Shown here: positions 1 to 64,000 of the stretch, one piece after another
Layout: the number at the start of each line of letters is the position of its first letter
Numbering within the stretch: position 1 is the first letter of the stretch
Source of the DNA: Pseudomonadota bacterium
GTDB lineage: Bacteria > Pseudomonadota > Gammaproteobacteria > Burkholderiales > Gallionellaceae
Assembly (NCBI GenBank): GCA_021821945.1
Contig: JAJZTF010000001.1
Location: 124,001 to 188,000 of the forward strand
Direction of reading: 5' to 3'
DNA: 64,000 nucleotides
The notes under the pieces: model-generated
The model's input: the letters and a program-made list of their open reading frames with translations, nothing else
Database searches by the model: none
What the model was told of the DNA's origin: nothing
Translations under genes and position numbers: made by a program

Positions 1-1419
1 ATCGGCACGCTGCTCACCGGCATCAACTTCTTCGTGACCATCATCAAGATGCGCGCGCCAGGCATGTCCTACATGAAGATCCCCGTTTTCACCTGGACCA
101 TCCTGGTGACCACGGTGCTGATCATGCTGTCCTTCCCTGTTCTGACCGTCACCCTGTTCCTGCTGACGCTGGATCGCTACCTCGACATGCACTTCTTCAC
201 GGGCGGCATGGGCGGCAACCAGATGATGTTCACCAACCTGTTCTGGGTCTGGGGCCATCCCGAGGTTTACATCGTGATCCTGCCTGCATTCGGCATCTAC
301 TCTGAAGTCGTCTCGACCTTCTCGCAAAAGCGCCTGTTCGGCTATGCCTCCATGGTCTACGCTTCGATCGCGATCGCGTTCCTGTCCTTCATCGTGTGGC
401 TGCACCACTTCTTCACGATGGGTGCCGGCGCCGACGTGAACGCCTTCTTCGGAATCGCCACGATGATCATCGCGGTGCCGACCGGCGTGAAGATCTTCAA
501 CTGGCTGTTCACGATGTATCGCGGCCGCATCCAGTTCACGACGCCGATGCTGTGGAGCATAGGCTTCATCATCACCTTCTCGATCGGCGGAATGACCGGC
601 GTCCTGCTGTCCGTCCCCGGTGCCGACTTCGTGCTGCACAACACCGAGTTCCTGGTTGCGCACTTCCACAACATGCTGATCCCGGGCGCGCTGTTCGGTT
701 ATTTCGCAGGCTATTCGTTCTGGTTCCCCAAGATGTTCGGCTTCCGTCTCGATGAGAAATGGGGTCGCCGCGCGTTCTGGTCATGGCTGGGCGGTTTCTA
801 CCTCGCGTTCATGCCTCTGTATGCGCTGGGCTTCATGGGCATGCCCCGCCGCCTGGTTCACTACGACAACCCGATCTGGCAGCCATACCTGCTGATCGCC
901 CTTGCAGGCACGGTCCTGATTAGCTACGGCATCTTCTGCCAGGTAGCACAGCTCTATGTGAGCATCAAGAACCGTGCGGCACTTCGCGACACGACCGGAG
1001 ACATCTGGAACAGCCACTCCCTGGAATGGTCTGTCACCTCGCCTCCTCCGTTCTACAACTTCGCGAAGGTGCCTTATGTGGAGTCCCTGGATGCATTGTC
1101 CTACAAGAAGGAACACGGCATTCCGTTCCGCGCCGAGGCACCCTACAGCCCGATCCACATGCCCCGCAACAGCGGTGTGGGCGTGGCGATAGGCGCATTC
1201 ACCTTCGTCTTCGGATTCGCCATCGTGTGGCATATCTGGTGGCTCGTGATCGCAAGCACCCTGGCCATCCTGGTTGCGCTGGTGATGCGCTCCAACGACG
1301 AAGACGTCGATTACATGCTGAGCGCGGAAGAAGTCGCACGCATCGAGAAGAACGGTGCCCAGGCTTCTGCTTCGGCGGCATCCGGCCTCTCGCACCACGA
1401 CATGATTACTCAAGGATAA
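1..1419 (+). CDS. cyoB: cytochrome bo3 ubiquinol oxidase subunit I (5' end outside window)
   Basis: Catalytic haem-copper subunit of an inner-membrane quinol oxidase that reduces O2 to water and pumps protons. The frame is open from base 1, so only the last 472 codons are visible. Counting visible codons, the HPEVY block (Cu-B histidine and the cross-linked tyrosine) is at 86-90, the His-His Cu-B pair at 135-136, and the HFHN block with the high-spin and low-spin haem histidines at 221 and 223. All catalytic residues of this part are kept. Many hydrophobic helices are present, and the hydrophilic tail resembles that of CyoB. cyoC follows 4 bp downstream. The related aa3-type quinol oxidase subunit is the alternative, but the order B-C-D-E with cyoE favours the bo3 type. 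Confidence 0.95.
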
Positions 1420-1423
1420 TGAA

Positions 1424-2041
1424 ATGAGCGCCACTACTCTCACTCACGATCACCTGCATGATGCGCATCATGAGGAACACCATGATGCAAAGGAGAATGC
1501 GCTGTTCGGCTTCTGGATCTACCTGATGACCGACTGCATCCTGTTCGCATCGCTTTTCGCAACCTATGCGGTGCTGCGCCACAACTATGCAGACGGGCCA
1601 ACAGGACAGGAAATCTTCGATCTCAAGTACGTTTTCGTCGAGACCATGTTCCTGCTGTTCTCCAGCTTCTCCAACGGCTTCGCGATGATCTCGATGCACA
1701 AGAAGGATCGCTTCGGAACGCTGAAGTGGCTGATGCTGACCGCATTGCTGGGACTGGGCTTCGTCGGCATGGAGGTGAACGAATTCGCCCATCTCGCGAT
1801 GGAAGGAAACGGACCCGACCGCAGCGGCTTCCTCTCCGCCTTCTTCGGCCTGGTGGGCACGCACGGCGCCCACGTGAGCATAGGTCTGATCTGGATGAGC
1901 GTGATGATGGGGCAGCTCTACTTCAAGGGCATCACCCCCGCGATCACCTCGAGGATACTGAGGCTCAGCCTGTTCTGGCATTTCCTGGACATCATCTGGA
2001 TCATGGTGTTCACCGTCGTCTATCTCATGGGAGTCCTATAA
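1424..2041 (+). CDS. cyoC: cytochrome bo3 ubiquinol oxidase subunit III
   Basis: A 205-residue membrane protein of the haem-copper oxidase subunit III family, the usual length for CyoC. It supports the stability of subunit I and carries no redox centre. The first 25 residues are unusually rich in histidine and aspartate/glutamate ([14 protein letters not shown] at residues 8-21); the rest forms about five hydrophobic helices. The conserved subunit III stretch around GTHGAHV and the closing helix beginning FWHFLDIIW are visible. An AAGGA ribosome site lies a few bases before the ATG. The gene sits between cyoB and cyoD with gaps of 4 and 1 bp, so it is part of one operon. The acidic His-rich N-terminus could bind metal, but that is only a guess. 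Confidence 0.95.
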
Positions 2042-2042
2042 A

Positions 2043-2369
2043 ATGCAAGGCCATACAGAACACGCACCCGTCACCACGAGCAGCAACACGACCGGATTCG
2101 TCATCTCCCTGCTGCTCACCCTGGCTTCATTCGGCATGGTGGCCAGCGGCAGCTTTCCGGTGTCCATGACGCTCTCCGCGATCGTCGTGCTGGCGGTCCT
2201 CCAGGTCATCGCCCAGATGCATTTCTTCCTGCATCTGGACAGTTCGCCCTCGCAGCGCTGGAACGTGATGATACTGATCTACACGCTGGTCATCATCGCG
2301 CTCCTGGTCGTCGGCACGCTCTGGATCATGTACAACACAAGCATCCGCATGATGCCGATGATGCACTGA
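2043..2369 (+). CDS. cyoD: cytochrome bo3 ubiquinol oxidase subunit IV
   Basis: A 108-residue protein with three hydrophobic segments (roughly residues 17-40, 44-66 and 77-100), the layout of CyoD. This small subunit helps assemble the bo3 oxidase and stabilise the Cu-B site. The MHFFLHLD stretch between helices 2 and 3 is typical of the family. The gene lies 1 bp after cyoC and 2 bp before cyoE, so translation of the block is probably coupled. Confidence 0.93.
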   Translation: MQGHTEHAPVTTSSNTTGFVISLLLTLASFGMVASGSFPVSMTLSAIVVLAVLQVIAQMHFFLHLDSSPSQRWNVMILIYTLVIIALLVVGTLWIMYNTSIRMMPMMH

Positions 2370-2371
2370 GC

Positions 2372-3274
2372 ATGAACACCTTCAAGGACTACCTCAACCT
2401 CACCAAGCCCGGGATCATCTTTGGCAACCTGATCTCGGCGGCTGGCGGCCTGTTCCTGGGAAGCCGCGGACATTTCGACGCGCTGACCTTTGCCGGCACG
2501 CTGGCAGGGGTCGCGCTTGCGATAGGCGGCGGCTGCGCGCTCAACAACGTCATCGATCAGGACATAGACGCCCTGATGAAACGGACGCAGAATCGCCCGC
2601 TCGTGCAGAAAAGGATACGCGCATCGCACGCGCTGCTGCTGGGCGCCCTGCTTTCCGTCCTGGGTCTTGCGATGCTCGCCACTTTCGCCAACATGCTGAC
2701 CGCATGGGTCACCTTCGCAGGCCTTCTGGTCTACGTCGTGCTCTACAGCATGTGGCTCAAGCGCAGCGCACACGGAACCTGGGTGGGCAGCCTCTCCGGC
2801 GCCGTGCCTCCGCTGGCCGGCTATTGCGCGACCAGCGGACAACTGGACACGGCGGGCTGGATCCTTTTTGCGATCTATGCGCTCTGGCAGTTTCCCCATG
2901 CCTATGCGATCGCCATCCTGCACCTTCAGGACTATGCAAAGGCTTCCATACCCGTGTATCCGGTGGTGCATGGCGTGGCACGCGTGAAGCGGGACATGCC
3001 CTTCTATGTCGCCGTCTTCACGGTTTGCGCGCTGCTTTTGTCCTTCACCCACAATACGGGCTTGAGCTATCTGGCCGTGATGCTCGCCCTGGGCATCGCC
3101 TGGATCAGGTCTACATGGCGCGATCGCAAGTGCGAGGACGACAGGCGCTGGGCCAAGAAGTCTTTCGGTTATTCCATCGCGATGGTGATGGCGATGAGCC
3201 TGATGATGTCTGTCGATTTCATCCCGAAATCCGATCTCGTCACCGTCCCTGTCTTCTCCCTCGCATCCCGCTGA
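2372..3274 (+). CDS. cyoE: protohaem IX farnesyltransferase (haem O synthase)
   Basis: Integral-membrane prenyltransferase that adds a farnesyl group to haem B to make haem O, the cofactor of the bo3 oxidase encoded just upstream. The 300 residues match the family length. The Asp-rich prenyl-diphosphate site NNVIDQDID is at residues 58-66 and is followed by RTQNRPL at 71-77, both hallmarks of the UbiA/CyoE superfamily. About seven to nine helices are predicted by eye. It is the last gene of the cyo operon and ends 4 bp before a perfect stem-loop. The protein would equally be called CtaB, but the context makes CyoE the better name. Confidence 0.95.
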   Translation: MNTFKDYLNLTKPGIIFGNLISAAGGLFLGSRGHFDALTFAGTLAGVALAIGGGCALNNVIDQDIDALMKRTQNRPLVQKRIRASHALLLGALLSVLGLAMLATFANMLTAWVTFAGLLVYVVLYSMWLKRSAHGTWVGSLSGAVPPLAGYCATSGQLDTAGWILFAIYALWQFPHAYAIAILHLQDYAKASIPVYPVVHGVARVKRDMPFYVAVFTVCALLLSFTHNTGLSYLAVMLALGIAWIRSTWRDRKCEDDRRWAKKSFGYSIAMVMAMSLMMSVDFIPKSDLVTVPVFSLASR

Positions 3275-3277
3275 ACA

Positions 3278-3300
3278 GCGCGCCCTCGATGAGGGCGCGC
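3278..3300 (+). terminator. stem-loop after cyoE
   Basis: A perfect 10-bp GC-rich inverted repeat (GCGCGCCCTC / GAGGGCGCGC) with a 3-base GAT loop starts 4 bp after the cyoE stop. No run of T follows on either strand, so it may act as an mRNA 3' end stabiliser or an inefficient terminator rather than a classic one. Confidence 0.6.
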
Positions 3301-3304
3301 ATGC

Positions 3305-3333
3305 TTGGGAAAGTGAGGCGAATCGCGTATATT
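3305..3333 (+). promoter_or_regulatory. candidate sigma-70 promoter of uvrA
   Basis: TTGGGA and TATATT are separated by 17 bp, 29 bp before the uvrA ATG. The -10 matches five of six consensus bases and the -35 four. I looked for a LexA-type CTG-N10-CAG operator here and did not find a convincing one, so SOS control is not supported by the sequence. Confidence 0.5.
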
Positions 3334-3362
3334 GACGGGTCGTCGCAATTTCCCAATCGATC

Positions 3363-6185
3363 ATGAACAGCATCAAGATACGCGGTGCGAGAACGCACAA
3401 TCTCAAGAACATAGACCTTGACCTGCCAAGCCACAAGCTGGTGGTGATCACAGGCCTTTCCGGCTCCGGAAAGTCCTCTCTGGCATTCGACACGCTCTAC
3501 GCAGAAGGACAGCGCCGCTATGTGGAATCGCTTTCCGCCTATGCCCGCCAGTTCCTGCAGCTGATGGAAAAGCCCGATGTGGATCTGATAGAGGGACTGT
3601 CGCCGGCGATCGCGATAGAGCAGAAGGCCACCTCGCACAACCCCCGATCCACGGTCGGAACAGTCACCGAGATACACGATTATCTGCGCCTACTTTATGC
3701 CAGGGCGGGAGATCCATACTGCCCCGAGCATTACATCGCGCTTCAGTCCCAAAGCGTGGGACAGATGGTGGACCATGTGCTGGCTCTGGAAGAAGGCACG
3801 CGCATCATGATCCTCTCCCCGCTGCTCGTGAACCGCAAGGGAGAACAGCTCGACATGTTCGATGAACTGCGCGCCCAGGGTTTCACGCGACTGCGCATAG
3901 ACGGCACGGTCCACGAGATGGATGCGCTGCCATCCCTTCAGAAGAACAAGAAGCACACCGTCGAGATCGTCGTCGACAGATTGCGGGTAAATCCCGAGTC
4001 CAAGCAGCGGCTCGCCGAATCCTTCGAGACAGCACTGCGCCACGCCGATGGCCGGGCGCTTGCGGTGGAAATGGACACCGGGAAGGAGCACCTGTTCTCG
4101 GCGAAATTCGCCTGTCCGGTCTGCAGCTATTCGCTGCCCGAGCTTGAACCTCGGCTTTTTTCATTCAACAATCCGATGGGCGCATGTCCGAAGTGCGACG
4201 GACTGGGTTCGATCAGTTTCTTCGATGCAAGGCGCATCGTGGCGTTTCCGGCGCTTTCCTTGAGCTCCGGGGCGATCAAGGGGTGGGACAGGCGCAACCA
4301 GTTCTATTATCAACTCCTGTCGGGGCTTGCAAGGCACTACGACTTCGACCTGGAACAATCCTTCGAATCCCTGCCCGACAAGATCCAGCAGATCGTCCTT
4401 TACGGCAGCGGGAAGGAGGAGATCGAGTTCCATTACATCAACGAACGCGGGAAGCCCACGCTGCGCAGGCACGCCTTCGAGGGAATAGTGAACAATCTGG
4501 AGCGCCGCTACCGTGAGACCGATTCCCCCACCATCAGGGAAGAACTCTCGAAATACCTGAACAGCCGCATCTGTCCGGAATGCGATGGAGCGAGACTGCG
4601 CCTCGAGGCGCGCCATGTCAGGTTCCAGGACAGGACGCTCTTCGAGATCAGCGAACTGCCGCTGCACGAATCCCTGGAATTCTTCAAGTCGTTGAAACTG
4701 CAAGGGCAGAAACGGACCATCGCGGAAAGGATCGTGCACGAGATCGCAAGCAGGCTCACCTTTCTGAACAACGTGGGGTTGAATTACCTGACGCTGGCGC
4801 GTTCTGCCGAGACGCTTTCCGGCGGCGAGGCGCAGCGCATCCGCCTGGCCTCGCAGATAGGATCGGGTCTGACGGGCGTGATGTATGTGCTGGACGAACC
4901 TTCCATCGGCCTTCACCAGCGCGACAACGACAGGCTGCTTGCCACGCTTTACAAGCTGCGCGACATGGGAAACAGCGTGATCGTCGTGGAGCACGATGAG
5001 GATGCGATAAGGCATGCAGACTACATCGTCGACATGGGGCCGGGTGCGGGAGAGCATGGAGGGAGGATCGTTGCAGAAGGCACGCCCGAAGACATATGCC
5101 GCAACGGGAATTCGCTCACCGGGGACTATCTGACCGGAAGACTCAAGATACCCATGCCCTTGACGCGAAAATCGCCCGATCCTGGACGCATGCTGCAGAT
5201 CACCGGCGCTTCGGGCAACAACCTCAGGGAGGTCACGCTCAATCTCCCGATAGGTCTGCTGGTCTGCGTCACCGGCGTGTCAGGCTCCGGAAAATCGACC
5301 CTGATCAACGACACGCTATACCCGGTCGTGGCACAACACCTTTATGGAAGCAATGTCGATCCCGCGCCATTTGAAACGGTCAGCGGCCTGGAATTCTTCG
5401 ACAAGGTGATCAACGTGGACCAGACGCCGATAGGGCGCACCCCCCGCTCCAATCCTGCCACCTATACCGGCCTCTTCACGCCGATAAGGGAGCTTTTCGC
5501 CGGCGTTCCTTCGGCACGCGAACGCGGCTACGAGCCGGGAAGGTTCTCCTTCAACGTGAAGGGGGGACGCTGCGAGGCCTGCCAGGGCGATGGGGTGATC
5601 AGGGTGGAGATGCACTTCATGCCGGATGTCTATGTCCCCTGCGACGTATGCCACGGCCAGCGCTACAACCGGGAAACGCTGGAGATCCAGTACAAGGGAA
5701 AGAACATCCACCAGGTGCTGCAGATGACGGTCGAGGCAGCACATGAATTCTTCAGCGCGGTTCCCGTCATCAGGCGCAAGCTGCAGACGCTGCTGGACGT
5801 GGGGCTGGGCTACATCACGCTCGGACAGTCCGCCACCACCCTATCCGGCGGAGAGGCGCAGCGCGTCAAGCTCTCGCTCGAGCTTTCGAAGCGCGACACC
5901 GGCCGCACGCTATACATCCTCGACGAACCCACCACAGGATTGCATTTTCACGACATCGCCCTCCTGCTCGGCGTGATACACAAGCTGCGCGATCAGGGAA
6001 ACACGCTGGTGGTGATAGAACACAACCTCGACGTGATCAAAACTGCGGACTGGGTGATAGACCTGGGTCCGGAAGGAGGAAGCGGCGGCGGTCAGATCGT
6101 CGCGGAAGGCGCGCCCCAGAACATCGCCAGAAACAAAAAGAGCGTCACCGGCATCTATCTCAAGCAGGCCTTGAAGCAATCGTGA
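3363..6185 (+). CDS. uvrA: excinuclease ABC subunit A
   Basis: DNA-damage recognition ATPase of nucleotide excision repair, which loads UvrB at lesions. The 940 residues and the order of parts match UvrA: first Walker A (GLSGSGKSS) near residue 31, a first zinc ribbon with CPVC at about 251 and CPKC near 277, the first ABC signature (LSGGEAQR) near 487, a second Walker A (GVSGSGKST) near 640, a second zinc module with CEAC at about 737 and CDVC near 760, and a second signature near 825. Both ATP sites look intact. Its TGA is shared with the GTG start of arfB, so the two are translationally coupled. The cyo genes upstream are separated by a stem-loop and a candidate promoter. Confidence 0.98.
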
Positions 6186-6592
6186 AGATAAACCGCGACA
6201 TCGAGCTATCCGACACCGAGATCGAGCTTCATGCGATACGTGCCCAGGGTGCGGGCGGACAGAATGTCAACAAGGTTTCGACTTCGATACACCTGCGCTT
6301 TGACATCAATGCATCCTCGCTGCCTGAGGAATACAAGGCACGCCTGAAACAGCTGAAGGACAGGCGCATCTCCGCCGACGGGGTGATCGTGATCAAGGCG
6401 CAGCGTTATCGCAGCCAGGAAAAAAACCGCGAGGATGCGCTGTCCCGTCTGCAGGCGCTGCTTGCCAGCGCTGGCCACACGCCAAAGATGCGCAGGCCGA
6501 CCAAACCCACGCGCAGCTCAAGGCTGAAGCGGCTGGAAATCAAGACCCGGCGCAGCGAGATCAAGTCCCTGCGCGGCAAGATCACCGACTAG
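6182..6592 (+). CDS. arfB: alternative ribosome-rescue peptidyl-tRNA hydrolase ArfB (YaeJ family)
   Basis: Codon-independent release factor homologue that frees ribosomes stalled without a stop codon. The 136 residues fit the family. The catalytic GGQ is visible in [12 protein letters not shown] near residues 20-31. The C-terminal third is a basic tail rich in Lys and Arg, the part known to enter the empty mRNA channel. The start is a GTG whose bases overlap the uvrA stop (GTGA), so expression depends on uvrA translation. The last 11 bases overlap the 3' end of the convergent GntR-type gene. A class I release factor is excluded by the short length. Confidence 0.93.
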
Positions 6593-7250
6593 CCGCATTG
6601 AGCCGAGGAAGCGAAGAAACCAGGTCGGCAAAGCGCTGCCCCTGGACGACGACATGCTCCCGAAGACGCTCTGCGGCAAGATCCCCCTGCTCGGAGAGGA
6701 TGGCATCGAGGATGCCCGCATGTTCGGAAAAGGAGCTGTTCATCCTGTCGCGCACCCTTAACTGCAGGCGCCTGTATGGCTTGAGCCTCCTGTGCAATGC
6801 CGCCGCCTGGGCCTGCAGGAAACTGTTGTGGCTCGCCGCATAGATCAGGTGGTGAAATTGTTCGTTAAGCCTGTAGTACATGTCCGCATCGTTCTGCTCC
6901 CTTGCCGTCTCGCATGCCTCGTGGGCGGCAACGAGGGCGGCCTGCTCCTCCTTGCTGATGCGGCGCGCAGCGATCCTTCCGCACATCGCCTCGAGTTCGG
7001 CCATCACCTCGAACATTTCCCACAGCTGCTGGGGCCCGATGTCCGCAACGATAGCGCCCCGCCTCGGCCGGATTTCGACGAGCCCGGACGACGAGAGCTG
7101 TATCAGCGCCTCGCGTATCGGCGTGCGCGAGACGCCGAAGCTGGCCGCGAGCTCGACCTCGTCAAGGCGCATCCCCGGCGGATAGATCCCCGTCGCGATG
7201 CGCTCCTCGATCTCGTCGCTCATCTGATCCGAACGCTTTCTCTTTTCCAT
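6582..7250 (-). CDS. GntR-family (FadR/FCD subfamily) regulator, probably of the malonate operon
   Basis: A 222-residue DNA-binding regulator. A winged helix-turn-helix occupies about residues 8-75, with the recognition segment GVSRTPIREAL near 40. An all-helical FCD effector domain follows, with the usual acidic/His metal and ligand residues (NEQFHH, EHAGIL, LREHV). I chose the ATG with an AGGAAAG ribosome site just before it, ten codons inside the longest frame. The gene diverges from the TRAP/mdc operon, so it is the likely local repressor; malonate as effector is inference. In rhizobia a GntR-type protein (MatR) controls malonate genes, which supports this. The 3' end overlaps arfB by 11 bp. 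Confidence 0.88.
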   Translation of the reverse strand: MEKRKRSDQMSDEIEERIATGIYPPGMRLDEVELAASFGVSRTPIREALIQLSSSGLVEIRPRRGAIVADIGPQQLWEMFEVMAELEAMCGRIAARRISKEEQAALVAAHEACETAREQNDADMYYRLNEQFHHLIYAASHNSFLQAQAAALHRRLKPYRRLQLRVRDRMNSSFSEHAGILDAILSEQGDLAAERLREHVVVQGQRFADLVSSLPRLNAASR

Positions 7251-7284
7251 GACTTTCCTGTCCCCAATGGCATTGATCATACTA

Positions 7285-7344
7285 TTGACAACATATGCAC
7301 ATCAAGTCAATATTGCATGCATAGATCCTGAAATTGTATGCAAT
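7285..7344. promoter_or_regulatory. divergent control region with palindromic operator candidates
   Basis: The 125-bp gap between the regulator and dctP is AT-rich against its GC-rich surroundings. It holds TTGACA at 7285-7290, with CAATAT 17 bp further on as a weak -10. Two similar dyads follow: TATTGCATGCATA at 7311-7323 and ATTGTATGCAAT at 7333-7344. The dyads resemble the short palindromes bound by FadR/FCD-type GntR proteins and lie where a repressor would block the + strand operon. The ribosome site of dctP (AGGGAGA) lies between the second dyad and the start codon. Confidence 0.55.
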
Positions 7345-7375
7345 ACTGACTTCAAAAACCACAGGGAGATTCCAC

Positions 7376-8401
7376 ATGAATATCGCTCGCCGCCGCACCC
7401 TCTTCGGCTTGGCCATCGCATCCGCCTTGGCCCTGTTTGGCAATCCTGCCTTTTCGGCAGAGCCGGTCACCCTGAAGATCTCCCACCAGTTTCCAGGCGG
7501 GACGATAGATTCCGGCGACTTCAGGGACCGCCTTTGCCGCAAGTTCGCCGCCGAAATCGACAAGCGCACCGGCGGCGCGCTGAAGGGCAGCGTCTATCCG
7601 GACTCGTCGCTGATGAAGACCAACGCACAGTTCAGCGCGATGCGCAAGGGCGCCCTGGACATGTCGCTCGTGCCCCTGTCCTATGCGGGCGGCGAAGTCC
7701 CCGAAACCAACATCGGCCTGATGCCCGGCATCGTGACCTCCTACGAGCAGGCAGCGACATGGAAGAATGCGGAAGTGGGCCGCGCGCTGTCCAAGGTGCT
7801 CGCCGACAAGGGCGTGATCATCGTCAGCTGGATCTGGCAGGCCGGCGGCGTTGCAAGCCGAACAAAACCCATCATCAATCCTGAAGACGCCAAGGGCATG
7901 AAGGTCAGGGGCGGAAGCCGCGAAGTGGACATGGTTCTGAAGGCTGCGGGCGCTGCAGTGCTCAACCTTCCCTCCAACGAAATCTATGCAGCCATGCAGA
8001 CAGGCGCCCTGGATGCCGCGATGACCTCATCGACCAGCCTGATCTCGTTCCGCCTGGAAGAAGTGGCAAAGCAGCTGACCACCGGGCGCGGCAAGACATA
8101 CTGGTTCATGCTCGAGCCACTGATGATCTCGAAGGCCGTCTTCGACAGGCTGCCCAAATCCCAGCAGGATGTGATCATGTCGGTCGGTGCGGAGATGGAG
8201 AAATTCGCACTTGAGCAGGCCAAGGCCGACGACCAGGCTGTCGCCGCTGTCTATCAGAAGGCCGGTGGCAAGGCCTATGACATGTCGGATGCGTCGGTCA
8301 AGAAATGGCAGGCCATCGCCCGCGAGACGGCGTGGAAGGACTTTGCCGCGAGAAGCGAGAGCTGCGCGAACATCCTGAAGCTTGCCGAAAAGACGCTATG
8401 A
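7376..8401 (+). CDS. TRAP transporter substrate-binding protein, DctP type (malonate predicted)
   Basis: Periplasmic binding component of a tripartite ATP-independent transporter. The 341 residues begin with a signal peptide carrying three arginines (NIARRRTLFG), a hydrophobic core and a predicted cleavage after FSA, so export may be Sec or possibly Tat. The DctP fold is seen from ITLKISHQFPGG-like residues onward, with the family's ligand-contacting Arg region at KVRGGSREVD near residue 180. I chose the ATG 8 bp after AGGGAGA, not the longer frame. It overlaps the next gene by 4 bp (ATGA). Substrate specificity is inferred from the malonate decarboxylase genes in the same operon; malonate TRAP transporters are known in rhizobia. 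Confidence 0.9.
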   Translation: MNIARRRTLFGLAIASALALFGNPAFSAEPVTLKISHQFPGGTIDSGDFRDRLCRKFAAEIDKRTGGALKGSVYPDSSLMKTNAQFSAMRKGALDMSLVPLSYAGGEVPETNIGLMPGIVTSYEQAATWKNAEVGRALSKVLADKGVIIVSWIWQAGGVASRTKPIINPEDAKGMKVRGGSREVDMVLKAAGAAVLNLPSNEIYAAMQTGALDAAMTSSTSLISFRLEEVAKQLTTGRGKTYWFMLEPLMISKAVFDRLPKSQQDVIMSVGAEMEKFALEQAKADDQAVAAVYQKAGGKAYDMSDASVKKWQAIARETAWKDFAARSESCANILKLAEKTL

Positions 8402-8931
8402 ACCATGACGCAGGGCTCGAAGGCGCATCGCCAGGCGGCCTGACAGGAAAGATCGCAAGGCTGCAGGCGCACCTCAACAGGGGGGTGCTGCTGCTATCGA
8501 TGCTGGCGCTGCTCGCGGCATGTCTCATCCTGACAGGCAGCGTCTTCCTGCGCTATTTCCTCAAGGTGCCCACGGACTGGCAGGACGAGGCCTCCGTGTT
8601 CCTGCTGGTCGGGGCGGTTTTCATGTGCGGGGCCTATGTGCAGTCGCAGCGCGGCCATATCGGCATCGAAGTGCTGAAGGACCATCTTTCACCCGCAATG
8701 AACCGCATACGCCTGCTGATCTGCGATGTCGCCTCCTTCGCCTTCTGCGCATTCTTCACCTGGGAATCGTGGCGCATGCTGCATGAAGCCTATGTCGAGG
8801 GCCAGACCACTTCCTCCTCCTGGGCCCCCCCCTTGTGGATACCTTACGGCCTGATGACATCCGGCATGCTGCTGCTCACCCTGCAGCTACTTACGCAGAT
8901 CATGGCGGGACTGACAGAGGCAAGGCAATGA
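8398..8931 (+). CDS. TRAP transporter small permease, DctQ type
   Basis: A 177-residue membrane protein with four hydrophobic helices (about residues 28-50, 60-80, 100-120 and 140-163), as in DctQ subunits. These bridge the binding protein and the large permease. The conserved stretch VPTDWQDEASVFLLV sits between helices 1 and 2. The ATG overlaps the dctP stop and the TGA overlaps the dctM start, each as ATGA, so the three transporter genes are translationally coupled. It was separated from the longer open frame by this overlap and by the absence of a ribosome site further upstream. Confidence 0.88.
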   Translation: MNHDAGLEGASPGGLTGKIARLQAHLNRGVLLLSMLALLAACLILTGSVFLRYFLKVPTDWQDEASVFLLVGAVFMCGAYVQSQRGHIGIEVLKDHLSPAMNRIRLLICDVASFAFCAFFTWESWRMLHEAYVEGQTTSSSWAPPLWIPYGLMTSGMLLLTLQLLTQIMAGLTEARQ

Positions 8932-10277
8932 GCACAGGCATCATCGGAATGCTGTATGGCCTGGGCACGCTGCTGCTGATGTTCTCGGGCATGCCGATCG
9001 CATTCGCGCTGGGCAGCATCGCCGTCATCTTCATGTTCTTCTTCATGCCCAGCGCATCGCTGGACACGATCGCACCCAACGTATACGAGGAGATGGCGAA
9101 CATCACGCTTTTGTCGATCCCCCTATTCATACTCAAGGGTGCCGCCATCGGCAAGTCGCGCGCCGGCTCCGATCTCTATCTTGCGATCCACGCATGGATG
9201 CACAGGATCCCCGGGGGGCTTGGCATTGCCAACATCCTCGCGAGCGGACTCTTCGCGGCGATGTCGGGATCCAGCCCTGCGACCTGTTCGGCAATCGGCA
9301 GCGCAGGCATTCCCGAGATGCGCGCGCGCGGCTATTCCCCGCGATTTGCCGCAGGCATCATCGCGGCGGGGGGGACCCTGGGCATATTGCTCCCCCCGTC
9401 CATCGTGATGATCCTCTTTGCGATCGCGGCCGAACAGTCACTGGGCCGCCTCTTCCTTGCCGGCATCATCCCGGGGCTGCTGATGGTCGCGCTGTTTTCG
9501 GTATATGCGGCATTCCGCTACAGGAAGGAATACAGAAGCGCGCTCGATGTCTGGAAGCAGGGCGGGGAAAAATCCGCGTATCTCGATGAATTCGAAATGT
9601 CCCTGCTGGACAAGACCCGGCTTTTGCCCCGTGTGGTTCCCTTCGTCACGCTGCTCATCGGCGTGATGATCGCCCTTTATGGCGGATATGCGACGCCCTC
9701 TGAAACCGCAGGTCTGGGAGGCCTGCTCGCGCTGATATTGATCGCCGTCATCTACAGGCTCTGGCGTCCTTCCCAGCTGAGCCCCATTCTGACTTCGACG
9801 CTCAAGGAATCGACCATGCTGATGTTCATCATCGGCATGTCGCTGCTTTATTCCTATGTCATGAGCTATCTACACATCAGCCAGTCCGCGGCCGAGAGCA
9901 TCGTCGCACTCGGCCTGTCGAAATGGATGCTGCTTGCCGTGATCCTCTCGATGATCGTCGTGCTCGGCTTCTTTCTTCCGCCGGTATCGATCATCCTGAT
10001 GACCGCCCCCATCATCCTTCCTCCGCTCAAGGCCGCGGGGTTCGACATGATCTGGTTCGGCATCGTGATGACCATCGTGATGGAAATGGGCCTGATACAC
10101 CCGCCTGTCGGCCTCAACATCTTCGTCATCAAGAACATCGCGCCCGACATTCCACTGAAGGAAATCATCTGGGGCGTGATCCCCTTCGTAGGCCTCATGG
10201 TCCTCACGGTGCTGATGCTCTGCTTCTTTCCTGGCATCGCCACGTTCCTTCCCGATGTCGTGTTCGGTGCGAAATGA
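8928..10277 (+). CDS. TRAP transporter large permease, DctM type
   Basis: A 449-residue inner-membrane permease with about twelve hydrophobic helices, the Na+- or H+-coupled transport subunit of the TRAP system. The family segments SGSSPATCSAIGSAGIPEM near residue 107-125 and GGTLGILLPPS near 147-157 are intact, as is the second-half repeat with IHPPVGLN near 390. The start ATG overlaps the dctQ stop; the stop overlaps the mdcA start. Because this places transport and catabolism in a single coupled mRNA, the substrate is most likely malonate or another small dicarboxylate. Confidence 0.92.
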   Translation: MSTGIIGMLYGLGTLLLMFSGMPIAFALGSIAVIFMFFFMPSASLDTIAPNVYEEMANITLLSIPLFILKGAAIGKSRAGSDLYLAIHAWMHRIPGGLGIANILASGLFAAMSGSSPATCSAIGSAGIPEMRARGYSPRFAAGIIAAGGTLGILLPPSIVMILFAIAAEQSLGRLFLAGIIPGLLMVALFSVYAAFRYRKEYRSALDVWKQGGEKSAYLDEFEMSLLDKTRLLPRVVPFVTLLIGVMIALYGGYATPSETAGLGGLLALILIAVIYRLWRPSQLSPILTSTLKESTMLMFIIGMSLLYSYVMSYLHISQSAAESIVALGLSKWMLLAVILSMIVVLGFFLPPVSIILMTAPIILPPLKAAGFDMIWFGIVMTIVMEMGLIHPPVGLNIFVIKNIAPDIPLKEIIWGVIPFVGLMVLTVLMLCFFPGIATFLPDVVFGAK

Positions 10278-11914
10278 GTTCCCATGACCATCTGGCAAGC
10301 AGCCGGGCAGAACGGCTCAAACGCGCAGCCGGCATCTCCAGCAATCGCCTCGTTGCGACGGAACATGCGGTGCAACTGCTCGAAGCCGTCATCGAGCCTG
10401 GCGACCGCGTCTGCATAGAAGGAAACAACCAGAAGCAGGCCGACTTTCTCGCCAGATGCATCGCGCAAACCGACCCTTCCCGGGTCAGGGGACTGCATCT
10501 CGTCCAATCCGTGCTTGCCCTGCCCGAACACATCGACCTGATCGAAAGAGGCCAGGTCGAACGCATCGATTTTTCCTTCTCCGGACCGCAAGCGGGCAGG
10601 CTTGCGCGCCTGGTCGAAAACAAGAAAATCACGATAGGCGCCATCCATACTTATCTCGAGCTGTTTGCCAGATACTTCGTCGACCTCACGCCGCGCATCG
10701 CCCTGATCGCGGCTCAGGCAGCCGACCGCGAGGGCAATCTCTATACGGGGCCCAACACGGAGGACACGCCCGCCATCGTCGAAGCGACCGCCTTCAAGGG
10801 GGGGATCGTGATCGCCCAGGTCAACGAGATCGTAGACCGACTGCCGCGCGTGGACATACCCGCCGACTGGGTCAACTTTTTCATCAAGGCGCCGACCCCG
10901 CATTACATCGAACCGCTGTTCACGCGCGACCCCGCATTGATCAGCGAGATCCAGGTCCTGATGGGCATGATCGCGATCAAGGGGCTTTATGCCGAATACG
11001 GCATCAAGCGCCTGAACCACGGCATCGGTTTCGACACGGCAGCGATAGAACTCCTGCTCCCCACCTATGCGGCAGAGCTCGGCCTCAGGGGAAAGATCTG
11101 CACGCATTGGGCGCTCAACCCCCATCCCACGCTGATACCGGCGATCGAATCGGGCTTTGTGAAATCCGTGCACTGCTTCGGCTCCGAGGTCGGCATGGAA
11201 CGTTACACTTCCGCAAGGCCGGACATTTTCTTCGTCGGCGCCGACGGATCCATGCGCTCCAACCGCGCCTTCAGCCAGGCGGCCGGACACTACGCCTGCG
11301 ACCTTTTCATAGGCTCGACGCTGCAGATAGATCTTGATGGCAACAGCTCGACAGCGACCCTGGACCGCATAGCCGGATTCGGCGGAGCGCCCAACATGGG
11401 GGCCGATGCGCGCGGACGGCGCCATGCCTCCCCTGCCTGGCTGCGCGCAGGACGGGAGGCCCAGCACGGCGCCGGTATGCCGCGCGGGAAAAAGCTCGTG
11501 GTGCAGATCGTCGAAACCTTCCGCGAACACATGCAACCCACCTTCGTCGAACGTCTCGATGCATGGGAACTCTCAAGGACCGCGAACATGGAGCTCCCCC
11601 CCGTGATGATCTACGGGGACGATCTGACGCATGTCATCACGGAAGAAGGCATCGCCAACCTGCTGCTATGCAGATCGCCGGACGAGCGGGAACAGGCGAT
11701 CCGCGGCGTGGCCGGATACACCCCCGTCGGGATGGCCAGGGATGCGCGCATGGTCGAAAACCTGCGAGACAGGGGAATCATACGCCGCGCCGAAGACCTG
11801 GGCATCAGGAAGCGCGATGCGACCCGCGATCTTCTGGCTGCCCGCAGCATCAAGGATCTGGTGCGGATTTCCGGCGGTCTCTACGACCCCCCTGCACAGT
11901 TCCGCAACTGGTAA
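10274..11914 (+). CDS. mdcA: malonate decarboxylase subunit alpha (acetyl-S-ACP:malonate ACP transferase)
   Basis: Carrier-protein transferase of the biotin-independent malonate decarboxylase: it exchanges the acetyl group on the MdcC carrier for malonate, releasing acetate. The 546 residues match the usual length of about 550. CoA-transferase-like parts are visible, including NHGIGFDTAAIELLLP near residue 248 and the glycine-rich GFGGAPNMGADARGRRH near 370-387. The ATG overlaps the dctM stop; I preferred it to an upstream frame because the protein then aligns end to end with the family. The gene lies 5 bp before mdcC. Confidence 0.95.
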   Translation: MSSHDHLASSRAERLKRAAGISSNRLVATEHAVQLLEAVIEPGDRVCIEGNNQKQADFLARCIAQTDPSRVRGLHLVQSVLALPEHIDLIERGQVERIDFSFSGPQAGRLARLVENKKITIGAIHTYLELFARYFVDLTPRIALIAAQAADREGNLYTGPNTEDTPAIVEATAFKGGIVIAQVNEIVDRLPRVDIPADWVNFFIKAPTPHYIEPLFTRDPALISEIQVLMGMIAIKGLYAEYGIKRLNHGIGFDTAAIELLLPTYAAELGLRGKICTHWALNPHPTLIPAIESGFVKSVHCFGSEVGMERYTSARPDIFFVGADGSMRSNRAFSQAAGHYACDLFIGSTLQIDLDGNSSTATLDRIAGFGGAPNMGADARGRRHASPAWLRAGREAQHGAGMPRGKKLVVQIVETFREHMQPTFVERLDAWELSRTANMELPPVMIYGDDLTHVITEEGIANLLLCRSPDEREQAIRGVAGYTPVGMARDARMVENLRDRGIIRRAEDLGIRKRDATRDLLAARSIKDLVRISGGLYDPPAQFRNW

Positions 11915-11919
11915 GCGAC

Positions 11920-12225
11920 ATGGAAAAATTCACGCTCACGCTTAAATCTGTCCCGGCCGAATCTCTGCGCACCGCATTGTGCGGCGTCGTTTCTTCGGGC
12001 AATCTCGAAGTGCTGGTCGAGCACCATGGGGTGGAGGATGCCTGCGAGATAGAGGTCAGCACTTCGGCCCACGGCTTTCGCGACATCTGGGAAGCCGTGC
12101 TAAACGATTTTGCCAGGGAGCATAAAGCCGGCGGCCTCAGACTGTCGATCAACGATGCCGGCGCCACTCCTGCCGTGGTCAGCCTGCGCCTTTCGCAGGC
12201 ATTCGAAATCGCCGGTGCGCCATGA
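11920..12225 (+). CDS. mdcC: malonate decarboxylase acyl carrier protein (subunit delta)
   Basis: A 101-residue carrier protein that bears the 2'-(5''-phosphoribosyl)-3'-dephospho-CoA prosthetic group. The modification serine is expected in VVSSGNLEVLVE at residues 23-34, which matches the conserved SGxLEVL block of MdcC and of the related citrate lyase gamma subunit. The C-terminal INDAGATPAVVSLRL is also typical. It starts 5 bp after mdcA and overlaps mdcD by 4 bp. It is too short for general gene finders to rank well, but the context and motifs leave little doubt. Confidence 0.93.
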   Translation: MEKFTLTLKSVPAESLRTALCGVVSSGNLEVLVEHHGVEDACEIEVSTSAHGFRDIWEAVLNDFAREHKAGGLRLSINDAGATPAVVSLRLSQAFEIAGAP

Positions 12226-13100
12226 GCTACTTCGAAGCCTCCGCCAGAACGAGGATTCTGGGCCTGGTCGATGCCGGCACCTTCCAGGAATTCTGCCCTC
12301 CCGAGATGAGACAGACGAGCCCGCACTTGGCGCGTCTTGACGCACCGCTTTCCTTCGACGACGGCGTTGCCGTGGGAAGAGCCCGGCTTTCTGGGCACAG
12401 GATACTGATCGCCGCCCAGGAGGGCCGTTTCAATGGCGGGTCAGTCGGGGAAGTGCATGGCGCCAAGATCCGCGGACTGCTCGACAGGGCGATGACCGAG
12501 CGCCCCTCGGCCGTGCTGCTGCTGATAGACTCTGGCGGGGTGAGACTGCATGAGGCCAATGCGGGACTGATCGCCATTTCCGAAATCATGCGCGCCCTGC
12601 TGAGGATACAGGCTGCGGGCATACCGGCATTCGCACTCGTCGGCGGGGCATCTGGCGCCTTCGGCGGCATGGGCATCGTGACCAGGCTGTGCAATGAGGT
12701 GATCATGTCCGAGCAGGGCAGACTCAGCCTTTCCGGCCCGGAAGTGATCGAGACGGTCAAGGGCGTGGAAGAGTTCGACTCCAAGGACCGCGCACTTGTA
12801 TGGCGCGTGACGGGAGGAAAGTTGAGGCGCGCACAAGGCGAGGCGACCAGACTGGTGGAGGATTCCATCCCCGCATTCCGGGCTGCTGCAAAGGAACTCA
12901 TGGAAAGCCATTTTCTTCATCCTCTTGCCGAAAAATCGCTGCACGACCTCCTTGAAGACCAGGAAAGACTGAGCGAGCGCAGCATTGAGTTTTCAGATGC
13001 GCGCGACGGCCAGGCAGTCTGGGATGCAAGGCTCAGCGATTCATCCCGGGTGCCCGAGATCGACTGCGAAGAATTCAACCGGAGGCTGCTTGCAAAATGA
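12222..13100 (+). CDS. mdcD: malonate decarboxylase subunit beta (malonyl-S-ACP decarboxylase)
   Basis: One of the two subunits that decarboxylate malonyl-carrier to acetyl-carrier. The 292 residues have the crotonase/carboxyltransferase fold shared with acetyl-CoA carboxylase beta. DSGGVRLHEANAGLIAI near residues 104-120 and the glycine-rich oxyanion segment GGASGAFGGMGIVTRL near 139-154 are visible. It works as a complex with MdcE, encoded next with a 4-bp overlap. In some bacteria beta and gamma are fused; here they are separate. Confidence 0.93.
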   Translation: MSYFEASARTRILGLVDAGTFQEFCPPEMRQTSPHLARLDAPLSFDDGVAVGRARLSGHRILIAAQEGRFNGGSVGEVHGAKIRGLLDRAMTERPSAVLLLIDSGGVRLHEANAGLIAISEIMRALLRIQAAGIPAFALVGGASGAFGGMGIVTRLCNEVIMSEQGRLSLSGPEVIETVKGVEEFDSKDRALVWRVTGGKLRRAQGEATRLVEDSIPAFRAAAKELMESHFLHPLAEKSLHDLLEDQERLSERSIEFSDARDGQAVWDARLSDSSRVPEIDCEEFNRRLLAK

Positions 13101-13789
13101 AGGAACTCTTCGACCGCCTGTTCGGCATGGGCAGGCATGACATCGCGACTGAAGGGCGCTTCCTGCACGGCAAGGCCATGATCGGTGAAGAGAAGGCGAC
13201 GGTGATCGGCACCTTTGGGCACGCAGCGATCGATGCAGTGCTCGCGCTCAGGATCTCGAAAGCCATACTCGAAGCCGTGAGCGAAGGCCCCCACCCCATC
13301 CTGTTCATCGCGGACACACAGGGGCAGGCGCTGACGCGGCATAACGAACTGCTGGGCCTTAACGGCTATTTCGCCCACATTGCGCGCTCCGTCGACCTCG
13401 CAAGAAGATGCGGGCATCGCCTCACCACGCTGATCAACGGCGAGGCGGTGAGCGGAGGTTTTCTCGCCTTCGGCATGCTCGCCGACAGAATCTGCGCGCT
13501 TCCAGGATCCGAAGTGCGCGTGATGGACCTGCGCGCGATGTCCCGGGTGACCAAGATAGAACTTGCAACACTTGAGCAGCTTGCAAGGGAGTCCCCGGTG
13601 TTCGCGCCTGGCGTCGAAAATTTCTGGCGCATGGGGGCCATACACGAAATATGGTCGGAGACTGACAACTGGCAGGATCGCCTGAGCAGCGCCTTCTCAT
13701 GCAACGGAGATGAACGGGCGGCCATCGGATTCGAGCGCGGCGGCAGGATGCTTGCCTCGCCCATCGCACAATGCGTGGCAGACGCTTGA
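13097..13789 (+). CDS. mdcE: malonate decarboxylase subunit gamma
   Basis: Partner of MdcD in decarboxylation of malonyl-carrier, also with a carboxyltransferase-type fold. The 230 residues are somewhat shorter than many MdcE proteins (about 240-270). DTQGQALTRHNELLGLNGYFAHIARS-like residues starting near 74 and the GEAVSGGFLAFGMLADR segment near 115-131 show the family. It overlaps mdcD by 4 bp and mdcG by 19 bp. No biotin carrier or membrane decarboxylase gene is present, which marks the system as the soluble, biotin-free type. Confidence 0.9.
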   Translation: MKELFDRLFGMGRHDIATEGRFLHGKAMIGEEKATVIGTFGHAAIDAVLALRISKAILEAVSEGPHPILFIADTQGQALTRHNELLGLNGYFAHIARSVDLARRCGHRLTTLINGEAVSGGFLAFGMLADRICALPGSEVRVMDLRAMSRVTKIELATLEQLARESPVFAPGVENFWRMGAIHEIWSETDNWQDRLSSAFSCNGDERAAIGFERGGRMLASPIAQCVADA

Positions 13790-14403
13790 TCCTGCGCCGT
13801 CACGACCTTGCATGGATAGATCCCGGCATCGATCCAGGCAGCATCATTTCGACCCATGTCGGCGCAACCCTGGAATGGATAAGGCGGCTGCATCCCCTGG
13901 TCGTCACCCGCCAGCCCGCAATCGAAGGCGATGCCATAGCGCTCGGATACACGCTTGCACCCGGGCGAAAACGCATTGCGCTCACCGTTCCCCGTTCCGG
14001 CATCATCCATCGCGCCCGGCCACTGTTGCTGGACGATGCGATCGGGCACGCGCCAGAAGACTGGCACGCAGGCATGCAGAGGGTCCAGGAGATCTGCGAT
14101 TCGGCAGGCGCTGTCGCGCGCGTCTATGGATCGCTTTCCACCCAGGCGTTCACAGGGGAAAACTGCCTCAGCAGGGAAAGCGATCTGGACCTGCTCCTCG
14201 AATGCAACGAGCACACAAGGTTTGAAGAACTGCTTCAGGCCCTTGAGTCCGTGAGACACCCAAGGCTGGACGGGGAAATCCTGATGCCAAGCGGCTGGGC
14301 GGTCGCATGGCGTGAACTCTTGAATGCGAAATCCGTGCTGGCCAAGTCGGACTCCGAGGTCCGTCTTTTTCCCGCACGCGAATATCTGGCCGGGAAATGC
14401 TGA
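13771..14403 (+). CDS. mdcG: phosphoribosyl-dephospho-CoA transferase (malonate decarboxylase holo-ACP synthase)
   Basis: Nucleotidyltransferase that attaches the prosthetic group made by MdcB to apo-MdcC. The 210 residues match the family. The polymerase-beta-like signature is seen as YGSLS near residue 113 followed by the acidic pair SDLDLLLE near 130-137. The start overlaps mdcE by 19 bp; an internal start is possible, because no strong ribosome site is visible. The 3' end overlaps mdcB by 7 bp. Confidence 0.88.
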   Translation: MRGRRLILRRHDLAWIDPGIDPGSIISTHVGATLEWIRRLHPLVVTRQPAIEGDAIALGYTLAPGRKRIALTVPRSGIIHRARPLLLDDAIGHAPEDWHAGMQRVQEICDSAGAVARVYGSLSTQAFTGENCLSRESDLDLLLECNEHTRFEELLQALESVRHPRLDGEILMPSGWAVAWRELLNAKSVLAKSDSEVRLFPAREYLAGKC

Positions 14404-15236
14404 GCCTTGCACCCGGTGTTCACGAAAGACTGGAGCGCATCTGCCTTGATGCACTGCGCCACGAGGCCATGGCCTGGCCCAAGCCCGGTCTCGTGAGTCC
14501 GGTTGACTCAGGCAGCCATCGCGACATGCACCTGGGCACGCTGCTTGCCAGCATAGACGCGCTAAGGGGGAGCTTCGCCATGCTGGCCGATGCAGGCGCG
14601 CAAAACCTGCCATACAGCGCGCTCCAGCGCATAGCCATCAGGGCCGAACAGAACATGCTGCGCGCCACGAACAACATCAACACTCACAGAGGCGCCCTTT
14701 TCGTTCTTGGCCTGCTCGCGGCGGCTGCCGGGCTGCGCCATGCAAACAGGGCGCTTTGCGGATTGAGTTGCGGCGCCATCGTCGCCCTGAAATGGGGAGC
14801 GGAAATCGCCGCCTCCAGAAAGCAATCCCCGACTTCCCATGGCAATACCGCCTTCCAGAAATTTTCCGCAGGCGGCGCGAGGAGCGAAGCCGCAAACGGC
14901 TTTCCCACTCTATATCAGATCGGCCTGCCTGCGCTTCGCCATCATCTCAAGGCCGGACACAGCATGGAAATTGCGCGCATCGGCACGCTGATGGCCCTGA
15001 TGGAACACCTTGAGGACACCAATCTGCTCTGGCGCGGCGGCATATCCGGCCTGGAATTCGTGAAATCTGCGGCCCTTGCATTCAACCGCGCGGGCGGCGT
15101 CAATGCATCCGGGTGGCAGCAGCATCTGGTCTCGCTTCATCGCGAATTCGTCTTGCGCAACCTGAGCCCGGGGGGAAGCGCAGACCTGCTTTCCGCCTGT
15201 TGCGCGCTCAACCTCCTGGAGGATGAACGGACATGA
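14397..15236 (+). CDS. mdcB: triphosphoribosyl-dephospho-CoA synthase
   Basis: Makes 2'-(5''-triphosphoribosyl)-3'-dephospho-CoA from ATP and dephospho-CoA, the precursor of the MdcC prosthetic group. The 279 residues belong to the CitG/MdcB family, shown by KPGLVSPVDSGSHRDM near residues 29-44 and NNINTHRGALFVLGL near 98-112. The gene overlaps mdcG by 7 bp and mdcH by 4 bp, consistent with stoichiometric need for all maturation steps. CitG is excluded by the lack of citrate lyase genes. Confidence 0.92.
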   Translation: MLSLAPGVHERLERICLDALRHEAMAWPKPGLVSPVDSGSHRDMHLGTLLASIDALRGSFAMLADAGAQNLPYSALQRIAIRAEQNMLRATNNINTHRGALFVLGLLAAAAGLRHANRALCGLSCGAIVALKWGAEIAASRKQSPTSHGNTAFQKFSAGGARSEAANGFPTLYQIGLPALRHHLKAGHSMEIARIGTLMALMEHLEDTNLLWRGGISGLEFVKSAALAFNRAGGVNASGWQQHLVSLHREFVLRNLSPGGSADLLSACCALNLLEDERT

Positions 15237-16159
15237 GGCTTGCAGTGCTGTGTTCGGGGCAGGCGGGCCAGCACCGCGACATGCTGGATGGACTGCTCTT
15301 TGCACCCGAATGCAGAAACATCAATCAGGCAGCCAGCGCGGCTTTGGGGCAGGATGTCGGCGACTGGTGGAAGGGATTGAGCGAAGAGGAAATCTTTCTC
15401 AATTCAAATGCACAGTTTGCGATCGCCTATTTCCAGATGGCGACATGGTCTTGCCTCTTTCCCATGCTGCCCAGGCCAAGCCTCGTCGCAGGCTATTCCC
15501 TGGGAGAACTGATCGCCTGTTACATTTCAGGCGCCCTCGATGCTGCGGGGACATTCAGTCTCGTGCAGGCGCGCGCAAGGCTCATGGATGAGGCCATGAA
15601 TGTGTCGGGCGAGTGCATGGTTCTCTGGCGGGGGCTCGCCTCGCCCGCCATGCTCGCCCGGCGCGACAGCATGGTTTCTGCGCTTGGCCTCAGCACCGCG
15701 ATCGTGCGGAAGGAAGGGGAAATGGTTCTGGCGGGAAAGCCCGATGCCATCTCCGAATTCTATTCGGCTTTCAAGCCCGCCAATCCGAATCTGGTTTTGC
15801 TGCCCGTCCGCATTCCCTCGCATACACGCCACCTTGCGAGGGCCTCCGAATCATTCCGCGAATTACTGGATGCGAGTCCCATTTCATCGCCGGAGATTCC
15901 CATGGTGGGTTCCGTTCGCGGTACTCCCATAAGGACACGAAGCGAGCTCGTCGAAGCGCTTGCTATCCAGCTGTCAAACACCCTCAGATGGGACAGGTGC
16001 ATGGACCTGATCGCAGAATCGGGAATGGATGCGGCAATCGAAATCGGGCCCGGAAGCGATCTTGCAAGGCTCATGCAGACCGCACACCCCGAGGTCAAAT
16101 CGCATGCCGTGGAAGAATTCAGGAATCCCGCGGCGCTGGCAGGCTGGTTAAAGGAGTGA
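15233..16159 (+). CDS. mdcH: malonyl-CoA:ACP transacylase of the malonate decarboxylase
   Basis: FabD-like acyltransferase that primes the MdcC carrier with malonate from malonyl-CoA. The 308 residues show the active-site serine in AGYSLGELIA near residues 85-94 and the catalytic histidine region IPSHTRHLA near 196-204. The family normally has GHSxGE at the serine; the Tyr in place of His is usual among MdcH proteins. The ATG overlaps the mdcB stop. A TauE/SafE permease gene begins 4 bp downstream. Confidence 0.9.
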   Translation: MRLAVLCSGQAGQHRDMLDGLLFAPECRNINQAASAALGQDVGDWWKGLSEEEIFLNSNAQFAIAYFQMATWSCLFPMLPRPSLVAGYSLGELIACYISGALDAAGTFSLVQARARLMDEAMNVSGECMVLWRGLASPAMLARRDSMVSALGLSTAIVRKEGEMVLAGKPDAISEFYSAFKPANPNLVLLPVRIPSHTRHLARASESFRELLDASPISSPEIPMVGSVRGTPIRTRSELVEALAIQLSNTLRWDRCMDLIAESGMDAAIEIGPGSDLARLMQTAHPEVKSHAVEEFRNPAALAGWLKE

Positions 16160-16163
16160 ATAC

Positions 16164-16964
16164 ATGACCGCGCTGATACTGGTTTATCTCCTTGCGGGTG
16201 CTGCCGCCGGATTCCTTGCAGGACTGCTTGGCGTCGGCGGCGGCGTCGTGATCGTACCGATACTGATGTTCATTTTCACGACGCTGCACTTCCCCGCTCT
16301 GCACATGATGCATCTGGCGATAGGCACCTCGCTTGCGAGCATCATGTTCACCTCCCTTTCCAGCCTGCGCGCGCATCATGCCCATAACGCGGTGAGATGG
16401 GACATCGTAAGGCGCATCACGCCAGCCATCCTCGCCGGCACATTGAGCGGCACATTCATTGCCTCGCGCCTGCCGGCAGGCTTCCTGAAGGGGCTGTTCA
16501 TCCTGTTCGTCCTGTATGTCGCAACCCAGCTGCTGTTCAATCTAAGGGCCAAGCCCGAACGCGATCTGCCTGGCTGGCTTGGAATGTCATGCATGGGCGG
16601 CATCATAGGAACGGTATCCAGCTTTGTCGGCATCGGAGGGGGCGCCTTGTCCGTCCCCTTCATGTCGGCTTGCAACATCAGGGTACATCAGGCGATCGGC
16701 ACTTCAGCAGCGCTTGGTTTTCCGATCGCGGTTGCAGGAACGGCAGGCTATGCATTGAACGGGATGGGTGCCGCAGGACTGCCGGAATGGTGCCTGGGAT
16801 ACATCCATCTGCCGTCCCTTGCCGGCATGGTGATCGCAAGCGCGGCGATCGCCCCCTATGGCGTGCGGGCCGCGCACAGGATGCCTGTTGCAACGCTCAA
16901 GAAAATCTTTGCGATTTTCCTCTACCTGATGTGCGCAAAGCTGATCCTGGGCATGCTTGTCTAG
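16164..16964 (+). CDS. TauE/SafE-family membrane permease, last gene of the malonate operon
   Basis: A 266-residue polytopic protein with about eight hydrophobic helices in two homologous halves. The family repeats [15 protein letters not shown] near residues 21-35 and [14 protein letters not shown] near 153-166 are visible. Members move sulfite, sulfoacetate, organic acids and other anions, and direction cannot be read from sequence. Its place 4 bp after mdcH suggests a role with malonate or acetate. Known malonate operons use other permeases (an AEC-type MdcF or the MadLM pair). An AAGGAG ribosome site precedes the ATG. Its TAG stop lies inside a CTAG shared with the convergent cysK stop. 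Confidence 0.82.
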
Positions 16965-17938
16965 ATGCGCATGCCCCTCTCGTCGAACATGCCCTCGAAG
17001 AGCGCCGAGCTGAGATAACGCTCCCCCGAATCCGGGAAGATCACGACGATCGTCTTTCCTTCATGTTCCGGGCGCCTTGCCATTCTGACTGCGGCAGCGG
17101 TCGCCGCGCCGCAGGAAATGCCGGACAGGATGCCTTCCTCCTGTGCAAGCCTGCGCGCATAGAGCATCGCCTCTTCGCTTGAAACCTGTTCGATCTCGTC
17201 GACCAGCGACATGTCCAGTGTTTCCGGAACGAAGCCTGCGCCTATTCCCTGTATCTTGTGCGGTCCGGGCTTGATCGGCTGCCCCGCCCTATGCTGGGTC
17301 AGCACGGGGCTTGTCGAGGGCTCCACTGCAACGGAGAGGATTTTCTTACCCATGGTCTTCTTGATGAAGCGCGACACACCCGTCATCGTACCGCCCGTGC
17401 CCACGCCTGCAACGAAGATGTCCACGGCGCCGTCCGTGTCGTTCCAGATTTCCGGTCCCGTCGTCTTCTCGTGTATCGCGGGGTTGGCCGGGTTCTTGAA
17501 CTGCTGCAGCAACAGGTATTTTTCCGGATCAGAAGCGGCGATCTCCTCGGCTTTGGCGATTGCGCCGTTCATGCCCTTGGCTCCCTCAGTCAGAACCAGA
17601 TTGGCGCCGAATGCGGCTAGCAGTTTCCGCCTTTCAAGGCTCATCGTGTCAGGCATGGTCAGCAACAGCGGAATGCCTCTGGCTGCAGCGACAAATGCCA
17701 GGGCGATGCCGGTGTTTCCGCTTGTAGGCTCGACCAGATGCTTCCCCGGTGTGAGCAGGCCTCTCCTTTTCGCATCATCGACCATGGCGGCGCCTATGCG
17801 GCATTTCACCGAATAGGCCGGATTCCTGCCCTCTATCTTGGCAAGTATGGTGGCCTTCGCGCCGTCCGCCACTCGGTTCAGGCGAACCAGAGGCGTCCGG
17901 CCTATGGAAAGTGAATTGTCTTCAAACCATTTCGACAT
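16961..17938 (-). CDS. cysK: cysteine synthase A (O-acetylserine sulfhydrylase)
   Basis: PLP enzyme that makes cysteine from O-acetylserine and sulfide. The 325 residues fit CysK. The Schiff-base lysine is in YSVKCR (Lys45), the substrate loop TSGNTG at 72-77, the PLP phosphate loop GVGTGGT near 178-184 and the cofactor serine in SGISCGAA near 270. The CR after the lysine is the CysK rather than CysM pattern. The C-terminus ends in methionine-arginine-isoleucine; a terminal isoleucine is what CysE-binding CysK proteins carry. It stands alone between the convergent malonate operon and the rplQ terminator. Confidence 0.95.
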
Positions 17939-17980
17939 GCTGACTCCGTTCGATGAACATCAACCAACCGCCATGATAGC

Positions 17981-18006
17981 AAAAAGCCGGAATCATCCGG
18001 CTTTTT
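17981..18006 (-). terminator. intrinsic terminator after rplQ
   Basis: An 11-bp perfect stem (AAAAAGCCGGA / TCCGGCTTTTT) with a 4-base loop. Read on the - strand it ends in CTTTTT and lies 25 bp past the rplQ stop, so it should end the alpha-operon transcript. The A-tract on the other side makes it look bidirectional. The cysK promoter must lie between it and the cysK start; TATCAT near 17972-17977 is a possible -10. Confidence 0.85.
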
Positions 18007-18031
18007 GTTTGCTTGAATAGAGAGGCAGCTG

Positions 18032-18418
18032 CTATTCTGCGTCGACCACTTCCGCATCGGCCGGACGGTCCATCAGCTCGACCAGCGCCATCGGTGCATT
18101 GTCACCCTGACGGAAGCCGAATTTCAGCAGACGAAGATAACCCCCATTGCGTGAAGCATAGCGTGGGCCCAGCTCGTCGAACAGCTTAGTCACCATTTCA
18201 CGATCACGCAGCCTTGCGAAAGCAAGCCTGCGGTTTGCAAGGGTGGGATTCTTGCCGAGCGTGAGTATCGGCTCCGCGACACGGCGCAGTTCCTTCGCCT
18301 TTGGCAGGGTCGTCTTGATGACTTCGTGGCGCAACAGGGAAACAGTCATGTTGCGGAACATCGCAAGACGATGGCTGCTGGTGCGGTTGAGCTTTCTTAA
18401 ACCTAAACGGTGACGCAT
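18032..18418 (-). CDS. rplQ: 50S ribosomal protein L17
   Basis: A 128-residue large-subunit protein that lines the outer end of the polypeptide exit tunnel. The N-terminal [17 protein letters not shown] is diagnostic. The C-terminal dozen residues are acidic ([10 protein letters not shown]), a common extension. It is the last gene of the alpha operon, 43 bp after rpoA in transcription order, and is followed by a strong terminator. Confidence 0.97.
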
Positions 18419-18461
18419 AATTTGCCTCTCTTAAACTTCAGTTATTCAACTAGCGGCAGCT

Positions 18462-19430
18462 TCAGTTTGCTGCGACTGGCCAGTTTTCAAGCTTCATGCC
18501 GAGCGACAGATTGTGCTCTGCGAGAACCTGCTTGATTTCATTCAATGACTTGCGGCCCAGATTGGGTGTGCGCAGCAAATCGTTCTCCGTATACTGAATC
18601 AGATCGCCGATGTAATGGATGCTCTGCGCCTTGAGACAGTTGGAGGAACGGGGTGTCAATTCCAGATCGTCCACCGGACGAAGCAGGATCGGATCCACCT
18701 GCGGCACATGCTCCTTCTCGACGACGGGCTCCGTGCCTTCCAGTGCTGCAAAGACAGAGAACTGATCCACAAGGATGCGCGCCGCATTGCGGATCGCCTG
18801 CTCGGGATCGATGGCGCCGTTTGTCTCTATCGTCATGATCAGCTTGTCAAGATCGGTGCGCTGTTCCACGCGGGCGCTCTCGACCGCATAGCTCACGCGG
18901 CTCACCGGGCTGAATGATGCGTCGAGCGCGATATGTCCGACAGCACGTGTCTCGTTGGGCAGCTGACGGGAAATCGCGGAAACATAGCCACGACCCTGCT
19001 CGACCTTGATCTGCATGTCGAGCTTGCCACCGCCTGTCAGATGGGCGATCACGTGATCTGGGTTGACGATTTCCACATCCGCATTCTGCGCGATGTCGGC
19101 GGCCGTGACCACACCAGGGCCGTCCTTCTTCAGATTCAGAACGACTTCCTGCTTGCCGTGCAGACGCAGAACCACGCCTTTCAGGTTCAGCAGGATGTCG
19201 ACCACATCTTCCTGAACGCCGTCTATGGTTGCATATTCATGCAGCACGCCTGTCATCTTGACTTCCGTGGGAGCAGCGCCCGCCATGGAAGAAAGGAGGA
19301 TGCGGCGAAGCGCATTTCCCAGCGTGTGACCAAAGCCGCGCTCGAAAGGCTCCATGACCACCTTGGCCTGGGTCTCGGAAATCTTCTGAACTTCGATGAT
19401 GCGTGGCTTCAAAAAATCATTGTTATGCAT
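18462..19430 (-). CDS. rpoA: DNA-directed RNA polymerase subunit alpha
   Basis: Scaffold subunit that dimerises to start RNA polymerase assembly and contacts promoter UP elements and activators. At 322 residues it is slightly shorter than the 329 of E. coli. The N-terminal dimer domain (about 1-230) contains [16 protein letters not shown] near 34-49. The C-terminal DNA-contacting domain (about 245-322) contains [18 protein letters not shown] near its end. Gene order rpsD-rpoA-rplQ is the classical alpha operon, in which S4 represses its own mRNA in enterobacteria. Confidence 0.98.
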
Positions 19431-19447
19431 AAGCGGCTCCGAGTGGA

Positions 19448-20077
19448 TTACTTGGAATACAATTCAACCACGAGGTGTTCATTGATGGATGCCGGCAATT
19501 CCGCACGCTGCGGGCATGCCTTGAAGGTGCCCTTGAATCCCTTGGTATCCATCTCGATCCACTCGGGGAAACCACGGGACTCGGCTGCAGCGATCGCAGA
19601 CTTGATGCGCAACTGTGCCTTCGCCCTTTCGGCGAGCTCGACCACATCGCCAGGACGAACCTGATACGAGGGGATGTTCACGCGCTTGCCGTTGACCAGC
19701 AGGCCGTTGTGACGCACAACCTGGCGCGCCTCAGCGCGGGAAGCGCCAAAGCCCATGCGATAGGAGACGTTGTCAAGGCGGGACTCGAGCAGCTGCAGCA
19801 GGGATTCGCCGGTGATGCCACGGGCACGCTCTGCGCGCTTGTAAGTCAGACGGAACTGACGCTCCAAAACGCCATAGATGCGGCGCACTTTCTGCTTCTC
19901 GCGAAGCTGGCCGCCGTACTCGGACAGTCTGGTATTGCGGCGCTGACCATGCTGGCCGGGAGGATAAGCGCGACGCTCGACCGCACACTTGTCGGTAAAG
20001 CATTTCTCGCCCTTCAGGAAAAGCTTCTCGCCTTCGCGACGGCACTTACGGCATTTTGCATCAATATTTCTAGCCAA
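19448..20077 (-). CDS. rpsD: 30S ribosomal protein S4, zinc-ribbon form with TTG start
   Basis: Primary 16S rRNA-binding protein of the small-subunit body and, in many bacteria, repressor of the alpha operon. With the TTG at 20075-20077 it has 209 residues beginning [14 protein letters not shown] stands six bases before that codon, while another TTG two codons earlier lies too close to the ribosome site. No ATG is available near the N-terminus. Cys9, Cys12, and the cysteines of KCFTDKC near residues 26-31 form a CxxC/CxxxC zinc site, absent from E. coli S4 but found in Firmicutes and, to my knowledge, in Nitrosomonadales. The S4 RNA-binding fold covers about 98-160. Confidence 0.93.
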
Positions 20078-20095
20078 GATCAACTCCCAAATAAA

Positions 20096-20485
20096 TTAGA
20101 TACGACGCTTTTTCGGCGGACGGCAACCGTTGTGCGGCACCGGCGTGATATCGGATATGCTGGTGATCTTGAAGCCTGCCGCGTTCAATGCGCGCACCGT
20201 GGACTCACGGCCGGGACCCGGTCCCTTGATGCGAACCTCAAGATTCTTAACACCGCATTCTGCTGCGGACTTGCCGACGACTTCGGCAGCCACCTGGGCT
20301 GCAAAGGGCGTGCTCTTGCGGGAACCCTTGAAGCCGTTCGCACCGCTTGTCGACCAAGCCAGTGCATTACCCTGACGGTCAGTGATCGTCACGATGGTAT
20401 TGTTGAAGGATGCATGAACGTGAGCGATACCTTCCGCCACATTCTTTTTAACTTTCTTGCGCACTTTCGTGCTTGGCTTGGCCAT
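20096..20485 (-). CDS. rpsK: 30S ribosomal protein S11
   Basis: A 129-residue platform protein of the small subunit that lines the mRNA exit region with S7 and S18. The central [16 protein letters not shown] and the C-terminal [13 protein letters not shown] are fully conserved. The asparagine-glycine of the last segment is the site that forms isoaspartate in E. coli S11. It lies 22 bp after rpsM and 18 bp before rpsD in transcription order. Confidence 0.98.
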
Positions 20486-20507
20486 GATCAGATCCTCTCG
20501 TTCTTAA

Positions 20508-20873
20508 TTACTTCTTGGCACCGGCTATCGCCTTGCGCGGTCCCTTGCGTGTGCGCGCATTCGTGCGGGTACGCTGCCCGCGGCAGGGCAGACCTCGGCG
20601 ATGACGCAGGCCACGGTAGCAGCCCAGATCCATCAGGCGCTTGATGTTCATCGTCGTTTCACGACGCAGGTCTCCCTCGACGGTGAACTTGCCGACTTCT
20701 TCACGCAGCTTTTCGACTTCTGCGTCGGTCAGGTCCTTGATCTTGACGCTGGGCGTGATGCCGGCGGCGGCGCAGATTTTTTGCGAGCGAACTCGTCCGA
20801 TGCCATAGATCGCGGTCAACGCAATCACGGTGTGTTGATGGTTTGGGATGTTTACCCCTGCAATACGTGCCAT
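20508..20873 (-). CDS. rpsM: 30S ribosomal protein S13
   Basis: A 121-residue head protein that contacts the P-site tRNA and bridges to the large subunit. [14 protein letters not shown] at the N-terminus and the basic tail [18 protein letters not shown] are typical. It is the first gene of the alpha operon. The 58-bp space to rpmJ contains an extended -10 promoter, so the alpha genes can be transcribed separately from the spc genes upstream. Confidence 0.97.
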
Positions 20874-20901
20874 GCAGATACCCTATCTTTAAAAAACGAA
20901 A

Positions 20902-20931
20902 ATTATATCACCAAATGCCAGTGCCGAACAA
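20902..20931 (-). promoter_or_regulatory. extended -10 promoter of the alpha operon
   Basis: On the - strand TTGTTC (20926-20931) and a perfect TATAAT (20902-20907) are 18 bp apart, and TGA directly before the -10 gives the TGn extended motif. The site begins right after the rpmJ stop and about 28 bp before the rpsM ATG, allowing only a very short leader. The -35 is weak, which is common for extended -10 promoters. Confidence 0.65.
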
Positions 20932-21045
20932 TCAGCCCTGACGCTGCTTGTGACGCGGCTCCGAGCAGATCACGCGCACTACACGCTTACGAATAACGAT
21001 CTTGCAGTTGCGGCAGATCTTTTTTACAGATGCTTGAACTCTCAT
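20932..21045 (-). CDS. rpmJ: 50S ribosomal protein L36, zinc-binding form
   Basis: A 37-residue protein translated by hand from the strand, beginning [15 protein letters not shown]. It has the zinc ligands Cys11, Cys14 and Cys27 with a C-terminal histidine (His32), so it is the zinc-dependent (C+) paralogue. It binds the base of the L7/L12 stalk region in 23S rRNA. AGGAGAAGC precedes the ATG. The order infA-rpmJ-rpsM is usual for betaproteobacteria. It is too short for most automatic calls. Confidence 0.95.
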
Positions 21046-21061
21046 TTGCTTCTCCTATCAA

Positions 21062-21280
21062 CTATTTTGCGCGGAAAACAATGCGCGCCCTGCTCAAATC
21101 ATACGGCGTCAGCTCCACCGTCACCTTGTCGCCAGGCAATATGCGTATATAGTGCATGCGCATTTTCCCTGAAATATGTCCCAAAACCACATGACCATTT
21201 TCAAGCTTGATACGGAAAGTCGCATTGGGCAGCGACTCCTCGATCTCGCCTTGCATCTGTATGACATCTTCCTTTGCCAT
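21062..21280 (-). CDS. infA: translation initiation factor IF-1
   Basis: A 72-residue OB-fold protein that binds the A site of the 30S subunit during initiation. [20 protein letters not shown] at the N-terminus and [18 protein letters not shown] in the middle mark IF-1. The ATG shares one base with the secY stop (TAATG), giving tight coupling, and rpmJ follows 16 bp downstream. In E. coli infA stands elsewhere, whereas this spc location is normal for betaproteobacteria. Confidence 0.97.
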
Positions 21281-22599
21281 TAGCGTGACAACCCACCTTT
21301 GAAATTGGCCTTCTTAAGCAGGCTGTCATACTGATGCGTCATCAGGTAGGACTGTACTTGTGCCATGAAGTCCATGGTCACCACCACCAGTATCAGCAGG
21401 GATGTCCCGCCGAAATAAAAAGGCACGTTAAACTTGACCACCAGAAACTCGGGCAACAGGCAGACCAGCGTGATGTAGATCGCACCGACCAGCGTCAACC
21501 TCAGCATGATCTTCTCTATGTATTTCGCCGTCTGCTCCCCGGGCCTTATCCCGGGCAGGAACGCGCCGCTCTTCTTCAGGTTGTCCGCAGTTTCCTTCGG
21601 ACTGAAGACAAGCGCCGTATAGAAAAAGCAGAAAAACAGGATCGCACCCGCGTAAGCCATCACATAAACCGGCTGACCCGGGGAGAGCATCTGGCTCACG
21701 TCCTTGAGCCAGTTGAGCCCGGATGAACTGCTGCCAAACCAGCCCAGCAGCGTCGCCGGGAACAGGATCATGCTCGAAGCAAAGATCGGCGGGATCACGC
21801 CCGACATGTTGAGCTTCAATGGCAGATGCGAACTCTGACCGCCATATATCTTGTTTCCAACCTGGCGCTTGGCATAGTTCACCAGTATCTTGCGCTGGCC
21901 GCGCTCGACGAACACGACAAGGGCGATCACCGCAACCGCACCCAGAAACAGGAACAGAACCAGCGGTATCGAGAATGCACCCGTCCTCACCAGTTCGAGC
22001 GTGCTGCCTATCGCATGCGGCAATCCCGCAGCAATACCGGCGAAGATGATCAGCGAGATGCCATTGCCCAGACCCCGTTCGGTGATCTGCTCGCCGAGCC
22101 ACATCAGGAACATCGTGCCCGTCACCAGCGTGACCATGGTCGTGATCTGGAACATCATGCCCGGATTCAGGACCAGATTGTGCTGCGCCTGCAACGCAAC
22201 CGAAATCCCGAAGGATTGGAATATGGCAAGGGCCAGCGTTCCGTATCTCGTGTACTGCGTGATCTTGCGCCGCCCGGCCTCGCCTTCCTTCTTCAACTGT
22301 TCAAGCTGCGGCACCGCGATCGCGGCAAGCTGCATGATGATGGACGCGGAAATGTAAGGCATGATGCCGAGCGCGAATATCGTGAACCTGGAAAGCGCGC
22401 CGCCGGAGAACATGTTGAACATGCCCAGGATGCCGTTCTTCTGCGACTTGAAGAGATCAGCAAGCACCAGCGGATCGATGCCAGGAACAGGAATATGCGC
22501 ACCCACCCTGAACACGACCATGGCGCCCAGCAGGAACCACAGGCGCTTGCTCAGATCGCCATATTTGGCCTTGGGTGCGTCCTTGACGGGCTTGCTCAC
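21280..22599 (-). CDS. secY: protein translocase subunit SecY
   Basis: Central channel of the Sec translocon in the inner membrane, working with SecE (encoded about 25 kb away in this window) and SecG. The 439 residues give ten membrane helices. The first plug/cytoplasmic signatures [15 protein letters not shown] near 77-91 and [16 protein letters not shown] near 105-120 are visible. A conserved cytoplasmic loop with the ribosome-contacting arginine region lies near 355 ([13 protein letters not shown]). It lies 2 bp after rplO. Confidence 0.98.
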
Positions 22600-22601
22600 G
22601 G

Positions 22602-23036
22602 CTACTCCGAAACGCTTCCGCCGGCAGCTTCAATCGCAGCGCGCGCGCCCTTGGTCACACGCAGCCCCTGAAGTTTCACCGCGCGGGTGATTTCTCCGCA
22701 CATGAAAACTTTTGCAGCCAACGCACCGCCGCGCACCACGCCGGCCTGCTTCAGCGCAAGCAGGTCTATCGTGTCGACCGGCATGCTCTGCAGATCAGAC
22801 AGACGAACCTCCGCCGTGTCGTCGCGTGTCAGCGAGACGAAACCGCGCTTCGGGAGGCGACGCTGCAGCGGCATCTGGCCGCCCTCGAATCCAACCTTGT
22901 GGAATCCGCCCGCACGGGATTTCTGCCCCTTGTGTCCGCGGCCTGCTGTCTTGCCCAGACCCGAGCCGATTCCGCGTCCTACGCGGCGCTTTGCGTGTTT
23001 TGCGCCCGGCGCCGACTTGATAGTATTGAGTTGCAT
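22602..23036 (-). CDS. rplO: 50S ribosomal protein L15
   Basis: A 144-residue late-assembly protein of the large subunit. The long basic glycine-rich N-terminus ([21 protein letters not shown]) reaches into 23S rRNA and is diagnostic; the C-terminal half is globular. It is packed between rpmD (1 bp) and secY (2 bp). Confidence 0.97.
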
Positions 23037-23037
23037 C

Positions 23038-23223
23038 TTATGCCTCGCACTTAACCAGGTAAAAAACCTTGTTGATCATGCCGCGAACGCAGGGAGTATC
23101 CTCGAGCTCAACGGTGTGATTGATATGGCGCAATCCGAGACCGCGCAACGTTGCGCGATGGGACTGCTTTGTGCCGATCTTGCTTCTGACCTGAGTCACC
23201 TTGATGGTTTTGGCTTTTGTCAT
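23038..23223 (-). CDS. rpmD: 50S ribosomal protein L30
   Basis: A 61-residue large-subunit protein. The conserved [20 protein letters not shown] core spans residues 16-35. The short form without extension is the bacterial type. Gaps to rpsE and rplO are 3 bp and 1 bp. L30 is absent from several bacterial groups, so its presence is a small lineage marker. Confidence 0.96.
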
Positions 23224-23226
23224 CTC

Positions 23227-23745
23227 TTACCCCAGAATTTCATCTACACTCTTGCCACGCTTGGCGGCGATTTCCGAAGGCGAATTGAGCGCCTTCAGGC
23301 CGTTAAGCGTCGCGCGAACGACGTTATAGGGATTGCTGGAACCTATGCACTTGGCAAGCACATCCTTGACGCCAACCGCCTCGAAAACTGCGCGCATAGC
23401 GCCACCCGCGATGATGCCGGTACCTTCCGATGCAGGCTGCATCAGAACCTTCGCCGCGCCATGCTTGCCGATGACAGTGTGATGCAGTGTGCCGTTCTTG
23501 AGGCTGATCTTGACCAGATTGCGGCGGCACTCGTCCATCGCCTTCTGCACCGCGACGGGAACTTCCTTCGACTTTCCCTTGCCCATGGCAACGCGACCAT
23601 CTCCGTCGCCTACCACTGCGAGCGCGGCAAAGCCCATAATGCGACCACCCTTGACAACCTTGGTGACGCGGTTGACGGCGATCATCTTCTCGATCATTCC
23701 GTCGTCGCGTTCCTCTTTTTGCGTTTTTGCTTGAGGTTTAGCCAT
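23227..23745 (-). CDS. rpsE: 30S ribosomal protein S5
   Basis: A 172-residue protein at the mRNA entry site that contributes to decoding fidelity. The S5 RNA-binding domain begins after about residue 17, with [16 protein letters not shown] at about 25-40 (the loop changed in spectinomycin-resistant and ram mutants, here wild type). The second domain contains [17 protein letters not shown] near 125-141. It lies 13 bp after rplR. Confidence 0.97.
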
Positions 23746-23758
23746 TGTAAGACTCCAA

Positions 23759-24115
23759 TTAGAACTTCAGACCATGTTCACGCGCGGCTTCAGCCAACGC
23801 CTTCACACGGCCATGATAACGATTGCCGGAGCGATCGAAGGCAACCGCCTCGATGCCGGCGCTCTTCGCCTTCTCGGCGATGCGCTTTCCGACCACGGCA
23901 GCGGCAGCCTTGTTTCCTCCATTGGCCAGATCCTTTTTCACATCCGCTTCCACAGTGGATGCACTTGCCAGGATCTTGCCGCCACAGGCGGAGATGATCT
24001 GCGCATAGATATGCAGATTGGTGCGGTGAACAGCCAACCGCACAGTTCTTTGTTCAGCGATGCGAGCACGGGTTTTGCGTGATCTGCGCTGACGAGATGC
24101 TTTCTTGTTCAACAT
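23759..24115 (-). CDS. rplR: 50S ribosomal protein L18
   Basis: A 118-residue 5S rRNA-binding protein of the central protuberance. The basic N-terminus ([16 protein letters not shown]) and the C-terminal [24 protein letters not shown] are characteristic. It is encoded 11 bp after rplF and 13 bp before rpsE. Confidence 0.97.
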
Positions 24116-24126
24116 ATCCGCCTCAA

Positions 24127-24660
24127 TTATTTCTTCTTGGTTTCTTTCATGACGACCACTTCGTCGCTATAGCGCACGCCCTTGCCCTTGTAGGGCTCCG
24201 GCTCGCGGAATGCGCGAATCTCGGCCGCAACCTGGCCCACACGCTGCTTGTCAGCACCCTTCAGGACAATCTCAGTCTGCGTGGGCGTGGTCACCTGCAC
24301 ACCCTCCGGCATTACATAGGCGACCGGATGGGAAAATCCCAGCGTCAGGTTCAGCGTATCGCCGGCAGCCTGAGCGCGGTATCCCACGCCGACCAGCGTC
24401 AGCTTGCGCTCGAAACCCTGGCTCACGCCGTGAACCATGTTGGCGACCAGCGCCCTCATGGTTCCCGACATCGCGTCGGCCTGCTTGGAATTGTTCGCGG
24501 GAGCGCACTTGAGCATGTTCTCCTCTTGCACAATCTTGACATCCGCGCCGACCTTCTGCTTGAGCGCGCCCAAAGGACCCTTCACGGAAATCTCGTTTGC
24601 ATCCATGGCGACAACGACGCCGCTTGGAACCACGACCGGATTTTTTGCAACTCTAGACAT
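24127..24660 (-). CDS. rplF: 50S ribosomal protein L6
   Basis: A 177-residue protein with two similar RNA-binding domains, located near the sarcin-ricin loop. [17 protein letters not shown] opens the first domain, and the second ends in [15 protein letters not shown] near residues 154-168, the most conserved block. Gaps to rpsH and rplR are 10 and 11 bp. Confidence 0.98.
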
Positions 24661-24670
24661 ATTTAGCTCC

Positions 24671-25069
24671 CTACGCGACCACGCAAAGCACTTCGCCGCC
24701 GATACCGTTGGCGCGAGCCTTGCGGTCCGTCATCAGACCCTTGGACGTAGAAACGATCGCGATACCCAGCCCGTTCATCACCTTGGGGATCTCGCCGCTG
24801 CCCTTGTAAATCCGCAAACCCGGCCGGCTCACACGCTGGATCTTCTCGATCACGGGACGGCCCGCATAGTATTTGAGACCAATCTGCAGTATCGCCTTGT
24901 TCGCCTCATCCTTCTCGACCTTGTATCCGTCGACATAGCCCTCATCCTTGAGAACCTCGGCGATCGCCACCTTCAGTTTCGAGGAAGGCATGGATACAGT
25001 TGCTTTTTCCGCCATTTGCGCATTGCGTATGCGCGTCAGCATATCGGAAATTGGATCATTCATGCTCAT
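24671..25069 (-). CDS. rpsH: 30S ribosomal protein S8
   Basis: A 132-residue primary binder of helix 21 of 16S rRNA. In E. coli it represses the spc operon by binding its mRNA near rpl[16 protein letters not shown] is near the N-terminus and [15 protein letters not shown] near residues 105-119. The first ATG is used because GGAG stands about ten bases before it; a second ATG two codons inside is also possible. Confidence 0.97.
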
Positions 25070-25081
25070 ATATCAACTCTC

Positions 25082-25387
25082 CTACCAGCTAGCCTTGACG
25101 ACGCCAGGTATCTCGCCGCGCATTGCATATTCACGGATCTTGATGCGACCAAGACCGAACTTCCTGAACGTGCCGCGGGGACGACCTGTCAGCGCGCAGC
25201 GGTTGCGCAGACGCACGGGACTGGAATCCCGGGGCAACGACTGCAGCTTCTTGCGCGCAGCGGCACGCTCTTCCTCGCTCAAGCTCATGTTGGAAATCGC
25301 GGCATTCAGTTCGGCGCGCTTGGCAGCATACTTCTTCACCATGTCGCGGCGCTTTTGCTCGCGGTTAATCAAAGACATCTTAGCCAT
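25082..25387 (-). CDS. rpsN: 30S ribosomal protein S14 (zinc-independent form)
   Basis: A 101-residue head protein. The long form lacks the CxxC zinc pairs, so it is the C-minus type. [20 protein letters not shown] near residues 60-79 and the C-terminal [13 protein letters not shown] are conserved. It lies 10 bp after rplE. Confidence 0.97.
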
Positions 25388-25397
25388 TAGTATTCCC

Positions 25398-25937
25398 TCA
25401 TTTCTTTAATGGGAGCTTGAAGGCCAGCAGCAGAGCGCGGGCCTCTTCGTCGGTTTTTGCGGTAGTGGTGATCGTGATGTTCATGCCGCGAAGCGCATCG
25501 ATCTTTTCGTACTCGATCTCGGGAAATATGATCTGCTCCTTGACGCCCATGTTGTAGTTGCCACGGCCGTCGAAGGACTTCCCGGAAATTCCGCGAAAAT
25601 CGCGGATGCGGGGAATCGCGATCGTGATCAGACGGTCCAGGAACTCATACATGCGCTCCTTGCGCAGCGTGACCTTGCAGCCGACAGGATAACCTTCGCG
25701 TATCTTGAAACCCGCGATGGATTTCTTGGACATCGTGACGACGGGTTTCTGACCCGATATCTTCTGCATGTCGCCCACGGCAAAGTCCATCACCTTCTTG
25801 TCCGCAACCGCCTCGCCCACACCCATGTTGAGGGTGATCTTCTCTATCCTAGGCACTTCCATGACGGACTTGTAACCGAACTGCGCCATCAGGTCCTTGG
25901 CAACCTTTTCCTTGTAAAAATCATACAAACGAGCCAT
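25398..25937 (-). CDS. rplE: 50S ribosomal protein L5
   Basis: A 179-residue protein that binds 5S rRNA and contacts P-site t[15 protein letters not shown] is the usual N-terminus; the frame opens with an ATG two codons earlier, but there the AGGGG ribosome site would be too close. The central [24 protein letters not shown] block and the C-terminal [19 protein letters not shown] are diagnostic. rplX lies 11 bp upstream in transcription. Confidence 0.97.
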
Positions 25938-25948
25938 GCCCATACCCC

Positions 25949-26263
25949 TTAAGCGTCAACGACTTCGCCGGTGGACTTGAACACGCGCACACGGCGGCCA
26001 TCTTCCAGCGTCTTGAATCCGACTCGAGCACCCTTGTTCTCGGCCGCGTTATAAAGCGCCACGTTGGAAACGTGGATCCTGGATTCCTTCTCGACGATGC
26101 CGCCAGTCAGGCCCTTCACAGGATTTGGCTTCTGGTGCTTCTTGACCTTGTTCACGCCGGAAACCAGCAGGTAGTCGCCAAGCACGCTCAGCACGTTGCC
26201 GCGGACGCCCTTGTCCTTTCCGGCAATCACGATCACGTCGTCGTTCTTTCTAATCTTACGCAT
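25949..26263 (-). CDS. rplX: 50S ribosomal protein L24
   Basis: A 104-residue assembly initiator near the tunnel exit. It has a KOW motif ([18 protein letters not shown]) at about residues 6-23. The ATG was chosen at MRKIRKND; the longer open frame adds 15 residues unlike L24. GAGG lies a few bases before this ATG. The gene lies 25 bp after rplN. Confidence 0.96.
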
Positions 26264-26288
26264 GTTTTCCTCGAATCTACCCGTTAAA

Positions 26289-26657
26289 CTAAAGCACTTC
26301 AGGCGCAAGCGACACGATCTTCATGAACTTTTCGGTGCGAAGTTCGCGCGTGACAGGTCCGAAGATACGGGTTCCTATTGGCTCCAGCTTGGCATTGAGC
26401 AGCACGGCGGCATTGCCGTCAAACTTGATCAGCGAACCATCCGTGCGGCGCACGCCCTTCGCGGTGCGGACGACGACGGCATTGTAGACTTCGCCCTTCT
26501 TCACGCGCCCACGGGGAGCCGCATCTCTGATGCTGACCTTGATTACATCACCGACGGAGGCATAACGGCGCTTGGAACCACCCAGCACCTTGATGCACAT
26601 GACCGAGCGCGCGCCCGTATTGTCCGCCACATCTAAAACAGACTGCATTTGTATCAT
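26289..26657 (-). CDS. rplN: 50S ribosomal protein L14
   Basis: A 122-residue five-stranded barrel protein at the subunit interface. [17 protein letters not shown] and the C-terminal [19 protein letters not shown] tail are highly conserved. It is the first gene of the spc group, after a 128-bp spacer with a good promoter, which fits the classical boundary between S10 and spc operons. Confidence 0.98.
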
Positions 26658-26700
26658 TATTTAATCTCCAACTTTTTCCGCCTGCAGCGGCCAGTTTTGG

Positions 26701-26778
26701 AACCCGTTCGGGTTAAGGTCGCCGCAAGCGGCGATGCAACGAAGCCGCGTATTATATGCCAATCAAAAAGATTTGCAA
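26701..26778 (-). promoter_or_regulatory. spc promoter and structured leader upstream of rplN
   Basis: On the - strand TTGCAA (26773-26778) and a perfect TATAAT (26751-26756) are 16 bp apart. The leader that follows holds two small perfect hairpins: a 7-bp stem with a 2-base loop at 26719-26734 and a 6-bp stem at 26701-26714. They could be protein- or rRNA-mimic control elements or simply leader structure; neither has a T-run. Confidence 0.7.
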
Positions 26779-26785
26779 GCTGAAT

Positions 26786-27031
26786 TTATGCCGATTTTGA
26801 AACGCGCCAGGCCTTCGTCTTCGCGATCGGACGGCATTCCTCTATCGTGACCACATCGCCCGTATGGCACTCGTTGTTTTCATCATGCGCGTGATATTTC
26901 TTGGACACGCGGATGATCTTGCCCAGCAACGGATGCTTTACCTTGCGTTCGACCAGGACGGTGACCGTCTTGTCCATCTTGTCGCTGACGACCTTGCCGA
27001 TCAGGGTGCGCTTGAGTTTCGCTTCGCTCAT
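26786..27031 (-). CDS. rpsQ: 30S ribosomal protein S17
   Basis: An 81-residue OB-fold primary rRNA-binding protein. [20 protein letters not shown] near residues 9-28 and the [19 protein letters not shown] block near 33-51 are diagnostic. It is the last gene of the S10 group and overlaps rpmC by 4 bp. The next gene follows only after the spc promoter region. Confidence 0.97.
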
Positions 27032-27222
27032 GACTGTGATTCCTTCTGCTTCATAACGGTTTTGATGCGTGCGATGTCGCGGCGCACTTTTCGCATTTCG
27101 CTTGTCTTGGTCATCTGCTGCGTTGCAACCTGCATGCGCAGACCGAATTGCGCCTTGGTCATCGCCAGCAATTCCTGCTGCAGCTCGGACATGGACTTCT
27201 GCTTGAGTTCACTCGCCTTCAT
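27028..27222 (-). CDS. rpmC: 50S ribosomal protein L29
   Basis: A 64-residue two-helix protein at the tunnel exit that helps dock signal recognition particle and trigger factor. [19 protein letters not shown] is typical. An ATG two codons earlier overlaps the rplP stop as ATGA and may be used instead; either gives a normal L29. Confidence 0.95.
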
Positions 27223-27224
27223 GA

Positions 27225-27641
27225 TCATTCACCCACCTGTCTAACGACAAAAACGGTCGCAAGCGGCAACTTAGCAGAAGCCAGCTTGAACGCTTCCCGC
27301 GCCAAGGATTCATCGACGCCATCCATCTCGTACAGCATCTTGCCCGGCTGGATCTCGGCGACGTAGTACTCCGGGCTGCCCTTTCCGTTACCCATGCGGA
27401 CCTCTGCAGGCTTCTTGGAAATCGGCTTGTCCGGGAAGACGCGTATCCAGATGCGGCCGCCCCGCTTGATGTGGCGGGTCATCGCACGGCGCGCAGCCTC
27501 GATCTGGCGCGCAGTCAGGCGGCCACGATCAACCGACTTCAGGCCGAATTCGCCGAAACTCACCTTGTTGCCGCGCGTCGCAATACCGGTATTGCGCCCC
27601 TTGTGTTCCTTGCGGAATTTTCTTCTAGCTGGCTGTAGCAT
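27225..27641 (-). CDS. rplP: 50S ribosomal protein L16
   Basis: A 138-residue protein beside the A-site tRNA elbow. [17 protein letters not shown] at the N-terminus and [20 protein letters not shown] near residues 60-79 are conserved. The arginine in the latter block is hydroxylated in some bacteria. It overlaps rpsC by 17 bp. Confidence 0.98.
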
Positions 27642-28332
27642 GCTTAGCTCCTGGCTTCTTTACTCTTTTTTCAGGCTCTGCCGCAACAGGGGCTGCCGCC
27701 TCCTGGTTTGCATCACCCTTGAACACCCATACCTTGACGCCGATGACGCCATATGTCGTCTTGGCTTCGGAGGTGCCATAATCAATGTCTGCGCGCAGCG
27801 TGTGCAGGGGAACGCGACCTTCGCGGTACCACTCCGTGCGTGCGATCTCGATGCCGTTCAGACGGCCGGAGCTCATGATCTTGATGCCCAGCGCACCGAG
27901 ACGCATCGCATTCTGCATGGAACGCTTCATCGCACGGCGGAACATGATCCGCTTCTCGAGCTGCGCCGTGATATTGTCGGCGATCAGCTGCGCGTCGATC
28001 TCGGGCTTCCTGACCTCTTCGATCGCAAGATCGACAGCCTGCAGGCCCATGCGCTTCCTGAGCTCGGATCTCAGCATCTCGATGTCCTCGCCCTTCTTGC
28101 CGATCACCATGCCCGGCCGCGCCGTATAGATCGTGACCTTTGCGCTCTTCGCCGGACGCTCGATGATGATCTTCGAGACCATGGACGAGGCCAGCTTTTT
28201 CTTCAGGAAATCGCGAACCTGGATGTCCTTCAGAAGCATGTCGGAAAAATTGGCGCTCGTCGCGAACCACTTGGAGTCCCAGTTCTTGCGAACGCTTAAC
28301 CTAAAACCGGTTGGGTGTATTTTCTGTCCCAT
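27625..28332 (-). CDS. rpsC: 30S ribosomal protein S3
   Basis: A 235-residue protein at the mRNA entry tunnel with helicase activity in concert with S4 and S5. The N-terminus [14 protein letters not shown] is diagnostic, and the KH type-2 domain contains [18 protein letters not shown] near residues 70-87. The C-terminal 25 residues are a low-complexity Ala/Pro/Lys tail, common in betaproteobacteria. It lies 9 bp after rplV. Confidence 0.98.
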
Positions 28333-28341
28333 GTTCTATCC

Positions 28342-28674
28342 TCAGTTTCCGACGCCGATGGTGATGTGGCAAGTCTGCTTCTCTATCCTGTTTCCGCGGC
28401 CCTTTGCACGAGCCATGAAACGCTTGAGCGAGGCAGCCTTGTCGACATAGATCACCTTGACCTTCAGTTCGTCGATATCGGCGCCGTCATTGTGCTCTGC
28501 ATTCGCGATCGCGGAATCCAGCGCCTTCTTGATGATGCCCGCGCCCTTCTTGGGGCTGAAAGCAAGGATGTTGAGCGCCTGAGAAACAGGCAGGCCGCGG
28601 ATCTGGTCTGCGACCAGCTTTCCCTTCTGTGCCGACAGGCGTATGTTTTTTGCAACTGCTGTGGTTAATGTCAT
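28342..28674 (-). CDS. rplV: 50S ribosomal protein L22
   Basis: A 110-residue protein whose beta hairpin lines the exit tunnel near the macrolide site. [18 protein letters not shown] near residues 10-27 and the hairpin/C-terminal [17 protein letters not shown] near 88-104 are conserved. I use the ATG six bases after AAGGGG; an ATG two codons earlier abuts the ribosome site. No changes in the macrolide-resistance hairpin are obvious. Confidence 0.96.
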
Positions 28675-28684
28675 CGTCATCCCC

Positions 28685-28963
28685 TTATCTCTTCACTGCT
28701 TTCTTGTCAGCAGCATGACCCTTGAAGGTGCGCGTCAGTGAAAACTCACCCAACTTGTGCCCGACCATGTTCTCGGAAATGTAGACGGGGATGTGCTGCT
28801 TGCCGTTGTGAACCGCGATCGTCAGGCCGACAAACTCGGGCAGCACCGTAGAACGGCGTGACCAGGTTTTGATCGGACGCTTGTCGCTGGTCGCGCGTAC
28901 CGCTTCGACTTTCTTCAGCAGATGCGCATCGACAAATGGACCCTTTTTGATGGAACGTGCCAT
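28685..28963 (-). CDS. rpsS: 30S ribosomal protein S19
   Basis: A 92-residue head protein near the A site. [38 protein letters not shown] and [16 protein letters not shown] are all present. AAGGGG precedes the ATG. Gaps are 11 bp to rplB and 10 bp to rplV. Confidence 0.98.
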
Positions 28964-28974
28964 GTTATTACCCC

Positions 28975-29802
28975 TTAAGCCTTAAAGCGACGACGCACGA
29001 TCATGTTGTCAGTGCGCTTGTTTCGACGAGTGCGGAAACCCTTCGCAGGAACGCCCCACGGGCTGACCGGATGACGACCGGCAGCCGTCTTTCCTTCGCC
29101 GCCGCCATGCGGGTGATCGATCGGATTCATCACCACGCCGCGAACGGTAGGACGCACGCCGCGCCAGCGCATCGCACCGGCCTTGCCGATCGAGCGCAGG
29201 CTGTGCTCGGAATTGCCGACTTCGCCCAGCGTCGCCTTGCAGTCGATGTGCACCTTGCGGATTTCTCCGGAACGAAGACGCAGCTGGGCATAGCTGCCCT
29301 CGCGCGCAAGAAGCTGAACCGAGGTTCCTGCGGAACGCGCAAGCTGCGCGCCCTTGCCCGGCAGCATCTCGATGCAGTGTATCGTCGAACCGACGGGAAT
29401 GTTGCGCAACGGCAACGCATTGCCGACCTTGATCGGCGCTTCCGAGCCGCTGATCAGCGGCATGCCTGCGGTCACTCCCTTGGGCGCGATGATGTAGCGG
29501 CGCTCGCCGTCGACATAGAGCAGCAGTGCGATGTTCGCGCTGCGGTTGGGGTCGTATTCCAGACGCTCGACCACACAGGGAATGCCATCCTTGTTGCGTT
29601 TGAAATCGATCACGCGATAGTGCTGCTTGTGACCGCCGCCCATGTGGCGTGTCGTGACATGGCCGTTGTTGTTGCGGCCCGCCGTCTTGGTCTTTTTCTC
29701 CGTCAGCGAGGCAACCGGCCTGCCCTTGTGCAGATCGGGATTGACCACGCGCAGCATGCCGCGCTGACCTGGTGTCCTTGGTTTGAGTTTAATCAATGCC
29801 AT
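28975..29802 (-). CDS. rplB: 50S ribosomal protein L2
   Basis: A 275-residue protein close to the peptidyl-transferase centre. The conserved histidine loop [13 protein letters not shown] near residues 223-235 includes the histidine needed for peptidyl transfer. The ATG at [15 protein letters not shown] was chosen; the longer frame adds 19 residues unlike L2 and overlaps rplW. It lies 5 bp after rplW. Confidence 0.98.
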
Positions 29803-29807
29803 GATAA

Positions 29808-30125
29808 TTATCCTTGCTCGCCAGCTGCGAAGTTGATTTCCTGACCGGAAGCAAGGCACACATAGGCTTTCTTCCAGTGATTCCTGCGGCCGGTGAAGCG
29901 ACCCGTGCGCTTAACCTTGCCCTTGACAAAAGCAACCTGTACGCTGTCCACCTTGACATTGAACATCAGCTCGACAGCAGCCTTGATCTCAGGCTTGGTC
30001 GCGTCCGTTGCGACCTTGAATATCACCTGCTCGTTCTTGTCGGCCACATAGGTTGCCTTCTCGGAGATCTGAGGCGCGATCAACACTTTCATCAAACGCT
30101 CCTGACTGTATGCCTGTGCACTCAT
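29808..30125 (-). CDS. rplW: 50S ribosomal protein L23
   Basis: A 105-residue protein forming the docking site for trigger factor and SRP at the tunnel exit. [22 protein letters not shown] is typical of L23, as is the loop [25 protein letters not shown] stands eight bases before the chosen ATG, which overlaps the rplD stop by 4 bp. A Met eleven residues in is a less likely start. Confidence 0.96.
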
Positions 30126-30748
30126 GCGAACATCTCCTCTATTTTTGCGACCGCTCCGCGGGTCAGCACGACCTTGGGGAAGCGGATCAGGCTGACAGGA
30201 TCGGCCTGGTAGGCTTCAAGCACCAGAACATTCGGCAGATTGCGCGAAGACAGATACAGATTCTCGTCCAGATTGTCAGTGATGATCAGCACGCGATCCG
30301 AGCCAAGACCCATGCCCTTGATCTTGTCCGCGAACATCTTCGTCTTGGGCGCATCGATCTTGAGTTCGTCGACCACGACCAGACGGTCCTCGGAAACCAG
30401 TCTAGAGAATATCGCGGCAACACCTGCGCGATACATCTTCCTGTTCACCTTGTGCGTGTAATTCTCCTCCCCGGTGTTCGGGAAGATCTTGCCGCCGCCA
30501 CGCCACAACGGGCTGCTTGCCATACCGGCACGGGCGCGGCCGGTGCCCTTCTGGGCAAATGGCTTGCGCGTACTCTTGGCGATCTCGCTCCTGCCCTTTT
30601 GCTTGCTGTTTGCAGCGCGCGCGTTTGCTTGATAGGCGACGACCAGCTGATGCACCAGATCCTCATTGTATCCGCGACCGAACACCTGATCGGATGCAAC
30701 GAGGTTTGCGGATGCAACACCCTTCTCATTGATGACTTTCAATTCCAT
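30122..30748 (-). CDS. rplD: 50S ribosomal protein L4
   Basis: A 208-residue protein whose extended loop lines the exit tunnel; in E. coli it also represses the S10 operon. The loop [26 protein letters not shown] near residues 60-85 is intact. It shares one base with the rplC stop (TAATG) and overlaps rplW by 4 bp. Confidence 0.98.
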
Positions 30749-31392
30749 TATGCACCTGCCTTTACTGCTGGACGCACGATAATCTGGCCATTGATGCTGC
30801 CGGGGACCGCACCCTTGACCAGCAACAGCTGACGCGCCACATCGACGCGCACGATCTCGAGATTCTGGACAGTGCGCTGAACGTCACCCAGGTGACCTGT
30901 CATGCGCTTGCCAGGGAAGACGCGGCCGGGATCCTGCGCCATGCCGATGGAACCGGGAACGTTGTGCGACTTGGAGTTGCCATGGGTGGCACGGCCCGAG
31001 CCGAAGTGGTAGCGCTTGATGGTGCCCGCATACCCCTTGCCCTTGGTGGTGCCGGTCACATCGACCAGCTGGCCCACCTGGAAGATTTCAACGCTGACCG
31101 TAGAGCCAGCCTGAAGGCCGCCCAGCTGTTCAGCCGAAACCGTGAATTCCTTGAGTGTACTGCCAGCCTCTACACCCGCCTTGGCGAAGTGGCCTGCTGC
31201 AGCCTTGTTGACGCGGCTTGCGCGACGGACGCCGTGCGCCAATTGCACGGCATTGTATCCGTCGGTTTCCACGGATTTAACCTGGGTGACGCGATTGTTG
31301 GACACTTCCAGCACTGTCACCGGCAACGACGAACCGTCTTCGGTGAATACGCGGGTCATGCCAATCTTTCGACCGACAAGTCCTAAGCTCAT
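30748..31392 (-). CDS. rplC: 50S ribosomal protein L3
   Basis: A 214-residue early-assembly protein whose loop reaches toward the peptidyl-transferase centre. [19 protein letters not shown] opens it and [20 protein letters not shown] near residues 147-166 contains the glutamine methylated by PrmB in E. coli. It lies 58 bp after rpsJ. Confidence 0.98.
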
Positions 31393-31450
31393 TTTAATTT
31401 CCTCTTGTTAAGGGGCCAACTACAATTGGCTGGCCAATTATTGCTACTGG

Positions 31451-31762
31451 TTACTGCAACTTGATTTCCACGTCCACGCCGGCCGGCAGATCCAGCTTCA
31501 TCAGCGCATCCACCGTCTTGTCGGTCGGATCGACGATATCCATCAGGCGCAGGTGAGTACGAATTTCAAACTGGTCACGCGAAGTCTTGTTCACGTGAGG
31601 CGAGCGCAGAACGTCGAAACGCTCGATCTTGGTAGGCAAGGGAACCGGGCCGTTTACAACCGCGCCAGTGCGTTTAGCCGTTTCAACTATCCTGGCGGCG
31701 GACTGATCGATCAGGCGATAGTCGAAGGCCTTCAGACGTATGCGAATTTTTTGACTTTGCAT
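31451..31762 (-). CDS. rpsJ: 30S ribosomal protein S10 / NusE
   Basis: A 103-residue protein that acts in the 30S head and as NusE in transcription antitermination, linking polymerase-bound NusG (also in this window) to the ribosome. [18 protein letters not shown] and the C-terminal [13 protein letters not shown] are conserved. It is the first gene of the S10 group and has its own promoter in the 151-bp gap after tufA. Confidence 0.98.
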
Positions 31763-31829
31763 AATTTTCTCTTGCTCAATGCGGCAAGGCCGCTAATTAA
31801 AGAACGAACCCGCAAATGCGAGGGGGCGC

Positions 31830-31858
31830 ATTGTATTCGCACCCGGATATAAATGCAA
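31830..31858 (-). promoter_or_regulatory. sigma-70 promoter of the S10 operon
   Basis: TTGCAT (31853-31858) and TACAAT (31830-31835) on the - strand are 17 bp apart, each one mismatch or two from consensus. The start site would leave a leader of about 60 bases before rpsJ. This agrees with a separate S10 promoter after the str genes. Confidence 0.75.
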
Positions 31859-31913
31859 GTTAAATCGATTTCCCGGATAGGGGATGGAATCCACCCCCAA
31901 TCCTCGACCACAT

Positions 31914-33104
<1,191 letters not shown>

Positions 33105-33149
33105 GATTAGCCTCTACTTTAGTTTGATATTTCCTTAGCCTCGCGAACA

Positions 33150-35243
<2,094 letters not shown>

Positions 35244-35263
35244 GATAGATACCCAACTTTAGT

Positions 35264-35734
35264 TTAGAAACGGAAATGCGAGAACGCCTTGTTCGCTTCC
35301 GCCATGCGGTGCACTTCCTCGCGCTTCTTCACGGCGCCGCCGCGACCCTCGGACGCATCGATCAGCTCTCCAGCCAGGCGCATGCCCATAGATTTCTCGC
35401 CGCGCTTGCGCGAAGCATCGCGCAGCCAGCGCATGGACAGCGCCATGCGGCGGGAAGGACGAACCTCGACAGGGACCTGGTAGTTCGCGCCACCCACGCG
35501 GCGGCTCTTCACCTCCACTTGGGGCTTTGCATTGTTCAGCGCCTGATTGAAAACCTCGATCGCATCCTTGCCTGTCTTTTTGCCGATCTGCTCGAGCGCG
35601 CCGTAAAGGATGCGCTCGGCAACCGACTTCTTGCCCGACGTCATCAGCACGTTGACAAATTTCGACAAATCCTGATTGCCGAATTTCGGATCAGGCAATA
35701 CTTCACGTTTGGGGACTTCTCTGCGTCTTGGCAT
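35264..35734 (-). CDS. rpsG: 30S ribosomal protein S7
   Basis: A 156-residue protein that organises the 30S head and is the translational repressor of the str operon in E. coli. [19 protein letters not shown] and [19 protein letters not shown] residues (here [15 protein letters not shown] near 77-91) are diagnostic. It lies 27 bp after rpsL and 20 bp before fusA. Confidence 0.98.
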
Positions 35735-35761
35735 ATCAACCTCGAATATTGAATTTAAAAA

Positions 35762-36136
35762 TTACTTCTTGGGGCGCTTGGTACCATACTTGGAACGCGC
35801 CTGTTTGCGGTCCTTCACGCCCGCCGTGTCCAGGCTGCCGCGCACCATGTGGTAGCGCACACCCGGCAGATCCTTCACACGACCGCCGCGCAGCAGCACG
35901 ACAGAGTGCTCCTGCAGGTTATGGCCTTCACCGCCGATGTAGCTGATCACCTCGAAGCCATTGGTCAGGCGAACCTTGGCCACTTTACGCAACGCAGAGT
36001 TAGGCTTCTTGGGTGTTGTGGTATACACGCGCGTGCACACTCCGCGCTTTTGTGGCGAACTGCCCAGCGCCGGCACTTTGCTCTTCTCTACGATTGCGAC
36101 ACGCGGCTTGCGGATCAACTGATTAATGGTTGGCAT
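35762..36136 (-). CDS. rpsL: 30S ribosomal protein S12
   Basis: A 124-residue decoding-site protein. [11 protein letters not shown] at 42-52 has Lys43, and [11 protein letters not shown] near 86-96 has Lys88, so the streptomycin-sensitive residues are present. It is the first gene of the str group. The 107-bp gap to rpoC contains a terminator-like stem and then AT-rich DNA (TAGAAT near 36157-36162 is a possible -10) that may hold the str promoter; I could not assign a convincing -35. Confidence 0.98.
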
Positions 36137-36191
36137 CGTCTACACATCCTAAAAATGAATTCTAAATTTCGTTAATAAAAACAAATAGTTG

Positions 36192-36225
36192 CCGTCGCGC
36201 GAGCGAAATCCGCTCGTCACGACGG
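36192..36225 (-). terminator. terminator-like hairpin after rpoC
   Basis: Two nested stems (CCGTCG/CGACGG outside, CGAGCG/CGCTCG inside) with small internal bulges and a 5-base loop, 18 bp past the rpoC stop. On the - strand it is followed by a T-rich stretch at 36172-36188. It should end or reduce readthrough from rpoBC into the str genes. Confidence 0.75.
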
Positions 36226-36243
36226 GAAAAAAGGTTGCAGATA

Positions 36244-40476
<4,233 letters not shown>

Positions 40477-40553
40477 GTGTAACTCCTTTAAGATCTAGGA
40501 TCGAGGGTCGAGGACAGAAGAGCGGATCCAGCCCCGCTCCCCGTTCCTGCTTC

Positions 40554-44633
<4,080 letters not shown>

Positions 44634-44718
44634 ATAATCTCCACGACTAGGGCAAAAAGACAGGGGAGGGGAAGCTCTCTAAAGACTTCCTGTCCTCTGG
44701 CTTCTTAAAGCGCCAAAA

Positions 44719-44740
44719 GGCTGACGGTTGTCCGTCAGCC
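44719..44740 (-). terminator. attenuator-like stem-loop between rplL and rpoB
   Basis: A perfect 9-bp stem (GGCTGACGG / CCGTCAGCC) with a 4-base loop, followed on the - strand by TTTT, 19 bp after the rplL stop. A partial terminator at this place lowers rpoBC expression relative to the ribosomal proteins in E. coli, and the position here is the same. The rest of the 126-bp spacer is purine/pyrimidine-skewed with no gene. Confidence 0.8.
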
Positions 44741-44759
44741 CTTGTAGCGACGCGCTGGC

Positions 44760-45140
44760 TTACTTGATTTCAGCGGTAGCGCCAGCTTCGATCAGCTGTT
44801 TTGCAATTGCATCGGCATCGGCCTTGGACACGCCTTCCTTGACGGCCTTGGGCGCTGCATCGACCAGATCCTTGGCTTCCTTAAGACCCAGACCGGTGAT
44901 CGCGCGTACCGCCTTGATCACGCCCACCTTGTTGTCGCCAACCGTTGCGAGTATCACGTTGAATTCGCTCTGCTCGGCAGCGGCAGGAGCCGCAGCACCG
45001 CCGCCAGCGGCAGGACCGGCAACGGCAACAGCCGCGGCGGAAACGCCGAATTTTTCTTCCATCTGCTTGATCAGCTCGGACAGTTCCAACACGGTCATAC
45101 CGGCGATTGCATCCATCAGTTCAGCATTAGTTACAGCCAT
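44760..45140 (-). CDS. rplL: 50S ribosomal protein L7/L12
   Basis: A 126-residue stalk protein that recruits translation factors. The N-terminal dimer domain is followed by an Ala/Gly/Pro hinge near residues 38-56 and a C-terminal domain with [24 protein letters not shown] use the second of two adjacent ATG codons, which is six bases after AGGAG. It lies 32 bp after rplJ. Confidence 0.98.
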
Positions 45141-45172
45141 CATGTTCTCCTAGTTCAAATATTTCAGAATGT

Positions 45173-45670
45173 TTAAGCTTCGGCTGGCGCCTTGGCATCG
45201 CGTATTGCAGCCAGCGTGCGAACGAACTTCGCAGTCGTCGCGTTCATCGTCGCCATCAGGCGTGCGATCAGCTCCTCGCGGCTTGGTGTTGCAGCCAGCA
45301 CGGTCACCTGCTCGGCAGACATCACCGAACCGGCCATCGCACCCGCCTTCACGACCAGCAGACTGTTCGTCTTCGCAAAATCGCACATCACCTTGGCAGC
45401 CGCCACCGCATCCGCGCTCATGCCATAGAGAAGCGGGCCCGTCATGCTGTCGCCCAGCACCTCGAAAGGGGTGCCCTGGACCGCACGGCGTGCCAATGTG
45501 TTTTTCAACACATGCAGATACACCCCGGACTTGCGCGCATCCGCACGCAACTTCGTGATGTCGGCCACCTTGATGCCGCGGTACTCTGCCAAAACGATGG
45601 TCTGCGATTGCGCCACCTGCGCGCTCACTTCCGCAACCACGGCTTGTTTTTCCTGCAGATTGAGACTCAC
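45173..45670 (-). CDS. rplJ: 50S ribosomal protein L10, GTG start
   Basis: A 165-residue stalk base protein that binds L7/L12 dimers by its C-terminal helix and represses its own operon in E. coli. With the GTG at 45668-45670 it begins [21 protein letters not shown], the usual start, and GGAGGA stands close before it. The frame continues 18 codons upstream, but that part is unlike L10 and is leader RNA. An 18-base hairpin with a GCAA loop lies directly before the ribosome site. Confidence 0.96.
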
Positions 45671-45913
45671 GTCTTCCTCCAATTTCCGGAATGCTTGCGC
45701 ATTCCACGTTGCAACTGCGACCATGAGTCAGGAGAACTTCCTGCTCGCGGGCACACCATCTGCGGGGGGTTCAGAGGACGGAAGACAAGAGGGCAGACCT
45801 CCATGCACTATCAACCATCCGCTTCTTTTGAGCCCGAAGACCCCACCGGTCTTTGATGCCGGCTTCCGCCAGCAGTACAAAGATGTTTCGGCGGCACGAG
45901 GCCGCCGCAATGC
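45671..45913 (-). promoter_or_regulatory. rplJ leader (L10 autoregulatory leader candidate)
   Basis: The 243 bp between rplA and rplJ have no gene. In many bacteria this position carries the L10 leader, an RNA that binds L10-L12 to block translation. A perfect 7-bp stem with a GCAA tetraloop at 45688-45705 ends nine bases before the ribosome site (45674-45679). Upstream the spacer has GCGGC-rich complementary words (45891-45910). I did not recover the full consensus kink-turn by eye, so the assignment rests on position and the hairpin. Confidence 0.5.
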
Positions 45914-46600
45914 TTATGCGCTCAGGCTTGCCTGATCGACGCGGACTCCGACACCCATGGTGCTGGAGATCGACATCTTCTTCATGAAGACGCCCTTGGA
46001 CGTCGCCGGCTTGGCCTTGGAAAGCGCATCGACCAGCGCCAGCAGATTCTCGCGCAGCGCTTCGGGAGTGAAGGAGGCGCGGCCTATCGTGCACTGGATG
46101 ATACCATTTTTGTCGTTGCGGTACTGAACCTGTCCCGCCTTGGCATTCCTGACCGCTCCCGCCACATCGGCGGAAACCGTGCCAACCTTGGGGTTGGGCA
46201 TCAGGCCTCTCGGTCCCAGGATCTGACCCAGCTGACCCACAAGGCGCATTGCATCGGGACTCGCGATCACGACGTCGAAATCCAGGTTTCCGGCCTTGAT
46301 GGATTCTGCCAGATCGTCAAAGCCGACCGTATCCGCGCCCGCCGCCTTCGCCTCCTCGGCCTTGGCGCCCTGAGCGAAAACGGCCACGCGCACTGACTTT
46401 CCTGTGCCGCGCGGCAACACGACGGAACCGCGAACCAGCTGATCGGATTTGCGCGCATCGATGCCGAGATTGACGGCGATGTCGATGGACTCGTCGAACT
46501 TGGCAACGGCGTTTTCCTTGACGAGATTCAGCGCATCTGTCAGGGAATAAAGCTTGTTGCGATCGACCTTGCTTGCGATTGATTTATAGCGCTTGGACAT
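45914..46600 (-). CDS. rplA: 50S ribosomal protein L1
   Basis: A 228-residue mobile-stalk protein that guides E-site tRNA and represses the rplKA mRNA in E. coli. [18 protein letters not shown] is the start; the frame extends 22 codons upstream into rplK and was trimmed. Conserved [18 protein letters not shown] near residues 43-60 and [15 protein letters not shown] near 127-141 are present. Its ATG lies 1 bp after the rplK stop. Confidence 0.98.
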
Positions 46601-46601
46601 T

Positions 46602-47033
46602 TTACAAGCCCTCCACTGTGATGCCGATGCTGCGCGCGCTGCCCGCGATGGTGCGCACGGCGGCATCCATGTCTGCCGCCGTCAGATCCGGCATCTTGGT
46701 TGTTGCGATTTCTTCGGCCTGCTTGCGGGTCAGATGTCCGACCTTTGCAGTGTGAGGTGTCGCGCTGCCTTTCTGTATACCTGCCGCCTTCTTGATCAGT
46801 ATGGTCGCAGGGGGCGTCTTCATCACGAAGGTGAAGCTCTTGTCCGCAAACGCCGTGATCACGACGGGGATCGGAAGACCCGGCTCTACGCCCTGCGTTG
46901 CCGCATTGAACGCCTTGCAGAACTCCATGATGTTCAGACCGCGCTGACCCAGCGCAGGTCCGATCGGAGGACTCGGGTTTGCCTTGCCTGCAGGAACCTG
47001 CAGCTTGATGTAGCCTATGACTTTCTTTGCCAT
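46602..47033 (-). CDS. rplK: 50S ribosomal protein L11
   Basis: A 143-residue protein of the GTPase-associated centre, needed for stringent-response activation and the target of thiostrepton. The N-terminal proline-rich helix [21 protein letters not shown] near 15-35 and the C-terminal rRNA-binding domain ending in [16 protein letters not shown] are intact. It lies 108 bp after nusG, with a long palindrome in between, and 1 bp before rplA. Confidence 0.98.
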
Positions 47034-47085
47034 GTTACTCTCCTGTCAAACGGGTAATGACGAGGTTTCATCCTCTCCCCAAACA

Positions 47086-47135
47086 GGAAACGGCGAACGG
47101 GAATCGCAGCACTGCGATCCCCAATCGCCATTTCC
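47086..47135. repeat. 50-bp imperfect palindrome between nusG and rplK
   Basis: Complementary arms of about 24 bases surround a two-base centre at 47110-47111. The inner 11 bp pair almost perfectly, followed by GGCGA/TCGCC and GGAAA/TTTCC with small mismatched gaps. The nusG-rplK gap is where an L11 leader or promoter is found in other bacteria. The element could be such a leader or an inserted palindromic unit. Confidence 0.6.
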
Positions 47136-47141
47136 CTCTCT

Positions 47142-47675
47142 TCAGCCCTTTTCTACCTGGCCGAAATCCAGCTCCACGGGAGTCGCGCGACCGAATATGG
47201 TCACCGCCACCCGTATCTTGTTCTTGTCGTAGTTCACTTCCTCGACCACACCGGTGAAGTCGGTGAACGGACCCTCCTTCACGCGCACAGCCTCGCCAAC
47301 CTCGAACAGCACCTTGGGCCGCGGCTTCTCGACGCCGGCCTGCATCTGCTGCATGATGTTCTGCACTTCCTTCGCGCTGATCGGCGTCGGGCGCATTGCC
47401 GACCCACCCAGGAATCCCGTGACCTTGGGCGTATTCTTAACCAGATGCCACGACTCGTCGGTCATCTCCATCTCGACCAGCACATAGCCGGGAAAGAACT
47501 TGCGCTCGGACGTGACCTTCTGGCCGGACTTGAGTTCGACAACCTCCTCAACCGGAACCAGGATCTGGCCGAACTTGTCCTGCATGTTCTCGCGCTGAAT
47601 GCGCTCCGCCAGCGCCCTGGCCACACTCTTCTCGAATTGAGAGTACGTATGAACAACATACCAACTCATCGCCAT
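47142..47675 (-). CDS. nusG: transcription termination/antitermination factor NusG
   Basis: A 177-residue factor that binds the polymerase clamp (N-terminal NGN domain) and either Rho or S10 (C-terminal KOW domain). [18 protein letters not shown] near the start and FPGYVLVEM near 62-70 mark the NGN domain; [21 protein letters not shown] near 126-146 is the KOW motif. The ATG shares one base with the secE stop (TAATG); a second ATG two codons inside is possible. Confidence 0.98.
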
Positions 47676-48034
47676 TATTCAGCCCGCCCCATCAGTCTAT
47701 TTACCAACGTCATCAAACTGGCATCGACCATCCACAAAAATAGCGCCATCGTGATCGCAAACACGATCACGACAGCCGTAGTCTGCATCGTCTCCTTCTG
47801 CGACGGCCAGACCACGCGCTTGGCCTCCGCTACGGAATCCTTCGCAAAAACCAGGAAGCGCTTCCCGGGCTCGCTGGTGTATGCGACCGCCGCCGCAAGC
47901 AGGACACCCAGCAGCACGGAGAGCAGGCGCAGCATGCCGGCAAGCGCGATCGCGCTGTCCTGCAAATAGTAGTAGCCAGCCACACCCGCAGCCACCAACA
48001 GAAATGCGATGAGCAACCTGATTTTATCCGACAT
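47675..48034 (-). CDS. secE: protein translocase subunit SecE
   Basis: A 119-residue inner-membrane protein with three helices, the E. coli-like long form. The essential third helix and preceding amphipathic segment ([22 protein letters not shown] near residues 67-88) are conserved. The ATG at MSDKIRL was chosen; the frame opens nine codons earlier close to the tRNA. It follows tRNA-Trp by 28 bp and is coupled to nusG. Confidence 0.96.
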
Positions 48035-48062
48035 GCTCTTCCAATTAACGATTACATGCATC

Positions 48063-48138
48063 TGGCAGGCCAGGAGGGTCTCGAACCCCCAACCCTCGGT
48101 TTTGGAGACCGATACTCTACCAATTGAGCTACTGGCCT
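48063..48138 (-). tRNA. trpT: tRNA-Trp (anticodon CCA)
   Basis: A 76-base cloverleaf including an encoded 3' CCA. The acceptor arms AGGCCAG (5') and CTGGCCT (3') pair, the anticodon loop reads CTCCAAA with anticodon CCA, and the T-loop GGTTCGAGACC is standard. It lies between tufB and secE, as in E. coli relatives, and is presumably processed from the tufB-secE transcript. Confidence 0.97.
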
Positions 48139-48147
48139 AAACTTCAA

Positions 48148-48204
48148 GATCCGGAATGAATATTTGGGATTTTGGCAGCATCCCTCAATCCCAAATCCCG
48201 GATC
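48148..48204. repeat. inverted repeat between tufB and tRNA-Trp
   Basis: Outer arms GATCCGG/CCGGATC (48148-48154 and 48198-48204) and inner arms ATTTGGGATT/AATCCCAAAT (48162-48171 and 48187-48196) form one long hairpin with a lopsided internal loop. No T-run follows, so it is more likely an RNA-processing or stabilising element, or a small palindromic insertion, than a terminator. Confidence 0.6.
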
Positions 48205-48213
48205 CCGTTTTTC

Positions 48214-49404
<1,191 letters not shown>

Positions 49405-49443
49405 ATTTTTTCCTTCAGTCAAACGTTAACAATAATATCAATC

Positions 49444-49518
<75 letters not shown>

Positions 49519-49526
49519 AGAAGCCC

Positions 49527-49600
49527 TGGAGCGGGTGAAGGGAATCGAACCCTCGTCGTAAGCTTGGAAGGCTTCTGCTCTACCATTGAGCTACACCCGC
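49527..49600 (-). tRNA. glyT: tRNA-Gly (anticodon TCC)
   Basis: A 74-base tRNA with encoded CCA. Acceptor arms GCGGGTG and CACCCGC pair; the anticodon loop CTTCCAA gives TCC, reading GGA and GGG. The T arm GGGTTCGATTCCC is standard. It lies 8 bp from tRNA-Thr, so the two are cut from one precursor. Confidence 0.97.
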
Positions 49601-49639
49601 AAGCATTCGCTACGCCGTCAATGCATGCACTATCAACTC

Positions 49640-49725
49640 TGGTGGAGGGGGACGGATTCGAACCATCGTACTCATAAGAGGGCAGATTTACAGTCTGCTG
49701 CCTTTAACCACTCGGCCACCCCTCC
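49640..49725 (-). tRNA. tyrU: tRNA-Tyr (anticodon GTA)
   Basis: An 86-base class II tRNA with a long variable arm and encoded CCA. Acceptor arms GGAGGGG and CCCCTCC pair, and the anticodon loop CTGTAAA gives GTA. It is the first gene of the tRNA-tufB-secE-nusG transcript. Confidence 0.97.
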
Positions 49726-49739
49726 AAACTGAACGCGTA

Positions 49740-49768
49740 ATTATGGCGATCAGAGGAGAACTTGTCAA
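49740..49768 (-). promoter_or_regulatory. strong sigma-70 promoter of the tRNA-tufB operon
   Basis: A perfect TTGACA (49763-49768) and CATAAT (49740-49745) on the - strand are 17 bp apart, about 15 bp before tRNA-Tyr. It starts one base after the hisD stop codon. This is the best promoter match in the window and likely drives tRNA, tufB, secE and nusG. Confidence 0.88.
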
Positions 49769-49769
49769 A

Positions 49770-51065
49770 TTATTTTATCCTGTACAGCGCAGACCGGGCA
49801 TGCGCATCCAGCCCTTCGCCGTAAGCAAGCGTCGAAGCGATCCTGCCCAGGCTCTGCGCCCCCTTCTCGGACACCTGTATCAGGCTGCTGCGCTTCTGGA
49901 AGTCGTAGACGCCGAGCGGGGAGGAGAAGCGCGCGGTTCCGGATGTCGGCAGCACATGGTTGGGACCCGCGCAGTAATCTCCCAGGGATTCGGAGGTATG
50001 ACGCCCCATGAAGATCGCGCCGGCATGCCTCAGCCCGGGCAGAAGCGCCTCCGGGTCCTCGACCGACAATTCCAGGTGTTCGGGGGCGATGCGGTTGCTG
50101 ATCTCGCATGCCTCCTCCAAGCTTTTCACGTGGATCAGCGCCCCCCGGTTCTGCAGCGCGGTCTCTATGATCGCGCGGCGCGGCATTGCTTCAAGCAGGC
50201 GCTCGGCGCTTTCCGCCACCTTCTCGATGAAGTCCGCATCGGGGCAGAGCAGTATCGCCTGCGCCAGCTCGTCGTGCTCCGCCTGTGAGAATAGATCCAT
50301 CGCGACCCAGTCCGGATCGGTTTTGCCATCGCAGATCACCAGGATCTCGGAAGGACCCGCGATCATGTCTATGCCGCAAACGCCGAACACGCGGCGCTTT
50401 GCGCTGGCCACATATGCATTGCCGGGCCCCACGATCTTGTCCACCCTGGGGATGGTCGCCGTGCCGTATGCCAGCGCACCCACAGCCTGGGCCCCGCCTA
50501 TCGTGAACACGCGGTCGACGCCAGAAAGAAAAGCCGCCGCCAGCACCAGCTGGTTCTTGTGCCCATCGGGTGTCGGCACCACCATGACCAGTTCCGCGAC
50601 ACCCGCCACCTTTGCGGGCATTGCATTCATCAGGACCGAAGAAGGATAGGCCGCCTTGCCGCCCGGCACATAAAGACCCACGCGATCCAGAGGCGTGACC
50701 TTCTGCCCCAGCAGCGTGCCATCGGCGTCCAGATAGCTCCAGGATGCCTGGACCTGCTTCTCGTGGTATTCCCTGACGCGCATGGCAGCCGCCTCGAGCG
50801 CGTTGCGCTGATCTTCGGGCAGCGCATCGAACGCCCGCTTCAATTCTTCCTTCGGCAGCTCGAGTTCACGCGCATCCCCGACCTGCAGCCTGTCGAACTT
50901 CTCCGTGCATTCCAGCACGGCGGCATCGCCGCGCGCGCGCACGTCATTCAGGATGGAGGCGACCGTCGCCTCAAGCCTTTCATCCGCCTCCGCCTCGAAG
51001 GCAAGCAGGTTGTCGAGCCTTTGCCCGAAGTCGGGCGCGCCGCTCGATAGTCGTTGGATATCCAT
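49770..51065 (-). CDS. hisD: histidinol dehydrogenase
   Basis: Zinc enzyme for the last two steps of histidine synthesis, oxidising histidinol to histidine with NAD. The 431 residues match. [16 protein letters not shown] near residues 207-222 and AGPSEILVI near 228-236 are family signatures; the catalytic glutamate-histidine pair is in RIAPEHLEL near 323-331, and the zinc-binding [10 protein letters not shown] lies near 258-267. It is not followed by other his genes: the next gene downstream is tRNA-Tyr, and hisG lies about 3.4 kb upstream beyond an inserted pair of genes. Confidence 0.97.
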
Positions 51066-51133
51066 ATCAAAAGCCGAGTCTCAAGTGTATCCCGGCATTC
51101 TAATGGACAACCGCTCCTTCTTGGAAGCCGACT

Positions 51134-53740
51134 TCACGCAAACTCTTTCGCATAGAATCTGTTCAGCATCTTCTCGACGGACAGGACGAGCAGTATGCGC
51201 CTCTCAGCACCCGCGGGCTTAACCAGGCTTTCGAGCAGGGAATTGCCGTCCGAGAGCATGTCGGGCACGGACTCTATCTGCGCGGTCGGGATTTCCGCGA
51301 TCTCTCCAAGATTGTCGACCAGGATTCCAAAGCGCGCCTCTTCGTTCTGCTGCGAGCGCAGGATCAGGACCTGCCGCCTCGATTCGACCCCGCGCCTTCT
51401 CTCCTCGCTGCGCCTTCCAAGGATTTCCGAAAGATCGAAGATGGTCAGCGCCTGATCATCGTACATCAGACAGCCCTCGACCCAGTCGGACGCGCCCGGC
51501 ATCCTGGTAAGGCGATCCGCGTCTATCGCCTCGACGACGGAGCCGGTCCTCACGCCATACCAGCTCTGGCCGATATAGAAGCTCGCAATGTCCGTCGTGT
51601 CGGCACTCCTGGTCTGGCGCAGCGCATAGGTATCGACCGCCATGTCGCGTATCGAATAGAGGCTCTCCACGTCGATCACGCGGTCCGACAGAGGCGAGAA
51701 GATCAGCGCCACCACATCGTTCTGGTTGCGGTCCTCGGGCGACTTGTATTCCCTGTACCCCGAACTCATGCATGAGCCGACGGCGTAGTAGCAGCCGTCG
51801 TGGATGATGATGTTGGCACAGCTCTCCCCGTGCTGAAGATTGAAGAACTCGTAGCCTATCGTCAGCTTCATGCCCGGCTTGAGGCCTTGATCCGTGCTGG
51901 AAATCACCCGTCCGTCCCGTTCGGCGAACACCGCGAATGCACCCGGGACCAAGGTTCCGTCAGCCTGCCTGGGCAGGGCGTCATTCAGCATCGCCTGAAA
52001 TTGCGGGGTCGAGTCGAACACGATCGCGATCCCGCCGACCGGGTCATTGCCTTCAGGCTCGCGCACCGCCGCGGTGAAGATGTAGGTCTGCCCTCCTGCA
52101 TAAAGTTCGCTCGCCCCGAAACCGGACGTGGCATAGCTCTGCGTGTCCTTCAGTCCCAGGGTGGGGCGCACCCAGCCTTCGTTGAGCAGCTTGCCGATCC
52201 AGTCGTTGTATGCCGGATTCGAGACGGCGACGACGCGCCCCGAATGATCGAACAGGATCAGGTTGCTGTAAACCGTATATAACGAATTTATCTTTCTCAG
52301 CACCTCCGTGATGCCCCGCCTTCTGTCCTGGTCGAATGGCCCGCCTGTTGCCAGCTCTTCCCTGAACAGCCTAGTCAGCGCCCACCACCTGCAGTCGTTT
52401 GCCCGCTCGTAAAGATTGCGGTCCATGATCTCGATCGCGAGTGCCGCCTGGGTCCCGCAGTCGAAAAGGGCCGTCGAGATCACCATCTTGTACAGGTTGG
52501 TCGTGGACTCGCTGTAGACGTTGCGCGTCCGTATGCCAGTGCTGCCGATTTCCCTCAGCAGGATTTTCGCGAAATCGGCGTTATGGGCCGCGCTCTCCCG
52601 CGCAAGCCAGATGTTGCCGTTCCAGACCGCGCGGTTCAGTTCCTGCTGTATGCTCGCCGCCTTCAATGGAATATCGCGCAATGTCTGACTGAAAAGGTTG
52701 GATGTCTCGAGCACGCCCCTCACCAGATCATCGGGCACGAGATCAAGCTCGTGCGCCTCCGACATTTCGAATGCATGGTTCAAAGGCGCCATCGCGTGCC
52801 CAAGCCATCCCGGCCCGTCGTACCCCTGGTACCCGTGGGTCCTGCAGGTCGTCGCCAGATATTCCCGCCCGGCGAACCTGATGATCCGGCAACCGTTTTC
52901 AAACGAGGGTTCTATTTGCACGCCTATCGGGAACTGGTGGGGATCGCTGCTGGCGATGATCCTGCCCGACGCATCCAGCAGCGTGATGATATTCCAGTCG
53001 TCTTCGGCGACCAGGCTCTCGAATATCCTGCGGCATTCATCCTGCAGCCTGAAGCACAGACAAAGCACGCCGACCGGATGGCTGCCATCCTTAGACATCA
53101 CGCGGTACGCATAGATCAGCGGACTGTCGTCGCCCGGCAGCAGGTCAGTGGGGCGGAAGACCTCGACATATCCGGCATCGGTGGTCAGCGCCTCCTTCAG
53201 GAATTCGTCGGAAGTGCGCAGGACCGCGTTTCCGGAATCGAGTTGCGCCAGCACTTCGCCGCCGGGGGACAGCAGGATGATGTTGTGATACACGGAATAC
53301 TTCTTCACGTATTCGGCAAAGCGGGCGCGCATGCCGGCCTGCCATTGCGCATCCCGCCTGATCTTTCCGTCAGACTCGACCGCTTCCGCGAATGCGCAGA
53401 TCTCGCTGTCCATGGCGAGAAATCCTATGTCGGCGGTGCGCTCGAAAAGATTCCTGACCAGCACGTCGATGGCGACGCGCGCGCAGGAATGAAGGCTCAT
53501 CGCGGCCTTCTTGTAATGCTCGCCCGAAAGCTGATCCAGAAGCACGGAGGCAAGGCTGCTGAAATCCTTGCGCATCTTGGTGATGTCGGTGCCCGCGCCG
53601 AGCAGCTGCCCAAGCAGGGTCAGGTTGTCATAGACCGCCTGTATTTCGGTCAGTCGTTTCTGGTCCGGCAGAAGGCCGCCCATGTAGCGGGACAAATAGG
53701 CAAGATCGGTCCTGGTCTGCGTTCTCTTGTGCTTCCTCAA
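51134..53740 (-). CDS. soluble tandem double-Cache sensor with C-terminal CheW domain
   Basis: An 868-residue protein with no membrane helix or signal peptide. Counting from the chosen start, two homologous units are visible. Each has a helical lead-in with a shared motif (RNLFERTADI at 96-105, RNLYERANDC at 441-450), then a Cache-like core (YSVYHNIILL at 148-157, YTVYSNLILF at 488-497) and a second Cache-like subdomain (near 245-320 and 600-690). Residues 717-868 form a CheW domain (SFYIGQSWYGV, LTIFDLSEILG, LVDNLGEIAEI). The start is a TTG at 53738-53740 after GAGGAG; a sigma-54 promoter within the longer frame rules out earlier starts. It probably couples a cytosolic small-molecule signal to a chemosensory CheA kinase. 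No che gene lies nearby. Confidence 0.8.
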   Translation of the reverse strand: MRKHKRTQTRTDLAYLSRYMGGLLPDQKRLTEIQAVYDNLTLLGQLLGAGTDITKMRKDFSSLASVLLDQLSGEHYKKAAMSLHSCARVAIDVLVRNLFERTADIGFLAMDSEICAFAEAVESDGKIRRDAQWQAGMRARFAEYVKKYSVYHNIILLSPGGEVLAQLDSGNAVLRTSDEFLKEALTTDAGYVEVFRPTDLLPGDDSPLIYAYRVMSKDGSHPVGVLCLCFRLQDECRRIFESLVAEDDWNIITLLDASGRIIASSDPHQFPIGVQIEPSFENGCRIIRFAGREYLATTCRTHGYQGYDGPGWLGHAMAPLNHAFEMSEAHELDLVPDDLVRGVLETSNLFSQTLRDIPLKAASIQQELNRAVWNGNIWLARESAAHNADFAKILLREIGSTGIRTRNVYSESTTNLYKMVISTALFDCGTQAALAIEIMDRNLYERANDCRWWALTRLFREELATGGPFDQDRRRGITEVLRKINSLYTVYSNLILFDHSGRVVAVSNPAYNDWIGKLLNEGWVRPTLGLKDTQSYATSGFGASELYAGGQTYIFTAAVREPEGNDPVGGIAIVFDSTPQFQAMLNDALPRQADGTLVPGAFAVFAERDGRVISSTDQGLKPGMKLTIGYEFFNLQHGESCANIIIHDGCYYAVGSCMSSGYREYKSPEDRNQNDVVALIFSPLSDRVIDVESLYSIRDMAVDTYALRQTRSADTTDIASFYIGQSWYGVRTGSVVEAIDADRLTRMPGASDWVEGCLMYDDQALTIFDLSEILGRRSEERRRGVESRRQVLILRSQQNEEARFGILVDNLGEIAEIPTAQIESVPDMLSDGNSLLESLVKPAGAERRILLVLSVEKMLNRFYAKEFA

Positions 53741-53779
53741 AATGCTCTCCTCGTTTTTTGTTTTCGATGCGAAGGAGAA

Positions 53780-53796
53780 AGCAATATCGGTGCCAG
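53780..53796 (-). promoter_or_regulatory. sigma-54 (RpoN) promoter of the Cache-CheW gene
   Basis: The - strand reads CTGGCACCGATATTGCT: TGGCAC and TTGCT with exactly ten bases between the GG and GC dinucleotides, matching the -24/-12 consensus. The predicted start site falls near 53770, giving a leader of about 30 bases with GAGGAG before the TTG codon. The placement relative to a real ribosome site makes chance less likely. Confidence 0.8.
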
Positions 53797-54121
53797 CATC
53801 CGGAAAGGCGGGAGAAAAACCATATATATGGCTGAACATACGGATGCTTTTTGTCTGGCAGAAAGCAGGAAGCAGGTCTTCCGGTTGCGCGAATGTTGGA
53901 GTGGATGACCCTGATTTTTTCTCTTGCGCACCGGATCGGTGCGCACATCGGAAGCCATGCACGCCATGGATGCGTCCATTCAATGATGCCTGAAAAGTAT
54001 CCGCTTCGGTAAAATGGAACAACGCCGAGACGTTCTGTTTGTTTGCGGGAAGTTTGGCGGATCGGGATTTGTGCTCTGGCCGAGTTCACCTCTTCATGTC
54101 ATCCGGATTGCACGTGATGCG

Positions 54122-54145
54122 TTTTAGGCTCCGCAGGACCTAAAA
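54122..54145 (+). other. leader hairpin of the small secreted protein
   Basis: Arms TTTTAGG and CCTAAAA enclose an inner TCC/GGA pair with a GCA loop and one bulged C, 20 bp before the ATG. The A/T arms make it similar to a bidirectional terminator for the divergent region, but in this position it may also shape the mRNA leader. Confidence 0.45.
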
Positions 54146-54165
54146 ACAACACAAGGAGACGCATC

Positions 54166-54495
54166 ATGTTGAAAGGCAAGACCGGCATCGCAGTACTGGC
54201 AATTTTCGCAGCATGCATTTCACAAGCCGCCATGGCAGAGGGCGATTTCGCGAAGGACCATCCGAGGCGCGCAGAGGTCAATCACAGGCTCAACAACCAG
54301 AATGCCCGCATCAGAAACGAAGTGAGGGAAGGCGACATGAGCCACGAGAAGGCCGAGCGGCTGCATCGCGAAGACCACAGGATCCGCCAGGAAGAACGCC
54401 GCATGGCGGAAGAACATGGAGGCGCGATCACGCCCCAGGAGCAGAACATGCTGAACCGTCAGGAGAACAGGGTCAGCCGCCAGATCGGCCAGTAG
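54166..54495 (+). CDS. small secreted, highly charged protein of unknown function
   Basis: A 109-residue protein with a clear signal peptide (hydrophobic core AVLAIFAACISQAAMA, cleavage near residue 24). The mature part is almost all polar and helical, rich in Arg, Glu, Asn, Gln and His, with repeats such as NQNARIRNEV, HREDHRIRQEERRM and NRQENRVSRQI. I recall similar uncharacterised periplasmic proteins in many betaproteobacteria, but have no function to offer. AAGGAG precedes the ATG. The stop touches the convergent hisG stop with no bases between. The upstream hairpin at 54122-54145 may be part of its leader. Confidence 0.8.
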   Translation: MLKGKTGIAVLAIFAACISQAAMAEGDFAKDHPRRAEVNHRLNNQNARIRNEVREGDMSHEKAERLHREDHRIRQEERRMAEEHGGAITPQEQNMLNRQENRVSRQIGQ

Positions 54496-55134
54496 TTATC
54501 GCTTGAGCGCTTCTTCAAAGGCATCCAGCATGGGCTGGATGTCTTGGCGCTTGAGCTTCAGGGCCGCCTGGTTCACCACCAGGCGTGAAGAAATGTCGCT
54601 GATATGCTCGACTGCCTTCAGGTCGTTGGCTCGCAAGGTGTTGCCGCTGCTCACGAGATCCACGATCACATCCGACAGTCCCACGAGAGGCGCGAGTTCC
54701 ATCGATCCGTAAAGCTTGATCAGGTCTATGTGCACGCCCTTGCCTGCGAAATGCTCGCGCGCTGCGTTCACGTATTTGGTCGCCACGCGCAGGCGCGCCC
54801 CCTGCCTCACGGCGGATTCGTAGTCGAAGTCGTTCTTCACCGCGACCATCATCCGGCAGCGCGCGATGTTCAGATCCAGCGGCTGGTAAAGCCCTTCCCC
54901 GCCGTGCTCGTTCAGCACATCCTTGCCCGCCACGCCGAGATCGGCAGCGCCGTACTGAACATAGGTCGGGACGTCGGATGCGCGCACGATGATGAGCCTC
55001 ACGTCCTGCCGGTTGGTGTCCAGTATCAGCTTGCGGGAGGACTCCGGATCCTCGAGCGCGCGTATGCCTGCCGCCTCCAGCAATGGCAGCGTCTCCTCGA
55101 AAATCCGCCCCTTGGACAGCGCTATCGTAATCAT
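54496..55134 (-). CDS. hisG: ATP phosphoribosyltransferase, short form
   Basis: First enzyme of histidine synthesis, joining ATP and PRPP. At 212 residues it lacks the C-terminal regulatory domain, so it should need a separate HisZ subunit, which is not in this window. [21 protein letters not shown] opens it; the PRPP-binding segment [14 protein letters not shown] lies near 160-173. It follows murA by 8 bp, the usual betaproteobacterial order, but hisD does not follow directly. Confidence 0.96.
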
Positions 55135-55142
55135 CTCTTCTC

Positions 55143-56673
<1,531 letters not shown>

Positions 56674-56706
56674 TTTCATCCTGTCCCAAAAATTGAATTC
56701 AAAAAA

Positions 56707-56985
56707 CTAGCCCGGCAGCATGCCGTCCACGCCGTAGAGATGCGCGAGGCTCTTGAGGTCTTCCGGAAGGTTCGCGACGCGCAGCGCGCGCCCCTGCTTC
56801 TGCGCCGCCCTCATCCATCCCAGCAGCATGCTGATCGCGGAAGAATCGACCGCCTCGACTTTCGAGAAGTCGACCAAAAGATCAGCACCCGCGAGATGCT
56901 TCAGTCCGCTCTGATAGAGTTCAGGCACCGTGGACATGACGAGCCTGCCCGAAAGCATGAGCCTGTCTCCTTCCTGTGAAATCAC
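56707..56985 (-). CDS. mlaB: MlaB-type STAS domain protein of the phospholipid transporter
   Basis: A 92-residue STAS-domain protein that binds MlaF and activates the MlaFEDB complex. The first strand RLMLSGRLVMSTVPEL and the characteristic VDSSAISMLLGW near residues 46-57 (with the conserved serines) are visible. The start is a GTG overlapping the mlaC stop (GTGA); an ATG nine codons inside has a stronger ribosome site but would remove the first strand. Confidence 0.88.
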   Translation of the reverse strand: MISQEGDRLMLSGRLVMSTVPELYQSGLKHLAGADLLVDFSKVEAVDSSAISMLLGWMRAAQKQGRALRVANLPEDLKSLAHLYGVDGMLPG

Positions 56986-57602
56986 TTTGCATCCGCCTTC
57001 ATCGTCGCAGCCTTGGCATTGAGATCGGCCAGCGACTTGATCAAGGAGTCTATGCCGGACTGCTCTATCTGGCTCGCAAAACTGCTGCGGTAGCTCGTGA
57101 CCATGCTCACGCCTTCGATGACCACGTCGAAAACCTTCCAGCCTGCATCCGACTTCCTCATCACGTAGTCCACGTCTGTCGGCTGGCCGCCGGGCTTCAG
57201 AAGCTGGGTCCTGACCGTGGTCTCGGTGTCCGTCGGCGCGAGCTTCAGGGGCTTGACGTCTATCGTCTCACCCTTGTACTGCGTGAAGGCCTTGGTATAG
57301 GTGCGCACCAGCATGGTACGGAATTCGCTCACGAGCGCATTTCTCTGCTCGGGCGTGGCCTGTCTCCAGTAACGGCCGGCAGCGAGCTGCGTCATTCTGG
57401 TGAAATCGAAGTTGGGCAATATCTTCGCATCCACCAGCGCCAGCACCTTCTTCTGGTCGCCGTTCTGCAGATCCTTGTCGTTCTTGATGATGGAGATCAC
57501 ATCCTGCGCCGTGCTCTTTACCAGCACGTCGGGTGCGACCACATCGGCCTGCGCAAGGCCCGTCATCAGGAAAAGGGCGGCAGCCCATGCAAATTTCTTC
57601 AT
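56982..57602 (-). CDS. mlaC: MlaC-type periplasmic phospholipid-binding protein
   Basis: A 206-residue soluble carrier that ferries phospholipids between the outer-membrane lipoprotein and MlaD. A signal peptide (MKKFAWAAALFLMTGLAQA) is followed by the MlaC/Ttg2 fold, with FDFTRMTQLAAGRYWRQATPEQR near residues 63-85. The ATG six bases after AAAGGAG was chosen in place of an earlier in-frame GTG. It overlaps mlaB by 4 bp. Confidence 0.92.
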   Translation of the reverse strand: MKKFAWAAALFLMTGLAQADVVAPDVLVKSTAQDVISIIKNDKDLQNGDQKKVLALVDAKILPNFDFTRMTQLAAGRYWRQATPEQRNALVSEFRTMLVRTYTKAFTQYKGETIDVKPLKLAPTDTETTVRTQLLKPGGQPTDVDYVMRKSDAGWKVFDVVIEGVSMVTSYRSSFASQIEQSGIDSLIKSLADLNAKAATMKADAK

Positions 57603-57612
57603 TTCCACTCCT

Positions 57613-58083
57613 TTACTTTGTCGCGGCGGGTTCGGCCGCCTTGCTGAACATGAATTTGCTGATCAGATCCTCCAGCACCATCGCAGACTGGGTCTGCTTG
57701 ATCCGGTCGCCGTTCTTGAGCATCTCCGTGTCCCCTCCCGGCATCAGGCCTATGTATTGCTCTCCCAGAAGGCCCGAGGTCAGGATGTTGGCGAAGGTGT
57801 CCTTGGGAAACTGATAGCGCTTGTCTATGTGCATCACCACGTCCGCCTCGTAGCGGTTCGTGTCGAGATTGATAGACACCACGCGGCCCACCAGCACGCC
57901 CGCATCCTTGATCGAAGCCTTGGGCTTCAATCCCCCCACATTGGAGAAATAGGCATGCAGCTCATAGGTATTGGACATGTTGTAGGTGCCGAGGTTACCG
58001 ACCTTCATCGCAAGGAACACCAGAGAGGCGACCCCCGCGACCACAAACATTCCCACCCACAGATCCAACGTCGTTCGTTCCAT
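57613..58083 (-). CDS. mlaD: MlaD-type MCE domain protein of the phospholipid transporter
   Basis: A 156-residue inner-membrane anchored protein with one N-terminal helix (about residues 8-27) and a single MCE domain, in which LTSGLLGEQYIGLMPGG near 101-117 is the family signature. Hexamers form the periplasmic channel of the transporter. It lies 4 bp after mlaE and 10 bp before mlaC. Confidence 0.95.
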   Translation of the reverse strand: MERTTLDLWVGMFVVAGVASLVFLAMKVGNLGTYNMSNTYELHAYFSNVGGLKPKASIKDAGVLVGRVVSINLDTNRYEADVVMHIDKRYQFPKDTFANILTSGLLGEQYIGLMPGGDTEMLKNGDRIKQTQSAMVLEDLISKFMFSKAAEPAATK

Positions 58084-58087
58084 TACA

Positions 58088-58876
58088 CTAAGCCCCTCTA
58101 AACATGATTGCAGTCAACACGAAATCCAGCATCAGGATCGCAAGCGAAGAGGTGACGACCGTGCGCGTGGTCGCCCCCGAAACTCCCTCCGCCGTGGGAG
58201 GCGCATCGAATCCCTCGAAAAGCGCGATCAGCGTGACCACGGTGCCGAACACCAGGCTCTTGATCACGCCGTTCAGCACATCCTCACGGAAATCCACCGC
58301 GGCCTGCATCTGCGACCAGAACGATCCCTCGTCCACGCCGATCTGGACGACGCCCACGAGATAGCCGCCGAATATGCCCACCGCGCTGAAGAGCGCGGCC
58401 AATAGCGGCATCGAGATCACGCCGGCCCAAAATCTGGGGGCGACGATGCGCGCGATCGGATTGACCGCCATCATCTCCATCGCCGAGATCTGCTCGGTCG
58501 CCTTCATCAGCCCGATCTCGGCGGTCATCGCGGAACCCGCGCGGCTCGCGAAGAGTAGCGCCGCTATCACGGGGCCCAGCTCGCGCACCAGCCCGAGTGC
58601 GACCATCACGCCAAGCGCGGACTCCGAACCGTAGCGCTTCAGCGTCTCGTAGCCCTGGAGCCCCAGCACCATGCCAACGAAAAGGCCGGCCACGATGATG
58701 ATGATAAGCGACATCACGCCCGATGAAAACAGCTCCTTGACGATCAGGTTGAAGCGCCTGAAGCTGTTCCCGGAATAGAGGATGGTCAAAAAGAAGAAGC
58801 GCGCAGCGACCCCTATGCGCCAAACCGCATTGATGACGCGATGTCCTATCTCTCGGATGGTTTTGATGAGTGCCAT
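58088..58876 (-). CDS. mlaE: MlaE-type permease of the phospholipid transporter
   Basis: A 262-residue polytopic permease with about five to six helices. The conserved cytoplasmic stretch RAGSAMTAEIGLMKATEQISAME near residues 111-133 contacts MlaF. It lies 4 bp after its upstream neighbour mlaD in map order and 2 bp from mlaF, all on one transcript. Confidence 0.95.
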   Translation of the reverse strand: MALIKTIREIGHRVINAVWRIGVAARFFFLTILYSGNSFRRFNLIVKELFSSGVMSLIIIIVAGLFVGMVLGLQGYETLKRYGSESALGVMVALGLVRELGPVIAALLFASRAGSAMTAEIGLMKATEQISAMEMMAVNPIARIVAPRFWAGVISMPLLAALFSAVGIFGGYLVGVVQIGVDEGSFWSQMQAAVDFREDVLNGVIKSLVFGTVVTLIALFEGFDAPPTAEGVSGATTRTVVTSSLAILMLDFVLTAIMFRGA

Positions 58877-58878
58877 GG

Positions 58879-59682
58879 TCAGGCCCGTAAATTCAAGTCT
58901 TGTCGATAATCGGCGCCAGGATAATGGAAAGGCACCGGGCCATCCATCTCGCCGTGCATGAACTGGCGCACGAAGCCCGTCTGGTTTGCGCGCAGCTCGT
59001 CCGGCGTGCCCTCGGCCATGATCACGCCGCTCGCCATGAAATACACATAGTCCACGATCTTCAGGGATTCCTGTATGTCGTGAGTGACGATGATGGAGGT
59101 CGCACCCAGCGCATCGTTCAGGCGGCGTATCAGATCTCCTATCACCGTGAGCGAAATCGGGTCCAGCCCGGCAAAGGGCTCATCATACATGATGAGCATG
59201 GGATCGAGTGCGACCGTCCTCGCCAGCGCAACCCGCCTTGCCATCCCGCCGGAAAGTTCCGAGGGCATCATGTTCTGCGCGCCGCGCAGACCGACCGCAT
59301 TGAGCTTCATGATCACGAGGCTGTGGATGATGTCCTCGGGAAGGCTGGTGTGCTCGCGCATCTGGAAGGCGACGTTGTCATACACGGACATGTCGGTGAA
59401 CAGCGCGCCGAACTGGAAGAGCATGCCCATCTTCCGCCGCATCGCATAGAGTCCCGCCTGGTCGAGCTCGTGCATCACCTGCCCGTCGACCTTGACGTAG
59501 CCCTTGCTGGGCTTCAGCACGCCGCCTATGTGGCGCAGCAGCGTCGTCTTGCCGCAGCCCGACAACCCCATGATCGCGACGAGCTTGCCCTTGGGGAAGG
59601 TCATGTTGATCCCCTGCAGCACGGGGCGCTTGTCGTAGGTGAAGTTGAGGTCGCGTATCTCGACTAGGGCGGACGGTGGCAA
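58879..59682 (-). CDS. mlaF: MlaF-type ATP-binding protein of the phospholipid transporter
   Basis: A 267-residue ABC ATPase with Walker A GLSGCGKTTLLRH near residues 38-50, signature LSGGMARRVALAR near 143-155 and Walker B LIMYDEPFAGLDP near 163-175. It drives lipid movement together with MlaE, MlaD and MlaB. The start is a TTG at 59680-59682; no ATG gives a better N-terminus. It is the first gene of the mla operon, 28 bp after a good -10. Confidence 0.95.
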   Translation of the reverse strand: MPPSALVEIRDLNFTYDKRPVLQGINMTFPKGKLVAIMGLSGCGKTTLLRHIGGVLKPSKGYVKVDGQVMHELDQAGLYAMRRKMGMLFQFGALFTDMSVYDNVAFQMREHTSLPEDIIHSLVIMKLNAVGLRGAQNMMPSELSGGMARRVALARTVALDPMLIMYDEPFAGLDPISLTVIGDLIRRLNDALGATSIIVTHDIQESLKIVDYVYFMASGVIMAEGTPDELRANQTGFVRQFMHGEMDGPVPFHYPGADYRQDLNLRA

Positions 59683-59709
59683 AATCGGATTCCAGAAAAC
59701 AGATGGCGC

Positions 59710-59739
59710 ATTCTAAACGATTGCGCCGCCTGCGCTCAA
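59710..59739 (-). promoter_or_regulatory. sigma-70 promoter of the mla operon
   Basis: TTGAGC (59734-59739) and TAGAAT (59710-59715) on the - strand are 18 bp apart, in the 60-bp gap after the GGDEF-EAL gene. It gives a leader of about 20 bases before mlaF. Confidence 0.65.
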
Positions 59740-59742
59740 CTT

Positions 59743-62160
59743 TCACCAAAGCTTCAGCGCGGGATGATCTTCGCTGGGCATATCCAGGTGATAGCCCTGA
59801 AGCTGGTCCACGCCGAACCTCTTGAGCATTTCCAGCGTTTCTGCATCCTCCACGAATTCCGCCACGGTGGTCTTGCGCAGGCCGCGCGCCACGTCCACGA
59901 TCGCCTTCACGAAGATCTGGTTGTCGTGATTGTTCGGAAGATCCCGGATGAAAAGGCCATCTATCTTGAGGATGTCGGTATTGAGATGCTTGAGATAGGC
60001 GAATGACGAAAAGCCCGTGCCGAAATCGTCGAGACAGACCCGGCATCCCGTCTGCCGCAGCGCCTCTATGAAGCGCTGCGCATCGTGCAGGTCGCTCACC
60101 GCGGCAGTCTCCGTCAGTTCGATAAGCAGCCTTCCCGGCTCAACGCCGTGCTCCTTGAGCAATTCGGCTATGTAATGCGGCAATGTGGGCTCGTCGATGG
60201 AACGCCCCGAGACATTCACGGCCAGCGCCGGCACCTTGGCCGACCGGGCAAGCAACGAGATGCTCTGTTTCAGCACCCAGCGATCGATGTCCAGTATCTT
60301 GCCGCTCTTCTCCGCAAAGGGGATGAAATGGCCGGGCATGATGAAGCCGCCTGGAGCATCCCTGTCTTTCATGCGCACCAGCACCTCGAGATGGGATAGC
60401 GTTCTCGCCTCGTCCGTCCTGAATATGCCCTGAAAATGCAGGACGAACAGGTTCTCCTCCAGAGCCCGGTTGATGCGGTCGTTCCAGGACAGGCGGACGA
60501 CCATCGCCTGCGAGACATCCATGTCGGGCCGGTATATCCTCCATGCGTTCTTTCCCGCCCCCTTGGCCTGATACATCGCCGCGTCCGCATGGGCGATCAG
60601 GTCTTCCCCGTTGCCTGCGCTTTCCGGATAAAGCGCAATGCCGAGACTGGTCGTCAGGCGCAGGTTCTGCCCATCGAAGCGGAAAGGGATCTGGGCCACC
60701 GCGCGCACCACCCTTTCCGCAAGCGCCTCTATCTCCATCTGGGTTGCCTCCGGCATCAGGATCGCGAACTCGTCCCCGCCCAGCCTGCTGAATATCTCGT
60801 TGCGCCTGACCAGCTTTCCGACCTCGCCGGCTATCCTGATCAGCATCGCATCTCCTGCGCCGTGCCCGAATGTGTCGTTGACATATTTGAATTCGTCCAG
60901 GTCGAAGAACAGCAGCGCGCCGTGGGATTTCCGCCTCTCCGATTCGATGATGAACCGCGCAAGCTCGTCCTGGAAACGGCGTCTGTTGTAGAGCCCCGTC
61001 AGGGAGTCCCGCTCGGCGAGATAGATCAGCTGTTCGGCCGTCTGGCGCTCCTTGGTGATGTCCTCATAAACCCACATCCTTCCGATCAAGCGTTGCTCAA
61101 GATCCCTCACCGGATAACTCGTCTGCGTGACCACGCGGCCGTCCGCCATGTGTATCTCGAAATTCTCGCTCACCTCGTGGGTCGACGTGACCTCCAGCAA
61201 GAACCTTGAGAAATGATCGGGCTGCGACAGGACATTCGCAGAAAGGCCCAGCACTTCCGATGCAGGCTTGCCGATCAGTTTTTCCGCATCCGAAATCATC
61301 CAGATGCGCAGGAATGCCGGATTGAAATAGATCACCCTGTTGTCCGCCCCGACGAACAATATGCCCTGGCTCATCGCGCCGAGCAGCGATGTCATGCGCG
61401 CCCTCTCCTCCTCCGCATCGCTGAGATAGAGGCGCTGCTTGTTTTCGGCAATCTCGAGCTCGAGCACGCGCAGGTGGACGGCGGCTGTCATCGCATTGAA
61501 GGCTGAGCTCAGCCTTGCGACCTCGTCATGCCCGTGCACCGGCACCTTGATGTTGTAGTCCCCATCTGCGATCCCCCGGGTTGCGCGGGTGAGCAGGACC
61601 AGATGCCGGGTAAGCCAGAGCCCAAGGCCCGCAAGCAGCAGAATGGAGAGCGCGACTTCGAGCGCTGCGATCGCAAGGCTCTGGTGCAGTATGCTCGCCT
61701 TCGCCCTGGACATGAACCGGGTCGACACGCCCATGCGCAGATTCCCATAATTCTCGCCCGAGAGCGAGATCGGAACCGCCGTGTTGTATATCCCTCCCGG
61801 CTTCACCTTGTCCAGACTTGCATCCAGGTCAGGCAGAGGCTGCCCTTTCGACCATCCGTCGGATGCCATGACTCTGCCCGTGTTGTCGAAAAGGACGAGA
61901 TAGCTGATTCCCTTCTCCTGCCTCACCTGCTTTAGCACGCTGTCCATCGCGCCATAGTCCCGCTCTGCAAGCGCGGGGGCCAATGACGCATTGAGCAACG
62001 GACGCAGTTCCTCCATGCGAAGCTCGGCCTGCCCCAGAAGGTTCTTCTCCATCACGCGCACGCTGTTGGTGACCAGGATGGTCAGCATGACGAGTTCGAC
62101 CACCAGGCTTGCCAGTATCAGCTTGAAGCGCAAGGACCTCGAAGGGGAGAAGCGCCTCAT
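59743..62160 (-). CDS. membrane-bound c-di-GMP enzyme with HAMP-PAS-GGDEF-EAL domains
   Basis: An 805-residue inner-membrane signalling protein. Order: a helix near 13-30, a periplasmic sensory region of about 130 residues, a helix near 165-188, HAMP (about 190-245), PAS (about 255-370), GGDEF (about 375-535) and EAL (about 550-800). The cyclase site reads RLGGDEFAIL, intact; the inhibitory site before it is RRNE, not RxxD. The phosphodiesterase site has EVLVR, NVSGRS, LTET, DDFGTGFSS, KIDGLFI and AEFVED, so it keeps the catalytic glutamates, aspartates and lysine. Either activity is possible. The gene overlaps the PhnD-like gene by 4 bp. Confidence 0.93.
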   Translation of the reverse strand: MRRFSPSRSLRFKLILASLVVELVMLTILVTNSVRVMEKNLLGQAELRMEELRPLLNASLAPALAERDYGAMDSVLKQVRQEKGISYLVLFDNTGRVMASDGWSKGQPLPDLDASLDKVKPGGIYNTAVPISLSGENYGNLRMGVSTRFMSRAKASILHQSLAIAALEVALSILLLAGLGLWLTRHLVLLTRATRGIADGDYNIKVPVHGHDEVARLSSAFNAMTAAVHLRVLELEIAENKQRLYLSDAEEERARMTSLLGAMSQGILFVGADNRVIYFNPAFLRIWMISDAEKLIGKPASEVLGLSANVLSQPDHFSRFLLEVTSTHEVSENFEIHMADGRVVTQTSYPVRDLEQRLIGRMWVYEDITKERQTAEQLIYLAERDSLTGLYNRRRFQDELARFIIESERRKSHGALLFFDLDEFKYVNDTFGHGAGDAMLIRIAGEVGKLVRRNEIFSRLGGDEFAILMPEATQMEIEALAERVVRAVAQIPFRFDGQNLRLTTSLGIALYPESAGNGEDLIAHADAAMYQAKGAGKNAWRIYRPDMDVSQAMVVRLSWNDRINRALEENLFVLHFQGIFRTDEARTLSHLEVLVRMKDRDAPGGFIMPGHFIPFAEKSGKILDIDRWVLKQSISLLARSAKVPALAVNVSGRSIDEPTLPHYIAELLKEHGVEPGRLLIELTETAAVSDLHDAQRFIEALRQTGCRVCLDDFGTGFSSFAYLKHLNTDILKIDGLFIRDLPNNHDNQIFVKAIVDVARGLRKTTVAEFVEDAETLEMLKRFGVDQLQGYHLDMPSEDHPALKLW

Positions 62161-63002
62161 GGCTTGAGCTGCTCCTTGAGATCCCTGACCAGGGGATCAA
62201 TGCTTTTCATCTCCGCCTCGGTCGGAGGACGCAGACCGCGGTAGCCCGTATTTTTTATGAACTCCCTGCCCTCTGGCGTGTCGTTGACGAAATCCAGCAT
62301 GATCTGTTTCATCTGCTCCACCTCGTCTTTCGGCACCTTGGGGTTGGCCATCATGACCATGGAGGAAGTCTCTCCGGTCACCGCCAATATCCTCAGCTTC
62401 TTCTGGAGGTTCTCCGGAAGCTGGTCGAATATGATCGCGCCCGTGACCGCGGCATCGCTCTGGCCTCGTGACACATCGAGCACGGCGCTGTTGTGCGAGA
62501 CCGCGTAATGCACGGTGACGTTCCTTCCCGGCTCAAGGCCGCTTTCATGCAGGGCCCGCAATCCCAGGATCGCGATCATCGTGATCCTGTCCGTCATCGT
62601 CACGGTCTTTCCTTTCAGGTCGCCGATTTTCTGCAATGGGCTGTTCTTGTCGACCACGAAGACCGCAAAGGAATTGCGCTTGGGCCTCAGCATCGGCACA
62701 TAGCCCGCATCGAGCTCTGCGTATCTTGCAAAATGCGGGGCTGTGAAAACGAACCTGTATTCGCCGCGCTGTGTGCGCTGAAGAAAGGTTCTCTGATCCG
62801 TGGCGGTGACGAAGAGGACGGGCCTTTTCAGGCGTTTTTCCAGATAGAGCTGGACAGGACGATACTCCGCGATCAGCGACTGAGTGCTCATATAGGGCCA
62901 TATCCCTATCTCGAGCTCGTTCCCGGCATGAACGGCAGAAGCGGACACCAGCATGAGTACAGCCAGCATCCGCGCAAGCTTATCTTTCACCTGACTCCCC
63001 AT
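62157..63002 (-). CDS. PhnD/SsuA-like periplasmic binding protein
   Basis: A 281-residue exported binding protein of the phosphate/phosphonate PhnD type. A signal peptide ends near residue 26 (ASAVHA). EIGIWPYMSTQSLIAEYRP near 31-49, APHFARY near 86-92 and VSHNSAVLDVSRGQSDAAV near 167-185 fit the fold. There are no ABC transporter genes beside it. It is instead translated with the membrane GGDEF-EAL enzyme through an ATGA overlap, so it is better read as a ligand-sensing partner than as a transport component. Ligand unknown. Confidence 0.85.
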   Translation of the reverse strand: MGSQVKDKLARMLAVLMLVSASAVHAGNELEIGIWPYMSTQSLIAEYRPVQLYLEKRLKRPVLFVTATDQRTFLQRTQRGEYRFVFTAPHFARYAELDAGYVPMLRPKRNSFAVFVVDKNSPLQKIGDLKGKTVTMTDRITMIAILGLRALHESGLEPGRNVTVHYAVSHNSAVLDVSRGQSDAAVTGAIIFDQLPENLQKKLRILAVTGETSSMVMMANPKVPKDEVEQMKQIMLDFVNDTPEGREFIKNTGYRGLRPPTEAEMKSIDPLVRDLKEQLKP

Positions 63003-63016
63003 CGTTATTTTTATTT

Positions 63017-63064
63017 AGCTTTTCGAGCATAGCCTGAATCCCCGTTTGCGATCAAGCTTTTCGA
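63017..63064 (-). promoter_or_regulatory. promoter of the PhnD/GGDEF-EAL pair with flanking direct repeats
   Basis: On the - strand TTGATC (63050-63055) and TATGCT (63026-63031) are 18 bp apart. A perfect 10-bp direct repeat AGCTTTTCGA lies at 63017-63026 and 63055-63064, touching the outer edges of both elements. The repeats could be a regulator site. Confidence 0.5.
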
Positions 63065-63086
63065 AGAGATTCGGAAGGAAATCCGT

Positions 63087-64000
63087 TCAGGCGACGCCAT
63101 CCAGGCGGCGGAAAAGCTCTCCCAGCGTCACGTCGGCGCATTCCTCCAGCGTCTTCAAGCACTCAAAAAGCCATGCCTGCAACGGATCCTCCCCTGAAGC
63201 GGACGTGTCCAGCACGAAAAGGTTGAGCAATTCGACTGCGCGTATGTGTTCGGCATCCCTCGCCATCAGCCATCCGCGCGACTCGGCCTTGCTCACCATC
63301 CTGGCATGCGCAAGGCTCTCCAGTATCCCTTCCAGCTCATGAAAATCCAGATGCAGCTTGCGGGAAAGCTCGGGGATGGTCAGCGCATTTCCTATCCTCA
63401 TGCCCTGCGACATCTGATGCAGCACCCTCATCGCATCGAGCATCCTCGCCACGGGCGGCAGATGCGGCTTCTGCGATTCGCGCCAGTGCGGCAGCGATGC
63501 CGCGACCACTGCGCCCAGCAGTATGGTGATCCAGGAGAGATAGATCCAGACCAGGAAGATCGGCACGCTGGAGAAGGCGCCGTACACCAGCTTGTAGGTC
63601 GAGAAATGGCTGATGTAAAGGCCGAACACCCTGTTCATCGTCTCGAAGAGCACGGATGCGACAGCCCCGCCGATCAGCGCATGCATCACCGGCACATAGC
63701 GGTTGGGCATCAGCTTGAAGAGCAACGCGAAGGCCATCGTCGTCAGCACGACGGGCAATCCCTTCAGTATCCCCACCCCGAAGACCGGCACATGCCTTGC
63801 ATAGCCCATCGAAAGACCGATCAGCCACGAAGTCAGCGAGAGACTGGCCCCGACCAGCACGGGCGCCAGGGTCAGAAGCGCCCAGTACACGATGAGGCGC
63901 CTGACCATGGGCCTCGGGCGGTGCACCTGCCAGATGGTGTCGAAGGCGCGGTCCATGGTCAGCATCATCATCATCGCCGTGACCGCGAGGAAAATCACGC
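63087..64000 (-). CDS. YihY/UPF0761-family inner-membrane protein with C-terminal regulatory-like extension (5' end outside window)
   Basis: The last 304 or so residues of a YihY-type membrane protein; the start lies beyond the window. Five hydrophobic helices are visible, with the family stretch YKLVYGAFSSVPIFLVWIYLSWI near their end. After the membrane part comes a cytoplasmic region of about 130 residues resembling a winged helix, with IPELSRKLHLDFHELEGILESL. This extension is known in many proteobacterial YihY proteins. The name RNase BN used in old annotation is wrong for this family. Function is unknown. Confidence 0.85.
   Translation of the reverse strand, partial: VIFLAVTAMMMMLTMDRAFDTIWQVHRPRPMVRRLIVYWALLTLAPVLVGASLSLTSWLIGLSMGYARHVPVFGVGILKGLPVVLTTMAFALLFKLMPNRYVPVMHALIGGAVASVLFETMNRVFGLYISHFSTYKLVYGAFSSVPIFLVWIYLSWITILLGAVVAASLPHWRESQKPHLPPVARMLDAMRVLHQMSQGMRIGNALTIPELSRKLHLDFHELEGILESLAHARMVSKAESRGWLMARDAEHIRAVELLNLFVLDTSASGEDPLQAWLFECLKTLEECADVTLGELFRRLDGVA

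Follow-up and report, generated by a model that had tools for sequence, protein, structure and literature searches.

CheWS of Treponema denticola, in which CheW is fused to a CheR-like SAM sensor whose ligand and array role were tested experimentally, was presented by its authors in 2023 as the first characterised CheW-fused chemotaxis sensor (PMC10653840). Among the sensor domains already established in further CheW fusions, the same paper names CZB and PAS; the word "Cache" is absent from its main text, and its Supplementary Fig. S10 contains 30 undescribed CheW architectures, which may include dCache-CheW (PMC10653840). For Cache domains themselves, a survey from 2016 predicted 78% confidently outside the cell, recognised only two small families as principally intracellular, and tied the long first Cache helix to a membrane helix; CheW is unmentioned in its main text (PMC4822843).

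In literature searches no title or abstract opening on a Cache-CheW protein was found, and such a protein may still be mentioned deeper within a paper. The dCache_1 receptors and kinases DctB, Mlp24 and PctA are extracytoplasmic; each carries one dCache unit, flanked on both sides by membrane helices, and has an MCP or kinase as output. CheV is likewise a CheW fused to a regulatory domain; its extra domain is a receiver and not a dCache sensor, and two CheV proteins are encoded in the genome studied here.

The protein described below combines two dCache units with a C-terminal CheW domain. By fold it belongs to dCache_1 and by profile to CheW; it shares the sensor fold of DctB, Mlp24 and PctA in both units, lies outside the location feature of the dCache receptors in having, by hydropathy, no flanking membrane helices, and is not an MCP. 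CheWS may be regarded as its nearest precedent in how it would work: both are soluble sensors fused to CheW without a receptor hairpin, tied to CheA-bearing arrays, and with input from an internal metabolite, tested for CheWS and proposed here (PMC10653840). They differ in that CheW is N-terminal in CheWS and C-terminal here, in that CheWS has a sensor of methyltransferase-like fold and is described in spirochetes whereas tandem dCache units are present here, and in that ligand and array role are experimental there and only proposed here (PMC10653840). The CheW-CZB and CheW-PAS proteins also join CheW to a sensor domain, but the sensor domains differ (PMC10653840). With CheWS as precedent, a receptor-free sensor on CheW is not a new idea (PMC10653840). 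The departure is from the picture in the main text of the 2016 survey (PMC4822843), in that this family keeps the long Cache helix without a membrane segment and would couple it to a chemotaxis adaptor.

We favour, with modest confidence, a reading in which the protein works in the cytoplasm of a flagellated bacterium as a soluble sensor for an internal small molecule and, though no chemoreceptor itself, acts on the chemotaxis kinase. It draws on the dCache folds, the CheW fold, the lack of a membrane segment and of a PF00015 match, the CheA, flagellin and PilJ counts, the listing of CheW for nearly all of the best homologues, the reach into Campylobacterota, the genomes with a single CheA and the CheWS precedent; counting against it are the low conservation of CheW, the rarity of its RG pair, a clade without CheW and the scarcity of chemotaxis neighbours.

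Gene and domain architecture

The gene (51134..53740 (-); 868 aa, open frame with TTG start) was located in the window, i.e. the whole 64,000-nucleotide stretch of contig JAJZTF010000001.1 that was analysed. The TTG start at 53740 (-) is consistent with close homologues, which start at the same place and begin M(R/K)K. GAGGAG at 53747..53752 (-), read from the letters just upstream of the TTG, is a candidate ribosome-binding site, and the open frame continues in-frame upstream to 54022. In the window the gene is flanked by hisG and hisD, the order over 49770-56393 (-) being murA-like gene, hisG, twin-dCache-CheW gene and hisD. Between hisG and the twin-dCache-CheW gene, on the opposite strand, lies an ORF of 109 aa (54166-54495 (+)) with an N-terminal signal-peptide-like stretch. 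The locus of the closest relative (L020) has its upstream-side neighbours in common with the window, including an opposite-strand 109-aa ORF with a similar start at the equivalent place; a further relative of 74% identity (L021) has other neighbours.

From sequence and model, the protein consists of two dCache units in tandem, each headed by a very long helix, followed by a loose linker and CheW. An N-terminal helical arm (residues 13-53; 53582..53704 (-); AF2 model helices 13-19 and 21-47) forms the first arm of the unit-1 hairpin and precedes dCache unit 1 (residues 54-330; 52751..53581 (-)), which includes a first helix of 56 residues (54-109). An inter-unit helical segment (residues 331-387; 52580..52750 (-)), delimited by the AF2 model and by conservation and containing conserved P358 and W373-N374-G375, leads to dCache unit 2 (residues 388-686; 51683..52579 (-)), which includes a first helix of 66 residues (388-453). 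A variable linker (residues 687-712; 51605..51682 (-)), with pLDDT below 50 at residues 696-712, connects unit 2 to the CheW domain (residues 713-868; 51137..51604 (-)), where the usual RG pair is replaced by D761-D762. In the model, each long helix arises from a helical hairpin that takes the place of the first membrane helix in a membrane receptor.

Pfam assigned CheW (PF01584) to residues 720-861 (E 2e-20; 73.2 bits, the cut-off being 23.5). dCache_1 (PF02743) was sub-threshold in the query (residues 142-312, repeat 1 only; 33.7 bits against a cut-off of 45), Cache_WalK matched weakly at residues 477-534, and the NCBIfam scan of the query gave zero matches at E <= 1. No Pfam match at E <= 1 was obtained in the query for the MCP signalling domain PF00015 or for the CheR family, the sensor region being dCache. 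The Cache-Cache-CheW order and the lack of a signalling hairpin proposed in the preliminary description were thus borne out, the first by sequence for the duplicated sensor unit and CheW and by prediction for both dCache folds, the second by the PF00015 result.

Internal duplication and dCache fold

An internal duplication of about 345 residues marked by paired motifs had also been proposed, and the motifs were recovered exactly: RNLFERTADI at residue 96 is paired with RNLYERANDC at 441 (offset 345), and YSVYHNIILL at residue 148 with YTVYSNLILF at 488 (offset 340). GYQGY (303) and GYREY (661) form a further repeat mark. In a blastp self-comparison, residues 80-310 aligned with 422-669 (24% identity over 260 columns, E 3e-10), and the repeat score of 47.0 bits compares with a best of 28.9 among 2000 shuffles of unit 2. 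Profile-profile comparison of unit 1 with unit 2 (43 sequences per unit) gave a probability of 99.5% and an E value of 2.4e-22 over 257 columns, so that all three comparisons lie above chance.

By AF2 model and fold comparison, both repeats have the dCache fold with a long first helix, and DctB was the best fold match. Structure prediction and dCache profiles, named beforehand as the check on the Cache assignment, agreed on it: among 43 family members, PF02743 was matched at E <= 0.01 by 39 in repeat 1 and by 33 in repeat 2, the query itself staying below the cut-off. When repeat 2 of the query was cut out alone, no Pfam family was matched at E <= 0.01.

A search with unit 2 for a single-unit ancestor or another output domain gave 336 matches, many of the 120 listed being fragments from short contigs or unit 2 plus CheW. 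Four shorter proteins on long contigs (P0251, P0297, P0312 and P0335) have unit 2 without unit 1, three of them with CheW; P0251 and P0297, two of five such matches inspected, start with an arginine-rich, out-of-frame-looking stretch, so these two may be broken copies and not natural single-unit forms. Elsewhere in this genome, the query has just one further Cache-type match (E 3.8e-4; G000 C3:120912-121334, within L019:2933-5488), in a protein that by reading resembles a transmembrane GGDEF-EAL protein and is distant from the present family.

Distribution of the family and orthologues without CheW

Of the 7998 candidates scored in the protein search, 4462 are relatives at E <= 0.001. CheW is listed for 118 of the 120 best homologues, and the two without it are shorter (749 and 794 aa). 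In species genomes, at least 598 stretches match the pattern and at least 572 encode a relative at E <= 1e-3; the best 80 of the latter were used as the locus set, and in 77 of these the frame is 800 residues or longer. Titles among these best 80 include Azonexus, Propionivibrio, Zoogloea, Thauera, Sideroxydans, Gallionella, Methylovorus, Methylobacter, Steroidobacter, Allochromatium, Acidithiobacillus, Sulfurimonas, Helicobacteraceae, Sulfuricurvum and a Deferribacteraceae MAG, and full-length members extend to Campylobacterota. One member (L067) lies in a MAG of 1.8 Mb titled Chthoniobacter flavus, the other hits of the family being mostly proteobacterial or campylobacterotal; the title or the binning may be wrong. 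No relative was found among viral contigs when these were scanned with just the query.

In an even sample of the class, a relative at E <= 1e-20 is rare (4/276 genomes), and two of the four lack CheW: the proteins of G219 and G256 end directly after unit 2. With the 674-residue G219 protein as query, 120 matches were listed (50-94% identity; mostly 670-690 residues, range 523-704), among them Methylomonas, Methylomarinum, Agarivorans and Alteromonas, and CheW was absent from the precomputed Pfam lists of all 120. A match was found in 20 of 81 genomes related to G219: 10 CheW-less proteins (673-676 residues), 9 longer ones (856-899 aa) and 1 broken; CheW was confirmed by Pfam in the five longer proteins examined, from five genomes.

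In a tree of the sensor part (123 tips), the 39 sampled CheW-less proteins together form a single clade with support 1.0, and its sister group consists of six fused proteins of G219-related genomes. Midpoint rooting and unit-1/unit-2 rooting both nest this clade beside fused members, the latter with modest support; the branch that joins the units is long (3.28), and several supports are low. A single loss of CheW would be the simplest account and is preferred over a single gain. We regard the CheW-less clade as the most informative new fact, because the sensor is there separated from its presumed plug; the natural CheW-fused and CheW-less orthologues also provide a clean test of the contribution of CheW.

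Conservation and the part played by CheW

Mean top-residue frequencies (78 sequences) were 0.69 and 0.75 for the two long helices, 0.54-0.63 for the Cache subdomains, 0.62 and 0.57 for the other helical parts, and 0.20 for the linker. CheW, at 0.43, is the least conserved domain when set against 0.54-0.75 for the other domains and helical parts. RNL(F/Y)ERTADIG in unit 1 and DRNLYER in unit 2 are invariant or near-invariant in the same sequences. The conserved RG pair of CheW belongs to its NLRG motif. At this position, R is present in 22/84 and G in 29/84 fused members, both together in 6/84; the residues found there vary among members, and a few retain RG. This genome has ten other CheW domains: RG stands in the corresponding motif of nine, and the tenth, in a long ChpA-like kinase, was left out of the alignment. 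The predicted CheW fold of the query matches the CheW of solved complexes, and CheW scored above the Pfam cut-off in all five distant fused members examined.

For array docking, ligand binding and output we infer the following. The long helices would build a dimeric rod, and one or more of the dCache pockets would bind a cytosolic metabolite. CheW, being loosely linked and weakly conserved, would mainly anchor the rod in CheA/CheW rings, where a ligand-dependent shape of the rod would alter CheA activity through proximity, the mechanism put forward for the CheR-like domain in Treponema CheWS (PMC10653840). In the CheW-less clade, the rod presumably reaches the same pathway via another contact. 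The preliminary description had envisaged a receptor-free sensor that plugs a cytosolic ligand signal straight into a chemosensory array. Its sensor part stands, with two dCache units, CheW, neither membrane segment nor MCP domain, and CheA in all 54 carrier genomes checked, but docking by CheW cannot be the whole story, because CheW is the weakest-conserved domain, its RG pair is mostly gone and one clade does without it. If the favoured reading holds, swimming bacteria could feed an internal chemical signal directly into their steering machinery, and a widespread family would offer a receptor-less route for energy or metabolite taxis.

A bolder version, which we put forward only tentatively, is that a dCache sensor returned to the cytoplasm and doubled into a rod signals to the flagellar machinery without a receptor, the rod making a novel contact with CheA, receptors or the motor switch; the rod itself would have to provide this contact because one clade signals without CheW.

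The strongest alternative, although unlikely in our estimation, is that the tandem dCache rod acts via some partner outside the chemotaxis array and that CheW is a drifting or vestigial attachment. The weak conservation of CheW and the loss of most RG pairs would fit this, as would the rarity of chemotaxis gene neighbours and the monophyletic CheW-less orthologues, which keep the rod at 50-94% identity between one of them and its best 120 matches. It is opposed by the retention of a recognisable CheW in the five distant fused members and in 118/120 top homologues, and by the CheW-less genomes themselves, in which CheA was found in 11/11 checked and flagellin in 10/10 checked.

A role as negative regulator, with a divergent CheW that occupies ring positions without receptor coupling and so loosens or silences arrays in one dCache state, appears improbable. 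An intact CheW fold from which the RG pair is mostly lost, with a bulky rod attached, is what it would lead one to expect; however, as the residues at the RG position vary and a few members keep RG, the loss of one CheW surface is not uniform.

Association with CheA, flagella and pili

CheA (PF02895) was found in 54/54 carrier genomes against 183/276 in the class sample (naive binomial 2e-10), and flagellin in 61/62 carriers against 152/276 (naive binomial 4e-15), the one miss being a genome of 1.4 Mb; these counts ignore relatedness, and such figures overstate independence, because the species share ancestry and the carriers include some (Campylobacterota and others) from outside the sampled class. 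Among the relatives of G219, CheA was present in 18/18 carriers and in 19/26 non-carriers. By these counts, the family is tied to CheA-bearing flagellated bacteria. In six of the 54 carriers, CheA was matched only once, and this CheA lies among other che genes in all six and beside mot-like genes in two; labelled by tblastn to the genes of the present genome, the surroundings hold motA and motB (G306), cheV and a motB-like gene (G285), cheV and cheW (G320, G317), cheY, cheR, cheD and cheB (G288), and cheB, cheR and cheW (G305). Stand-alone CheW proteins picked up by the family profile frequently have a CheA of about 730-765 aa close by, a result that a generic CheW profile could give equally.

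Across the 80 loci, the twin-dCache-CheW gene is mostly solitary and chemotaxis genes are rarely near. When CheA and CheW of this genome were compared with the loci by tblastn, no neighbouring match was obtained, many loci being shorter than the 8 kb flanks; with its che and mot proteins, CheY-like or MCP-like matches were seen in a minority. Divergent CheW genes were missed by this approach, and a Pfam check revealed three Chp-type loci (L023, L026 and L031; bases 1-4500), with the cluster within 8 kb upstream on the other strand. It comprises a PilJ-domain receptor and the Hpt-bearing start of a large ChpA-like kinase, with CheW in two of the three, and belongs to the type IV pilus systems and not to the flagellar ones; it may hint at a second array partner. 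Clustering of neighbours across loci, with a rough ORF caller and antisense frames included, revealed no widely shared partner.

A role of the protein in the type IV pilus chemosensory (Chp) array and not in a flagellar one, as these 3/80 loci and a Chp-type cluster in this genome might suggest, is very improbable. The PilJ domain, found in type IV pilus receptors, occurs in 39/54 carriers (129/276 in the class sample), which excludes the pilus system as a general partner: 15 of the 54 carriers lack it, whereas flagellin is missing in only 1/62.

Cellular location

The top 19-residue Kyte-Doolittle mean of the query was 1.30, at residue 420 within the second long helix, and the highest value among 62 aligned members was 1.91. 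A mean of 1.6 was exceeded in 17 of 78 sequences (77 locus proteins plus the query). In L041 and L024 the peak precedes the first possible start codon; the other 15 peaks fall in the second long helix (maximum 1.85), in unit 2 (maximum 2.07, near residue 676, a strand in the AF2 model) or in CheW, and none lies near the N-terminus. By hydropathy and by reading, the protein is therefore taken to be cytosolic, in agreement with the earlier claim that it has neither membrane helix nor signal peptide, the latter point judged on the same two grounds; a membrane-bound or exported protein was rejected on the low maximum of the query and the lack of an N-terminal hydrophobic peak after the start codon in other members. 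An exported or membrane-bound sensor part acting as an ordinary extracytoplasmic dCache receptor, for which the mostly extracellular location of Cache domains (78%; PMC4822843) and the 15/78 members above 1.6 within the aligned protein might speak, is scarcely credible and, as far as hydropathy can tell, largely refuted by the maximum of 1.30 and the placement of those peaks, and by CheW functioning in the cytoplasm.

Chemotaxis genes of the host genome

The genome contains a flagellar cluster with two cheA, two cheV, cheZ, cheR, cheD and motAB, a second cluster with cheB, cheD, cheW, an MCP gene (labelled by reading) and cheA, an MCP-cheW-cheR-cheD group, and the Chp-type cluster with CheW, a PilJ-type receptor and an Hpt-CheW-receiver kinase. 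Arrays are therefore available for docking. Two near-identical cheW genes lie on different contigs (G000 C12:49598-50020 and C21:69617-70033; L013 and L132), the C12 copy containing a few undetermined bases; together with near-identical MCP signalling halves and similar cheD genes, they suggest that a chemotaxis block was recently duplicated.
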